From Blastococcus sp. TF02A-35 (GTDB lineage Bacteria > Actinomycetota > Actinomycetes > Mycobacteriales > Geodermatophilaceae), in assembly GCF_004571075.1 (NCBI RefSeq), contig NZ_SPQP01000032.1, positions 1 through 44,477 of the forward strand: a DNA stretch of 44,477 nucleotides, read 5' to 3'. The translations under genes were made by a program, and so were the position numbers. Numbering within the stretch: the first letter of the stretch is position 1; every line of letters starts with the position of its first letter. Positions 1 to 44,477 of the stretch are shown piece by piece. Below the pieces are notes generated by a model. That model saw only the letters and a list, made by a program, of their open reading frames with translations, did not search any database and had not been told where the DNA came from.

Positions 1-1488
1 GATCTCGCCGGAGCTGCTGCGACCGCCGGACGCCGCGGCGCCGGCCGACGAGCCCCGGCCGGAGCCGCCGCCGCTGCGACGGCGGCCGCCACCGCTCTGC
101 TGGGGCTGCTCGACCACGGGGGCCGGCTCGACGTACGGGGCGGCGGGGCCGGTCAGGGCCTCGATCTCCGCAGAGCCGGGGCGCACGACGCTGACCTTCG
201 GCGAGATGCCGGCCTGGCGGGCGAGCAGCCGCACCTCACCGGCCTGGTCCGGGGTGGAGACGGTGACGACCGCGCCCTCGGCGCCCGCGCGGGCGGTGCG
301 GCCGGAGCGGTGCAGGTAGGCCTTGTGCTCGGCCGGCGGGTCGACGTGCACGACCAGCGCCACGTCGTCGACGTGGATGCCGCGGGCGGCGATGTCCGTC
401 GCGCACAGCACCCGGCTGGCACCGCTGCTGAACGCCTCGAGGTTGCGCTCGCGGGCGTTCTGGCTCAGGTTGCCGTGCAGGTCGACGGCGGGGATCCCGG
501 CCGCGGTCAGCTGCTTGGCAAGCTTCTTGGCCTGGTGCTTGGTGCGGGTGAACAGCACGCTGCGGCCCAGCCCGGACGCCAGCTGGCGCACGACCTCGGC
601 CTTGTCGCCGTTCTGCACCTGGAACACGTGGTGGGTCATCGTCGAGACCGGCGCCACGGCCGGGTCCACCGAGTGCGTGACCGGGCTGCTCAGGTAGCGC
701 TTCACCAGGACGTCGACGCCGTTGTCCAGGGTGGCGGAGAACAGCAGCCGCTGGCCGGTCTGCGGGGTCCGGTCCATGATCCGCTTCACGCCGGGCAGGA
801 AGCCCAGGTCGGCCATGTGGTCGGCCTCGTCGAGGATGGTGATCTCGACGGCGGACAGGTCGCAGTGCCCCTGGCCGATGAGGTCCTCGAGCCGGCCGGG
901 GCAGGCGATGACGACGTCGACACCGTTGGCCAGCGCCTGCACCTGCGGGTTCTGCCCGACGCCGCCGAAGATCGTCGTCGCGTTCATGCCGAGGGCCCGC
1001 GCCAGCGGGTCGACGACGGCGAACACCTGGTTGGCCAGCTCGCGGGTCGGCACCAGCACGAGCGCGCGCGGACGACGGGCCTGCCGGCGGCTGTCGGAGG
1101 CGGCGAGCCGGGCGACCAGCGGGATGGAGAAGGCCAGCGTCTTGCCCGAGCCGGTGCGCCCGCGGCCGAGCACGTCGCGGCCGCCGAGGCTGTCGGGCAG
1201 CGTGGCGACCTGGATCGGGAACGGCGCGGTGATGCCGCTGGTGCTGAGCACCTCGACCATCGGCGCGGGGACGCCGAGGGCGGCGAAGGTGGTGTCGGTG
1301 GGCAGGACGGTGGCGTCCGAGCCGACGGGGACGACGGGCGGGGCCGGGACGGCGGCCTGGGGAGCCTGCGCGGTGTGCTGCTGCTCGCCGGCGGGGCGGG
1401 CCCCGGTGCCCCGGCCGCGGCCGCCACGCCGACGGCGGGGTCGCCCGTCGGCGGCGGGGGTGGACGGGGTGCTGTTCTGCGAAGTCAT
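1..1488 (-). CDS. DEAD-box ATP-dependent RNA helicase (3' end outside window)
   Basis: This gene unwinds RNA duplexes using ATP, in ribosome assembly or mRNA turnover. The 496 codons visible run off the left edge, so the C-terminus is missing. A basic, low-complexity N-terminus is followed by a Q motif (about residues 66-93), Walker A GRTGSGKT (110-117), DEAD (220-223), SAT (251-253) and motif VI HRSGRTARAG (393-402), so both RecA-like domains are complete. The tail visible at the window edge is rich in Gly, Ser and Arg, as in RhlE/CsdA-type helicases. The ATG at 1488 has a GAGGA ribosome site just upstream. About 240 bases without a gene lie upstream (1489-1726), so a long leader is possible, as seen for some cold-induced helicases; that is inference. 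Confidence 0.95.
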   Translation of the reverse strand, partial: MTSQNSTPSTPAADGRPRRRRGGRGRGTGARPAGEQQHTAQAPQAAVPAPPVVPVGSDATVLPTDTTFAALGVPAPMVEVLSTSGITAPFPIQVATLPDSLGGRDVLGRGRTGSGKTLAFSIPLVARLAASDSRRQARRPRALVLVPTRELANQVFAVVDPLARALGMNATTIFGGVGQNPQVQALANGVDVVIACPGRLEDLIGQGHCDLSAVEITILDEADHMADLGFLPGVKRIMDRTPQTGQRLLFSATLDNGVDVLVKRYLSSPVTHSVDPAVAPVSTMTHHVFQVQNGDKAEVVRQLASGLGRSVLFTRTKHQAKKLAKQLTAAGIPAVDLHGNLSQNARERNLEAFSSGASRVLCATDIAARGIHVDDVALVVHVDPPAEHKAYLHRSGRTARAGAEGAVVTVSTPDQAGEVRLLARQAGISPKVSVVRPGSAEIEALTGPAAPYVEPAPVVEQPQQSGGGRRRSGGGSGRGSSAGAAASGGRSSSGEI

Positions 1489-1726
1489 CGGTTCCTCGAG
1501 GTCGAGTGGCCGCACGACACCTCGGCGCGGGCGAGCGCGGCGCACCTGCGCGAGGGCAGGGCGGGCTCGCATCGTCGGCGGGACGTCGGTCAGCCTGGCG
1601 CGCCTCGGTGGCGCAGCCTGGGCCCGACGTCGATTCCTGCCGCTCCGGTTGAGCGAGGGCGGCGCCGGTATGCCCCACTCAACCAGACGCGGCGCCCGCG
1701 TGGTCCCACCGAGGGGGAGGGACGGG

Positions 1727-2713
1727 TCACATCGGGTGAGCCGCCGGTCCGCGGAAGGTGCGCCGGTAGGCCAGCGGGGCGACCCCGATGGCCGCGTGCA
1801 GGTGCTGGCGCATCGAGGCGGTGGTGCCGAAGCCCGCCTGCTCGGCGACCCGCTCGACCGGGACGTCGGTGGACTCGAGCAGCCGGCGGGCCAGGGCCAC
1901 GCGCTGCTGCACCAGCCAGCGCGTCGCCGACAGCCCGGTCTCCTCGCGGAAGCGGCGGGTGAAGGTGCGCACGCTCATCCGCGCGTGGGCCGCGAGGTCG
2001 GCCAGGGTGAGCGGCTCGCCCAGCCGCTCCAGCGCCCACGCGCGGGTCGCCGCGGTCCCGACGTCCCCGGGGTCGGGGAGGGGCCGCTCGATGAACTGCG
2101 ACTGCCCGCCCTCCCGCCAGGGGGCGACGACGCTGCGGCGGGCGACCCGGCTGGCCACCTCGCTGCCGTGGTCGCGGCGGACGACGTGCAGCAGGAGGTC
2201 GATGCCCGCGGCGTTGCCGGCCGAGGTGAGGACGTCGCCGTCGTCGACGAACAGCACGTCCGCGTCGAGGTCCACCCGGGGGAAGAGCCGGCCGAAGGCG
2301 GGGCTGTGCACCCAGTGCGTCGTGGCCGGCCGGCCGTCGAGCAGGCCCGCGGCGGCCAGGACGAAGGCGCCGGTGCAGATGGAGACCATGCGGGCGTGAC
2401 GTGCCGTGCGGCGCAGCAGGTCGGCCAGCTCGTCGGGGATCGTGCCGTCGGTCATGGCAGAGGTGCCGAGGATCCCCGGGACCACCACCGTCTGCGCCGT
2501 CTCCAGGACCGAGGCGTCGTGCTCGGGGAGCAGTGAGAAGCCGGCCGACGTGGGCACCGGTCCGCCGTCGACGGTGGCGACGCGGACGCGGTAGAGCCGG
2601 CGGCCCTCGGCGTCCCTGGCGTTGCCCAGGAACTGGTCGGGGAGGCCGATCTCGTAGGCCATCGCGTGGGGGAGGGCCAGCACGGCCACCTCGTGCCGGT
2701 CGGCGCTCAGCAT
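1727..2713 (-). CDS. GlxA family transcriptional regulator (DJ-1/PfpI domain plus AraC HTH)
   Basis: This is a DNA-binding regulator of 328 residues. The N-terminal half is a DJ-1/PfpI amidase-like domain used for ligand sensing, containing the ICTGAFVLAAAGLLDGR stretch typical of GlxA-type regulators. The C-terminal third is an AraC-type double helix-turn-helix (MSVRTFTRRFREETG, then AGFGTTASMRQHL). I chose the ATG at 2713 because AAGGA lies 7 bases upstream; an in-frame ATG at 2731 would add six residues. It is divergent from the MFS carrier gene with only about 70 bases between, so it probably regulates that transporter and itself. The ligand is unknown. Confidence 0.9.
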   Translation of the reverse strand: MLSADRHEVAVLALPHAMAYEIGLPDQFLGNARDAEGRRLYRVRVATVDGGPVPTSAGFSLLPEHDASVLETAQTVVVPGILGTSAMTDGTIPDELADLLRRTARHARMVSICTGAFVLAAAGLLDGRPATTHWVHSPAFGRLFPRVDLDADVLFVDDGDVLTSAGNAAGIDLLLHVVRRDHGSEVASRVARRSVVAPWREGGQSQFIERPLPDPGDVGTAATRAWALERLGEPLTLADLAAHARMSVRTFTRRFREETGLSATRWLVQQRVALARRLLESTDVPVERVAEQAGFGTTASMRQHLHAAIGVAPLAYRRTFRGPAAHPM

Positions 2714-2784
2714 GGCCGGATCCTTGCACATGTTGGCCGCCCGGCCACTCGTTGCCCGCCGCGCGGTCGGACATGCTCTCCGCC

Positions 2785-4113
2785 GTGACCGCCTCCCTGA
2801 CGACGCGCCGCATCCACCCCGCGTGGTGGGTCGCCGCCGTGACCTTCCTGGCGCTGGTCGGTGCGGCCGCCTTCCGGGCGGTCCCCGGCGTGCTCATCGA
2901 CCCGCTGCGCGACGAGTTCGGCTGGTCGGTGTCCACCATCTCGGCGGCGGTCGCGGTCAACATGGCCCTCTACGGGCTGACCGCGCCGTTCGCCGCGGCG
3001 CTGATGGAGCGGTTCGGGATCCGCCGGGTGGTGGTCGGCGCGCTGCTGCTCACCGCGCTGGGCAGCGGGCTGACGGTCTTCATGACGGCGAGCTGGCAGC
3101 TGGTCCTGCTGTGGGGCTTCGCCGTCGGCCTCGGCACCGGGTCGATGGCCCTCTCGCTGGTCGCCACCGTGACCGGGCGCTGGTTCGTCGCCAGGCGCGG
3201 CCTGGTGTCGGGCGTCCTCACCGCGGGCGGGGCCACCGGGCAGCTGGTGTTCCTCCCGCTGGTCGCGTGGGCCGACCAGAACTGGGGCTGGCGCTCGGCG
3301 TCGCTGGGCACCACCGCGGCGGCGCTCGCCGTCGTCCCGCTGGTGGCGTGGCTGCTCCGCGACCGGCCCCGCGACCTCGGCGTCACCCCGTACGGCGGCA
3401 CCGCCGACGACGACCGCATCCCGGAGGACACGGAGCCCGTGCGGGCCGGGGCGGCGCGCACCGCGCTGCGGGGGCTGTCGGAGGCGGCGCGGCGTCGTCC
3501 GTTCTGGCTGCTGGCCGGCGGCTTCTTCATCTGCGGGCTGTCGACCAACGGCCTGGTGCAGCCGCACTTCATCCCGGCCGCCCACGACCACGGCATGCCC
3601 GTGACCACGGCCGCCGGGCTGCTCGCCGTCGTCGGGGTCTTCGACATCGCCGGCACGGTGCTCTCCGGCTGGCTCACCGACCGCGTGGACCCCCGTGTGC
3701 TGCTGCTGGCCTACTACGGGCTGCGCGGGTTCTCGCTCTTCCTGCTCCCGCCGCTGTTCGGGCCGGACCTGCACATCAGCATGGTCGCGTTCATCGTGTT
3801 CTACGGCCTGGACTGGGTGGCCACGGTGCCCCCGACGCTGGCGCTGTGCCGCGAGCACTTCGGTGCCCGCGCGCCCGTGGTGTTCGGCTGGGTCTTCGCC
3901 GCCCACCAGCTGGGTGCGGCGTTCGCCGCGTTCGGCGGCGGGGTGATCCGCGACGTCACGGGCTCCTACGACCTGGCCTGGTACCTGGCCGGCGGCCTCT
4001 GCGTGGCCGCCGCGGCGATGTCGGTCTCCATCCGCCGCGACCGGCCGCGGCCGCCGGCGACCACGCTCCCCACCGACCGGGTCTCCGCGGCTGCCGACCA
4101 GGCCCACGGCTGA
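2785..4113 (+). CDS. MFS transporter (monocarboxylate-type, 12 TM)
   Basis: This is an integral membrane carrier of the major facilitator superfamily, about 442 residues, with two six-helix halves separated by a hydrophilic loop around the DRPRDLGV...EPVRAG region. Its layout, with a short N-terminus directly before TM1 and the DRPRDLG segment after TM6, resembles the MCT/oxalate-formate antiporter group that moves small organic acids; the substrate cannot be read from sequence. I favour GTG 2785 because CATGCT sits 7 bases before it as a leaderless -10, and no ribosome site is visible. ATG 2773 is in frame and would add four residues. The divergent GlxA regulator likely controls it. Confidence 0.9.
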   Translation: MTASLTTRRIHPAWWVAAVTFLALVGAAAFRAVPGVLIDPLRDEFGWSVSTISAAVAVNMALYGLTAPFAAALMERFGIRRVVVGALLLTALGSGLTVFMTASWQLVLLWGFAVGLGTGSMALSLVATVTGRWFVARRGLVSGVLTAGGATGQLVFLPLVAWADQNWGWRSASLGTTAAALAVVPLVAWLLRDRPRDLGVTPYGGTADDDRIPEDTEPVRAGAARTALRGLSEAARRRPFWLLAGGFFICGLSTNGLVQPHFIPAAHDHGMPVTTAAGLLAVVGVFDIAGTVLSGWLTDRVDPRVLLLAYYGLRGFSLFLLPPLFGPDLHISMVAFIVFYGLDWVATVPPTLALCREHFGARAPVVFGWVFAAHQLGAAFAAFGGGVIRDVTGSYDLAWYLAGGLCVAAAAMSVSIRRDRPRPPATTLPTDRVSAAADQAHG

Positions 4114-4115
4114 GG

Positions 4116-4149
4116 ACCGGTCGCCGGGCCGACCGGTCCGGCGACCGGT
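4116..4149 (+). terminator. 12-bp perfect hairpin after the MFS gene
   Basis: ACCGGTCGCCGG (4116-4127) and CCGGCGACCGGT (4138-4149) are exact inverted copies around a 10-base loop, starting 2 bases after the MFS stop codon. There is no T-run, which is usual for actinobacterial terminators. It would separate the transporter from the hydrolase gene downstream. Confidence 0.7.
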
Positions 4150-4214
4150 GCCGATGAGTTCCGGGACGTCCGGCGGTCTGTCCTGCTGGTGGTGGACGAC
4201 GAGCGGAGGAACCC

Positions 4215-5021
4215 GTGCTGACACAGATCGCCGAGGACGTGCTGGTGCACCGGAGCGAGCTGCTCCGGAACAACACCGTCGTCGTGCTGGGACCGGCCGG
4301 GGTGCTGCTCGTCGACCCCGGGCTCACCGGCGGGGAGATGGCCTGCCTCGCGGCGGACCTGGCCGGCCTCGGCCTGCCCGTCGTGGCGGGCTTCGCGACG
4401 CACCCCGACTGGGACCACGTGCTGTGGGACGCCGCGCTCGGCGCGGCGCCCCGGTACGGCACCGACCGCTGCGCAGCCGTCGCGGCCGCGGTGCTGCAGG
4501 ACCCGGACTGGCAGGCCCGCGCCGACGGGATGCTGCCGCCGGAGATCGCCGGGGACGTCCCGCTGGACCTCTACGGCCGCATCACCGGCCTGCCGGCCGG
4601 CACGGCGCGGGTCCCGTGGGAGGGCCCGGCCGTGCGGATCGTCGAGCACCCCGCGCACGCCCCGGGCCACGCGGCGCTGCTGGTCGAGGACCGCGGCGTC
4701 CTCCTGGCCGGCGACATGCTGTCCGACGTGTTCGTCCCCATGCTCGACGACGCCACCGGGGACAACGACCCGGTGGCGGACTACCTGGTCGGGCTGGAGC
4801 GGCTGGAGGCCGTCGCCGGCGACGTCGACGTCGTCGTCCCGGGGCACGGCTCGGTCGGCCGGGGCGCCCAGGTCCGCGGGCGGATCGCGCTGGACCGCGC
4901 CTACGTCCACGCGCTGCGGGACCGCCGCGACCCCGACGACCCCCGGCTCGGCCCGTCGGCCGAGCCGGGGTGGGAGTGGGTGGGCGACATCCACGCCGCC
5001 CAGGCCCAGCGCCTCGGATGA
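4215..5021 (+). CDS. MBL-fold metallo-hydrolase
   Basis: This is a 268-residue cytosolic hydrolase of the metallo-beta-lactamase fold. The zinc signature appears as THPDWDH near residues 58-64, a variant of HxHxDH in which the first His position is a His but the second is Asp. Later metal positions fit APGHAAL (about 150), LLAGDMLSD (about 165) and VVPGHGS (about 213). The substrate is unknown; the family includes glyoxalase II and quorum-quenching lactonases. The GTG start at 4215 is preceded by GGAGGA (4205-4210). The gene ends 12 bases from the convergent GMC oxidoreductase gene. The altered HxHxDH suggests a non-canonical metal site. Confidence 0.85.
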   Translation: MLTQIAEDVLVHRSELLRNNTVVVLGPAGVLLVDPGLTGGEMACLAADLAGLGLPVVAGFATHPDWDHVLWDAALGAAPRYGTDRCAAVAAAVLQDPDWQARADGMLPPEIAGDVPLDLYGRITGLPAGTARVPWEGPAVRIVEHPAHAPGHAALLVEDRGVLLAGDMLSDVFVPMLDDATGDNDPVADYLVGLERLEAVAGDVDVVVPGHGSVGRGAQVRGRIALDRAYVHALRDRRDPDDPRLGPSAEPGWEWVGDIHAAQAQRLG

Positions 5022-5033
5022 CCCCGGGGTGCG

Positions 5034-6656
5034 CTACCCGGCCGCTGCGGCGAGCCGGGGGGCGGCCGTGCGGCCGAGCACCAGGTCGGCGGCGCGCTCG
5101 CCGATCATGATCGACGGCGCGTTGGTGTTGCCCCGCACGAGCGTCGGCATGACCGAGGCGTCGGCGATGCGCAGGCCCTCGATGCCGCGCACCCGGAGCT
5201 GGGAGTCGACGACCGCCTGCTCGTCGGTGCCCATCCGGCAGGAGGACACCGGGTGGTAGAGCGACTCGAGGGTGTCGCGCACCTTGGCGCGCAGCGCCTC
5301 GCGGCCCTGCGTGCCGCTGCCCGGTGACCACTCGTCGGCGAGCACCGACGACAGCGGGGCGGCGGTGCCGATGTCCCGCGCCTTCTCCACGCCGGACACC
5401 AGCGCGTCGAGGTCGCGGGGGTCGGTGAGATAGCCCGCGTCGATCGCCGGTGCCCAGGTCGGGTCCGCCGACCGCAGCCGCACCGAGCCGCGCGAGTGCA
5501 CGTGCACCAGGACGACGGCCGCGGTGAACGCCTCGGCGTCGGGGTCGATCTCGGCCTGCTTCCAGAACTTCACCGGCAGGAAGTGCATCTGCAGGTCCGG
5601 CTCGGCCAGCTCGGGGCTGGACCGCGTGAACAGCCCGGCCTCGGCGAGGTTGGAGGTCAGCGGGCCGCGACCGGCCGCCTTCCACATCGCCATGTTCAGC
5701 GGCGTCTCGGCCAGGCGCAGCGACTTGCCCGACCGGACGTTCCAGACCACCGGCACCAGCGGGTGGTCCTGCAGGCCGCCGCCGACCCCGGGGAGGTCGT
5801 GGACGACGTCGACGCCCACCTCGCGCAGGTGGTCGGCCGGCCCGATGCCGGAGAGCATCAGCAGCTGCGGGGAGTTGACGGCACCGCCGGAGAGGACGAC
5901 CTCGCGGGTGGCCCGCACCGTGTGCAGCTTGCCCCCGCAGCGGTACTCGACGCCGGTCGCGCGGCCGTTCTCGACCAGCACCCGGGTGGTGAGCGCACCG
6001 GTCCGCACGGTCAGGTTCGGCCGGCCGGCGGCGGGGTGCAGGTAGGCGTCGGCGGCCGACCAGCGGCGGCCGCGCTTCTGCGTGACCTGGTACTGGCCGA
6101 CGCCCTCCTGCGTGGCGCCGTTGAAGTCGCCGTTGCGGGGGTAGCCGCGGGCCACCGCCGACTCGACGACCGCCGTCGTCCACGGGTGGGGGCTGCGCAG
6201 GTCCTCCACCCGCAGCGGGCCGCCGACGCCGTGCCACTCGTCGGCGCCGCGGGCGTTGTCCTCCATCCGCTTGAACAGCGGGAGGACCTGGTCGTAGGAC
6301 CAGGACGGGTCGCCGGTGAGCTCGGCCCACTCGTCGTAGTCAGCCCGGGCGCCGCGGATGTAGATCATCGCGTTGATCGACGAGGAGCCGCCGAGCAGCT
6401 TGCCGCGCGGCCAGAAGAGCTTGCGCCCGCCCAGGCCGGGCTGCTCGTCGGTCGTGTAGTTCCAGTCGTGGCGGGTGCGCCAGACCTTGTACAGCCCTGC
6501 GGGGATCTGCACCTCGAGGACCTTGTCGGGGCCGCCGGCCTCGAGCACGAGGACGCGCAGCGACGGGTCCTCCGACAGCCGGCCGGCCACCGCGCTGCCG
6601 GCCGAGCCGGCACCCACGACGACGACGTCGTACTCCTGCAGGTGCGTGGCGCTCAC
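5034..6656 (-). CDS. GMC family oxidoreductase (choline/alcohol dehydrogenase type)
   Basis: This is an FAD-dependent alcohol dehydrogenase of 540 residues. The N-terminal dinucleotide fold GAGSAGSAVAGRLSED and the GMC signature around RGKLLGGSSSINAMIYIRGA are clear, and the C-terminus has the expected HPVSSCRMG and NTNAPSIMIGE blocks. The His in YHPVSSCRMG and the later Asn fit the GMC active-site pair. The GTG start at 6656 overlaps the stop of the aldehyde dehydrogenase gene by four bases, so the two are translationally coupled. The pair would oxidise an alcohol to an acid through an aldehyde. Choline to betaine is one possibility, but the sequence does not prove it and general alcohol substrates are equally possible. 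Confidence 0.92.
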   Translation of the reverse strand: MSATHLQEYDVVVVGAGSAGSAVAGRLSEDPSLRVLVLEAGGPDKVLEVQIPAGLYKVWRTRHDWNYTTDEQPGLGGRKLFWPRGKLLGGSSSINAMIYIRGARADYDEWAELTGDPSWSYDQVLPLFKRMEDNARGADEWHGVGGPLRVEDLRSPHPWTTAVVESAVARGYPRNGDFNGATQEGVGQYQVTQKRGRRWSAADAYLHPAAGRPNLTVRTGALTTRVLVENGRATGVEYRCGGKLHTVRATREVVLSGGAVNSPQLLMLSGIGPADHLREVGVDVVHDLPGVGGGLQDHPLVPVVWNVRSGKSLRLAETPLNMAMWKAAGRGPLTSNLAEAGLFTRSSPELAEPDLQMHFLPVKFWKQAEIDPDAEAFTAAVVLVHVHSRGSVRLRSADPTWAPAIDAGYLTDPRDLDALVSGVEKARDIGTAAPLSSVLADEWSPGSGTQGREALRAKVRDTLESLYHPVSSCRMGTDEQAVVDSQLRVRGIEGLRIADASVMPTLVRGNTNAPSIMIGERAADLVLGRTAAPRLAAAAG

Positions 6657-8206
6657 CGGTGCCGCCCGTGGACCATGCCCATGACGCGGGCGAGGGCGTC
6701 GGCGGCCGAGGCCGGCCGCCCGAAGCTCATGATGTTCAGCGGCAGCGCGTAGTTCTGCCGCGTGATCGCCTTGGCGCGGGTGAACTCCTTGAGCCCGTCC
6801 TCGCCGTGGATGCGGCCGAAGCCGGAGTCGCCCACGCCGCCGAAGGGCAGCGCCGGCACCGAGGCGAAGGTGAGCACCGAGTTCACCGACGTCATGCCGC
6901 TCCTCATCCTGCGGGCGAGGTCCATGCCCCTCTCCTTCGACCGGGAGAAGACCGAGCCGGCGAGGCCGTAGGTGGTGGCGTTGGTGCGCTCGAGCGCCTC
7001 CTCGGCGTCGCGGACCTTGGTGATGGTGATCGTCGGGCCGAAGGTCTCCTCCTGCACCGCCGCGGAGTCCTCGGGGACGTCGAGGAGCACCGTCGGGGCG
7101 ACGTATCCCTCGGCCGGGAAGGCGTCGGCATCGGTGCCGCCGGTGACCACCCGGGCGCCGGCGCTCTGCGCGTCGGCGACGTGCCGCTTCACGACGTCGA
7201 TCTGCGAGGGCATGGTCATCGGCCCGTAGGTGGCCTCGCCGTCGGAGCCCGGGCGCAGGTTGCGGACCTGGTTGGTCACCTCGGTGACGAACCGGTCGTA
7301 GACGGCCTCGGTGGCGTAGACCCGCTCGATGCCGATGCAGGTCTGCCCGCCGTTGCTCATCGCGCCCCAGACGGCGGCGTCGGCGGCGGCGACCACGTCG
7401 GCGTCGTCGTCGACGATCATCGCGTCCTTGCCACCGAGCTCCATGAGCACCGGCGTGAGGGTCTCGGCGCAGGTGGCCATGACCTTCTTGCCGGTGGCGG
7501 CGGAGCCGGTGAAGGCGATCTTGCCGACGCCGGCGCGGCACAGCGCGGCGCCGGTCTCGCCGTAGCCGGTGACCAGCTGGAAGGCGTCCGCGCAGTCGGG
7601 CACGGCGGCGCGCCAGGCGGCGGCCAGCCAGGCGCCGACGGCGGGGGTGAACTCCGAGGGCTTGAAGACGACGGCGTTGCCGGCGGCCAGGGCGTAGGCG
7701 ATCGAGCCCATCGGCGTGAACACCGGGTAGTTCCACGGGCCGATGACGCCGATGACGCCCAGCGGCTGGTACTCCAGGTACGCGGTGTGGTTCGCGGCGA
7801 GCAGGCCGGTGGGGACCTTGCGGGGGCCCAGCGTCTTGCGGGCGTGCCCGGCGGCCCATGCGAGGTGGTCGACGGCCAGGGTGATCTCGAGGATCGCGTC
7901 GGCGTGCGGCTTGCCGTTCTCTCGGTGGACCAGGTCGGCCAGCTCGTGCATGCGCCGGGCGAGGTAGCCGCGGTAGGCCGAGAGGCGCTGCTTGCGGCCG
8001 TCCCAGCCCAGGGCCGCCCACTGCTCGGCCGCGGTGCGCGCCCTCGCCACGGTCTCCTCGACCGCGGCGGCGTCGTGCACGGGGAACACACCGACCACCG
8101 CGCCGCTGGCGGGGGCGGTCGACTCGAAGGTCTCGGTGGTGCTGTGGCGGTCGACGGTGCCCGCGGTACCGGCGTCGACGGCGTCCAGCTCTTCGGCGAG
8201 CGACAT
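6653..8206 (-). CDS. Aldehyde dehydrogenase (NAD(P)-dependent)
   Basis: This is a 517-residue aldehyde dehydrogenase that oxidises an aldehyde to the carboxylate. Catalytic Cys290 lies in NGGQTCIG, the general base Glu256 in MELGGK, and the oxyanion Asn159 in GPWNYP. It is the first gene of a two-gene operon with the GMC oxidoreductase, with a GTGA overlap, so the aldehyde is probably the product of that enzyme. Transcription likely starts at the ATG itself, because TAACGT lies at -12 to -7. A 15-bp palindrome just upstream of that hexamer suggests repression by a dimeric regulator. The class resembles succinate-semialdehyde or betaine aldehyde dehydrogenases without a decisive assignment. 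Confidence 0.93.
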   Translation of the reverse strand: MSLAEELDAVDAGTAGTVDRHSTTETFESTAPASGAVVGVFPVHDAAAVEETVARARTAAEQWAALGWDGRKQRLSAYRGYLARRMHELADLVHRENGKPHADAILEITLAVDHLAWAAGHARKTLGPRKVPTGLLAANHTAYLEYQPLGVIGVIGPWNYPVFTPMGSIAYALAAGNAVVFKPSEFTPAVGAWLAAAWRAAVPDCADAFQLVTGYGETGAALCRAGVGKIAFTGSAATGKKVMATCAETLTPVLMELGGKDAMIVDDDADVVAAADAAVWGAMSNGGQTCIGIERVYATEAVYDRFVTEVTNQVRNLRPGSDGEATYGPMTMPSQIDVVKRHVADAQSAGARVVTGGTDADAFPAEGYVAPTVLLDVPEDSAAVQEETFGPTITITKVRDAEEALERTNATTYGLAGSVFSRSKERGMDLARRMRSGMTSVNSVLTFASVPALPFGGVGDSGFGRIHGEDGLKEFTRAKAITRQNYALPLNIMSFGRPASAADALARVMGMVHGRHR

Positions 8207-8212
8207 GGCTGC

Positions 8213-8218
8213 ACGTTA
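8213..8218 (-). promoter_or_regulatory. Leaderless -10 element of the ALDH-GMC operon
   Basis: Read on the minus strand, TAACGT ends exactly 6 bases before the ATG at 8206, the geometry of an actinobacterial leaderless promoter. No ribosome site is present, which agrees. Confidence 0.6.
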
Positions 8219-8233
8219 CCTGTGACACACAGG
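8219..8233. promoter_or_regulatory. Candidate operator, 15-bp palindrome
   Basis: CCTGTG, a 3-base ACA centre and CACAGG form an exact inverted repeat directly upstream of the -10 hexamer of the aldehyde dehydrogenase operon, inside the expected -35/-10 spacer. A dimeric repressor bound there would block RNA polymerase. No regulator gene of an obvious matching family lies next to it. Confidence 0.5.
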
Positions 8234-8261
8234 CACCACAGCGGGGGTCGCCCGGTCGGGC

Positions 8262-8702
8262 TCAGCGAGCGGTGTCGCTCCCGTCGACCACGGCCCAGGC
8301 GGTCTTGGTGCCCGCGTCGGCGTACCAGCCGTGCGCCGTGGAGAGGTCGGCGACCAGGTAGAGGCCGAACCCGCCGAGGCCCGGGTCGCGCCCCTGCGCG
8401 GGCGTCGGCGGGACGCCCGCGGCGGAGTCGCGCACGGCGATCAGCCACTCGTCGCCGGACCGGCCGAGGACCGCCGCCACGGACCCGCCGCCGTGCCGCA
8501 GGGCGTTGGAGGTCAGCTCGTCGGCGATCAGCACCAGCCGCTCCGACCAGTGGTCCCGCTCGGGGTCGCGCACCGTCGGGCTCCCGGTCGTGGACGCCCG
8601 CAGCCGAGCGCGCAGGGCCGCCAGCTCACCGAGGCCGGCGAGCTCCTGGCACCAGATCTCGGCGAAGGGGTGCGGCGGGCGCGCGGACTGCCAGAGCGCC
8701 AC
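8262..8702 (-). CDS. RsbW-like anti-sigma/ATP-binding protein (HATPase_c_2)
   Basis: This is a 146-residue single-domain protein of the GHKL ATPase fold used by serine kinases and anti-sigma factors in partner-switching pathways. The N box ELTSNALRHGG (about residues 63-73), a D-x-AAG-x-P segment and the G box GLGGFGLYLV (about 108-117) are visible. Such proteins bind a sigma factor or phosphorylate a STAS antagonist. A STAS gene lies 1.3 kb away and an rsbQP-type module 13 kb away, so it may belong to the same circuit, but they are not in one operon. The GTG at 8702 follows a GGAGAGG ribosome site. Confidence 0.85.
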   Translation of the reverse strand: MALWQSARPPHPFAEIWCQELAGLGELAALRARLRASTTGSPTVRDPERDHWSERLVLIADELTSNALRHGGGSVAAVLGRSGDEWLIAVRDSAAGVPPTPAQGRDPGLGGFGLYLVADLSTAHGWYADAGTKTAWAVVDGSDTAR

Positions 8703-8804
8703 CGCGACCCGCCTCTCCGCTGCCGGCTCCGCTCGCCGGATCTGGCCGCACCCTGCCCGCTCGGCGCGCGGGCGAACCCTCGACTCACCCGTCGGGGGGT
8801 CCTC

Positions 8805-9176
8805 CTACTGGCCCCAGCGCGGGATGGCGGCGGCACCGGGCGCGTGACCGTGGGTGGACGGCCGGCTGCCCTTCTTCCCGCGCCCCGGACCGCCGGCGCC
8901 GGGCACCGGCGTCGCCGCGCTCCAGCAGCGGAACAGCGACACCCACTGGGCGCCGGTCAGCGCGGTGGGCCGGGTGGTGGGGGACAGGTTCTCCTGGTGC
9001 AGCCAGCGGACACCGGCCGTGCCGGGCAGCTGCGAGCGGAGCAGCGCGCCCAGCGGGGCGGTCGGCGAGGCGAGCACGGCGTGCGCGAGGCGGTCGAACG
9101 CGGCGCTCTCCGCCTCCGGCAGGGTGGCGCGGGCCTCGGCGGCGGGAGCGTGCGAAATGGGGGCAGGGCGTGACAA
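8805..9176 (-). CDS. Hypothetical protein, 123 aa, TTG start
   Basis: I do not recognise this protein. The N-terminal two thirds look folded and helical (residues about 15-90, including FDRLAHAVLASPTAPLGALL and ALTGAQWVSLFRCWSA). The last 35 residues are rich in Gly, Pro, Lys and His and probably disordered. The TTG start is chosen because GGAGG (9182-9186) lies 5 bases upstream. The leader region upstream contains a possible 10-codon peptide and a strong hairpin, so expression may be attenuated. It is not clearly linked to its neighbours. Confidence 0.6.
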   Translation of the reverse strand: MSRPAPISHAPAAEARATLPEAESAAFDRLAHAVLASPTAPLGALLRSQLPGTAGVRWLHQENLSPTTRPTALTGAQWVSLFRCWSAATPVPGAGGPGRGKKGSRPSTHGHAPGAAAIPRWGQ

Positions 9177-9249
9177 GGGGACCTCCGCGGGGGAGTGGTG
9201 CGGGGCGTCCGCGGGCGGCGTCGGGCCCGGACAGGACGCAGGGGAGCGG

Positions 9250-9270
9250 GCGCCCGGGTGGACCGGGCGC
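9250..9270 (-). promoter_or_regulatory. Attenuator-like hairpin upstream of the 123-aa gene
   Basis: GCGCCCGG (9250-9257) and CCGGGCGC (9263-9270) are exact inverted copies around a 5-base loop. The hairpin lies between a possible leader peptide (9310-9342) and the TTG start at 9176, in the 130-base stretch expected to be untranslated. It could act as a conditional terminator. Confidence 0.4.
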
Positions 9271-9309
9271 GGACGGCGGACGGGAGATCCCGGCCCGCGG
9301 CGCGTCAGC

Positions 9310-9342
9310 TCAGAGGGTGCGCAGGCGCACGGAGTACCGCAT
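9310..9342 (-). CDS. Possible leader peptide, 10 codons (MRYSVRLRTL)
   Basis: A 10-codon ORF with three Arg codons starts at ATG 9342 and ends in TGA. It has its own leaderless-type hexamer TACGGT (9350-9355 on the minus strand), 7 bases before the ATG. It is followed by a strong hairpin and then by the gene at 8805-9176 on the same strand. This order is what a translational attenuation leader would look like, but a chance ORF of this size is not unlikely. Confidence 0.35.
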   Translation of the reverse strand: MRYSVRLRTL

Positions 9343-9432
9343 GGCCAGGACCGTAGGGCCACCCGCCCGCGGCGTCGAGTGGTTTTCCCGCCGCGCGACG
9401 TCCCGCCCTCGGGCGAGTCAGTCCTGGGCGGC

Positions 9433-9747
9433 TCAGTCCTGGGCGGTCTTGCGGGCCTGGTGGGCCTCCCAGCGGGCGCGGTCCTTCGCGCGGGCGCCGG
9501 CGTTGCGCTCCCACTTCTCCTGGCGCTTGCGGGCCCGGGTGAGCTCCCGCTCCTCGAAGGACTCGTGGTTGTCCCAGTCGTGCGCCGCCACGGCCATCGC
9601 CACGGCCACCAGCGCGACGATCGCGACGAACGACGCGAGGATCGGGTCCAGGAGCACGAAGGCGCCCACCGCGACAGCGATGCCCACCACGGCACCCGCC
9701 GCCAGCAGCGGCGGGACACGGCGGGACGACGGGCTGCCCTGGGTCAC
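9433..9747 (-). CDS. Small membrane protein with basic C-terminal helix, 104 aa
   Basis: This unrecognised protein has two membrane segments (about residues 12-32 and 36-56) followed by a charged helix, ERELTRARKRQEKWERNAG, that is probably cytosolic or coiled. The GTG start at 9747 is supported by GATACT at 9754-9759, at -12 to -7, a leaderless promoter. The 3' end is a tandem duplication: a 14-base sequence including the stop codon occurs at 9433-9446 and again at 9418-9431, so a second in-frame stop follows the first by five codons. The function is unknown. Confidence 0.7.
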   Translation of the reverse strand: MTQGSPSSRRVPPLLAAGAVVGIAVAVGAFVLLDPILASFVAIVALVAVAMAVAAHDWDNHESFEERELTRARKRQEKWERNAGARAKDRARWEAHQARKTAQD

Positions 9748-9753
9748 GCGACC

Positions 9754-9759
9754 AGTATC
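9754..9759 (-). promoter_or_regulatory. Leaderless -10 element of the 104-aa membrane protein gene
   Basis: GATACT on the minus strand ends 6 bases before the GTG at 9747, and there is no ribosome site. This fits transcription beginning at the start codon. Confidence 0.5.
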
Positions 9760-9979
9760 CGCCGCCGGTCCCCAGGACCTGGACCGGCACCGGGTAACAC
9801 TCGTCTCACCAGGGCTGTTCCGGGCCAGCCGGTGACCTTGCCGCCCTTGCGTCCGCGCTCCCGGGTCCCTACGGTCAGGACGACGGTTCAACAGCAGCCG
9901 TGATCTGCCAGTGCTGGTCGTCGTGTCGTTCGCGCCCGCAGGCTCACTGGTCCGGTACCCGCCCGAGAGGGGCACCTCC

Positions 9980-10378
9980 GTGACCGCTTCCTCGCTCGAC
10001 CGTCCTTCCACCATCGACGGTTCCTCCACCTCCGACGTCCTCGACCTGGGTCTGGTCACCCTGGTCCGGTCCGGTCCCGCCGCGATGCCCAGCCTCGCGG
10101 CCACCGGGGAGATCGACTGCACCACCGCTCCGCAGGTGCGGGCCCGCATCGAGCAGCTGCTCGACGACGGCGCCCGCGACCTGACCCTCGACCTGACCGC
10201 GGTGACCTTCCTGGACTCCGCCGGCCTCTGCGCCCTCGCGACGGTCCACCGCCGCACCACGGCCGACCAGGTCCGGTTCCGGGTGCTCGCCGCGAGCCGC
10301 GCCGTCATCCGGCCGATGCAGATCACCGGCCTGTGGGACCTGCTGGGTGGCCAGCGGGTGGAGTCGCTCGCTTCCTGA
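9980..10378 (+). CDS. STAS-domain anti-anti-sigma factor
   Basis: This 132-residue protein is a STAS domain of the SpoIIAA/RsbV type, which frees a sigma factor by binding its anti-sigma kinase. The core TGEIDCTTAPQVRARI is followed by LDLTAVTFLDSAGLCAL, where the Ser of DSAG is the usual phosphorylation site. The family C-terminus is also recognisable. GTG 9980 is chosen because it removes a non-homologous extension; a GTG further upstream (9911) is possible. An RsbW-like gene at 8262-8702 on the other strand and the PP2C phosphatase at 22,789 are candidate partners. The pairing is inference. Confidence 0.85.
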   Translation: MTASSLDRPSTIDGSSTSDVLDLGLVTLVRSGPAAMPSLAATGEIDCTTAPQVRARIEQLLDDGARDLTLDLTAVTFLDSAGLCALATVHRRTTADQVRFRVLAASRAVIRPMQITGLWDLLGGQRVESLAS

Positions 10379-10508
10379 CCCGTCCGTCCAGGGCCCCTGT
10401 CGCTAGCCGGCGGGGGCCTCTGCGCGCGGTGCCCGGGGCCGCGGGGCAGACTCGGACCCGCAGTCCGGCCCGCCCGGGGCCGAAGGCGGACACACGAGGA
10501 GGACCACC

Positions 10509-11723
10509 GTGCGGGAAGCGGTCATCTGCGAGCCCCTGCGGACGCCGGTCGGCGGATTCGGGGGCTCGCTGCGCGACGTCCCGGCGCAGGAGCTCGCCGC
10601 CACGGTGATCCGGGCGCTCATGGAGCGCACCGGGCTGCCGCCCGAGTCGGTCGACGACGTGCTGCTCGGCCACTGCTACCCGACCATGGACGCCCCGGCG
10701 ATCGGCCGCGTCGCCGCGCTCGACGCGGGCCTGCCGGTGACGGCGTCCGGTCTGCAGATCGACCGCCGCTGCGGCTCGGGCCTGCAGGCGGTCGTCTACG
10801 CGGCGATGCAGGTGCAGTCGGGCACGTCCGACGTCGTCCTCGCCGGTGGCGCGGAGTCGATGAGCAACGCGCCCTTCTACTCGACCGCCATGCGCTGGGG
10901 CGTCAAGGCCGGCCCCGGCGTGCTGCTGCAGGACGGCCTGGCCCGGGGCCGCGTCACCGCCGGTGGCCAGAACCACCCGGTGCCCGGCGGCATGCTCGAG
11001 ACCGCGGAGAACCTGCGGCGCGAGTACAAGATCTCCCGCGAGGCGCAGGACGAGTACGCCGTCCGCAGCCACCAGCGCGCCGCCGCGGCCACCGAGGCCG
11101 GCCGGTTCGCCGACGAGATCGTCCCGGTGACGGTCAAGCAGCGGAAGAGCGAGGTCGTCGTCGACCGGGACGAGCACATCCGCCCCGACTCGAACGTCGA
11201 GACCCTCGCCAAGCTGCGCCCGATCATGGGCCGCGACGACGAGGCCACGGTCACCGCCGGCAACGCGTCGGGCCAGAACGACGGTGCGGCCGTCGCGGTC
11301 GTCACGACCCCGGAGAAGGCCGCCGAGCTGGGCCTGCGCCCGCTGGCCCGCCTGGTCTCCTGGGGCGTCGGCGGCGTCCCGCCGAGGACGATGGGCATCG
11401 GCCCGGTCCCGGCCACCGCCAAGGCGCTCGACCTGGCCGGCATCAAGCTCTCCGACGTCGACCTGATCGAGCTCAACGAGGCCTTCGCCAGCCAGGTCCT
11501 CGCGGTCGCCCAGGAGTGGGGCTTCACGGAGTCCGACTGGGAGCGCACCAACGTCAACGGCTCCGGCATCTCGCTGGGCCACCCCGTGGGCGCCACCGGC
11601 GGCCGCATCCTCGCCACGCTGCTGCGCGAGATGGACCGGCGCGAGGCCCGCTACGGCCTGGAGACCATGTGCATCGGTGGCGGCCAGGGTCTCGCCGCGG
11701 TGTTCGAGCGGGTCGCGCAGTGA
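10509..11723 (+). CDS. Acetyl-CoA C-acetyltransferase (thiolase)
   Basis: This 404-residue thiolase makes or cleaves acetoacetyl-CoA or a longer 3-ketoacyl-CoA. The nucleophile Cys88 is in RRCGSGLQ, His358 in GHPVGATGGR and Cys388 in MCIGGGQG, so all catalytic residues are present. The ENLRREYKISREAQDEYA block and the NEAFA motif are also typical. The GTG start follows a clear GAGGAGG ribosome site. The stop codon overlaps the GTG of the ketoreductase gene by three bases, so the two act together. They could serve polyhydroxybutyrate-type acetoacetyl-CoA reduction or beta-oxidation in reverse; the sequence alone does not choose. Confidence 0.94.
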   Translation: MREAVICEPLRTPVGGFGGSLRDVPAQELAATVIRALMERTGLPPESVDDVLLGHCYPTMDAPAIGRVAALDAGLPVTASGLQIDRRCGSGLQAVVYAAMQVQSGTSDVVLAGGAESMSNAPFYSTAMRWGVKAGPGVLLQDGLARGRVTAGGQNHPVPGGMLETAENLRREYKISREAQDEYAVRSHQRAAAATEAGRFADEIVPVTVKQRKSEVVVDRDEHIRPDSNVETLAKLRPIMGRDDEATVTAGNASGQNDGAAVAVVTTPEKAAELGLRPLARLVSWGVGGVPPRTMGIGPVPATAKALDLAGIKLSDVDLIELNEAFASQVLAVAQEWGFTESDWERTNVNGSGISLGHPVGATGGRILATLLREMDRREARYGLETMCIGGGQGLAAVFERVAQ

Positions 11724-12472
11724 GCGCCCGCGTCGCGATCGTGACCGGTGCCGCCCGCGGCATCGGCGCGGCGACCGCGCTGCGGCTGGCGGCCGACGGG
11801 TTCGCCGTCGCCGTCGTCGACCTGAAGGAGGACGACGCCCGCGGCACCGTCGAGGCGATCGAGTCCGCGGGCGGCACGGCCCTGGCCGTGGGTGCCGACG
11901 TGGGCGACAGCGAGCAGGTGGAGGCGGCGGTCGAGCGGATCGCCACCGAGCTCGGCCCGCCGGTCGTGCTGGTGAACAACGCCGGCGTCACCCGGGACAA
12001 CATGCTGTTCAAGATGAGCGACGCCGACTGGGACGTCGTCATGCACGTGCACCTGCGCGGGTCGCTCCTCATGACCCGGGCGGCGCAGAAGCACATGATC
12101 GAGGCGAAGTTCGGCCGGATCGTGAACCTGTCGTCGACCTCCGCGCTGGGCAACCGCGGCCAGGCCAACTACGCCACCGCCAAGGCCGGCCTGCAGGGCT
12201 TCACCAAGACCCTCGCCATCGAGCTGGGCAAGTTCGGGGTCACGGCGAACGCGATCGCCCCCGGCTTCATCCAGACCGAGATGACCAAGGCCACCGCCGA
12301 GCGCATCGGCGAGGACTGGGAGTCCTACGTGCAGAAGCGGGCGGCGGCGATCCCGGTCGCCCGCGCCGGCGTTCCCGAGGACATCGCGCACACGGTGTCC
12401 TTCCTCGTCAGCGAGGGCGCCGGGTTCGTCTCCGGCCAGGTCATCTACGTCGCCGGCGGCCCCCGGAACTGA
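11720..12472 (+). CDS. fabG: SDR family 3-oxoacyl reductase (FabG-like)
   Basis: This is a 250-residue short-chain dehydrogenase that reduces a 3-ketoacyl-ACP or -CoA with NAD(P)H. The cofactor loop TGAARGIG (9-16), the NNAG motif (86-89), the catalytic Ser near 138-139, Tyr151 and Lys155 in the YATAK motif are present, as is the C-terminal FVSGQVIYVAGG. The GTG start overlaps the upstream thiolase stop, giving translational coupling. The pair may be functionally equal to acetoacetyl-CoA thiolase and reductase (PhaA-PhaB), but no synthase gene is nearby. Confidence 0.9.
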   Translation: MSARVAIVTGAARGIGAATALRLAADGFAVAVVDLKEDDARGTVEAIESAGGTALAVGADVGDSEQVEAAVERIATELGPPVVLVNNAGVTRDNMLFKMSDADWDVVMHVHLRGSLLMTRAAQKHMIEAKFGRIVNLSSTSALGNRGQANYATAKAGLQGFTKTLAIELGKFGVTANAIAPGFIQTEMTKATAERIGEDWESYVQKRAAAIPVARAGVPEDIAHTVSFLVSEGAGFVSGQVIYVAGGPRN

Positions 12473-12473
12473 C

Positions 12474-13376
12474 CTAGGACGACGGGTCGCGGTCGGGGTA
12501 CCGCGCGCGGGCGAGGGCGTAGACCCCGAACGCGGTGAACCCGACCGCGACCCCGGCCAGCAGCCAGGGGCCGGCGGAGACCCCCGCGATCGCCGTCATC
12601 GCGCCGTCGAGACCGGTGGCGTCGGTGACGTCGGCCGAGGTGGCCGCGCGCCACAGCAGGACGCCGACCAGCCCGAAGGCGATGCCCTTCGCCACGTACC
12701 CGACCCGCCCGATCCCCTCGATGAGCGGCTCCCAGCGGTCGGGGGCGGCGGGCAGGTCGATGTCCTTCATGAAGCCGCCGGTGAGACCGCGGGCCAGCGT
12801 GTACAGCCCGACGGCGACGACCCCGGCCGCGGCGAGGCAGACCGCCACGGTGCCGCCGGGGATCTCCAGCACCTCGTCGGTGAGCTCGGGGAGCCGCTCG
12901 TCGGCCTCGTACTCCAGCCCGAGGGCGAACAGCACGGCGGTGATCCCGAGGACCCCGTAGACCCCGCCCTTCGCCAGGCACTTGGCGCAGACGACGGCGG
13001 TGCGACGGCGGTGCGCGGCGTCCAGCAGCCCGCGCCACCAGAGCAGGATCTCCGCGGCCTGCCAGACGCCGAGGCAGACCAGGCCCAGGCCGATGGCCCA
13101 CAGCAGGGGGCGCCCGCCGGGCCCGTGGCCGACCGTCTGCAGCGCGCCGGTCTGGTCGGCGTCCGCGCCGCGCAGGCCGAGGGCCATCCGCGCCGCCAGG
13201 AAGGCGATCAGCAGGTGCATGGCGCCGTAGGCGACCAGACCGACACGGGCCAGGTGGGTGAGCACCGGGTGGTCGGTGACGCCCCGGGCCCGCTCGACGG
13301 CGGCGTGCACCCGACGGAGGACCCCGCCTCCCCCCATCACTCGCGGGCTCGCGGCGGACCCCTGAGGCGGGGCCAT
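12474..13376 (-). CDS. DUF1206 integral membrane protein (copy 1)
   Basis: This 300-residue membrane protein has six predicted helices arranged as three two-helix repeats. Each repeat carries a variant of the pattern ARVGLVAYG / AKGGVYGVLG / GRVGYVAKGIAFGLVG that defines DUF1206. The biochemical role is unknown. Its ATG shares one base with the stop of the second DUF1206 gene (TGATG), so it is translated from the same mRNA. The gene tail meets the convergent fabG with one base between. It is about 30-35 percent like its neighbour by eye, which suggests an old duplication. Confidence 0.88.
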   Translation of the reverse strand: MAPPQGSAASPRVMGGGGVLRRVHAAVERARGVTDHPVLTHLARVGLVAYGAMHLLIAFLAARMALGLRGADADQTGALQTVGHGPGGRPLLWAIGLGLVCLGVWQAAEILLWWRGLLDAAHRRRTAVVCAKCLAKGGVYGVLGITAVLFALGLEYEADERLPELTDEVLEIPGGTVAVCLAAAGVVAVGLYTLARGLTGGFMKDIDLPAAPDRWEPLIEGIGRVGYVAKGIAFGLVGVLLWRAATSADVTDATGLDGAMTAIAGVSAGPWLLAGVAVGFTAFGVYALARARYPDRDPSS

Positions 13377-14212
13377 CACGTCCGCTCGGGGTAGCGGGCG
13401 CGCACCACGAGGTAGGCGCCGAAGGCTGCGATGCCCAGCGCGACCAGGGTCAGCAGGAACGGCCCGGCCGGGGCCTGGAGCAGGGTGTGCAGCGCCCCGT
13501 CGAGCCCCGACGCCTTGGCCGGGTCGAAGGTGGCGGCCGCCCAGCACAGCAGCCCGCCCACCAGGGCCATGGCCACTCCCTTGCCGGGGAAGCCGACCTG
13601 GCCGAGGCGGGTGACCAGCCGGGTGGCGGCCGGCGGGCAGTCGCTGAGGTCGACCTCCTTGAGGAAGCGCTTGGCGACGCCCTTGTAGACGTGGTAGGCG
13701 CCGACGCCGACGAGGACCAGCCCGGCGGCCGCGACGAGCCAGCGCCCGGCCGGCCAGCCGAAGACCCCGGCCGCGGTCTGCTGCTGGGACGAGGAGCTGC
13801 TCTGCCCGCCGCCGGTGGCGAACCTGATCGCGAGCACGGCCAGCGCGACGTAGACGACCGCCTTGACCACCGCCCGGCCGGACCTCCGCAGCGCCGTGGT
13901 CCTGGCCTTGCCGCTGGCCGACCAGCCGTGCCGCCAGCGCAGCACCTCGGCCGCCTGCCAGACGGCGAGCGCGAGCAGGCCCAGCCCCAGCACCCAGAGC
14001 AGCGGCCCGCCCAGCGGGGACTCGGCGAGGGTGGCCAGGGCGCCCGACTGGTCGGCCGGGCGCGACGCCCCGCCCCACGCCAGCTGCAGCGCGAGCCAGG
14101 CGACCAAGAGGTGCACGACCCCGTAGGCGACGAGGCCGACGCGGGCCAGGTGCTCCAGGGCGTCGCTGTCGCCGGCCCGCCCGGCCATGCTCCCGGCCGA
14201 CCGCATGCTCAT
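13376..14212 (-). CDS. DUF1206 integral membrane protein (copy 2)
   Basis: This 278-residue protein shares the DUF1206 three-repeat layout with the next gene: LEHLARVGLVAYGVVHLLVAWLALQ, GRAVVKAVVYVALAVLAI and TRLGQVGFPGKGVAMALVGG mark the repeats. Six helices are expected. A Ser/Gln-rich linker (about residues 130-142) precedes the fourth helix. The ATG has an ideal GGAGGAACC ribosome site and is the first gene of a two-gene operon. Why two paralogues are needed is unclear; they could form a heteromer. Confidence 0.88.
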   Translation of the reverse strand: MSMRSAGSMAGRAGDSDALEHLARVGLVAYGVVHLLVAWLALQLAWGGASRPADQSGALATLAESPLGGPLLWVLGLGLLALAVWQAAEVLRWRHGWSASGKARTTALRRSGRAVVKAVVYVALAVLAIRFATGGGQSSSSSQQQTAAGVFGWPAGRWLVAAAGLVLVGVGAYHVYKGVAKRFLKEVDLSDCPPAATRLVTRLGQVGFPGKGVAMALVGGLLCWAAATFDPAKASGLDGALHTLLQAPAGPFLLTLVALGIAAFGAYLVVRARYPERT

Positions 14213-14298
14213 GGTTCCTCCTGGGACGGGGCGGCGAAGATGATCAGCGTGGCACGTGCCACGGTCCGGTGCCTCCCCGGTCGCCGGCCCGGGTGAGG

Positions 14299-14304
14299 GA
14301 CACT
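14299..14304 (+). promoter_or_regulatory. Leaderless -10 element of the Cys-tail membrane protein gene
   Basis: GACACT ends 6 bases before the GTG at 14311, keeping the A at position two and the T at position six of the TANNNT consensus. Confidence 0.4.
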
Positions 14305-14310
14305 GGGCGC

Positions 14311-14967
14311 GTGGCGAACGCAACCGGAATCCTGTCGGCGACCACCGCGGGCATGGCGACCCCCGCCGTCGCGCGGCGCACCTGGCCCCGCTGGGCGGCG
14401 CTGGGCGTCGCGATGATCGCGGTCGCGGTGGTGGCGGTGGCCTGGGACGCCGCCGGGGCGCGCCTGCTGCTGGGCGCGTTGGGGCTGTTCCTCGTCGCCC
14501 GCGGGGTGCTGCTGGTCCGGGGCGCCGGGGAGGTCGACGCGGAGCTCGCCGGCCGGGCGCGCCCGCTCGGGTCCGCCGCCGTCGTCGCGGGCCTGGCCGC
14601 CGTCGTCGTGGCTCTGGCGTCGGCCGCGCTCTCCGGCACGGTCCTGGTGGTCGGCGTGCCGCTGGCCCTGCTGGTCGCCTCGGCCGGCCTGCTCGCCCGG
14701 GGCGGGACCGCGCGTCGCGGCGGGCAGGCGCTGCTGGTGTGGTCGCTGCTGGTGACCGCGCTGCTGGTCGTCACCGGGCTGGTGCAGGACTGGGACCGGG
14801 CCGAGGGCCTGGCCACCATCGTGGCCGCGCTGGGCGTCGCCGTCCTCGGGCTGCCGCTGCTGATCGGCGCGGCCAACCTGCGCACCCTCGGTGCGCAGCC
14901 GGACCCGGCGCCGGTGCGCTCGGGCTGCGGTGGCTGCGCCTGCGGCGCCGGCGGATGCGGGTCCTGA
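14311..14967 (+). CDS. Multi-pass membrane protein with cysteine-rich C-terminus
   Basis: This 218-residue protein has six or seven hydrophobic segments of about 20 residues, almost all Ala, Val, Leu and Gly. The last 13 residues contain five cysteines in the pattern GCGGCACGAGGCG. I do not recognise the family. The tail resembles a small metal-binding site or a cysteine cluster that could be modified or bind iron or copper; that is inference. GTG 14311 is preferred because of the leaderless hexamer at -12 to -7; upstream ATG 14269 would add an arginine-rich extension that does not look like protein. A hairpin follows the stop codon. Confidence 0.75.
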   Translation: MANATGILSATTAGMATPAVARRTWPRWAALGVAMIAVAVVAVAWDAAGARLLLGALGLFLVARGVLLVRGAGEVDAELAGRARPLGSAAVVAGLAAVVVALASAALSGTVLVVGVPLALLVASAGLLARGGTARRGGQALLVWSLLVTALLVVTGLVQDWDRAEGLATIVAALGVAVLGLPLLIGAANLRTLGAQPDPAPVRSGCGGCACGAGGCGS

Positions 14968-14980
14968 CCGGCGCATGACC

Positions 14981-15005
14981 GGCAGGCCCTGGGTATGGGC
15001 CTGCC
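14981..15005 (+). terminator. 9-bp perfect hairpin abutting the SIR2 gene start
   Basis: GGCAGGCCC (14981-14989) and GGGCCTGCC (14997-15005) are exact inverted copies around a 7-base loop. The right arm touches the GTG at 15006. It can serve as terminator of the membrane protein gene, or as an operator or RNA switch for the SIR2 gene, whose start has no visible ribosome site. Confidence 0.5.
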
Positions 15006-16613
15006 GTGAGCGGACACGTCTTCGTCGTCGGGGCGGACCTGACCCGGCTGTCCTGCGACGACGTCCTGGTGCCCACCGACCGGTCGCTGCGCGTGGCCCG
15101 GAGCTGGCGGCCGCTGCTGCCGCCGGAGCTGGTGACCGAGGAGCAGGCCGACGGCGACTGCGTCGGGCTGTCCTGGTCCGGGGACGAGCGGGTGCTGGAG
15201 GTGCCCGCTGACGACGCGCGCCGCACCTGGCTCGTCGACACCGTGGACGACGGTGGCCGAGGGCTGCCGTGGCTGCTCGACGGCGCCCGCGAGGCACTGG
15301 CCGCCGTCGCCCGGCGGGAGGTGCGCGAGCCGGTGCACGGCCGCGCCCGCCGGCTGGTCGGGCTGCCGGCGCTGGGCACCGGCTGGGGCGGCGCGGCGGG
15401 GGAGCGGGGCAACCTGCTGCAGCAGCTGCTGCCGGTGCTGCGCGAGGCGGCCGCCGAGCACGGGTTCGACGTCGCCCTGGTGCTGCGCGGGCCGAGCGAC
15501 CTGGCCGCCGCGCAGCGGGTCCGGCGCGGCGAGGACGGCGGCTGGGACCTGCCCGACCACCTGCGCGAGCTCGCCGAGGAGATGGGGGAGCGGGCCCGGC
15601 GGGGGCAGCTGGCGGTCTTCATCGGCGCGGGGGTGAGCGCGGCCGCGGGCCTGCCCACCTGGGAGCAGCTGGTCGACGAGCTGGCCGCCCGCTCCGGCCT
15701 GGACGACGCGCTGCGCGCGGGCCTGTCCCGGCTGCCTCCGCAGGACTCGGCGGCGCTGCTGGCCCGGGAGCTGGGCACCGAGAAGCTGGAGGCATTCGTC
15801 GAGGAGCGGTTCGGCCCGGGCCCGTACGCGCTGGCGCACGCCCTGATCGCCGACCTGCCGGTGCAGGAGTTCGTCACCACCAACTACGACCCCCTGGTCG
15901 AGCTGGCCGCCGGTGACATCGGCCGCCGGGTGAAGGTGCTGCCCTACGACGAGGCCGAGCCGGGCTCGCCGTGGCTGCTGAAGCTGCACGGCGACGCGGC
16001 GCACCCGGAGAGCGTGGTGCTGACGCGCGAGGAGTACCTGCAGTTCGGCAGCACCGGGGCGGCGCTGGCCGGGGTGCTGCACTCGCTGCTGCTCACCCGG
16101 CACGTGCTCTTCGTCGGCACGTCGATGCTCGACGACGACCTGATCCGGATCGCCCACCAGGTGCGCACCGCGCTGCAGACGCAGGGCCCGTGCACCGGCC
16201 GGCGGACCGGCACCGTGCTGGCGCTGCGCGAGGACCCGGCGCGCGCCCGGCTGTGGGAGCGGGACGTGGAGACCGTCGCGATGGCCGGTGCCGACGTCCC
16301 GCCCGCCGAGGCGGCGCGGCGGCTGGAGGTGCTGCTGGACCTGATCGGCTGCCTCTCCACCCCGCCGACCGGCTACCTGCTGGACCCGGCGTACCGCGGG
16401 ATGCTCGACGAGGAGGAGCGCGCGCTGGCCGAGGTGCTGTGCGGCGTGGCCGACGTGCTCCGGCACGACACGGAGAGCACGGCGGCGATGGAGGTGGCCG
16501 GGCTGCTGCGCCGGCTGGGGCACGGCGGCACCGCCTCCGACGGCGACACCGCACCCGTCGACGTCGCCACGCAGGACCGGGACGACCGCCCGCAGGAGCA
16601 GCGGCCGGGGTGA
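15006..16613 (+). CDS. Macro-like/SIR2-domain fusion protein, predicted NADase
   Basis: This 535-residue cytosolic protein has two parts. Residues 1 to about 165 look macrodomain-like: VVGADLTRLSCDDVLVPTD resembles the GDITxLxxDxIVNxAN start, and GLPALGTGWGG (119-129) resembles the ADP-ribose loop. Residues about 185-390 are a SIR2 domain: FIGAGVSAAAG (205-215), TTNYD (291-295), KLHGD with His328 (326-330) and VGTSMLDDDL (370-379). This SIR2 group, without the zinc-binding cysteines of deacetylases, usually cleaves NAD, as in bacterial anti-phage proteins. The tail (about 500-535) is polar. The GTG start is weak, with no ribosome site. No defence partner gene is adjacent; next to it is a cytochrome P450. 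Confidence 0.82.
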   Translation: MSGHVFVVGADLTRLSCDDVLVPTDRSLRVARSWRPLLPPELVTEEQADGDCVGLSWSGDERVLEVPADDARRTWLVDTVDDGGRGLPWLLDGAREALAAVARREVREPVHGRARRLVGLPALGTGWGGAAGERGNLLQQLLPVLREAAAEHGFDVALVLRGPSDLAAAQRVRRGEDGGWDLPDHLRELAEEMGERARRGQLAVFIGAGVSAAAGLPTWEQLVDELAARSGLDDALRAGLSRLPPQDSAALLARELGTEKLEAFVEERFGPGPYALAHALIADLPVQEFVTTNYDPLVELAAGDIGRRVKVLPYDEAEPGSPWLLKLHGDAAHPESVVLTREEYLQFGSTGAALAGVLHSLLLTRHVLFVGTSMLDDDLIRIAHQVRTALQTQGPCTGRRTGTVLALREDPARARLWERDVETVAMAGADVPPAEAARRLEVLLDLIGCLSTPPTGYLLDPAYRGMLDEEERALAEVLCGVADVLRHDTESTAAMEVAGLLRRLGHGGTASDGDTAPVDVATQDRDDRPQEQRPG

Positions 16614-16653
16614 CCACGGTTGCCCGGCGCGACGGCTGGGCACGGCAGCCCCC

Positions 16654-17880
16654 ATGCGTCTGGAGAACGGCCTCAAGCTGCTGTCCAAGGGCTACGCCTG
16701 GCTGCCCGACGAGCGCCGCCGCGCCGGCAGCCGCGCGGTCGGCGTGCTGCTGGGCGGCCTGCCGGCGACGGGGATCGAGGGCCCCGAGGCGGCACGGTTC
16801 CTCTACGACGAGGACCACGTGCGCCGCGCGCACGCCATCCCCGAGCCGGTGCAGGGCACGCTGTTCGGCAAGGGCGCCGTGCACACCCTCGACGGCGAGA
16901 TGCACCGGGTGCGCAAGGCCATGTTCGTCGCGCTGCTCATGCGCTCCGAGGGCATCGCCTCCCTCGTCGAGCGCACGACGGCGGCGTGGGACGCGGCCGT
17001 GCCGGAGTGGTCGAGCCGTCCGGAGATCGTGCTGTTCGACGAGGCGAGCCGGGTGCTGGCCGGCTCGGTGGCGCGCTGGACCGGCGTCCCGGTGCGCGAC
17101 GACGAGGTGCCCGACCTCGCCCGCGACCTCGTCGCCATGGTCGACGGCTTCGCCACCGGCGGCCCCCGGCACTTCCGCGCCCGCCGGGCGCGCGGCCGCC
17201 GGGAGAGGTGGCTGGCGCAGCTGGTCGAGGACGTGCGCCGCGGCGCCACGACGGTGGCGGAGGGGACGGCGGTCGACGTCGTCGCCCGGCACCGCGACGC
17301 CGACGGGTCGCAGCTGTCCCCCCGGGTGGCGGCGGTGGAGCTGCTGAACATCATCCGGCCGACGACGGCGGTCGCCTGGTTCACCGCCTTCTCCGGGCAC
17401 GCGCTGATCCGCTGGCCGGCGAACCGGGGGAAGCTGGCGAGCGGCGACCCCGCCTTCGCCGAGGCGTGGGCGCACGAGGTCCGCCGCTTCTACCCGTTCG
17501 CGCCGTTCATCGGCGGCCGGGCACCGCAGCGGACGGAGTTCGGCGGCCAGAAGATCCGGAAGAACTCGATGGTGCTGCTGGACCTGTACGGGCAGAACCA
17601 CGACCCCGAGCTGTGGGAGAGCCCTTACTCGTTCCGACCGGAGCGCTTCCTGGACCGGGAGATCGGCGAGTTCGAGCTGGTGCCCCAGGGCGGCGGCGAC
17701 CCGCGGACCAACCACCGCTGCCCGGGCGAGCAGATCACCGTCGCGCTGCTGTCCGCGCTGGGGGTCCGGCTGGCCCGGCTGCAGTACGAGGTGCCGGAGC
17801 AGGACCTGGAGATCGCCCTGCACCGCATCCCGGCGAAGCCGAGGAGCGGCGTCGTCCTGCGGGTCAGCGGCACCGCCTGA
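16654..17880 (+). CDS. CYP152-family cytochrome P450 fatty-acid peroxygenase
   Basis: This 408-residue heme-thiolate enzyme uses hydrogen peroxide to hydroxylate or decarboxylate fatty acids. It aligns along its full length with Bacillus CYP152A1 as I remember it: LFGKGAVHTLDGEMHRVRK, GPRHFRARRARGRRE, the substrate-binding Arg-Pro in NIIRPTTAVAW, VRRFYPFAPF, DLYGQNHDPELWE, and the heme loop NHRCPGEQ. The Arg replaces the acid-alcohol pair of normal P450s. His77 falls where CYP152A1 has Gln85 and OleT has His85, which favours alkene-forming decarboxylation. No redox partner gene is adjacent, which fits peroxide use. ATG 16654 lacks a ribosome site but gives the family's normal length. Confidence 0.93.
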   Translation: MRLENGLKLLSKGYAWLPDERRRAGSRAVGVLLGGLPATGIEGPEAARFLYDEDHVRRAHAIPEPVQGTLFGKGAVHTLDGEMHRVRKAMFVALLMRSEGIASLVERTTAAWDAAVPEWSSRPEIVLFDEASRVLAGSVARWTGVPVRDDEVPDLARDLVAMVDGFATGGPRHFRARRARGRRERWLAQLVEDVRRGATTVAEGTAVDVVARHRDADGSQLSPRVAAVELLNIIRPTTAVAWFTAFSGHALIRWPANRGKLASGDPAFAEAWAHEVRRFYPFAPFIGGRAPQRTEFGGQKIRKNSMVLLDLYGQNHDPELWESPYSFRPERFLDREIGEFELVPQGGGDPRTNHRCPGEQITVALLSALGVRLARLQYEVPEQDLEIALHRIPAKPRSGVVLRVSGTA

Positions 17881-17896
17881 CTGCCATGCTGCGGGC

Positions 17897-18268
17897 ATGC
17901 GCCCGACGGTGGTCTCGCTGGAGTGGGACTACTGCTACCCGTCGGTGCTCGCCGACCGGTCACCCGGCGTGCTCGGCACCGACCTCCTCGACCCGGCCGA
18001 GCTGGGCCTCTCCGCGCAGCTGACGGCGCGCCTGGAGGCGTGGCGGGACCGGCAGGAGTCGCTCTCCGGCGCCTGGGTCCGCGACGCCCCGCCGGTGACG
18101 GAGGCCGAGCGGAACCTCGGGGAGCAGCAGCAGCGGGAACTGCTGACGCTCGCCCACGACGTGCAGCACGAGCTGGGTGCCGACGTCGAGGTACTCCTGG
18201 ACGGCCGACCGCTGAAGGGGCGGCACCGCGCGTGGTGGCCGACCGTCAGCGGGGGTCGAGGCCCTTGA
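17897..18268 (+). CDS. Hypothetical protein, 123 aa
   Basis: I do not recognise this acidic protein. It begins with VVSLEWDYCYPSVLAD and contains a helical centre (about 40-80) and a WRDRQESL stretch. CATGCT at 17885-17890 sits at -12 to -7 of the ATG, so the message is probably leaderless. The last 23 bases overlap the end of the convergent helD gene. It could share regulation with the P450 upstream, 16 bases away, but its own promoter argues for independence. Confidence 0.7.
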   Translation: MRPTVVSLEWDYCYPSVLADRSPGVLGTDLLDPAELGLSAQLTARLEAWRDRQESLSGAWVRDAPPVTEAERNLGEQQQRELLTLAHDVQHELGADVEVLLDGRPLKGRHRAWWPTVSGGRGP

Positions 18269-20555
18269 GCTCCGGCGGCAGCTCGCCGGCGTGCACGACG
18301 CCGAGCCGCTGGGTGGCGCGGGTGAGCGCCACGTAGAGGTCGTTGTGGCCGCGTACGCCCTCGTCGATGATCCCGACCGGGTCGGCGACCAGCACCGAGT
18401 CGAACTCCAGGCCCTTGCTGCCCTCGGGGGTGAGCACCACCGCGCCGCTGGTGAGGTCGCCGTCGGCCGAGGCGGAGGCGACCCGGTCGCGCACCGCCGC
18501 GGTGACCGCGTCCAGCCGGCTGAACGGCACGATGACGGCGAGCGTGCCCTCCTCGGCGTCCAGCTCGGCGGCGGCCTCGGCGACCGCGCCGACGAGGTCC
18601 TCCTCGGGCACCTGGTGCGACCAGGGCAGCTCGCCGGTGGAGCGCACCGACTCAGCGGCCGAGGTGGCCGCGCCGCCGGCGGCGAGCACCTCGGCGGCGA
18701 CGGCCATGATCTCGGCCGGCGTCCGGTAGTTGACGGTCAGCTCCTCGAGGCGCCACGAGCTGCCGAGGTGCGGCTCGAGCACCTCCTTCCAGCTGCTCGC
18801 GCCGGCGAGGGTGGCGGTCTGGGCGACGTCGCCGACCAGGGTCATCGAGCGGGTGGGGATGCGCCGGAGCAGCACCCGCCAGGCCATCGAGGAGAGCTCC
18901 TGGGCCTCGTCGACGATCACGTGCCCGTAGGTCCAGGTCCGGTCGGCGGCGGCCCGCTGGGCGGTGGAGCGGGTGTCGCGCTCCTCGTGCCGCCCGGCCA
19001 GGCCCTCGGCGTCGAGGAGGTCGCCGGCGGAGAGCTCCTCGGCCTCCTCCTCGGTCTCCCAGTCGGTGGAGTGCGAGCCGTGCAGCAGGTCGAGGGTCTC
19101 CTGCGCGTGCCGCAGCCGGCGCTGCCGCTCGCGGCGCTCGCGGTCCCGCTCGGCGGAGTCGTCGACGCCCAGGAGCTCGTCGGCCTCCTCCAGCAGCGGG
19201 ACGTCGGCCGGCGTCCAGGGGGCGTTGGCCGGCCGGAGCAGGAGCTCGCGGTCGGCGTCGGACCAGCCCTTGGTGGCGGCCTCGAGCCGGCGCCGGCTCG
19301 AGAAGAGCTCGCCGATGAGCCGCTCGGCGGTGAGCCGTGGCCAGAGGCGGTCGGCGAGGGAGTGCACCGCCGGCTCGGCGGCGATCTCCCGGCGCAGCGC
19401 GGCGACGTCGCCCTCGCCGAGCAGGTTCGCCCCGCCGAGCACGTTCTCGCCGAGCTTGTCGGCGTACTTGCGGGCCACGATGTCGATGACCGCGCGGACG
19501 GCCGCGGGCCGCGCCTCGTTGTGCAGCCGCGACATCGCGCGGGCGCGGCTGCGCACCTTGGCGGCGTCGCCCTTGGCGAAGCGCACGGGGGTGCCGTCGA
19601 TGGTGAGCGTGACGACCCGGTCGAGGACCGCCTGGCGGTCGCGGACGGCGGCGGTGACGACGCGGACCATGTCCAGCCGTCCCTTGAGCTCGGCGACCTT
19701 CGGCGCCTCCTGCGCGTGCGCCTCCAGCCCCGGGCGCAGGCCGCCCATGTCGGTGAGGACGACGCCGGTCTCGCCGAGGGAGGGCAGCACGTCGGCGATG
19801 TAGCTCAGGAACGTGGGCGAGGGGCCGACGATGAGCAGCCCGCTGCGGGCCAGCCGCTCGCGGTGGGTGTAGAGCAGGTAGGCGGCGCGGTGCAGGGCGA
19901 CGGCGGTCTTGCCGGTGCCCGGCCCGCCCTGGACGACGAGGACGCCGCGGTGGTCGGCGCGGATGATCCGGTCCTGCTCGGCCTGGATGGTGCGGACGAT
20001 GTCGCTCATCCGGCCGGTGCGCGTGGCGTTGAGGGCGGCCAGCAGCACCGACTCGCCGGCCATGCCGGAGCGCTGGGCGAGGTCGGGGTCGGACAGGTCG
20101 AGGGTCTCGTCGGTGACCTGCACGACCGTGCGGCCGCGCGTGCGCAGGTGCCGGCGGCGGCGGACGCCGAGGTCGTGCAGCGGGGTCGCGGTGTAGAACG
20201 GCTGCGCGGCCGGGGCGCGCCAGTCGACCAGCAGCGGCTCCTCGCGGCCGTCCTCGGCGTTCAGCCCGATCCGGCCGATGTAGCGCGGGACGTCGCTCTC
20301 GTGCCGGTCGAGGCGGCCGAAGCAGAGGCCGTGGTCGGCGGCGTCGAGCGCGACGATCCGCTGGGAGTGCAGCTCGACGGCGGCCTCGCGCTCACCGACG
20401 GCCTGCGGGTTGTGCGGGACGGTGGCCAGCGCCTCCTCGAGGCGGGTCACGGTGCGGGCGCGCACCTCGTCGAGCCGGCGGTACAGGCTCCCGACGTAGC
20501 CCTGCTCGGCGGCGAGCTCGGGGTCGGGCACGTCCGGGTCTCGCACTGTCGACAA
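18246..20555 (-). CDS. helD: HelD-type UvrD-like helicase (RNA polymerase recycling factor)
   Basis: This 769-residue ATPase is the actinobacterial HelD type, which binds stalled RNA polymerase and removes it from DNA. An N-terminal charged helical region (1-90) is followed by LLVDWRAPAAQPFY (about 108-121), Walker A GGPGTGKT (210-217), an insertion domain (about 290-480), the Walker B VIVDEAQEL and the superfamily 1 motifs DVAQTATL, VNYRTPAEIM, TPEGSKGLEFDSV and VALTRATQRL. Length agrees with the family. The start is TTG 20555, with a GTG at 20546 as alternative; neither has a strong ribosome site. Some HelD proteins give tolerance to rifamycins, which is known for other species and not shown here. 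Confidence 0.92.
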   Translation of the reverse strand: MSTVRDPDVPDPELAAEQGYVGSLYRRLDEVRARTVTRLEEALATVPHNPQAVGEREAAVELHSQRIVALDAADHGLCFGRLDRHESDVPRYIGRIGLNAEDGREEPLLVDWRAPAAQPFYTATPLHDLGVRRRRHLRTRGRTVVQVTDETLDLSDPDLAQRSGMAGESVLLAALNATRTGRMSDIVRTIQAEQDRIIRADHRGVLVVQGGPGTGKTAVALHRAAYLLYTHRERLARSGLLIVGPSPTFLSYIADVLPSLGETGVVLTDMGGLRPGLEAHAQEAPKVAELKGRLDMVRVVTAAVRDRQAVLDRVVTLTIDGTPVRFAKGDAAKVRSRARAMSRLHNEARPAAVRAVIDIVARKYADKLGENVLGGANLLGEGDVAALRREIAAEPAVHSLADRLWPRLTAERLIGELFSSRRRLEAATKGWSDADRELLLRPANAPWTPADVPLLEEADELLGVDDSAERDRERRERQRRLRHAQETLDLLHGSHSTDWETEEEAEELSAGDLLDAEGLAGRHEERDTRSTAQRAAADRTWTYGHVIVDEAQELSSMAWRVLLRRIPTRSMTLVGDVAQTATLAGASSWKEVLEPHLGSSWRLEELTVNYRTPAEIMAVAAEVLAAGGAATSAAESVRSTGELPWSHQVPEEDLVGAVAEAAAELDAEEGTLAVIVPFSRLDAVTAAVRDRVASASADGDLTSGAVVLTPEGSKGLEFDSVLVADPVGIIDEGVRGHNDLYVALTRATQRLGVVHAGELPPELKGLDPR

Positions 20556-20882
20556 CGGCCATCGCTTTCATGAGTCCCGGTCGGGTGCGCATCGCGCCTG
20601 CGGCGCAACCGCCGATCCTCCGCCGTTCTTCCCCGCCGTGTCATGCGCGCCGGAGGTGGCGCCCGCCACGTCACCCGGTGGAGGTCAGCGCCTCGGCCAG
20701 CTCGGCCGGAGCGCGGCCCGGTGCGTCCGCTGCGTCGAGGACCAGCACGGACGTCGTCACACCGGGGCCGACCGCCGGGCGCGTGAACTCATCGGCGGAC
20801 CGCCCCGCAAGTGCAACTCCGGCGTCACCCCGCGGACACATCCGGCTCCTAGCGTTCAGCCAGAGCCCGGAACGGGGGAGCC
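20556..20882. other. Intergenic region of 327 bases between helD and the zinc-ribbon gene
   Basis: This stretch must hold the divergent promoters of helD and the 35-residue gene. I see no strong hairpin. On the minus strand there is one short ORF (20671-20841) with an AGGAG site, listed separately. Confidence 0.5.
20671..20841 (-). CDS. Possible small ORF, 56 aa
   Basis: ATG 20841 has AGGAG four bases upstream and opens a 56-codon frame ending TSTG. The second half (TSVLVLDAADAPGRAPAELAEAL) has the high third-position GC of real genes here; the first half does not. It could be a real small gene or a degraded 3' end. No homology is recognised. Confidence 0.25.
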   Translation of the reverse strand: MCPRGDAGVALAGRSADEFTRPAVGPGVTTSVLVLDAADAPGRAPAELAEALTSTG

Positions 20883-20990
20883 ATGAGCGCGACCACGAAG
20901 GAGCGGACCACCTGGGTCTGCGAGAACTGCACGCACGAGGTCTCGGCGCACCGCAAGCGCTGCCGCGACTGCGGGACCTCGCGCTACTGA
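20883..20990 (+). CDS. Zinc-ribbon microprotein, 35 aa
   Basis: The 35-residue product has two CxxC knuckles, CENC and CRDC, separated by 14 residues and followed by GTSRY, the layout of a rubredoxin-like or zinc-ribbon fold. Such tiny proteins usually bind one zinc and contact nucleic acid or a protein partner. ATG 20883 has a GGGGGAG ribosome site. Its last seven bases overlap the end of the convergent hemerythrin-like gene. The function is unknown. Confidence 0.7.
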   Translation: MSATTKERTTWVCENCTHEVSAHRKRCRDCGTSRY

Positions 20991-21736
20991 CCGCTCAGAC
21001 CGCCGGCGGGGCGCCGCAGCCGGACGACGGCCGCCCGGTAGCGGCTGCCGCCGTAGAGCCGCCAGGCCAGCTGCTGGGAGCGGGGGAGCCCACCGAGCAG
21101 CCGCGCCCGGTCACCGGCGCAGCAGTCCTCCATCGCCAGGCCGACGACGATCAGCCGCTGCCTGGCGGAGAGGCCGCACCGGGCGGTGCGGCTGATCGCG
21201 GACCACTCGGCGTCGGGGAGGTGGGCGTCGAGGAGGGGCAGCAGGTAGGCCTCCTCGTCGGCGGTCTGCACCCCGACGTCGTCGGCGAGGACGTGGCAGG
21301 CGCGGGCGAAGGCGTCGCGGGCCGGGCCGGTGCCCGCGACCGCCCACTGCCGAGCGGTGGTCTCCAGGTCGCGGAGGCGCGCGTCGATGCGGGAGCAGGC
21401 GGCTGCCCAGGCACCGACCGCCGCGACGGCGTCGTCCCGGTCGGGGGCGGGCACCGCGCGCAGCAGGGCCGGCCACACCGCCTCCCGCTCGACGGCGTGG
21501 TGGTGCAGCAGGACGCGCGCCACCAGGCCGGCGTGGCAGGTGAGCGTCCCGGTGCGCGCGCACTCGCCGTCGGGCGCCCAGGTGGCGACGTCGGCCAGCG
21601 TGCGCAGCTCGCGGCGCACGAGCTGGTGCAGCACCCGCTGGTAGGCGCTCGCGCGTCCCGAGCGGCCCGGGGCGGGTGCGTCGTCGACGGGCCGGCGCGG
21701 CCGGGGGAGCGCCGCGCGGAGGGCGGTGGCGGTCAT
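20984..21736 (-). CDS. Hemerythrin-like domain protein
   Basis: This 250-residue protein is mostly helical. LTCHAGLVARVLLHHHAVEREAVWPALL (about 67-94) matches the H and HxxxE part of a hemerythrin iron site, and QTADEEAYLLPLLDAHL supplies the E/D and H of a later helix, though the pattern is incomplete, so the second iron may be missing. Such proteins bind oxygen, nitric oxide or iron. The ATG at 21736 has a GAGGTG site nearby. It is not in an operon with a recognisable redox gene. Confidence 0.75.
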   Translation of the reverse strand: MTATALRAALPRPRRPVDDAPAPGRSGRASAYQRVLHQLVRRELRTLADVATWAPDGECARTGTLTCHAGLVARVLLHHHAVEREAVWPALLRAVPAPDRDDAVAAVGAWAAACSRIDARLRDLETTARQWAVAGTGPARDAFARACHVLADDVGVQTADEEAYLLPLLDAHLPDAEWSAISRTARCGLSARQRLIVVGLAMEDCCAGDRARLLGGLPRSQQLAWRLYGGSRYRAAVVRLRRPAGGLSGQ

Positions 21737-21969
21737 GGGGCGGCACCTCGTTCGGCGTCCGGGAGCTCCTCGGGAGCGGGATGCGGCGCAGGCTAGGGGC
21801 GACCCGGGGCGCGGCGACAGCGTGGAACGGACGGCGACGGTCCGGAAGTGCGGTGGGGTCGGCGGTCCGCGCCGTCCTGTCGCGCACGGGTGACCGTCGG
21901 TGACCCGAACGCCGCCGGGAAAGGCACGCCGTCGTTCCGCAGAGCGGCGACAGCTGCCGTCGGGTCCAC

Positions 21970-21975
21970 TACCGT
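21970..21975 (+). promoter_or_regulatory. Leaderless -10 element of rsbQ
   Basis: TACCGT ends 7 bases before the GTG at 21983 and there is no ribosome site, so the rsbQ-phosphatase mRNA probably starts at the GTG. This sets the start codon and removes the 45-residue extension seen from the first ATG. Confidence 0.55.
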
Positions 21976-21982
21976 CGCGCCC

Positions 21983-22789
21983 GTGGGCAGCGTCGTGACG
22001 CGCAACCGGGTGAGCGTCAGCGGTGTCGCGTCGGCCCGGCCGATCGTCTTCGCCCACGGGTTCGGCTGCGACCAGAGCATGTGGCGGCTGGTGACCCCGG
22101 AGTTCGAGCGCGACCACGCCGTCGTGCTGTTCGACCACGTCGGCGCAGGCCGCTCGGACCTGTCCGCGTACGACCCGGAGAAGTACGGCTCGCTGGCCGG
22201 CTACGCCGCCGACATCGTGCAGATCTGCCGCGAGCTCGAGCTGCGCGACGTCGTCCTCGTGGGCCACTCGGTGGCCGCGATGATGGCCGTCCTGGCCTAC
22301 CACCAGGCGCCCGACCTGTTCGGCGCGCTGGTGCTGGTCGGGCCCAGCCCCCGGTACGTCGACGACGGCGACTACGTGGGGGGCTTCAGCCGCACCGACA
22401 TCGCCGGCCTGCTGGACGCCCTCGACAGCAACCACCTGGGCTGGTCGGCCGAGATGGCCCCGGTGATCATGGGCAACGCCGATCGCCCCGAGCTGGCCGA
22501 GGAGCTGACCAACAGCTTCTGCCGCACCGCGCCCGACATCGCCCGCCAGTTCGCCCGCGTGACGTTCCTGTCGGACAACCGCGCCGACCTCGCCGGCATC
22601 ACGGTGCCGACGCTGGTCCTGCAGTGCACCGCCGACGCGATCGCTCCGGAGGTGGTGGGCGAGTACGTGCACCGCGCCATCCCCGGCAGCACGCTGGTGC
22701 GCCTGCGGGCGACCGGCCACGTGCCCCAGCTCTCGGCGCCGGAGGAGACGGCCGCCGCGATCCGCGCCTTCCTCGCCAGCGGGACCTGA
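21983..22789 (+). CDS. rsbQ: RsbQ-like alpha/beta hydrolase, energy-stress regulator
   Basis: This 268-residue alpha/beta hydrolase closely resembles Bacillus subtilis RsbQ, which is required for the RsbP phosphatase to sense energy stress. Matching segments are HGFGCDQSMW, LFDHVGAGRSDL, VGHSVAA, LVLVGPSPRYVDD, NSFCRTAPDIARQFA and VPTLVLQC. The catalytic Ser96, Asp218 and His246 fall within one position of the S96-D219-H247 triad I recall for RsbQ. Its stop codon shares a base with the ATG of the phosphatase gene, the order found in B. subtilis rsbQP. The natural ligand of RsbQ is a small hydrophobic compound that is not known here. Confidence 0.93.
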   Translation: MGSVVTRNRVSVSGVASARPIVFAHGFGCDQSMWRLVTPEFERDHAVVLFDHVGAGRSDLSAYDPEKYGSLAGYAADIVQICRELELRDVVLVGHSVAAMMAVLAYHQAPDLFGALVLVGPSPRYVDDGDYVGGFSRTDIAGLLDALDSNHLGWSAEMAPVIMGNADRPELAEELTNSFCRTAPDIARQFARVTFLSDNRADLAGITVPTLVLQCTADAIAPEVVGEYVHRAIPGSTLVRLRATGHVPQLSAPEETAAAIRAFLASGT

Positions 22790-25038
22790 TGGCCGGCCCG
22801 GGAGCGTCCGAGCCCTCGCAGCAGCTGGACCGGCTGCTGGAGGAGGACCCCGCCGACCTCTACGAGAACGCCCCGATGGGCTACCTGTCGATGCTGCCCG
22901 ACGGGCGGATCGTGAAGGTGAACCGGACGTTCTGCGCCTGGACCGGGCGGCTGCCCGACGACCTCAAGGGCAGCCGGTTCCAGGACCTGCTCAGCGTGGG
23001 CGGGCGGGTCTTCCACGAGACGCACCTGGTGCCGCTGCTCCGCATGCAGGGGGCGGTGCGGGAGATCGCCATCGACGTCCAGCGGCTGGACGGCTCGCTG
23101 CTGCCCTGCCTGCTCAACGCCGTGGAGCTGCGCGGACCGGACGGGGCGCCGCAGCTGGTGCGCGCGACGCTGTTCGAGGCGACGGCGCGGCGGCGGTACG
23201 AGCGCGAGCTGCTGGCGGCGCAGCGGCTGGCGGAGGAGTCCGAGGCGCGGTCGCGCACGGTGCAGAAGGTCGTCTTCGACCTGGCGGCGGCCACCAGCGA
23301 GGAGGACGTGGCCGCGGTGATCGTGCAGCGCAGCCGGGCGGCGCTGAAGGCGCGCGGGGCGGCGCTGGTGCTCGTCCAGGGTGAGGCGGGCGACCCGGAC
23401 CTGCCGGTGCTGCGGCCGGTCCACTGGGAGGGGCTGTCCCGGGAGCTGCTGCGCCGGCTGCGGGAGGCGGCCGGCAGCCGGCTGGCCCTGGAGCTGGCCC
23501 AGGGCGTGCGCTCGATCGTGCTGGACGACCGGCTGCGGCGGGACCAGCCGGAGCTGGCCGGCGCGATGGCGGAGACCGGGCTCACCGAGCTGGTGATCGT
23601 GCCGGTGGCGGCCGACGGCAAGCGGCTGGGCGTGCTGGTGCTGGCGCTGGGGGACGCGGCGCCCGGGCAGCTGATCAGCCTGGTGGAGCCGGGGGAGCGG
23701 CGGGAGATGGCCGCCACCGAGATCGACCTGCTCTACACGCTGGGGCGGCAGGCGGGCCAGGCGCTGGAGCGGGTGCGGCTGCACGCGGAGACGCTGCGGC
23801 AGGCGGAGCGGCTGGGGTTCCTGCTGGACGCGGCCCGGCTCATGGCCGACGCGGTGGACGTGGAGGAGATGGTGACGCGGCTGGCGGAGCTCACCGTCTC
23901 GCGGCTGGCCGACGTCTGCGTCATCGACCTGGTCGGCGAGCAGGGGACGCCGCGGCAGGTGGCCCGGCACCGCGACCCGGCCCTGCAGCCGCTGGTGGAG
24001 CGGCTGCGCGAGCGGCAGCTGCTGGGCCAGGCCGCCGGCCATCCCGCCCTGCGGGCGCTGCGCGAGGGGCGCACCCAGTGGACGCGCGACTCCGACGACA
24101 TCGATGTGACGGCGATGACGCTCGACGAGGCGCAGCTGGCGACGGTGCGGGAGCTGGGGCTGGCCGGGGTGGTGAGCGTCCCGATGTCGATCGACGGACG
24201 GCGCCTCGGGGTCATCTCCGTCGTCGCCGACCGGCACCGGCCGCCCTTCACCGCCGCGGACGTGGAGGTGGCCGAGCAGCTGGCGCTCCAGGTGTCGCAG
24301 GTGGTGGACAAGGCCCAGCGGTTCGAGCTGGAGCAGCAGACGTCGCACACGCTGCAGGAGAGCCTGCTGCCGGCGGACCCGCCGGCGGTGCCGGGGCTGC
24401 GGACGGCAGTGCGGTACGTGGCCGCCACGCAGGGCGTGGCGGTGGGCGGCGACTTCTACGACGTCGTCGCGCTGCCCGGTGGGCTGCTCGGGCTGGCCGT
24501 CGGTGACGTCGTGGGCCACGACATCACCGCGGCGGCGACGATGGGGCAGCTGCGCAGCGTCTGCCGGGCGCTGCTGGCCGACCGGCCGTCGCCCAGCGAG
24601 CTGATCGAGCGGCTGCAGGGGAGCTGGTCGCTGCTGGGTGTGCAGCGGATGGCGACGGCGCTGTTCGGAACGCTGGACCCGGGGTCGGGCCTGCTGCGGG
24701 TGGCCTCGGCCGGCCACCTGCCGCCGTTGATGTGCACGGACGGGACGGCGTCGTTCCTGCCGGTGCGGCCGACCCGGATGTTCGGTGCGCCACGGGCGGA
24801 CGAGCCGGCGGAGGAGTGGGCGGGGGAGCTGCCGGTCGGGTCGACGCTGGTGCTCTACACCGACGGGCTGGTGGAGAGCCGGGACGCCGACATCGACGCG
24901 GGCCTGGCGCGGCTGCTCGAGGTCGCGGGGCGGGCATGCTCGGCCGACCCGGACGCGCTGTGCGACCGGCTCCTCGCGGAGATGGCCGGGGAGCACCGGC
25001 CGGACGACATCGCGCTGCTGGCGCTGACCCGCGTCTGA
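22789..25038 (+). CDS. PAS-GAF-GAF-PP2C phosphatase, RsbP-like
   Basis: This 749-residue cytosolic serine phosphatase would dephosphorylate a STAS antagonist and so release a sigma factor. Domains in order are PAS (about 20-130), a short coiled coil (135-160), two GAF-like sensor domains (about 160-340 and 345-520) and a SpoIIE-type PP2C domain (about 540-749). The PP2C metal motifs are intact: GGDFYD, GDVVGHD, ASAGHLPP, YTDGLVESR and PDDIALL. B. subtilis RsbP has only PAS plus PP2C, so two GAF domains are extra inputs. Overlap with rsbQ (TGATG) makes co-expression certain. Its substrate could be the STAS protein at 9980 or one outside the window. Confidence 0.92.
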   Translation: MAGPGASEPSQQLDRLLEEDPADLYENAPMGYLSMLPDGRIVKVNRTFCAWTGRLPDDLKGSRFQDLLSVGGRVFHETHLVPLLRMQGAVREIAIDVQRLDGSLLPCLLNAVELRGPDGAPQLVRATLFEATARRRYERELLAAQRLAEESEARSRTVQKVVFDLAAATSEEDVAAVIVQRSRAALKARGAALVLVQGEAGDPDLPVLRPVHWEGLSRELLRRLREAAGSRLALELAQGVRSIVLDDRLRRDQPELAGAMAETGLTELVIVPVAADGKRLGVLVLALGDAAPGQLISLVEPGERREMAATEIDLLYTLGRQAGQALERVRLHAETLRQAERLGFLLDAARLMADAVDVEEMVTRLAELTVSRLADVCVIDLVGEQGTPRQVARHRDPALQPLVERLRERQLLGQAAGHPALRALREGRTQWTRDSDDIDVTAMTLDEAQLATVRELGLAGVVSVPMSIDGRRLGVISVVADRHRPPFTAADVEVAEQLALQVSQVVDKAQRFELEQQTSHTLQESLLPADPPAVPGLRTAVRYVAATQGVAVGGDFYDVVALPGGLLGLAVGDVVGHDITAAATMGQLRSVCRALLADRPSPSELIERLQGSWSLLGVQRMATALFGTLDPGSGLLRVASAGHLPPLMCTDGTASFLPVRPTRMFGAPRADEPAEEWAGELPVGSTLVLYTDGLVESRDADIDAGLARLLEVAGRACSADPDALCDRLLAEMAGEHRPDDIALLALTRV

Positions 25039-25062
25039 TCCGTCTTCCCGCGGGGGCGGATC
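25037..25062 (+). terminator. Hairpin at the end of the rsbQ-phosphatase operon
   Basis: GATCCG (25037-25042) pairs with CGGATC (25057-25062), and the loop contains the palindrome CCCGCGGG. It starts inside the stop codon of the phosphatase gene. A GC hairpin without a T-run fits an actinobacterial terminator. Confidence 0.45.
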
Positions 25063-25099
25063 GGGGTCACCATGGGGACGACTCCGCCAGGAGGTGGTC

Positions 25100-25405
25100 A
25101 TGGACCCAGCGGCTCACGTGAACCCGGTCGCCGAGGCGATCGACGGTGCCACCGGTGACTGGTCGATGTCGGGCGATGCGATGCGCTGGTCGCCCGAGCT
25201 GGCCGAGCGCGCGCCGGTCAGCGGGGAGCTCGGTGGCCTGGAGGCCGGGTCCGGCGTCGGGACCGCGCTCGGCCTGGACGTGCTCGGCGTGCGGCGGCTG
25301 GTGACCGAGGCGCTGACCTCGCTGGGAACCGTGGCGACCGACGTCGTCACCGAGCTGCGGGCGCTGACCCGTGGCCCGTCGGAGGACGACTCCCCGCAGG
25401 ACTGA
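25100..25405 (+). CDS. Hypothetical protein, 101 aa
   Basis: I do not recognise this acidic protein. It has no signal peptide or membrane segment, and a helical centre LGVRRLVTEALTSLGTVATDVVTELRAL (about 55-85). ATG 25100 is chosen because AGGAGG (25089-25094) lies 5 bases upstream; the upstream GTG overlaps that site. It stands alone after the phosphatase terminator. Confidence 0.65.
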   Translation: MDPAAHVNPVAEAIDGATGDWSMSGDAMRWSPELAERAPVSGELGGLEAGSGVGTALGLDVLGVRRLVTEALTSLGTVATDVVTELRALTRGPSEDDSPQD

Positions 25406-25420
25406 CCGCCGCGGGCTGCC

Positions 25421-25426
25421 TAGTCT
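25421..25426 (+). promoter_or_regulatory. Leaderless -10 element of the GIY-YIG gene
   Basis: TAGTCT ends 6 bases before ATG 25433, and no ribosome site is present. The same hexamer occurs at the same distance before each lipoprotein gene of the cassette array at 30,879-35,547. Confidence 0.6.
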
Positions 25427-25432
25427 CGCCGG

Positions 25433-25987
25433 ATGGACGACGCGCTCGACCAGCTGGTGCGCCCGCCGGTGCCGCTGCCGTCCGCGGCGCTGCCACCCGG
25501 CGAGGGCGGGGTGCCGGCCGAGCCGGGGCTGTACGCGTGGTGGGCGCCCGCCGGTGCGGTGCCAGGCATCCCCGGCCCGGCGCACCCGCACGCCCTGCTG
25601 GAGCTGCTCTACGTCGGGATCGCGCCGAGCCGGACGACGTCGCGGTCCACGCTCCGCAGCCGGGTGCTGGGCAACCACGCGGGCGGCAACACCGGCAGCT
25701 CGACGCTGCGGCGGTCGCTGGCGGCGCTGCTCACCGGGAGCCAGGGCTACCGGACGCGGTGGACCAGCCGGACCGTGCTGGAACCGGCCGACGAGCAGCG
25801 GCTGAGCGCGTGGATGCGCGAGCACCTCTCGCTCACCTGGGCGGTGCACCCGGCGCCGTGGGAGGTGGAGGCCGGCGTCATCGAACGGCTGGCGCCGCCG
25901 CTGAACCAGGCGGACAACGCGGCGCACCCGCTGCACGCCGTCGTCCGGGAGGCGCGGGCACGCTGGACGGCGTCGGCCCGACCCTGA
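25433..25987 (+). CDS. GIY-YIG-like nuclease domain protein
   Basis: This 184-residue protein resembles stand-alone GIY-YIG endonucleases. GLYAWW (about 32) stands for GIY, LLYVGIA (about 59) for YIG, followed by the conserved Arg in LRSRVLGNH, a Glu in WEVEAGVIERLAPPLN (about 145-160) and the final Asn. A 14-residue insertion separates the first two motifs. Single-domain members may repair DNA or cut invading DNA; none can be assigned. The leaderless promoter indicates a monocistronic unit. Confidence 0.8.
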   Translation: MDDALDQLVRPPVPLPSAALPPGEGGVPAEPGLYAWWAPAGAVPGIPGPAHPHALLELLYVGIAPSRTTSRSTLRSRVLGNHAGGNTGSSTLRRSLAALLTGSQGYRTRWTSRTVLEPADEQRLSAWMREHLSLTWAVHPAPWEVEAGVIERLAPPLNQADNAAHPLHAVVREARARWTASARP

Positions 25988-26033
25988 CGCCCGGCCCTCG
26001 CTCGGCGCCCTGTAGAACGGCGTGAGAGCACGG

Positions 26034-26047
26034 CCACATCGATGTGG
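26034..26047. promoter_or_regulatory. Candidate operator, perfect 14-bp palindrome
   Basis: CCACATCGATGTGG reads the same on both strands and lies between a TAGAAC hexamer (26013-26018) and the ribosome site of the first acyl-CoA dehydrogenase gene. A TetR- or GntR-type repressor bound here would stop transcription. It does not match the KstR half-sites I know. Confidence 0.5.
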
Positions 26048-26055
26048 GGAGTCGC

Positions 26056-27216
26056 ATGAGCAACTCGTTGGTCCTGGCGCCCGCGCCGCGGTCCGAGGCC
26101 GCCGAGCAGGTGCGGGCGGAGGTGCGCGAGTTCCTCGCGGCCGAGCTGGCGGCGGGCACGTTCCGCACGCACGTCGACACCTGGCTGTCCGGCGTCGACC
26201 CGTCGTTCTCCCGGAGGCTGGGGGAGCGCGGCTGGCTGGGCATGACGTGGCCGAAGCAGTACGGGGGCCACGAGCGGTCGGCGATGGAGCGCTACGCCGT
26301 CACCGAGGAGCTGCTGGCCGCCGGTGCGCCGGTCGCCGCGCACTGGATCGCCGACCGGCAGTCCGGCCCCAACCTGCTGCGCTACGGCACGGAGAAGCAG
26401 CGGGAGGAGATCCTGCCGCGCATCGCCCGCGGCGAGTGCTACTTCGTGATCGGGATGAGCGAGCCGGACTCCGGCTCCGACCTGGCCTCGATCCGCACCA
26501 GGGCAAGCCGCGACGAGTCCGGTGACTGGGTGGTCAACGGCGCCAAGGTCTGGACGTCGAACGCGCACGCCTCGCACTACGGGATCGTGCTGGTGCGGAC
26601 CTCGCCCGCGGACCCGTCCAACCGGCACGCGGGGCTGTCGCAGCTGCTGGTCGACCTGTCGCTGCCGGGCATCACCGTCAACCCGATCCGGATCCTCGAC
26701 GGCGGGCACCACTTCAACGAGGTGGTCTTCGAGGACGTCGTCGTCCCGGGCGACATGCTGCTCGGGACCGAGGGCGACGGCTGGCACCAGGTGACCGCGG
26801 AGCTGGCGTTCGAGCGGTCGGGGCCGGAGCGGTTCCTGTCGACGTACCCGCTGATCGCCGAGTTCGGACGTCGGGTCGCCGACACCGGTGACGCCGCCCA
26901 GCTGGCGGCGCTCGGCCGGCTCTCGGCGCGGGCGCTGGCGCTGCGGCAGATGTCGCTGCGGATCGCTGCGGCGCTGGACCGCGGGGAGCTGCCGAACATC
27001 CCGGCCGCGCTGGTCAAGGACGTAGGGACGACGTTCGAGGCCGACGTCATCGACGAGATCCGGCGGGTGGTGGACGTGACGCCGTCGCTGGACTCCCCGG
27101 ACCCGCTGGCGCGGGCGCTGGCCGAGGCGCAGCTGCACCAGCCGGGCTTCACGCTGCGGGGCGGGACGAACGAGATCCTGCGAGGGATCGTGGCGCGTGG
27201 ATTGGGGCTCCGCTGA
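26056..27216 (+). CDS. Acyl-CoA dehydrogenase (large subunit type)
   Basis: This 386-residue flavoenzyme introduces a double bond into an acyl-CoA. It has the FAD-binding MSEPDSGSDLAS segment, WVVNGAKVWTSNAHAS, the middle beta domain and the C-terminal RGGTNEILRGIVARGLGLR typical of FadE26-like proteins. ATG 26056 follows a GGGGAG site. Its stop shares one base with the start of a second, shorter dehydrogenase gene. Actinobacterial enzymes of this kind form alpha2-beta2 heteromers and act on steroid side chains or other bulky CoA esters, so the two products probably form one enzyme. Confidence 0.92.
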   Translation: MSNSLVLAPAPRSEAAEQVRAEVREFLAAELAAGTFRTHVDTWLSGVDPSFSRRLGERGWLGMTWPKQYGGHERSAMERYAVTEELLAAGAPVAAHWIADRQSGPNLLRYGTEKQREEILPRIARGECYFVIGMSEPDSGSDLASIRTRASRDESGDWVVNGAKVWTSNAHASHYGIVLVRTSPADPSNRHAGLSQLLVDLSLPGITVNPIRILDGGHHFNEVVFEDVVVPGDMLLGTEGDGWHQVTAELAFERSGPERFLSTYPLIAEFGRRVADTGDAAQLAALGRLSARALALRQMSLRIAAALDRGELPNIPAALVKDVGTTFEADVIDEIRRVVDVTPSLDSPDPLARALAEAQLHQPGFTLRGGTNEILRGIVARGLGLR

Positions 27217-28259
27217 TGGCGTCGGACCAGGACCTGGTGGTCGAGACCGTCCGGGACATCCTCGGCGGCTTCGAGCCGTTCGTGCTGACGGCGGACCGGC
27301 GGTGGGACTCCGGGCTGTGGTCGGCGCTGGCCTCCGCGGGGTTGACCGGCGTCGGGCTCCCGGAGTCGGCGGGTGGCTCCGGCGGCGAGCTGGCGGACGC
27401 GGTGGCGATCGTGCGGACGCTGGCCGCCGGTGCGGCCGCGGTGCCGGTGGCCGAGCAGCTGCTGGTGGCCGGTCCGGCGGTGGTGGCGGCGGGGCTGCCC
27501 CTGCCGTCGGTGGAGGAGCCGCTGACCTTCGCCGTCGCCGACTCGGTGAGCGCCGCTCCCGCGGGCGAGGGGTCCACGCTGAGCGGGACGGCTCTCGACG
27601 TGCCGTGGGCGGGGGTGGCGCGGCACGCGGCACTGCTGCTGCCGGGGCCCGCGCTGGCGCTCGTCGACCTGTCCGGGGTGACGGCCGGGTCCGCGTACAA
27701 CCTGGCGGGGGAGCCGCGGGGGTCGCTGACGCTGGACGGCGTCCCGGCGCTGGTGCAGCCGCTGACCGAGGGGCAGGCGCAGGAGCTGCGGGCCGGGTTC
27801 GCGCTGGCGCGGTCGGTGCAGCTGGCGGCGGCGCTGGAGCGGGTGCTCGACTGGACGGTGCAGTACGCCGGGGAGCGGCACCAGTTCGGCCGGCCGCTGG
27901 GGAAGTTCCAGGCGATCCAGATGGAGCTGGCCGAGATGGCCGGCGAGGTGGTCGCGGTGACGGCGCTCGTCGACGCCGCGGTCCAGGCGCTGGGGCGCGG
28001 GTCGTCGGACGTCGTGCTGGCGGCTGCCGCTGCGAAGGTGCGGGCGGGGGCGGCGGTCGAGGTCGTCGCGCGGCTGGCGCACCAGGTGCACGGCGCGATC
28101 GGGTTCACGCAGGAGCACAAGCTGCACCACCTGACGCGGCGGCTGTGGTCGTGGCGGGACGAGGCGGGCACGGAGCTGGTGTGGTCGCGGGTGCTGGCGA
28201 CGGGGCTGCTGGCCGACGGCGGCGACGGGCTGTGGCCGGCGCTGACCCGCGTCGTCTGA
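27216..28259 (+). CDS. Acyl-CoA dehydrogenase (small partner subunit)
   Basis: This 347-residue protein is a divergent acyl-CoA dehydrogenase. The C-terminal half is clear (AGERHQFGRPLGKFQAIQMELAEM, then AHQVHGAIGFTQEHKLH), while the N-terminal half is short and lacks the usual SEPDSGSD-type FAD loop. That is typical of the beta partner in heteromeric FadE pairs such as ChsE4-ChsE5. Overlap TGATG with the preceding gene gives 1:1 coupling. No steroid genes are nearby, so the substrate is not known. Confidence 0.88.
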   Translation: MASDQDLVVETVRDILGGFEPFVLTADRRWDSGLWSALASAGLTGVGLPESAGGSGGELADAVAIVRTLAAGAAAVPVAEQLLVAGPAVVAAGLPLPSVEEPLTFAVADSVSAAPAGEGSTLSGTALDVPWAGVARHAALLLPGPALALVDLSGVTAGSAYNLAGEPRGSLTLDGVPALVQPLTEGQAQELRAGFALARSVQLAAALERVLDWTVQYAGERHQFGRPLGKFQAIQMELAEMAGEVVAVTALVDAAVQALGRGSSDVVLAAAAAKVRAGAAVEVVARLAHQVHGAIGFTQEHKLHHLTRRLWSWRDEAGTELVWSRVLATGLLADGGDGLWPALTRVV

Positions 28260-28357
28260 CGCGCTCGCCGTGAGCTGCCCTGCACCGCGCATGGTCGCGG
28301 GCCCGCGTGGGCAGCGGGTCGGGGAGGGTCGACGGTCGACCTGACGGAGGGGGCGTC

Positions 28358-28645
28358 GTGCGACGACACCGCAGGAAGCTGGCCGCGCTGGGGCTGGCGA
28401 TCGGGCTCGGTCTGACCGGCTGCGCCGCTGGGGACGGGGGCTCGGGCGGCGACGACCCGGGCATCACGGAGAACGAGAACGAGCCGGATGAGAACGAGGG
28501 CGGCTCGGGTGACGACGGCTCGGGTGACGACGGCTCGGGTGACGACGGCGGGTCCGGGGGCTCCGGCGAGGACGAGAACGAGCCCGACGAGAACGAGGAC
28601 GAGCCGGACGAGAACGAGCCGGACGAGGACGACGACGGCAGCTGA
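28358..28645 (+). CDS. Acidic, repeat-rich lipoprotein, 95 aa
   Basis: The product has a basic N-terminus, a short hydrophobic stretch and the lipobox LTGC (Cys near residue 26), so it is exported and lipidated. Almost everything after is low complexity: Gly-Ser-Gly-Asp-Asp repeats and Glu-Asn-Glu-Pro-Asp repeats, giving a large negative charge that may bind calcium or stay unfolded in the cell wall. GTG 28358 follows GGAGGG. A terminator hairpin covers its stop. The function is unknown. Confidence 0.8.
   Translation: MRRHRRKLAALGLAIGLGLTGCAAGDGGSGGDDPGITENENEPDENEGGSGDDGSGDDGSGDDGGSGGSGEDENEPDENEDEPDENEPDEDDDGS
28502..28546 (+). repeat. Three exact 15-bp tandem repeats in the acidic lipoprotein gene
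   Basis: GGCTCGGGTGACGAC occurs three times in a row, each adding GSGDD to the protein. Such repeats can change number by slippage without breaking the frame. Confidence 0.9.
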
Positions 28646-28657
28646 GCTGCCGCCGTC
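28631..28657 (+). terminator. Hairpin at the end of the acidic lipoprotein gene
   Basis: Bases 28631-28641 pair with 28647-28657 (11 pairs with one A-C mismatch) around the 5-base loop CTGAG, which includes the stop codon. It is followed by a pyrimidine-rich stretch. The convergent gene ends 10 bases further on, so it may work in both directions. Confidence 0.55.
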
Positions 28658-28666
28658 CCCCTCGTC

Positions 28667-29287
28667 TCAGACCGTCTCGGGGACCCGCAGCTGGGCGAGG
28701 ACGAGCTCGAAGGCGGCGACCTCGACGACCTCGGCACCCATGGCGCGGCAGAAGTCCTGCCGCATCTCGCTCACGGTGTCCTGGGCGGCCAGCATGGCGT
28801 CGCGGCTGTCGTAGGTGACGGCGGTGGTGCTCCGGCCGTCGTCGTGGTTGGTCAGCATGCTGACCGCGCAGAAGCCGGGCAGGTCCTCGAGGCGCGGGAC
28901 GATGCTCATGCCGAAGGCGTCGATCATGCCGTCGAGGTGCAGGGGACGGTTCTTCATCCAGGTGACGCGGGTGCAGGCGCCGGGGCCGGTGGGGTGCAGC
29001 CGGTGGAGGACGTCGATGGTCCAGGCGTCGACGGTGGCCGGTCCGCCGATGATCTCCGCGGCGCGGGCGCGCATGGCTTTCACCTCGGAGGCGCTGCGCT
29101 GGAGGGCGGCGGTGTCCTCCCAGGCGCTGGTGATGATGCAGCGGCCGGACTGCCGGTCGGCCAGCATCGACAGGCCGATGAAGCCGTCCATGCCCATGAC
29201 GGCGGGCAGGACCCGGTCGCTGATGTAGTGGATGCCCTTGTCCAGGCTCTCCGGACTGCCCTGGATGGTGGTGGAGCGCGCGCGCAT
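28667..29287 (-). CDS. Two-domain ABM/dimeric ferredoxin-like protein, 206 aa
   Basis: The protein seems to hold two copies of an antibiotic-biosynthesis-monooxygenase-like alpha/beta fold. The first is about residues 1-95 (LPAVMGMDGFIGLSMLADRQSG..., then AWEDTAALQRSASEV); the second is about 105-206 (DLPGFCAVSMLTNHDDG..., then TYDSRDAMLAAQD). Each half has the G-F/C-x-x-S/V-M-L beta strand and a later W/Y-D-S helix. Such proteins are small oxygenases or stress proteins; the activity is unknown. ATG 29287 follows GAGGGGGA. Confidence 0.7.
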   Translation of the reverse strand: MRARSTTIQGSPESLDKGIHYISDRVLPAVMGMDGFIGLSMLADRQSGRCIITSAWEDTAALQRSASEVKAMRARAAEIIGGPATVDAWTIDVLHRLHPTGPGACTRVTWMKNRPLHLDGMIDAFGMSIVPRLEDLPGFCAVSMLTNHDDGRSTTAVTYDSRDAMLAAQDTVSEMRQDFCRAMGAEVVEVAAFELVLAQLRVPETV

Positions 29288-29391
29288 ACCGAGTCCCCCT
29301 CGCAAGCGGGCGAGCCACGGGCGGCGTCGCCGCAGGGATGACTGTCCTCGCTCCGGCCCGGTTTGGGAACTCGATCGGTCGCGGGCTTGGC

Positions 29392-30840
29392 TCAGCAGCG
29401 CATCGGGTCCGGTGGTGCGGTCTCGTCGAGCCACGGTGGGTCGGGCTCGGCGTCGAAGCACCAGCCGGGCGGGACGGTCGTGCGCGAGACCCCCGACGGG
29501 GTCCGGACGATGAGCCGGCCGTCGTCGAGGAGCTCGAAGTGCCAGCCGCTGGCGAAGGTCTTGATGCGGTGGTGCCGGCGGCAGAGGCAGCACAGGTTCT
29601 CGCAGGTCGTGGCTCCACCGTCGGCGTGCGAGACCACGTGGTCGAGGTCGAGGCGGCCGGGTCGGCGGCGGCAGCCGGGCATCCGGCAGTGCCTGTCCCG
29701 CACCTCCACGAAGCGCCGCTGCTCGGCCGCCGGTCGGTAGCCCGGTGCGGTGCGCGGCGCCCGCAGGCCCGGACCGCGGCAACCGTCGCGGCCGCCGGCG
29801 CCCCGCTCCAGCTCGCGGGGCGAGGCCAGGGCGACGAGGCCCGCGGACGGGTCGCCGATCGCGAGGTGCACCGAGCCTCCGGCAGGGGCGGCGTCGACGC
29901 CGAGCATGCCCAGTCGCTGGAGCAGCTCGCGGCACTCGGCGGCGGTGACCACCTCACCGGCGATCTCGGCGGCGGGCTGCGGCCGGCCGGAGGGGTGGCG
30001 CAGGGAGGACAGCGGCACGTGGACGACGAGCTTGGCGGTGACCGACGGCCGGGAGGTGTCCCACGGCCGGAGGATGAGGTCGGCGGCGACGGCGGCGCGG
30101 ATGACGCCGATGGGCCGGGTGTCGCCATCGGCCCGCAGCATCTGCGCGTACTGGTCGATGGCGTCGACGCAGGCGGCGGACTGGGCGACCGGCAGGTCGA
30201 TGACCACCTGACCGAGCCCGTCGCCGGTCGGGCGGTGGGTGACGTTGGCGTGCCGAGCAGCTTCCTCGCGCCGCTTGTCGAGCGCCTCGGCGTCCAGCTT
30301 GGCGATCAGGCGGCGCACCCGCTGGCGCAGGAGCGGGACGGTGAGCGTCTCGGCCGCGGGCAGGACCTGCTGCTCGATCCGGTCGACCACCGTCTGGCGC
30401 ACCGGGGCCAGCAGGTCGACGAGGGCGCGCATCTTCCGCACGTCGAGCCGGCCCTCGTACAGGGCGTGCCAGGTGCCGCGCAGCTTCGTCGTCAGCAGGA
30501 TCGACTCGAGGGCGAGCGTCTCGGCCTCGGCTTCCGAGCAGTTGCGGATCATGGCCAGCTCGGGCACGAAGGTCTCGGAGACCTCGGCAAGGGCCTGGTG
30601 CCGGCGCAGCCGGGAGTCGTGGCCGGGGCCGCCGCGGTGACCGAACTCGGCGTCGCGCTGGATGTGCCGGCGGCGGGCGAGGGCGGCGACCGCGCCGGCC
30701 AGCTCGGCGGCGTAGCGAGCGGCGCGAGCATCGGCTGCCCAGATGTCGGCGACCAGCTCGAAGTCGCCGAGGGACGGCGCCAGGTCCTCGCGCGTGGCGA
30801 GCAGCAGCTCGCCCTCGCTCGGAAGCTCACTGACGTCCAT
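29392..30840 (-). CDS. DUF222/HNH endonuclease domain protein (13E12-like)
   Basis: This 482-residue protein belongs to the multi-copy actinobacterial DUF222 plus HNH family (13E12 repeat proteins of mycobacteria). The N-terminal DUF222 region covers about 1-340. The C-terminal HNH site has CRMPGC, LDLDHVVSHADGG, a conserved Asn in CENLCCLCRRHH and paired cysteines for zinc. Their biological role is not established, and mobility has been suggested. It lies 38 bases downstream of the cassette array on the same strand, but has its own leaderless promoter hexamer TATCCT. Confidence 0.88.
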   Translation of the reverse strand: MDVSELPSEGELLLATREDLAPSLGDFELVADIWAADARAARYAAELAGAVAALARRRHIQRDAEFGHRGGPGHDSRLRRHQALAEVSETFVPELAMIRNCSEAEAETLALESILLTTKLRGTWHALYEGRLDVRKMRALVDLLAPVRQTVVDRIEQQVLPAAETLTVPLLRQRVRRLIAKLDAEALDKRREEAARHANVTHRPTGDGLGQVVIDLPVAQSAACVDAIDQYAQMLRADGDTRPIGVIRAAVAADLILRPWDTSRPSVTAKLVVHVPLSSLRHPSGRPQPAAEIAGEVVTAAECRELLQRLGMLGVDAAPAGGSVHLAIGDPSAGLVALASPRELERGAGGRDGCRGPGLRAPRTAPGYRPAAEQRRFVEVRDRHCRMPGCRRRPGRLDLDHVVSHADGGATTCENLCCLCRRHHRIKTFASGWHFELLDDGRLIVRTPSGVSRTTVPPGWCFDAEPDPPWLDETAPPDPMRC

Positions 30841-30846
30841 AACCGC

Positions 30847-30852
30847 AGGATA
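30847..30852 (-). promoter_or_regulatory. Leaderless -10 element of the DUF222/HNH gene
   Basis: TATCCT on the minus strand ends 6 bases before the ATG at 30840, without a ribosome site. Confidence 0.55.
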
Positions 30853-30878
30853 GAGGCCAGGTACGACAGTTTTCCGCG

Positions 30879-31760
30879 TCAGTCGTAAGGGTTCGTGAGG
30901 ACCGATCGGGCCTGGAGGACGTCGAAGGTGACCGGTGGTCCGTCGGTGGTGGTGGTGCCGGGGACGTCGGCGGGGGCGCTGCCGTTGACGGTGAAGGTGG
31001 CGCTCCAGGTGACGGTCAGGTGCGCGGTGTAGGTGCCGGACCGGTAGTCGTGCTCGATGGTCTGGTTCGGGTAGGGCTGGCCGGGGTGGGTGGTGACGAT
31101 CTGGCCGCTCGGGTCGCCGGTGTGCCAGGTGAACTGTTCGGCGGTGGCCTGGATGACGACGGTGAAGCCGCGGATGTCGACCGTGAAGGTCTGGGTGGTG
31201 GGGGAGTCGGTGTAGAAGATCACCGGCAGTCCGGCCAGGCCGTTGCCCGGGGGCTGGTGCTGGGTCGTGAGGGTCGGTAGTGGCAGCCGCTGGAAGTAGC
31301 TGAACACCTCGTCGCCGGAAGGAGGCGGGTTCAGGGGTGTGATGTCGATGCAGCCCTGGCGTACGTCCTCCCAGGTACCAACGGGTGTCCCCGGCGCGAG
31401 ACCCGGCACGACCTCGACGACTGCGGTTCCGTCCGCTCGAACGACGGGACGTTGTTGCACCACCAGGTATTGAATGACTCGACCGGGTTGCTGAGGGCAT
31501 TGGCGGAAATCCATCGACGAGCACGCTCCTTCCCGCTCGTCCGACAGGACGCATAGGTGCCGCAGGCGCCAGATGTAGTCCACGGCGTCGCTGGGTTGCT
31601 GCGCCACCAGTCCGGTCACGCCGACACCTGAGTAGCCGACTGATGCGGAGCCATCGCTCAGGTTGGTGTCAGGGCAACGGTCGTACCCGCATGCGGAGGC
31701 CGCGCTCGGGACAACCAGCAAGAAGCCGACCAACGCAAGGACCACACCGATGCGGTTCAT
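30879..31760 (-). CDS. Secreted PKD-like protein, copy A
   Basis: This 293-residue protein has an N-terminal signal peptide (about 1-23, ending SAASA). A diverged N-terminal domain follows (about 24-150), with six cysteines in the pattern ACGYDRCP, HLCV, GACS, FRQCP and QGCI. The conserved C-terminal region (about 150-293) contains FTWHTGD, IEHDYRSGTYTAHLTVTW and resembles a PKD/immunoglobulin-like beta sandwich. The ATG overlaps the lipoprotein stop by four bases, so the two are made together and are expected to meet outside the membrane. No catalytic motif is visible. It differs from copies B and C by only a few residues in the C-terminal region. Confidence 0.85.
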   Translation of the reverse strand: MNRIGVVLALVGFLLVVPSAASACGYDRCPDTNLSDGSASVGYSGVGVTGLVAQQPSDAVDYIWRLRHLCVLSDEREGACSSMDFRQCPQQPGRVIQYLVVQQRPVVRADGTAVVEVVPGLAPGTPVGTWEDVRQGCIDITPLNPPPSGDEVFSYFQRLPLPTLTTQHQPPGNGLAGLPVIFYTDSPTTQTFTVDIRGFTVVIQATAEQFTWHTGDPSGQIVTTHPGQPYPNQTIEHDYRSGTYTAHLTVTWSATFTVNGSAPADVPGTTTTDGPPVTFDVLQARSVLTNPYD

Positions 31761-32332
31761 CCGAGATCGAAGCTCTCGACCAACCAAGACCGCTCGTTGT
31801 CGGACCACCGCAGGGAGATGCCTGAACTGAGTCCCGTGGCGGACGGTTGACCTGCATCGATTGGCGCGCCGGACGAGTCGAGGCGCTGCACGGCCGCCTG
31901 ACTGGCAAGAAAGCTAATGGTCACTTCGCTGTCGGCGAGTGTCGGCTTCGCCGCGTCGTCGATGCTAACGGCGCCGCCCTGGTAGCGAGTGCCCGCAGCG
32001 GCGGCTTCGTCGTAGTTCTGAGCAATCCGTTGGCAGTTCTGGCACTCGGGACCAAGGTCCCGCAGCGGGGCGCCATCGGGAATCGAACGCTGACGGTTGA
32101 TGAGGTCGATCCAGTACTTCAGAAAGGCTTCGGCGCCGGCGGCGTCCTTGGTGCGGGCCTCGTCGGGCACCGGGAACTCGGCCGGGCCGACTGGCGGGAG
32201 CGACTCGGTGGTCTCCGGCGCGGCGGTCGGCAGGGTGTCGTTGGCTTCCTGCTTCTCCGAGCACCCGCCCAACACCAGCGCCGCAAGGGCAGCAGCGGTC
32301 AGGGTGCGACGCAGTCCACGAAGATCACGCAC
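31757..32332 (-). CDS. Lipoprotein, copy A (DUF6318-like)
   Basis: This 191-residue lipoprotein starts at GTG 32332. It has a twin-Arg-containing basic N-terminus, a hydrophobic stretch and the lipobox LGGC with the modified Cys at residue 24. A Thr/Pro-rich linker (30-57) leads to a compact domain with DAAGAEAFLKYWIDL (63-77), a CxxC motif (ECQNC) and a C-terminal LRWSDNERSWLV. It resembles actinobacterial lipoproteins that I recall as DUF6318; the exact number is from memory. The first 80 residues are almost identical to copy C; the remainder is distinct. Confidence 0.85.
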   Translation of the reverse strand: MRDLRGLRRTLTAAALAALVLGGCSEKQEANDTLPTAAPETTESLPPVGPAEFPVPDEARTKDAAGAEAFLKYWIDLINRQRSIPDGAPLRDLGPECQNCQRIAQNYDEAAAAGTRYQGGAVSIDDAAKPTLADSEVTISFLASQAAVQRLDSSGAPIDAGQPSATGLSSGISLRWSDNERSWLVESFDLG

Positions 32333-32338
32333 CGCCGC

Positions 32339-32344
32339 AGACTA
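32339..32344 (-). promoter_or_regulatory. Leaderless -10 element of cassette A
   Basis: TAGTCT on the minus strand ends 6 bases before GTG 32332. The same element is found before cassettes B and C. Confidence 0.6.
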
Positions 32345-32421
32345 CGCAGGACCGGACGTCGTCGGTTCCGTATCTGTGGACAGCGCTCCGCCGCGGCGAT
32401 GGTCTGTCCTCGACGTCCGCG

Positions 32422-33336
32422 TCAGTCGTGAGGGTTGGTGAGGACCGATCGGGCCTGGAGGACGTCGAAGGTGACCGGTGGTCCGTCGGTGGTGGTGGTT
32501 CCGGGGACGTCGGCGGGGGCGCTGCCGTTGACGGTGAAGGTGGCGCCCCAGGTGACGGTCAGGTGCGCGGTGTAGGTGCCGGACCGGTAGTCGTGCTCGA
32601 TGGTCTGGTTCGGGTAGGGCTGACCGGGGTGGGTGGTGACGATCTGGCCGGTCGGGTCGCCGGTGTGCCAGGTGAACTGCTCGGCGGTGGCCTGGATGAC
32701 GACGCTGAAGCCGCGGATGTCGACCGTGAACGTCTGGGTGGTGGGGGAGTCGGTGTAGAAGATCACCGGCAGCCCGGCCAGGCCGTTGCCCGGTGGCTGG
32801 TGCTGGGTCGTGAGGGTCGGCAGCGGGAGTTGCTGAAAGTAGCTGAACACTTCCTCCGGCGAGGGCGGCGGATTCAGTGCCGTGACGTCCACGCATCCGC
32901 GGTCGAGGAAATCCCACCCACCTAGCGGAGTCCCAGGCGGGGTTCCGGGCAGGACTGGTATCCCGTCAATCGTTGTAGGGCGATTCGGAAGCACCAGATT
33001 CTGTCTCTCGAGCACCAAGTCCTGAATAACTCGTCCGGGCGCGGTTGGGCAGCTGCGGAAGTCGCTGGCTCGGCATGCGCCGTTGTCGCGGTCGTCGACG
33101 ACGCATGGGTGTGACAGTTGGTAACGGTAGGGAGGCTCGGGCGGGGCGGCATTGTTGGCGACCCACTGATGGCCCGCGCCGCCTTCGACGTTCGCTGCGT
33201 AGAGGGAACCCGGGCTGAAGCCGACATTGGGGCAGAGCAGCAGCCCACAGCGCTGGTCAGCGGACGCCTGGGATGGAAGGACGAGCGCAAGCACAGCGAC
33301 GCCGAAGAGCATGCAAGCCCACGCGCCTCTTCTCAT
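32422..33336 (-). CDS. Secreted PKD-like protein, copy B
   Basis: This 304-residue protein has a signal peptide ending PSQASA (about residue 26) and the six-cysteine N-terminal domain, here strongly diverged (RCGLLLCP, HPCV, GACR, FRSCP, RGCV). The C-terminal PKD-like part, from about FSYFQQLPLPTL to the end, is nearly identical to copies A and C. The N-terminal domain of copy B is the most different of the three and shares little beyond the cysteines and a GRVIQDLV stretch. The ATG overlaps the stop of its lipoprotein by ATGA. Confidence 0.85.
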   Translation of the reverse strand: MRRGAWACMLFGVAVLALVLPSQASADQRCGLLLCPNVGFSPGSLYAANVEGGAGHQWVANNAAPPEPPYRYQLSHPCVVDDRDNGACRASDFRSCPTAPGRVIQDLVLERQNLVLPNRPTTIDGIPVLPGTPPGTPLGGWDFLDRGCVDVTALNPPPSPEEVFSYFQQLPLPTLTTQHQPPGNGLAGLPVIFYTDSPTTQTFTVDIRGFSVVIQATAEQFTWHTGDPTGQIVTTHPGQPYPNQTIEHDYRSGTYTAHLTVTWGATFTVNGSAPADVPGTTTTDGPPVTFDVLQARSVLTNPHD

Positions 33337-33917
33337 CCGAAGGCCATGTAGGTCATCCGCCAGGACTCAAGCTCCTGGTCCCAGTTGAGCGCGACGCTGC
33401 CCGGCAGACCGATGAAGGCGTCCGATCCTCCCTCAGCCAGGGGATTGCCCGACGCGTCACGAACGACCAATTGCGTCTGATCCAGCCGGATCGCCATGTC
33501 AGCCCGTGCATCGCGGATCAGCGGCGGTGCTGTTTCCGTGATGGTGATCTTCCCGCCGTCGTAGCGGTGACCGGCCTTGGCACTCAGTTCCGCGTTCTCA
33601 GCGATGCGATCGCAGTCATCGCAGTTCTCACTTAGCTGCCGAAGGGGAGCAGCATCCAGAGTCGTGGCCGTGTAGTTAAGCAGATCGAAGTAGTAGCGGA
33701 CGAATGCCTCAGCCCCAGACGCGTCCTGAGTGCGCGCAGCGTCGGGGAGTGGCAAATCCTCCGGACCGAGCTGCGGTCGTGAATCGGTTGTTTGAGGACT
33801 GGACGCGGCGGTCGGCAGGGCGTCGTTGGCTTCCTGCTTCTCCGAGCACCCGCTCAACAGCAGCGCCGCAAGGGCAGCAGCGGTCACGGTGCGACGCAGT
33901 CCACGAAGATCACGCAC
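33333..33917 (-). CDS. Lipoprotein, copy B (DUF6318-like)
   Basis: This 194-residue lipoprotein has the lipobox LSGC (Cys24) and the shared signal region up to about residue 37. After that, its linker and folded domain are strongly diverged (DASGAEAFVRYYFDLLN, the CxxC motif NCDDC, and C-terminal ALNWDQELESWRMTY). GTG start with leaderless hexamer TAGTCT at 33924-33929. It probably pairs with the secreted protein encoded immediately downstream. Confidence 0.85.
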   Translation of the reverse strand: MRDLRGLRRTVTAAALAALLLSGCSEKQEANDALPTAASSPQTTDSRPQLGPEDLPLPDAARTQDASGAEAFVRYYFDLLNYTATTLDAAPLRQLSENCDDCDRIAENAELSAKAGHRYDGGKITITETAPPLIRDARADMAIRLDQTQLVVRDASGNPLAEGGSDAFIGLPGSVALNWDQELESWRMTYMAFG

Positions 33918-33923
33918 CGCCGC

Positions 33924-33929
33924 AGACTA
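33924..33929 (-). promoter_or_regulatory. Leaderless -10 element of cassette B
   Basis: TAGTCT on the minus strand ends 6 bases before GTG 33917, in the conserved 5' arm. Confidence 0.6.
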
Positions 33930-34005
33930 CGCAGGACCGGACGTCGTCAGTTCCGTAACTGTGGACAGCGCTCCGCCGCGGCGATGGTCTGTCCTCGACG
34001 TCCGG

Positions 34006-34923
34006 TCAGTCGTAGGGGTTGGTGAGGACCGATCGGGCCTGGAGGACGTCGAAGGTGACCGGTGGTCCGTCGGTGGTGGTGGTGCCGGGGACGTCGGCGG
34101 GGGCGCTGCCGTTCACGGTGAAGGTGGCGCCCCAGGTGACGGTCAGGTGCGCGGTGTAGGTGCCGGACCGGTAGTCGTGCTCGATGGTCTGGTTCGGGTA
34201 GGGCTGACCGGGGTGGGTGGTGACGATCTGGCCGGTCGGGTCGCCGGTGTGCCAGGTGAACTGCTCGGCGGTGGCCTGGATGACGACGCTGAAGCCGCGG
34301 ATGTCGACGGTGAAGGTCTGGGTGGTGGGGGAGTCGGTGTAGAAGATCACCGGTAGCCCGGCCAGGCCGTTGCCCGGTGGCTGGTGCTGGGTCGTGAGGG
34401 TCGGTAGTGGCAGCCGCTGGAAGTAGCTGAACACCTCGTCGCCGGAAGGGGGTGGGTTCAGGGGCGTGATGTCGATGCAGCCCTGGCGTACATCGACCCA
34501 GTCGCCTACCGGGTCACCCGGACCCAGCACACTTGGTACGTCGACTGGCGTTCCGTCGGCGTTTGGTGCGACCGTTCCGTCCTCGCGAACTATTCGGCGC
34601 TGCTGGACCACTAGATAGCGGATCACTCGCCCCGGTTCCTCCGGGCATGGACGAAAGTCCATGGGCGAACACGCGCCCTCACGCTCGTCGGACAGCACGC
34701 ACAGGTGCCGAAGCCGCCAGATGTAGTCGGCGATGCCCTCGGGGCTACCGGCGACGAGGTCAGCCACGCCGCGGCCCTCGAAGCCGACATCGATCGTTCC
34801 GTTGTCGACATTGGTGTTGCCGCAGTCGTCGAACGTGCAGGCCAGCGCAGGGGAAAGATCAGCCAGCATGGCTACGACCGTCAGCAGTAGGACGGTCAGA
34901 GTCCGAGCGACCTTACGGATCAT
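34006..34923 (-). CDS. Secreted PKD-like protein, copy C
   Basis: This 305-residue protein has a signal peptide (about 1-28, ending SPALA) and a cysteine-containing N-terminal domain (ACTFDDCG, HLCV, GACS, FRPCP, QGCI). The conserved PKD-like C-terminal part is about 145 residues. Its N-terminal domain is clearly related to copy A (both have DYIWRLRHLCVLSDEREGAC), with a 12-residue insertion around DGTVAPNADGTPV. It overlaps its lipoprotein gene by ATGA. The role is unknown; extracellular binding or adhesion is typical for PKD folds. Confidence 0.85.
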   Translation of the reverse strand: MIRKVARTLTVLLLTVVAMLADLSPALACTFDDCGNTNVDNGTIDVGFEGRGVADLVAGSPEGIADYIWRLRHLCVLSDEREGACSPMDFRPCPEEPGRVIRYLVVQQRRIVREDGTVAPNADGTPVDVPSVLGPGDPVGDWVDVRQGCIDITPLNPPPSGDEVFSYFQRLPLPTLTTQHQPPGNGLAGLPVIFYTDSPTTQTFTVDIRGFSVVIQATAEQFTWHTGDPTGQIVTTHPGQPYPNQTIEHDYRSGTYTAHLTVTWGATFTVNGSAPADVPGTTTTDGPPVTFDVLQARSVLTNPYD

Positions 34924-35495
34924 CCGAGCGTGAAGCTTTTCACGAGCCAGGACTTATCGGATTCGGACCAGTTCAAGGTGATGCCGGAGCTCAGCGCCGG
35001 GGCCGGGTCGGGCCGGGCCTCCAAGATCGCTCCATCCCGGTTCACTAGAGAGACGGGCTCTCTCCGAGCGACGAACGCGATCATCGCTTCGCCGTCCCCC
35101 ATCTGAGGCGCCACACTTTCGGTGATGGTCAATTCACCGCCCTCGTAGCGATTGCCGGCCGATGCCGCAGAGTCGTAGTTTCCAGCGATTCGTGCGCACT
35201 CTTGGCACCCGGGACCCAGGTCGGTGATGGCTTGGCCGGCAGGCACGGCGCGTTGCCGATTGAGCAGGTCGATCCAGTACTTCAGAAAGGCTTCGGCGCC
35301 GGCGGCGTCCTGGGTGCGGGCCTCGTCGGGCACCGGGAAGTCGGCCGGGCCGACTGGCGGGAGCGACTCGGTCGTCTCCGGCGCGGCGGTCGGCAGAGTG
35401 TCGTTGGCTTCCTGCTTCTCCGAGCACCCGCTCAACACCAGCGCCGCAAGGGCAGCAGCGGTCAGGGTGCGACGCAGTCCACGAAGATCACGCAC
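34920..35495 (-). CDS. Lipoprotein, copy C (DUF6318-like)
   Basis: This 191-residue lipoprotein is the first gene of the array. It has the lipobox LSGC (Cys24), a Thr/Pro linker and the same DAAGAEAFLKYWIDL block as copy A, then diverges (CxxC motif GCQEC, later LNWSESDKSWLV). Nothing suggests an enzyme. The GTG start has the leaderless hexamer TAGTCT. Conservation with copy A through the linker shows recent exchange or duplication. Confidence 0.85.
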   Translation of the reverse strand: MRDLRGLRRTLTAAALAALVLSGCSEKQEANDTLPTAAPETTESLPPVGPADFPVPDEARTQDAAGAEAFLKYWIDLLNRQRAVPAGQAITDLGPGCQECARIAGNYDSAASAGNRYEGGELTITESVAPQMGDGEAMIAFVARREPVSLVNRDGAILEARPDPAPALSSGITLNWSESDKSWLVKSFTLG

Positions 35496-35501
35496 CGCCG
35501 C

Positions 35502-35507
35502 AGACTA
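35502..35507 (-). promoter_or_regulatory. Leaderless -10 element of cassette C
   Basis: TAGTCT on the minus strand ends 6 bases before GTG 35495. Upstream identity with the other two spacers ends at about 35547, which marks the outer edge of the array. Confidence 0.6.
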
Positions 35508-35644
35508 CGCAGGACCGGACGTCGTCGGTTCCGTATCTGTGGACAGCGCGTCCTCCGCTCCCGGATCGGGTGAAGCGCCCTCGGACCGCAGGCGCAGAAT
35601 GCGGAACGGGCGACCGAACCGTGGCCGCCGGGACGAGGGAGCGC

Positions 35645-37168
35645 GTGGACGTGGCCGAGCAGGGACCGTTCGACACCAGCGGCATCGAGGTCGGCGCCGA
35701 CGGCATCAAGCGCTACACGGGCCTGACGGCGAACGTCGTCACGCTGCTGAAGGAGACCGTCGAGCGCCACGGCGACCGCACGGCCGTCGTCGAGCTGAAC
35801 GGCCCGACCGCCACATACGCCGAGCTCTGGGACCGCGCCCGCCGCGTCGCCGGCGGCCTCCGGGCCAGCGGCATCCAGGTCGGCGACCGCGTCGCCGTCA
35901 ACCTGCCGAACGGCCTGGACTGGGTGCTCGCCTACTGGGGCGCGCACCTCGCCGGCGCCGTCGTCGTCCCCATGAACACCCGGCTCTCCGGGCCCGAGGC
36001 CGCCTACATCCTCGAGGACTGCGCAGCCGCCTACGTCGTCAGCCCGGGGGAGCCGCTGCCCGACGGCGAGCCGGTCGACCTCCCGGACCCGAGCCGCAGC
36101 GACGTCGCCGCGCTCTTCTACACGAGCGGCACCACCGGCCGGCCCAAGGGCGCGATGGTCACCCACGACAACTTCGTGACGACGGTCGAGAGCGTCATCC
36201 GCTGTCGCGAGCTGCCTCGCCACCCCGACCAGGCCACGCTGGTCTCGGTGCCGCTGTTCCACGTCACCGGCTGCTGCTCGCAGTTCATGACGCAGGTCGC
36301 CGTCGGTGGGACGTCGGTGATCATGCCGCGCTTCGAGCCGGCCGCCTTCCTCGCCGCGATCCCCGAGCACCGGATCACCCTGGTCACCAGCGTGCCGACG
36401 ATCTACGAACTCGTCCTGCGCCACCCGTCGTTCCCGACGACGGACGTCAGCAGCGTCCGCACCCTCAGCTACGGCGGCGCCCCGATGGCGCCCGAGCTCG
36501 TGCACCGGCTCCTCGACGCCTTCCCGGAGGCTCGGCTCGGCAACGGCTTCGGCCTCTCGGAGACGACGGCGCTGGCCACCTTCCTCCCGCACGAGTACGC
36601 GGCCACGCACGCCGACGCGGTCGGTTTCCCGGCCCCGGTGGACGACGTCCGCCTGCACCGCCCCGACGCGGAGACCGGCGTGGGGGAGCTGCTGGTGCGC
36701 GGCCCGAACGTCGTCGCCGGCTACTGGGGCGCCCCGGAGAAGACGGCGGAGACGATCGTCGACGGCTGGCTGCACACCGGCGACCTCGCGACGATCACCG
36801 ACGGCATCGTGCGGATCGTCGACCGCGCCAAGGACATGATCAACCGCGGCGGCGAGAACGTGTACTCCGTCGAGGTGGAGAACGCGCTGGCCGCGCACCC
36901 GGACATCGTCGAGGTGGCGGTCGTCGGCGTCCCGGACCCGGTCATGGGGGAGAAGGTGGGCGCCGTCGTCCTCCCGCGGCCGGGTGCCGACGTCGACGGC
37001 CTCATCCCCTCGCTCTGCGACTTCGCCCGCGAGCGGCTCGCCGACTTCAAGACGCCGCAGTTCATCCGGCTGGTCGACGGGCCGCTCCCGCGCAACGCCG
37101 GCGGCAAGGTCCTGAAGACGGCGCTGCGCGAGGCGGACGGCTGGACCGAGGTGCCGCGGCTCCGCTAG
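35645..37168 (+). CDS. Acyl-CoA synthetase (class I adenylate-forming)
   Basis: This 507-residue enzyme activates a fatty or other carboxylic acid to its CoA ester through an acyl-AMP. It has YTSGTTGRPKGA, GFGLSETT, GELLVRGPNVVAGYW, WLHTGDLA, VDRAKDMINRGGENVYSVEVE and the C-terminal catalytic Lys in RNAGGKVLK. The GTG at 35645 has GAGGGA 4 bases upstream; GTG 35651 is the alternative. It precedes an F420-type oxidoreductase on the same strand. The acid is not known. Confidence 0.92.
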   Translation: MDVAEQGPFDTSGIEVGADGIKRYTGLTANVVTLLKETVERHGDRTAVVELNGPTATYAELWDRARRVAGGLRASGIQVGDRVAVNLPNGLDWVLAYWGAHLAGAVVVPMNTRLSGPEAAYILEDCAAAYVVSPGEPLPDGEPVDLPDPSRSDVAALFYTSGTTGRPKGAMVTHDNFVTTVESVIRCRELPRHPDQATLVSVPLFHVTGCCSQFMTQVAVGGTSVIMPRFEPAAFLAAIPEHRITLVTSVPTIYELVLRHPSFPTTDVSSVRTLSYGGAPMAPELVHRLLDAFPEARLGNGFGLSETTALATFLPHEYAATHADAVGFPAPVDDVRLHRPDAETGVGELLVRGPNVVAGYWGAPEKTAETIVDGWLHTGDLATITDGIVRIVDRAKDMINRGGENVYSVEVENALAAHPDIVEVAVVGVPDPVMGEKVGAVVLPRPGADVDGLIPSLCDFARERLADFKTPQFIRLVDGPLPRNAGGKVLKTALREADGWTEVPRLR

Positions 37169-37183
37169 CGCCGTCGGCTTCGC

Positions 37184-37189
37184 TACGTT
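37184..37189 (+). promoter_or_regulatory. Possible -10 element before the LLM oxidoreductase gene
   Basis: TACGTT lies 33 bases before the GTG at 37223, which has its own AGGAG ribosome site. This would give a short leader and independent transcription from the synthetase gene. No clear -35 is visible. Confidence 0.3.
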
Positions 37190-37222
37190 GCCGGGGAACC
37201 TCCCTCGGCGACAGGAGCACCC

Positions 37223-38272
37223 GTGCGCATCGGCATGCCCATCTCCTACAGCAGCGGGTTTGCCGAGACCGCCGCGGTGATCGCCGAGTACGAGAGCGTC
37301 GGGCTCGACACCGTCTTCGTCGCCGAGGCCTACTCCTTCGACGCCGTCAGCCAGCTGGGGTACCTGGCCGCGCGGACGTCGACGGTCGAGATCGCCTCCG
37401 GGATCCTCAACATCTACTCCCGCACGCCGGCGCTGCTGGCGATGACCGCCGCCGGCCTCGACTTCGTCTCCGGCGGCCGGTTCACCCTCGGCATCGGTGC
37501 CTCCGGACCGCAGGTGGTCGAGGGCTTCCACGGCGTCCCGTACACCGCCCCGCTGGCCCGCACCCGCGAGGTCGTGGAGGTCTGCCGCACCGTCTGGCGG
37601 CGGGAGCGGCTCGACCACCACGGGAAGCACGTCGACGTGCCGCTCACCCCCGAGCGAGGGGGCAGCGGGCTGGGCAAGCCGCTCAAGCTGATCAACCAGC
37701 CGGTCCGGGAGCGCGTCCCCATGGTGCTGGCGGCGATCGGCCCGAAGAACGTCGCGCTCGCCGCGGAGCTGTTCGAGGGCTGGCAGCCGACGTTCTTCCT
37801 CCCCGAGGGCGCCGTGACGGTGTTCGGCGACGCGCTCGCCGAGGGGACCGCACGCCGGGACCCCGACCTCGGGCCGCTGCAGATCGTCGTCGACGCGCAG
37901 CTGCTCGTCAGCGACGACGCAGACGAGCAGGCAGCCGCCCTGGAGCGGGTGCGCGCCCAGCTGGCGCTCTACGTCGGTGGCATGGGCGCACGCGGCAAGA
38001 ACTTCTACAACGACCTCGCCGTCCGCTACGGCTACGAGGAGGCGGCCGCGACGGTGCAGGACCTCTACCTGGCCGGCCGCAAGGACGAGGCCGCTGCGGC
38101 GCTGCCGGACGAGTTCGTCCGCGGCGTCTCGCTGGTCGGCCCCCGCGGCTACGTGACCGAGCGGGTCGCCGCCTTCGCCGAGGCGGGCGTGACCACCCTC
38201 AACGTCACGCCGCTGGCCGGTGAGCACGCCGACCGGCTGCGCTCGGTGGAGCTGCTCACGAGCCTCGGCTGA
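37223..38272 (+). CDS. LLM class F420-dependent oxidoreductase
   Basis: This 349-residue TIM-barrel enzyme belongs to the luciferase-like monooxygenase superfamily, in the subgroup that usually uses coenzyme F420 (MPISYSSGFAETAAVIAEYESVGLDTVFVAEAY, SGILNIYSRTPALLAMTAAGLD, GRFTLGIGASGPQVVEGFHG). GTG 37223 follows an AGGAG site. It lies 54 bases after the acyl-CoA synthetase gene. The last 17 bases overlap the end of the convergent gene. The substrate is unknown. Confidence 0.9.
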   Translation: MRIGMPISYSSGFAETAAVIAEYESVGLDTVFVAEAYSFDAVSQLGYLAARTSTVEIASGILNIYSRTPALLAMTAAGLDFVSGGRFTLGIGASGPQVVEGFHGVPYTAPLARTREVVEVCRTVWRRERLDHHGKHVDVPLTPERGGSGLGKPLKLINQPVRERVPMVLAAIGPKNVALAAELFEGWQPTFFLPEGAVTVFGDALAEGTARRDPDLGPLQIVVDAQLLVSDDADEQAAALERVRAQLALYVGGMGARGKNFYNDLAVRYGYEEAAATVQDLYLAGRKDEAAAALPDEFVRGVSLVGPRGYVTERVAAFAEAGVTTLNVTPLAGEHADRLRSVELLTSLG

Positions 38273-38681
38273 CATCGGGACCGGCGACCAGCGCGACGAC
38301 GTCGCCGTCGGCCGCCAGGTGCAGGCTCCACGAGGCGTCGTCCAGCAGCTCGCGCAGCGCCTCGACCCACGCGTCGTCCTCCGGGGTGGGGGAGCAGGTG
38401 CCCGGCCGGCACAGGGCCAGCGCCAGGTGGCCGCGACCGCCGAGCTGGTCGGCCACGACCGACCCGTGCACCTGCCGCAGGTCCACCAGCAGCGCGACGT
38501 CGGGACCGAGCGGTACGCCGTCGACCGGGATGACGATGGGCAGCTGACGGCCGTCGGCCCCGAGCCAGGTGAGCCACAGGCTGCGGGCGGTGAAGAGCGG
38601 GGGGTCGAGCAGCACCCGCCAGCGCGCGGTGAGCTCCGCGGCCGAGCGGACAGGGGCGTCGTCGAGGGAGGGCGTCGTCAT
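38256..38681 (-). CDS. Hypothetical protein, 141 aa
   Basis: I do not recognise this protein. It has a helical start (AAELTARWRVLLDPPLF) and then a beta-rich region (SLWLTWLGADGRQLPIVIPVDGVPLG, GHLALALCRPGTCSPTPEDDAWVEAL). ATG 38681 is chosen; GTG 38690 would add three residues. It overlaps the F420 oxidoreductase gene tail-to-tail. It may bind a small ligand, but this is not supported by any motif. Confidence 0.7.
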   Translation of the reverse strand: MTTPSLDDAPVRSAAELTARWRVLLDPPLFTARSLWLTWLGADGRQLPIVIPVDGVPLGPDVALLVDLRQVHGSVVADQLGGRGHLALALCRPGTCSPTPEDDAWVEALRELLDDASWSLHLAADGDVVALVAGPDVSRGS

Positions 38682-38732
38682 GCCGGCCACCGTGTCAGGT
38701 CGCGGAACCCGCGTGGGCGTTGTCCACAGGCC

Positions 38733-39152
38733 TCAGAGGCGGCTGGTGGTGGCGTCGTCCTCCTCGCCGGCGAAGTAGTGGTCCAGCACCTCGCGGAACA
38801 CCGGCTGGTCCGGTGCGGCGTGCGCGAACAGCGTCATCGAGGAGCGCAGCTTCACCGCGTCGACCGGGCCCATGACCGCCACCGGGTCGTCGACGTCCAG
38901 CGCCGTGAGCGCACGGGCGCACTCGACCAGCCGCCGGCCGAGCACCGGGTGCGCCACGTAGGCGCGGGCCTCGTCGAGGTCGGCGACGGCGAACCGCTGC
39001 GCCATGCCGCTGCGGCCCAGCCCCGCGACCTGCGGGAAGACGAACCACATCCAGTGCGTGCGCTTCTGCCCTGCGCGCAGCTCGGACAGGGCCTGGTCGT
39101 AGGTGTCGCGCTGGGCGTCGACGAACCGCTGCAGGTCGTGGGGGTCGCTCAC
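38733..39152 (-). CDS. DUF1810 family protein
   Basis: This 139-residue protein carries the DUF1810 signature: DLQRFVDAQRDTYDQALSELRAG, KRTHWMWFVFPQVAGLGRS, MAQRFAV and HPVLGRRLVEC. The family is widespread and small, with unknown function. The start is GTG 39152, with a weak ribosome site. It is divergent from the DinB-type gene. Confidence 0.85.
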   Translation of the reverse strand: MSDPHDLQRFVDAQRDTYDQALSELRAGQKRTHWMWFVFPQVAGLGRSGMAQRFAVADLDEARAYVAHPVLGRRLVECARALTALDVDDPVAVMGPVDAVKLRSSMTLFAHAAPDQPVFREVLDHYFAGEEDDATTSRL

Positions 39153-39208
39153 GACCTGCAGCCTGCCGCACCCGATGAGTTCCCGTCGCTGCGGCGGTCG
39201 GAACCGGC

Positions 39209-40255
39209 ATGCAGACGACGACGCTCGACCTCGGGCCGCAGACCGCCGAGGTGGCCCGCGTGGCCGCCGGGGTGCGCGACTTCCAGCTGTGCCATCCGAC
39301 CCCGTGCGAAGGGATGTCGGTCGCGGCCCTGCTCGACCACCTGGTCGGGCTGACCCTGGCGTTCCGCTTCGCCGCGGAGAAGACCCCGTTCGCCGGAGGG
39401 CCGTCCGCCGCCGCGGCGAACCTCGCGCCGGACTGGCGCACCCGGCTCCCGGCCCAGCTGTCGGCGCTGGCCGACGCGTGGCGGCAGCCGGACGCCTGGG
39501 AGGGCATGGCGGACGTGGCCGACGTGCGGCTGCCGGCACCGGCGATGGCCGCCGTCGCCCTGAACGAGGTACTGGTGCACGGCTGGGACCTGGCCGTCGC
39601 CACCGGGCAGCCCTACCGCGCCGACGACACCGCGGTCGAGGCCTGCCTGGACTTCGTCGGGGACCGCATCGACACCAGCGGCGAGCCCGAGGGGCTCTTC
39701 GGGCCGGTGGTCCCGGTGCCGGACGGCGCCCAGACCGAGCACGAGGGGCACGACCACCGATCAGCGCCGGGCCAGAGCGGCCGACGCCAGGAGCAGCTGC
39801 CCGACGACCAGCGCGAGGCCCACCCACATGAGCGCGCCGGCACCGGTCGAGCCGCCGTGGTGGTGCATGCCGGCGCCCGGGTCCGTCCCCGCCAGCATCT
39901 GGGCGTGCACCAGCAGCATCGCCGCGTCGACCGCGGCGGTGAACCGCCACACCGGACCGGTCGGGAAGCGCCACAGGTGCCAGGCGCACGGCAGGCACGC
40001 CGCGGCCATCGCGACCATGACCAGCGAGCCGAGGGAGGTCGCGTCCAGCAGCAGGAGGTGCACCGCGGCGGACGCCAGCGCGAGGGGGGCGGCCACCCGG
40101 CCGAGGGCGAGAGCCCCCGGCCGGGCGGCGATGACCGTCGTCGTCACGAGCAGTGGCCCGTGTCGGCGGCGCAGTGGGAGGACGTCGACCTCGGGATGCC
40201 CAGCGCCGGGTTGCGGTCGAAGAAGCCGACCGGCTTGAGGGTGAAGCCGCTGTAG
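39209..40255 (+). CDS. TIGR03086-like DinB/mycothiol family protein with lost 3' end
   Basis: The first 174 residues (39209 to about 39730) are a normal TIGR03086-type protein: a DinB helical bundle with HPTPCEGMSVAALLDHLVG and NEVLVHGWDLAVATGQP, the putative metal and mycothiol site, ending in VVPVPDG. The family normally continues with a short LxRLLxLTGRDP tail. Here that tail is absent in all three frames and the frame runs on to 40255, antisense to the membrane protein and amine oxidase genes, giving Arg/Gln/His-rich sequence unlike any protein. I read it as a gene whose 3' end was removed, perhaps when the amine oxidase module was joined to it. Confidence 0.6.
   Translation: MQTTTLDLGPQTAEVARVAAGVRDFQLCHPTPCEGMSVAALLDHLVGLTLAFRFAAEKTPFAGGPSAAAANLAPDWRTRLPAQLSALADAWRQPDAWEGMADVADVRLPAPAMAAVALNEVLVHGWDLAVATGQPYRADDTAVEACLDFVGDRIDTSGEPEGLFGPVVPVPDGAQTEHEGHDHRSAPGQSGRRQEQLPDDQREAHPHERAGTGRAAVVVHAGARVRPRQHLGVHQQHRRVDRGGEPPHRTGREAPQVPGARQARRGHRDHDQRAEGGRVQQQEVHRGGRQREGGGHPAEGESPRPGGDDRRRHEQWPVSAAQWEDVDLGMPSAGLRSKKPTGLRVKPL
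39761..40147 (-). CDS. Small four-helix membrane protein with His cluster, 128 aa
   Basis: This unrecognised protein has four hydrophobic segments and a MHHHGG cluster between the third and fourth. The GTG overlaps the amine oxidase stop by GTGA, so it is co-translated with it. The His cluster might bind copper for the oxidase, but this is inference. Its own last bases face the broken DinB gene. Confidence 0.75.
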   Translation of the reverse strand: MTTTVIAARPGALALGRVAAPLALASAAVHLLLLDATSLGSLVMVAMAAACLPCAWHLWRFPTGPVWRFTAAVDAAMLLVHAQMLAGTDPGAGMHHHGGSTGAGALMWVGLALVVGQLLLASAALARR

Positions 40256-42069
40256 TCCGTCGGCATGACCGGCCAGTCCTCGGGGCGCGGGTAGTGCGTG
40301 AGCCCGAAGGTGTGCCAGAGGACGACGTCGGCGTCCTCCAGCGGTGCGTCGCCGGCCACGAAGGACGGCAGCCCGCCGTCGCCCGGGTGCTGGTTGACGA
40401 AGTCGCCGGCCGCGTACTTCTCGGCCGGGTCGTACTCGGTCACCCACAGGCTCTTCGTGGAGAAGGCCGCCCGGGACGCCACCGAGGAGGAGTCCGCGGC
40501 CAGCAGCACGGGGGAGGCCTCCGGGTGGAGCGCGTAGCCGACCGGCTGGCCGAGCCGGTTGGTCTTCGACGGGTTGACCACGTGCCAGGTGCGCCCGACG
40601 GTGGCGTCGGTGACCCGAGCGGCCTCCGACTCCCGGGTCAGGGGCGTGAGCCTCCGGGTGAAGGCGTTGCCGTACGGGTTGGTGTCGCTGACCGGCATCC
40701 GGACGGCGTCCACCTCGTGCACCGTGTTGCCGACGCCGTCGACGGCCATGTCCAGCCGCGCGGAGAAGAGGTGCTGGTGGAAGGGCGCGCCCAGGCCGGG
40801 GGCGATCTCGGTGGCGTACGGGTGCTCCTCCCCGCGGTAGGCGGAGGTGAACACGATGCCGGTGGCCTTGCTCTCCAGCTGGATCGTGCCGTCGGTGTAG
40901 AGGTACCAGTAGAAGCCGTAGTCGTAGTTGCCGATCGTGGTGAAGAAGCTGATCACCAGCCGGCGCGACCGCCGCGTCTCGACCATCCCGTTGAAGATGT
41001 CGGTGTGCTTCCAGGCCACGCCGTAGTCCTCCTCGTGGAGGCAGATGGCGTTGCGGATGACCCGCGGGGCGCCGTCCTCGTCGGCGAGCGTGGCGTCGAA
41101 GTAGTGGATCTCGCCGAGGCAGTCGCAGCCCAGCTCCAGCGAGTTCGTGTACCGGGCGAAGAGGTACTCGCCGGTGTCGAAGTAGTTCTGCCAGAACCGG
41201 ACCGGTGAGGGGTCGGCGTAGGGCACGACCATCTCCGAGATCGAGGCCCGGTGCACGACCGAGCGGCCGTCGATCGACAGCTGGTTGAGGGTCAGCCCCT
41301 CGCGGGCGTCGAAGCCGACGCGGAACTCCCAGCCGGCCCAGCGGACGACGTCGTCGTCCGCGGTGAAGCTCGGCCCCTCGGGCTGGGTGATCTCGATCGG
41401 CTTGAGGTCGCGGACGGCGTGCGGGTGGGTGGCCTGGTCGAGGTCGGCCCGCTCCACCGGCACCGGCAGGTCGAAGTGGTCCTGGACGTCGATGGCCACG
41501 CCGCGGGTGATGTCGACGAAGGCGACGACGCCGTCGACCGGGTGCGCCCAAGGCAGGTCGGCCGGGTCGGCCTGGTGGAAGCCGAGCACGCGGACGATGC
41601 GGTGGCCGTGCTCGTCGGGGAAGTAGGACCCGGCCGACAGCGGCACGCTGCGCACGTCGGCGACGTCCAGCCCACGCTTGGCCATGGCCGAGACCCACCG
41701 CTCGTCGGCGGCCAGGATCGGCTCGATGTCCTCGAACTCCGCGTCGAGGATCGGCACCTGCCCGTCGACCAGGGCGTCGATGACGTCGTCCCGGACGACG
41801 GCGCCGCCGGTGACCGAGACGGTGACGTCGCGGCCGTGGCCGGTGGCGCGGTCGAGCAGCAGCATGCGCACCTTCCGCTCGACCGGGTCGCCGGGGGAGA
41901 AGGCGAGGACCTCGCGCTTGTGCGGCTCCTCCAGGCCGACGTAGACGAACTTCGTGCGCTCGGCGACGAGGCCGGCGTCGCGCGCGATCTCGGTCGCGGC
42001 GGTGATCTCCTCGGCGGTGAGCCGGGACAGCGGGTGGGTGGCGGTGGTGACCGGCGCGGTCATGGTCAT
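40144..42069 (-). CDS. Copper-containing primary-amine oxidase
   Basis: This 641-residue enzyme oxidises primary amines to aldehydes, ammonia and hydrogen peroxide. The numbering equals that of Arthrobacter globiformis amine oxidase as I recall it: base Asp298 in NYFDTGEY, Tyr382 in TIGNYDYG, which becomes topaquinone, and copper ligands His431 and His433 in HQHLFS and His592 in GLTHYPRPEDWPVM. The ATG at 42069 has an AGGAG site 9 bases upstream. The gene follows an APC permease gene by 20 bases and overlaps a small membrane protein gene. The peroxide product could in principle serve the P450 peroxygenase in this window, but they are 22 kb apart. Confidence 0.95.
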   Translation of the reverse strand: MTMTAPVTTATHPLSRLTAEEITAATEIARDAGLVAERTKFVYVGLEEPHKREVLAFSPGDPVERKVRMLLLDRATGHGRDVTVSVTGGAVVRDDVIDALVDGQVPILDAEFEDIEPILAADERWVSAMAKRGLDVADVRSVPLSAGSYFPDEHGHRIVRVLGFHQADPADLPWAHPVDGVVAFVDITRGVAIDVQDHFDLPVPVERADLDQATHPHAVRDLKPIEITQPEGPSFTADDDVVRWAGWEFRVGFDAREGLTLNQLSIDGRSVVHRASISEMVVPYADPSPVRFWQNYFDTGEYLFARYTNSLELGCDCLGEIHYFDATLADEDGAPRVIRNAICLHEEDYGVAWKHTDIFNGMVETRRSRRLVISFFTTIGNYDYGFYWYLYTDGTIQLESKATGIVFTSAYRGEEHPYATEIAPGLGAPFHQHLFSARLDMAVDGVGNTVHEVDAVRMPVSDTNPYGNAFTRRLTPLTRESEAARVTDATVGRTWHVVNPSKTNRLGQPVGYALHPEASPVLLAADSSSVASRAAFSTKSLWVTEYDPAEKYAAGDFVNQHPGDGGLPSFVAGDAPLEDADVVLWHTFGLTHYPRPEDWPVMPTDYSGFTLKPVGFFDRNPALGIPRSTSSHCAADTGHCS

Positions 42070-42089
42070 GAGCGGGAACTCCTGAGGGG

Positions 42090-43550
42090 TCAGCGGGACA
42101 GCGGGACGTCGGGGCGGAACCGGTGCAGCACCGGGCCGGCGAGCAGGGTGAGCAGCAGCAGGACGCCGGCACCGGCACCGAGGGCGGTCGAGCCGCCCAT
42201 GAGCAGGGCCAGGTTCTGCAACAGGACGACCAGGACGGCGGCGAGGCCGAGGAAGCCGAGCGCGGGGGCGACCAGCGTCTGCCAGGGCCGGGTGTCGACG
42301 CGGGTGCGGCGGAAGAAGACGAGCACCGCGGCGCAGGTGAGGAGCATCAGCCCGACGATGCCGACGGTGGCGATGCCCGACAGCCAGGTGAAGACCTCGA
42401 GCACCGGGTCCAGGCCGGCCAGCGCGCAGACCACCATGAGCGCGACGCTGATGACGGTCTGGGTGAGCGAGGCCGAGCTGGGGGAGGCGTGCCGGGTGTG
42501 GGCGTTGCCGAGGCCGCTGTGCAGCACCCCGGTGTTGCCGAGGTTGAAGTAGTAGCGGGCCAGCACGTTGTGGAAGCTCAGCGCGCAGGCGAACAGGCTG
42601 GTGACGAGCAGGACGTTGAGGACGTCGGCGGCGAGGGTGCCGAGGAAGACCTCCGTCGTCTCGACGACCATGCTGCCCGGGTCGGCGGCGGCCCGCTCCA
42701 GGGCGCCGGCGTCGCCCCAGGCGCTGACGATCGCCCAGCTGGAGACGGAGTAGAAGACGCCGATGACCGCCAGCGACAGGTACGTGGCGCGGGGGATCGT
42801 GCGCTGCGGGTCGCGGGCCTCGTCGCGGAAGACCGCGGTCGCCTCGAAGCCGATGAAGCCGGCGATGGCGAACATCAGGCCCAGGGCAGGGGAGCCGGAG
42901 GTGATCTCCGCCAGGTCGACGATGCCGCCGGAGAGGCCCTCCTCGCCGCCGCCCTGGCCGACGATGGCGACGTCGAGGACGACGACGATCGCCACCTCGG
43001 CGACCAGCAGCAGCCCGAGCACCTTGCTGGACAGGTCGATGTGCCGGTACCCGAGCCAGCCGATGACCGCGACGACGGCGAGGCTCCACGCCCACCACGG
43101 CGGCGAGGCGACCCCGTAGCGGGCGAGCAGGTCGGCGATCGCCTGCCCGACGAAGCCGAAGACCGCGCCCTGGATGGTGATGTAGGTGAGCAGGGCCAGC
43201 ATCGCCGCCCCGAGCCCCGTGCCCCGGCCCAGCCCACGCTGCACGTAGGAGTAGAAGGCGCCGGCCTGCGGCACGTGCGGGGTCATCGCGACGAACCCGA
43301 CGGCGAACAACGCCAGGATCACCGCGCTGATCGCGTAGCTGGCGGGGAAGCCCGCGCCGTTGCCCGCGACGATGCCGATCGGCACGGCGCCGGCGACGAC
43401 GGTCAGCGGGGCGGCCGCGGCGACGACCATGAAGACGATCGCGCTGACGCCGAGCGAGCCGGTGAGGTTGCGGGTGGCGACGTCGGGGGTACGGGGGCTG
43501 ACGCCGGCAGCCGGCGGCGCGCCGGTGGCGGGCGGGTCGGAGATGGCCAT
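42090..43550 (-). CDS. APC family amine/amino acid permease
   Basis: This 486-residue transporter has about 12 hydrophobic segments. VSAIVFMVVAAAAPLTVV, GFIGFEATAVFRDEARDPQRTIPRATYLSL and the LLVTSLFACALSFHNVLARYYF segment are typical of amino acid/polyamine/organocation carriers. It likely brings amines to the downstream copper amine oxidase, which is 20 bases away and on the same strand. The ATG has an AGGAG site. A divergent second APC permease gene suggests a shared control region (43551-43776). Confidence 0.92.
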   Translation of the reverse strand: MAISDPPATGAPPAAGVSPRTPDVATRNLTGSLGVSAIVFMVVAAAAPLTVVAGAVPIGIVAGNGAGFPASYAISAVILALFAVGFVAMTPHVPQAGAFYSYVQRGLGRGTGLGAAMLALLTYITIQGAVFGFVGQAIADLLARYGVASPPWWAWSLAVVAVIGWLGYRHIDLSSKVLGLLLVAEVAIVVVLDVAIVGQGGGEEGLSGGIVDLAEITSGSPALGLMFAIAGFIGFEATAVFRDEARDPQRTIPRATYLSLAVIGVFYSVSSWAIVSAWGDAGALERAAADPGSMVVETTEVFLGTLAADVLNVLLVTSLFACALSFHNVLARYYFNLGNTGVLHSGLGNAHTRHASPSSASLTQTVISVALMVVCALAGLDPVLEVFTWLSGIATVGIVGLMLLTCAAVLVFFRRTRVDTRPWQTLVAPALGFLGLAAVLVVLLQNLALLMGGSTALGAGAGVLLLLTLLAGPVLHRFRPDVPLSR

Positions 43551-43569
43551 GCGGTCTCCTGGGTCCGGC

Positions 43570-43587
43570 GGCGCCGGGGTCGGCGCC
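43570..43587. promoter_or_regulatory. Inverted repeat in the divergent permease control region
   Basis: GGCGCCG (43570-43576) and CGGCGCC (43581-43587) are exact inverted copies around GGGT. There is also an 8-bp palindrome GAACGTTC at 43639-43646. Either could be an operator for the divergent permeases, but hairpins of this size are common in such GC-rich DNA. Confidence 0.3.
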
Positions 43588-43776
43588 GTTCGGTGCAGGA
43601 CCCTGGTCGCGGGACTTTGCCGCTGCGTCTCCGCCGGCGAACGTTCCAGCACCGCCGAGTGCGGCGGGACGGGAACCGCCTTCTCATCCGCGTGCACGCG
43701 CCGAGCACAGGGCCGAAACACCGGCGCAACGGTCGGCTGCAACCGTCGGCGGGTCGCCGACCGCCGAGGAGTGCCC

Positions 43777-44477
43777 GTGCCGCCTGCCGCTCTGCTCTCG
43801 CGGGTGTCCCCGGTCGCCGGGCTCCACCGACGGCGGCTGAGCTTCCTCGAGGTGCTGGCGCAGTCGGTGTCGGCGCTCGCGCCGTCGGCCGCGGTGGTGA
43901 CGGTGCCGGCGATCATGTTCGCCGCGAGCGGCGCGGCCGCGCTGCCCGCCGTCGTCGTGGCGACGGTGCTCGTGCTGCTGGTCGGCTGGTGCGTCACCCA
44001 GTTCGCCCGCCGGATGGCCGCCGTCGGCGGGGTCTACAGCTACACCGCCAAGGGGCTCGGACCCTCGTGGGCGCTGGTCGGCGGCTGGTCGCTGGCCATC
44101 GGCTACGCCGCGGTGTCGATGTCGGCGATGGTCGGCTGCGCCCTGTACCTGCGGGCGCTGCTCGGGCTCTCCGGCCCCGGCGTCCTGGTCGCCCTCGTGC
44201 TGGCGGTCGGGGTGCTCGCCGGGTGCAGCACGGTGCGCGGGATCCAGCTCTCGGCACGGCTGGCGCTGGCCCTGGAGGTGGTGTCGATCGCGCTGGTCGT
44301 CGTCGTGCTCGGGGTGCTGCTGCTGGCGGCCGACGGCGGCCCGGGGACGGCGGCTCCCGTGGTGGACGGCGACGCGCGGTGGGGCGGGCTCGCGGTCGGC
44401 GTCGTCCTCGGCGTCGTCGGTTTCATGGGCTTCGAGAGCGCCGGGACGCTGGGCGTGGAGGCGCAGCGCCCGCTGGT
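43777..44477 (+). CDS. APC family permease (3' end outside window)
   Basis: The visible 233 residues form six or seven hydrophobic segments with LSFLEVLAQSVSALAPSAAVVTVP and RRMAAVGGVYSYTAKGLGPSWALVGGWSL, which are typical of APC superfamily carriers. GTG 43777 is chosen because GAGGA lies 6 bases upstream; GTG 43771 directly follows that site and is less likely. It is divergent from the amine permease and may take up a related substrate. Confidence 0.88.
   Translation, partial: MPPAALLSRVSPVAGLHRRRLSFLEVLAQSVSALAPSAAVVTVPAIMFAASGAAALPAVVVATVLVLLVGWCVTQFARRMAAVGGVYSYTAKGLGPSWALVGGWSLAIGYAAVSMSAMVGCALYLRALLGLSGPGVLVALVLAVGVLAGCSTVRGIQLSARLALALEVVSIALVVVVLGVLLLAADGGPGTAAPVVDGDARWGGLAVGVVLGVVGFMGFESAGTLGVEAQRPL

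Follow-up and report, generated by a model that had tools for sequence, protein, structure and literature searches.

We found that a 44,477-nucleotide stretch of DNA from the soil bacterium Blastococcus sp. TF02A-35 (hereafter the window) encodes three tandem cassettes on the minus strand (30879-35495), whose outer arms are alike and whose centres have diverged, just as a preliminary description had proposed. Each cassette consists of the gene of a DUF6318-type lipoprotein and that of a secreted protein with a PKD-like end, which overlap by 4 nt. Between its homologous arms, the centre acts like a block that can be replaced: the borders are steps, and arm and centre trees are discordant. We hold, with moderate confidence, that the cassette is a modular two-protein envelope system with a putative role in recognition, in which the centre is replaced by recombination in the flanking arms.

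Organisation of the cassettes

All cassette features are given in coordinates of the window and lie on the minus strand. In cassette C, the lipoprotein (DUF6318/NTF2-like, 34920..35495, 191 aa) starts with GTG and has the lipobox LSGC, and the ATG of the secreted PKD protein (34006..34923, 305 aa) overlaps the lipoprotein stop (ATGA). Cassette B encodes a DUF6318 lipoprotein of 194 aa (33333..33917) and a secreted PKD protein of 304 aa (32422..33336). The corresponding products of cassette A have 191 aa (DUF6318, 31757..32332) and 293 aa (30879..31760), the latter counted from the ATG at 31760 that overlaps the lipoprotein stop, which is probably the start, rather than the upstream GTG at 31808. 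All three copies have a start, a signal peptide and 70 nearly identical bases upstream. The array is flanked by the gene of a DUF222 protein (29392..30840, minus strand; PF02720, E 2.8e-7), which we take to be of the 13E12 type, and by that of an AMP-binding, acyl-CoA ligase-like enzyme (35570..37168, plus strand; PF00501, E 3.1e-84). By synteny, both serve as markers of locus 1.

Silent-cassette antigenic variation of the pilE/vls type involves one expression site and incomplete silent cassettes. The window does not show this arrangement: it has three complete copies, and a search of its own genome with the PKD protein found no fourth at E 0.001. No consensus match to an intrinsic terminator or to a sigma-70 promoter was found in 30700-35800. 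The hairpin-forming inverted repeat between the cassettes was also considered as a recombination site and rejected: by eye, no comparable repeat flanks the cassettes of other genomes, and we therefore treated it as a local junction.

Borders between arms and centres

In a repeat search, the 300 nt of the PKD end matched at 30878, 32421 and 34005 (97% to the reference), and the lipoprotein 5' end with its upstream region matched at 32088, 33673 and 35251 (97% for C, but only 66% for B because B diverges earlier). Identity between copies is 0.96-0.98 in the 5' arm, 0.51-0.60 in the centre and 0.97-0.98 in the 3' arm; among lipoprotein codons 1-37, 107-109 of 111 nt are alike among the three copies. 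Maximum-likelihood breakpoints fall at lipoprotein codon ~38 and PKD-protein codon ~161-173 for A/B and B/C, and at codons ~77 and ~132-144 for A/C. The replaced centre of B (type 4) thus spans 32820..33802, from lipoprotein codon ~38 to PKD codon ~172. That of A (type 6) spans 31365..32101 against C and widens to 31277-32217 against B, and that of C (type 7) spans 34492..35264 against A and widens to 34405-35380 against B. The block had been described as contiguous across the gene junction, which it is, but its borders are not identical for all pairs, B having a longer replaced block than the pair A/C.

The conserved 3' arm of A, with the PKD domain, covers 30879..31276 (A/B identity 0.97 over ~399 aligned nt to the stop); breakpoints and dS place those of B and C at 32422..32819 and 34006..34404. 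The 5' arm of B with the C-to-B intergenic region (33803..34005) includes the inverted repeat, upstream elements and the lipoprotein signal peptide. The 5' arm of A with the B-to-A intergenic region (32218..32421) is likewise conserved, and in the 5' arm of C (35381..35550) the upstream likeness stops near 35550.

Identity changes in steps rather than by smooth decay: a two-breakpoint model fitted better than a smooth quartic logistic with the same number of parameters in every pair, by 9.2 (A/B), 23.7 (A/C) and 21.7 (B/C) lnL units. Synonymous divergence is unequal as well, with a dS of 0.09-0.10 in the PKD arm and of 1.2-2.0 in the centres, the latter inflated by the lower GC3 of centres than of arms. 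The first lipoprotein segment, which we used for distances, species correlations and dS, includes a stretch beyond the breakpoint of B; its dS is therefore 0.47-0.54 between B and the two other copies, and 0.03 for A/C.

Arms and centres across Blastococcus

Cassettes were found in 23 of 23 Blastococcus genomes (one genome per species), usually in one copy. The comparison set holds 32 cassettes from these genomes and excludes an orphan lipoprotein of G022 and fragments of PKD genes (G004 C14, the second piece of G008, the tails of G010). Contig ends cut four of the 32 (G005a, G005b, G010a, G010b), and the cassette of G008, out of frame near the PKD end, was trimmed there.

In a linkage map of the 32 cassettes, distances form blocks, with the two outer arms together and the centre apart: outer blocks correlate with each other (r 0.37-0.72) but hardly with the centre (r -0.03 to 0.24). 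Linkage falls between windows LP28 and LP56 and between PK140 and PK168, near the predicted domain borders. Arm distance follows species distance (r 0.37 and 0.41, p 0.0005 each), whereas centre distance does not (r 0.04 and 0.07, p 0.24 and 0.16). With one cassette per genome, within arm family 1 (17 genomes), the link between arms and species is weaker (r 0.19, p 0.08; r 0.31, p 0.006). Same-genome copies of one arm family are a clade on the arm tree in six of six sets, with supports from 100/100 in G000, the genome of the window, to 95/82 in G010. AU tests rejected all six of these sets as clades on the centres and, reciprocally, seven of seven tested centre types (types 8 and 9 were outside this test) as clades on the arms. 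The sister pair G018/G019, which shares a type, served as control and has a near-even dS along the cassette (0.36-0.51). Conserved arms, replaced centres and discordant trees are together the pattern of cassette exchange (gene conversion). Related genomes have the same arms with other centres, and the relatives do not all share the same centres. Smooth decay, equal synonymous divergence and uniform centres are thus all contradicted, which supports the exchange idea of the preliminary description.

Plain tandem duplication, with slow arms, a fast and saturated centre and no exchange, is very improbable. The arms carry the lipobox and a structural domain, whose conservation is expected, but arm synonymous sites are also near-identical within the genome. 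Moreover, simulations of saturation along the arm tree, matched for identity, gave r 0.83-0.85 (minimum 0.72 of 300) against observed values of 0.28 and 0.13, and we rejected saturation as the source of the tree conflict. Finally, for each centre of the window a closer relative was found in another species than in the two adjacent cassettes: G002 for A (72/84%), G008 for B (69/73%) and G020 for C (69/75%).

Collapsed or mis-joined repeats could mimic a mosaic, since the arms are near-identical and contigs of G005 and G010 break within them. Yet each of the three arms in the window has private differences, and all six reading frames are open. The mosaic pattern is also found in single-copy genomes, including G007, G009 and G021, where the cassette lies on a one-contig assembly. 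An assembly artefact can therefore hardly account for these results.

Cassettes beyond Blastococcus

The gene pair is widespread in one actinobacterial family and recurs in other Actinomycetes. DUF6318 was found in 28 genomes, and we fetched the loci of 12 places, one of them the window's own; a PKD homologue lies downstream at 11 of the 11 DUF6318 loci fetched outside the family. From the matches outside Blastococcus we fetched 40. The resulting set of 71 cassettes does not include that of G023 (L158), because its lipoprotein match is partial. The block pattern is weaker outside Blastococcus.

Among public proteins, we used 101 of the 120 PKD homologues listed (of 487), two of them the window's own, together with cassette C, and repeated the analysis on the 99 others. 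Besides those of the window, 16 pairs among the matches listed have arms at least 97% alike, with a median centre identity of 58%. One metagenomic protein, P0038, joins the near-identical N-domain of P0086, without signal peptide, to a near-identical arm of another protein.

Centre types and the unit of exchange

Centre types are common to different species, and types 1, 2 and 5 were found at more than one chromosomal site, type 2 being loose (52-58% identity). Same-type centres have a dN of 0.04-0.31 (13 pairs listed), well below dS, which in the non-sister pairs listed ranges from ~0.9 to saturation.

The centre had been proposed to be exchanged as one unit, which holds usually, though not strictly. 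Distances of lipoprotein and PKD centres correlate (r 0.675; 0.716 given the arms; 0.733 with one cassette per genome), and windows on either side of the gene junction are linked (r 0.69). Among the exceptions, types 1 and 5 are separate in their lipoprotein centres but mixed in their PKD N-domains, and P0038 is a further case. Only in 33 of the 71 cassettes do the lipoprotein and PKD centres agree on their nearest neighbour. In the tree of the combined centres, type 5 does not form a single clade and the long-branched G015 falls within type 1. Neighbouring DNA would be inherited together even if its products did not touch.

The types might instead descend from old paralogues whose arms evolved in concert: most types would already have been present in an ancestral array, different ones would then have been lost in different lineages, and gene conversion would have kept the arms similar within each genome, with no need for transfer between species. 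Arrays at the same site in G000, G017, G022 and probably G010 agree with this, as do the clustering of arms by genome and the deep divergence of same-type centres. In AU tests, a species-like order was not rejected within type 4 (p 0.18 and 0.52) or type 7 (0.25), and barely or not within type 1 (0.033, 0.056 and 0.058); with p from 0.03 to 0.52, the within-type trees do not decide on lateral transfer. However, three types are common to different chromosomal sites, P0038 joins parts of two proteins, and every ancestor would have to keep many types although most genomes now have one copy. The distance between same-type centres also lacks species signal (r 0.27, p 0.17, 27 pairs), as does arm distance in the same pairs (r 0.23, p 0.25). 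We regard this scenario as rather unlikely.

Protein families and folds

The lipoproteins of the window were assigned by profile to DUF6318 (PF19843, gathering score 23.8), with two of the three copies above this score: B (42.5 bits, E 1.1e-10) and A (28.8 bits, E 1.8e-6). That of C is below it (19.3 bits, E 0.0014) and is a close relative of A (67% identity). Pfam gives no function for DUF6318, and the literature searched had nothing under this term and nothing on the lipoprotein/PKD gene pair; we describe here the secreted partner and the exchange behaviour. The AF2 model of the B lipoprotein (pLDDT 88) has an NTF2-like fold at residues 63-194, the alpha+beta cone of this superfamily. The model of the C PKD protein (pLDDT 86) has a predicted C-terminal PKD-like fold. 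Matches to PKD_4 are below the Pfam cut-off (E 0.29-0.36; 11.4-11.6 bits against 27), and the assignment of this domain as a PKD-like beta-sandwich therefore rests on the structural similarity of the predicted fold. The N-terminal domain of the PKD protein is hardly covered by the rows of the whole-model structure comparison, which does not show a new fold. The C PKD protein had no match in plasmid or phage collections, and we rejected carriage by either.

The pair could also be a toxin with its immunity protein. The PKD protein would then be a secreted inhibitor, acting by contact or diffusion through a variable active N-domain, and the lipoprotein a membrane-anchored immunity protein. Two co-inherited variable domains, small arrays, the orphan lipoprotein of G022 (type-4 kind, 59% to G011) and the analogy with the SitA and TpsA systems favour this idea. 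Against it, no toxin domain was found above cut-off in Pfam or NCBIfam and none in PADLOC, although the absence of a match is no proof, and the six cassette proteins had 0 matches to known defence families (PADLOC set, E 0.1). The variable parts remain homologous across types (mean identity 36% and 44%) with no fold switch, cassettes are present in all the Blastococcus genomes, and in G023 an open PKD gene lies beside an apparently degraded lipoprotein. A toxin/immunity pair is thus improbable.

A putative exchangeable recognition module

From its sequence, we read the cassette as a putative exchangeable module of envelope recognition. The lipoprotein would be held at the membrane through its conserved signal, lipobox and linker, with a variable NTF2-like domain. 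Its translationally overlapping partner would be exported, with a variable N-terminal domain and a conserved, PKD-like C-terminal one. The contiguous replaced block would then comprise the NTF2 domain and the signal peptide and N-domain of the partner. Homologous recombination in the arms may swap it inside an array, from one chromosomal site to another and, probably, across lineages, while arms would be homogenised inside each genome. With tandem copies, a cell could have several specificities. The two variable domains may plausibly touch: they could form a docked pair or bind a ligand together. A rare-type advantage, driven by antagonists such as phages or bacteriocins or by self-recognition, might maintain many old types.

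More tentatively, these cassettes might represent an undescribed polymorphic recognition system of Actinomycetes, where a matched lipoprotein and secreted partner exchange their contact domains together between conserved anchors. Old trans-species types would serve self/non-self recognition or evasion of phages or bacteriocins, and arrays would widen the repertoire. The sharing of types across species suggests strong selection on the envelope of these actinobacteria, and natural cognate and non-cognate pairs make partner specificity directly testable.

Comparison with known systems

Single surface or toxin proteins are known to diversify through the exchange of domains between conserved arms. 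In Blastococcus, the replaced block usually extends over two partner proteins, with each end close to a domain border. As described for the meningococcal TpsA/TpsC two-partner secretion island (PMC3848433), related cassettes lie near one gene, a domain is exchanged via homologous sequence, and small neighbouring ORFs occur among the cassettes, as in Blastococcus. The exchange was proposed there to gather new ORFs for protection, and growth inhibition with immunity was demonstrated. In that account, the 3' end of one secreted protein is exchanged and the donors are shorter gene cassettes, whereas in Blastococcus every copy in the window has two open genes, the block spans both, and the system is not known to have toxin activity.

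The SitBAI toxin cassettes of Myxococcus (PMC5562445) are reported as three tandem divergent units encoding a lipoprotein with a variable C-terminus and, as in Blastococcus, a neighbour with a type I signal sequence. According to the same source, SitI neutralises the toxin domains that form the C-termini of SitA, and prophage-like Mx-alpha repeats carry the units. In contrast, the variable lipoprotein domain of Blastococcus has one predicted NTF2-like fold, and the C PKD protein matches nothing in the plasmid and phage collections searched.

The cassettes also resemble the TraA/TraB self-recognition of myxobacteria as portrayed in PMC6372800, with a polymorphic domain on a more conserved body, an adjacent partner gene, many recognition types and suspected allele shuffling. 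This likeness is one of description; the variable domain of TraA is PA14-like. In that report specificity is not set by TraB, whereas the variation in Blastococcus spans both partners.

Tandem cassettes of the window

We identified three tandem cassettes on the minus strand of the window (source assembly of 3.93 Mb in 87 contigs): A (30879-32332), B (32422-33917) and C (34006-35495), each made of a lipoprotein gene and an exported-protein gene. Their lipoproteins have a GTG start and a lipobox GGC or SGC. In each cassette the ATG of the exported protein overlaps the lipoprotein stop by 4 bases, which suggests translational coupling of the two. The lipoproteins of A and B matched DUF6318, and that of C fell under the cut-off. 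In the predicted models, an NTF2-like domain starts at residue 63 of the B lipoprotein and a PKD-like beta-sandwich (residues about 166-297) ends the second protein of C, whose PKD label had no support at Pfam cut-offs.

The preliminary description claimed that conserved ends (arms) give way abruptly to a variable centre, and the divergence among A, B and C bears this out. Identity changes in steps: for each cassette pair, a two-breakpoint model beat a smooth curve of equal parameter number. In B the replaced block begins at lipoprotein codon about 38, in the linker ahead of the NTF2 domain, and ends at PKD-protein codon about 172, roughly where the PKD domain starts. The ends shared by A and C are longer, reaching codon about 77 and resuming from codon about 132-144. 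Over the 111 bases of lipoprotein codons 1-37, pairwise comparison of the cassettes gave 107, 109 and 107 matches. Arms and centres were also unequal at synonymous sites, as the preliminary description would require (dS of 0.09-0.10 for the PKD arm versus 1.2 to 2.0 for the centres). Since synonymous divergence is low, the near-equality of the PKD arms reflects recent common history, not protein constraint alone. Centre dS is inflated relative to arms and flanks (dS of 0.14-0.80 for flanking genes) because third-position GC is lower in centres (0.75 vs 0.85 and 0.93 in arms), yet the contrast between PKD arm and centre in this genome stays more than tenfold.

A 12-bp inverted repeat, GACCGGACGTCG / CGACGTCCGGTC (window 33905-34015), lies between tandem cassettes. 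Its region has a strong predicted RNA fold (-51.5 kcal/mol, z -3.0), and the repeat was not seen by eye in cassette flanks of other genomes.

Occurrence and genomic sites

The PKD protein and the lipoprotein were each found in all 23 Blastococcus genomes searched. We extracted 32 pairs from them; contig ends truncate four, and one (G008) goes out of frame near its end. The PKD partner lies directly downstream of 32 of the 33 lipoprotein matches. The exception, an orphan in genome G022 (locus L067, 6865-7452), is of the type-4 kind (59% to G011), lacks a PKD partner, and is flanked by two complete cassettes of other types. Conserved elements precede each lipoprotein of the window (32342-32421, 33927-34005 and 35505-35550). 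CTGCGTAGTCT and TGTCCACAG each occur upstream of the lipoprotein in 28 of the 32 cassettes, at several chromosomal sites, and are possibly promoter elements; TGTCCACAG resembles an actinobacterial DnaA box.

Sixteen genomes have a cassette at the first site, next to an acyl-CoA ligase gene, a DUF222 gene or both. A second region is common to seven cassettes and a third to two, and G012a lies outside the other named sites. One copy in G005 is in a fourth neighbourhood, where G004 retains a PKD tail only (L066, C14:215461-215541), possibly the footprint of a deletion. The DUF222 gene (window 29392-30840) adjoins first-site cassettes in most genomes having one there; its relatives look like 13E12 HNH-type proteins, and a role in recombination at the cassettes is conceivable. 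Tandem arrays occur in the window genome, G017 and G022; G010, with contig breaks inside its arms, probably has one too. One 3.1 kb contig of G010 (C55, locus L080) has PKD sequence at both ends and, between cassette pieces, a further lipoprotein-like gene (1630-2937) matching no neighbourhood cluster.

Arms and centres form separate blocks

Among the 32 cassettes, distances correlated between the two arms (r 0.645) and between the two centres (r 0.675; 0.716 with arms removed), and arm-centre values were 0.09 to 0.34. With one cassette per genome (23), these were 0.62, 0.73 and 0.15 to 0.38, respectively. The top arm-centre value is inflated because the lipoprotein-arm segment used contains a stretch belonging to the centre. 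In 28-residue windows the outer blocks correlate together and the centre is a separate block, with linkage falling to 0.13 and 0.22 at its two borders. The variable block crosses the gene junction, as first described: windows either side of the hypervariable signal-peptide window correlate at r 0.69.

Arms tracked rpoB-gyrB region distance (correlation 0.37 and 0.41) and centres did not (0.04 and 0.07). This stems in part from multiple copies in one genome; when each of the 17 genomes with arm family 1 was represented by its first copy, arms gave 0.19 (p 0.08) and 0.31 (p 0.006), and centres 0.02 and 0.16 (p 0.10). A centre that merely evolves fast was rejected, as simulation on the arm tree gave r about 0.83-0.85 (minimum 0.72 in 300 draws) against the observed 0.28 and 0.13. 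Between the sister species G018 and G019, both with the same centre type, dS is nearly even over the cassette (0.36, 0.51, 0.47, 0.37), as it should be without exchange.

In the arm tree, each of the six sets of same-genome copies from one arm family forms a clade (bootstrap 95-100). In the centre tree, eight of the nine named types group (type 1 with G015 inside), and type 5 does not. AU tests, on groups defined after inspection of the alignments, rejected 7/7 tested types as clades on arms (largest p 0.0047) and 6/6 same-genome sets on centres (largest p 0.00016). Arms are more alike within genomes than between them, several old centre types exist, and the centre block behaves as exchangeable between homologous arms.

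Centre types and their possible movement

Centres fell into 17 groups at an average centre distance of 0.42. Relatives' centres differ, as anticipated: only three of the 10 closest species pairs share a type. Types 1, 2 and 5 recur across sites. Two of them were seen at both the first and the second site, namely type 1 (first: G013, G022, G009 and G005; second: G017) and type 5 (first: G022 and G010; second: G016). The loose type 2 (52-58% identity) is at the first site in G007 and at the fourth in G005. Exchange as a unit holds insofar as the centres of both genes are linked (r 0.675), but not for type 5, the least clean, whose lipoprotein centres form a clade (99/91) and whose PKD centres mix with type 1. 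Between same-type centres, dN (0.04-0.31) was well below dS (13 pairs).

Among 99 public PKD proteins the centre-arm distance correlation was 0.13, and in the 16 pairs whose arms were 97% alike or more, the centres were 35-92% alike (median 58%). One public protein, P0038, joins the N-domain of P0086 to the PKD arm of P0041, with a signal peptide resembling neither; it comes from a short metagenomic contig and could be chimeric. Types in different species might have been sorted from an old array instead of moving between species. Within-type trees did not decide between the two. Exchange is favoured over sorting by the P0038 mosaic and by type sharing across chromosomal sites, although this mosaic, the sole clean example of recent exchange, is metagenomic.

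Beyond Blastococcus

Within the family, 102 of the 112 genomes (11/12 genera) have the PKD protein, and all 40 regions fetched outside Blastococcus had a lipoprotein match, one partial. In a sample of 148 genomes from the class, 28 carried DUF6318 (the window's counted), and at 11/11 loci fetched from other families a same-strand PKD homologue lies downstream. Outside Blastococcus the block pattern weakens. The nearest foreign-genome neighbour was in the same genus for arms in 64/71 cassettes and for centres in 51/71; it was common to centre and arm in 9/71, and to lipoprotein and PKD centres in 33/71. In G023, from another genus, an open PKD gene (L158) adjoins a lipoprotein whose N-terminus looks degraded; the centre is, by eye, of the type-2 kind.

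Possible function and known analogues

The lipoprotein would tether at the membrane, the exported partner may dock through its N-domain, and the PKD domain would be the constant body. Co-variation of the two proteins fits docking, although adjacency on DNA alone would give the same, and the spread of types over species fits rare-type advantage. The orphan lipoprotein of G022 is the best point for a toxin-immunity pair. We rate recognition or escape from an antagonist above it, because the gene pair is universal in the searched genomes of the genus, the variable parts stay within one family, and a toxin profile search found none above the cut-off. We found no description of the DUF6318-PKD pair in the literature searched under the name DUF6318; it may be described elsewhere or by another name. 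The exchange logic is already familiar from TpsA/TpsC (PMC3848433), SitA (PMC5562445) and TraA (PMC6372800). The cassettes differ from these in that a single block normally covers the variable regions of both partner proteins.
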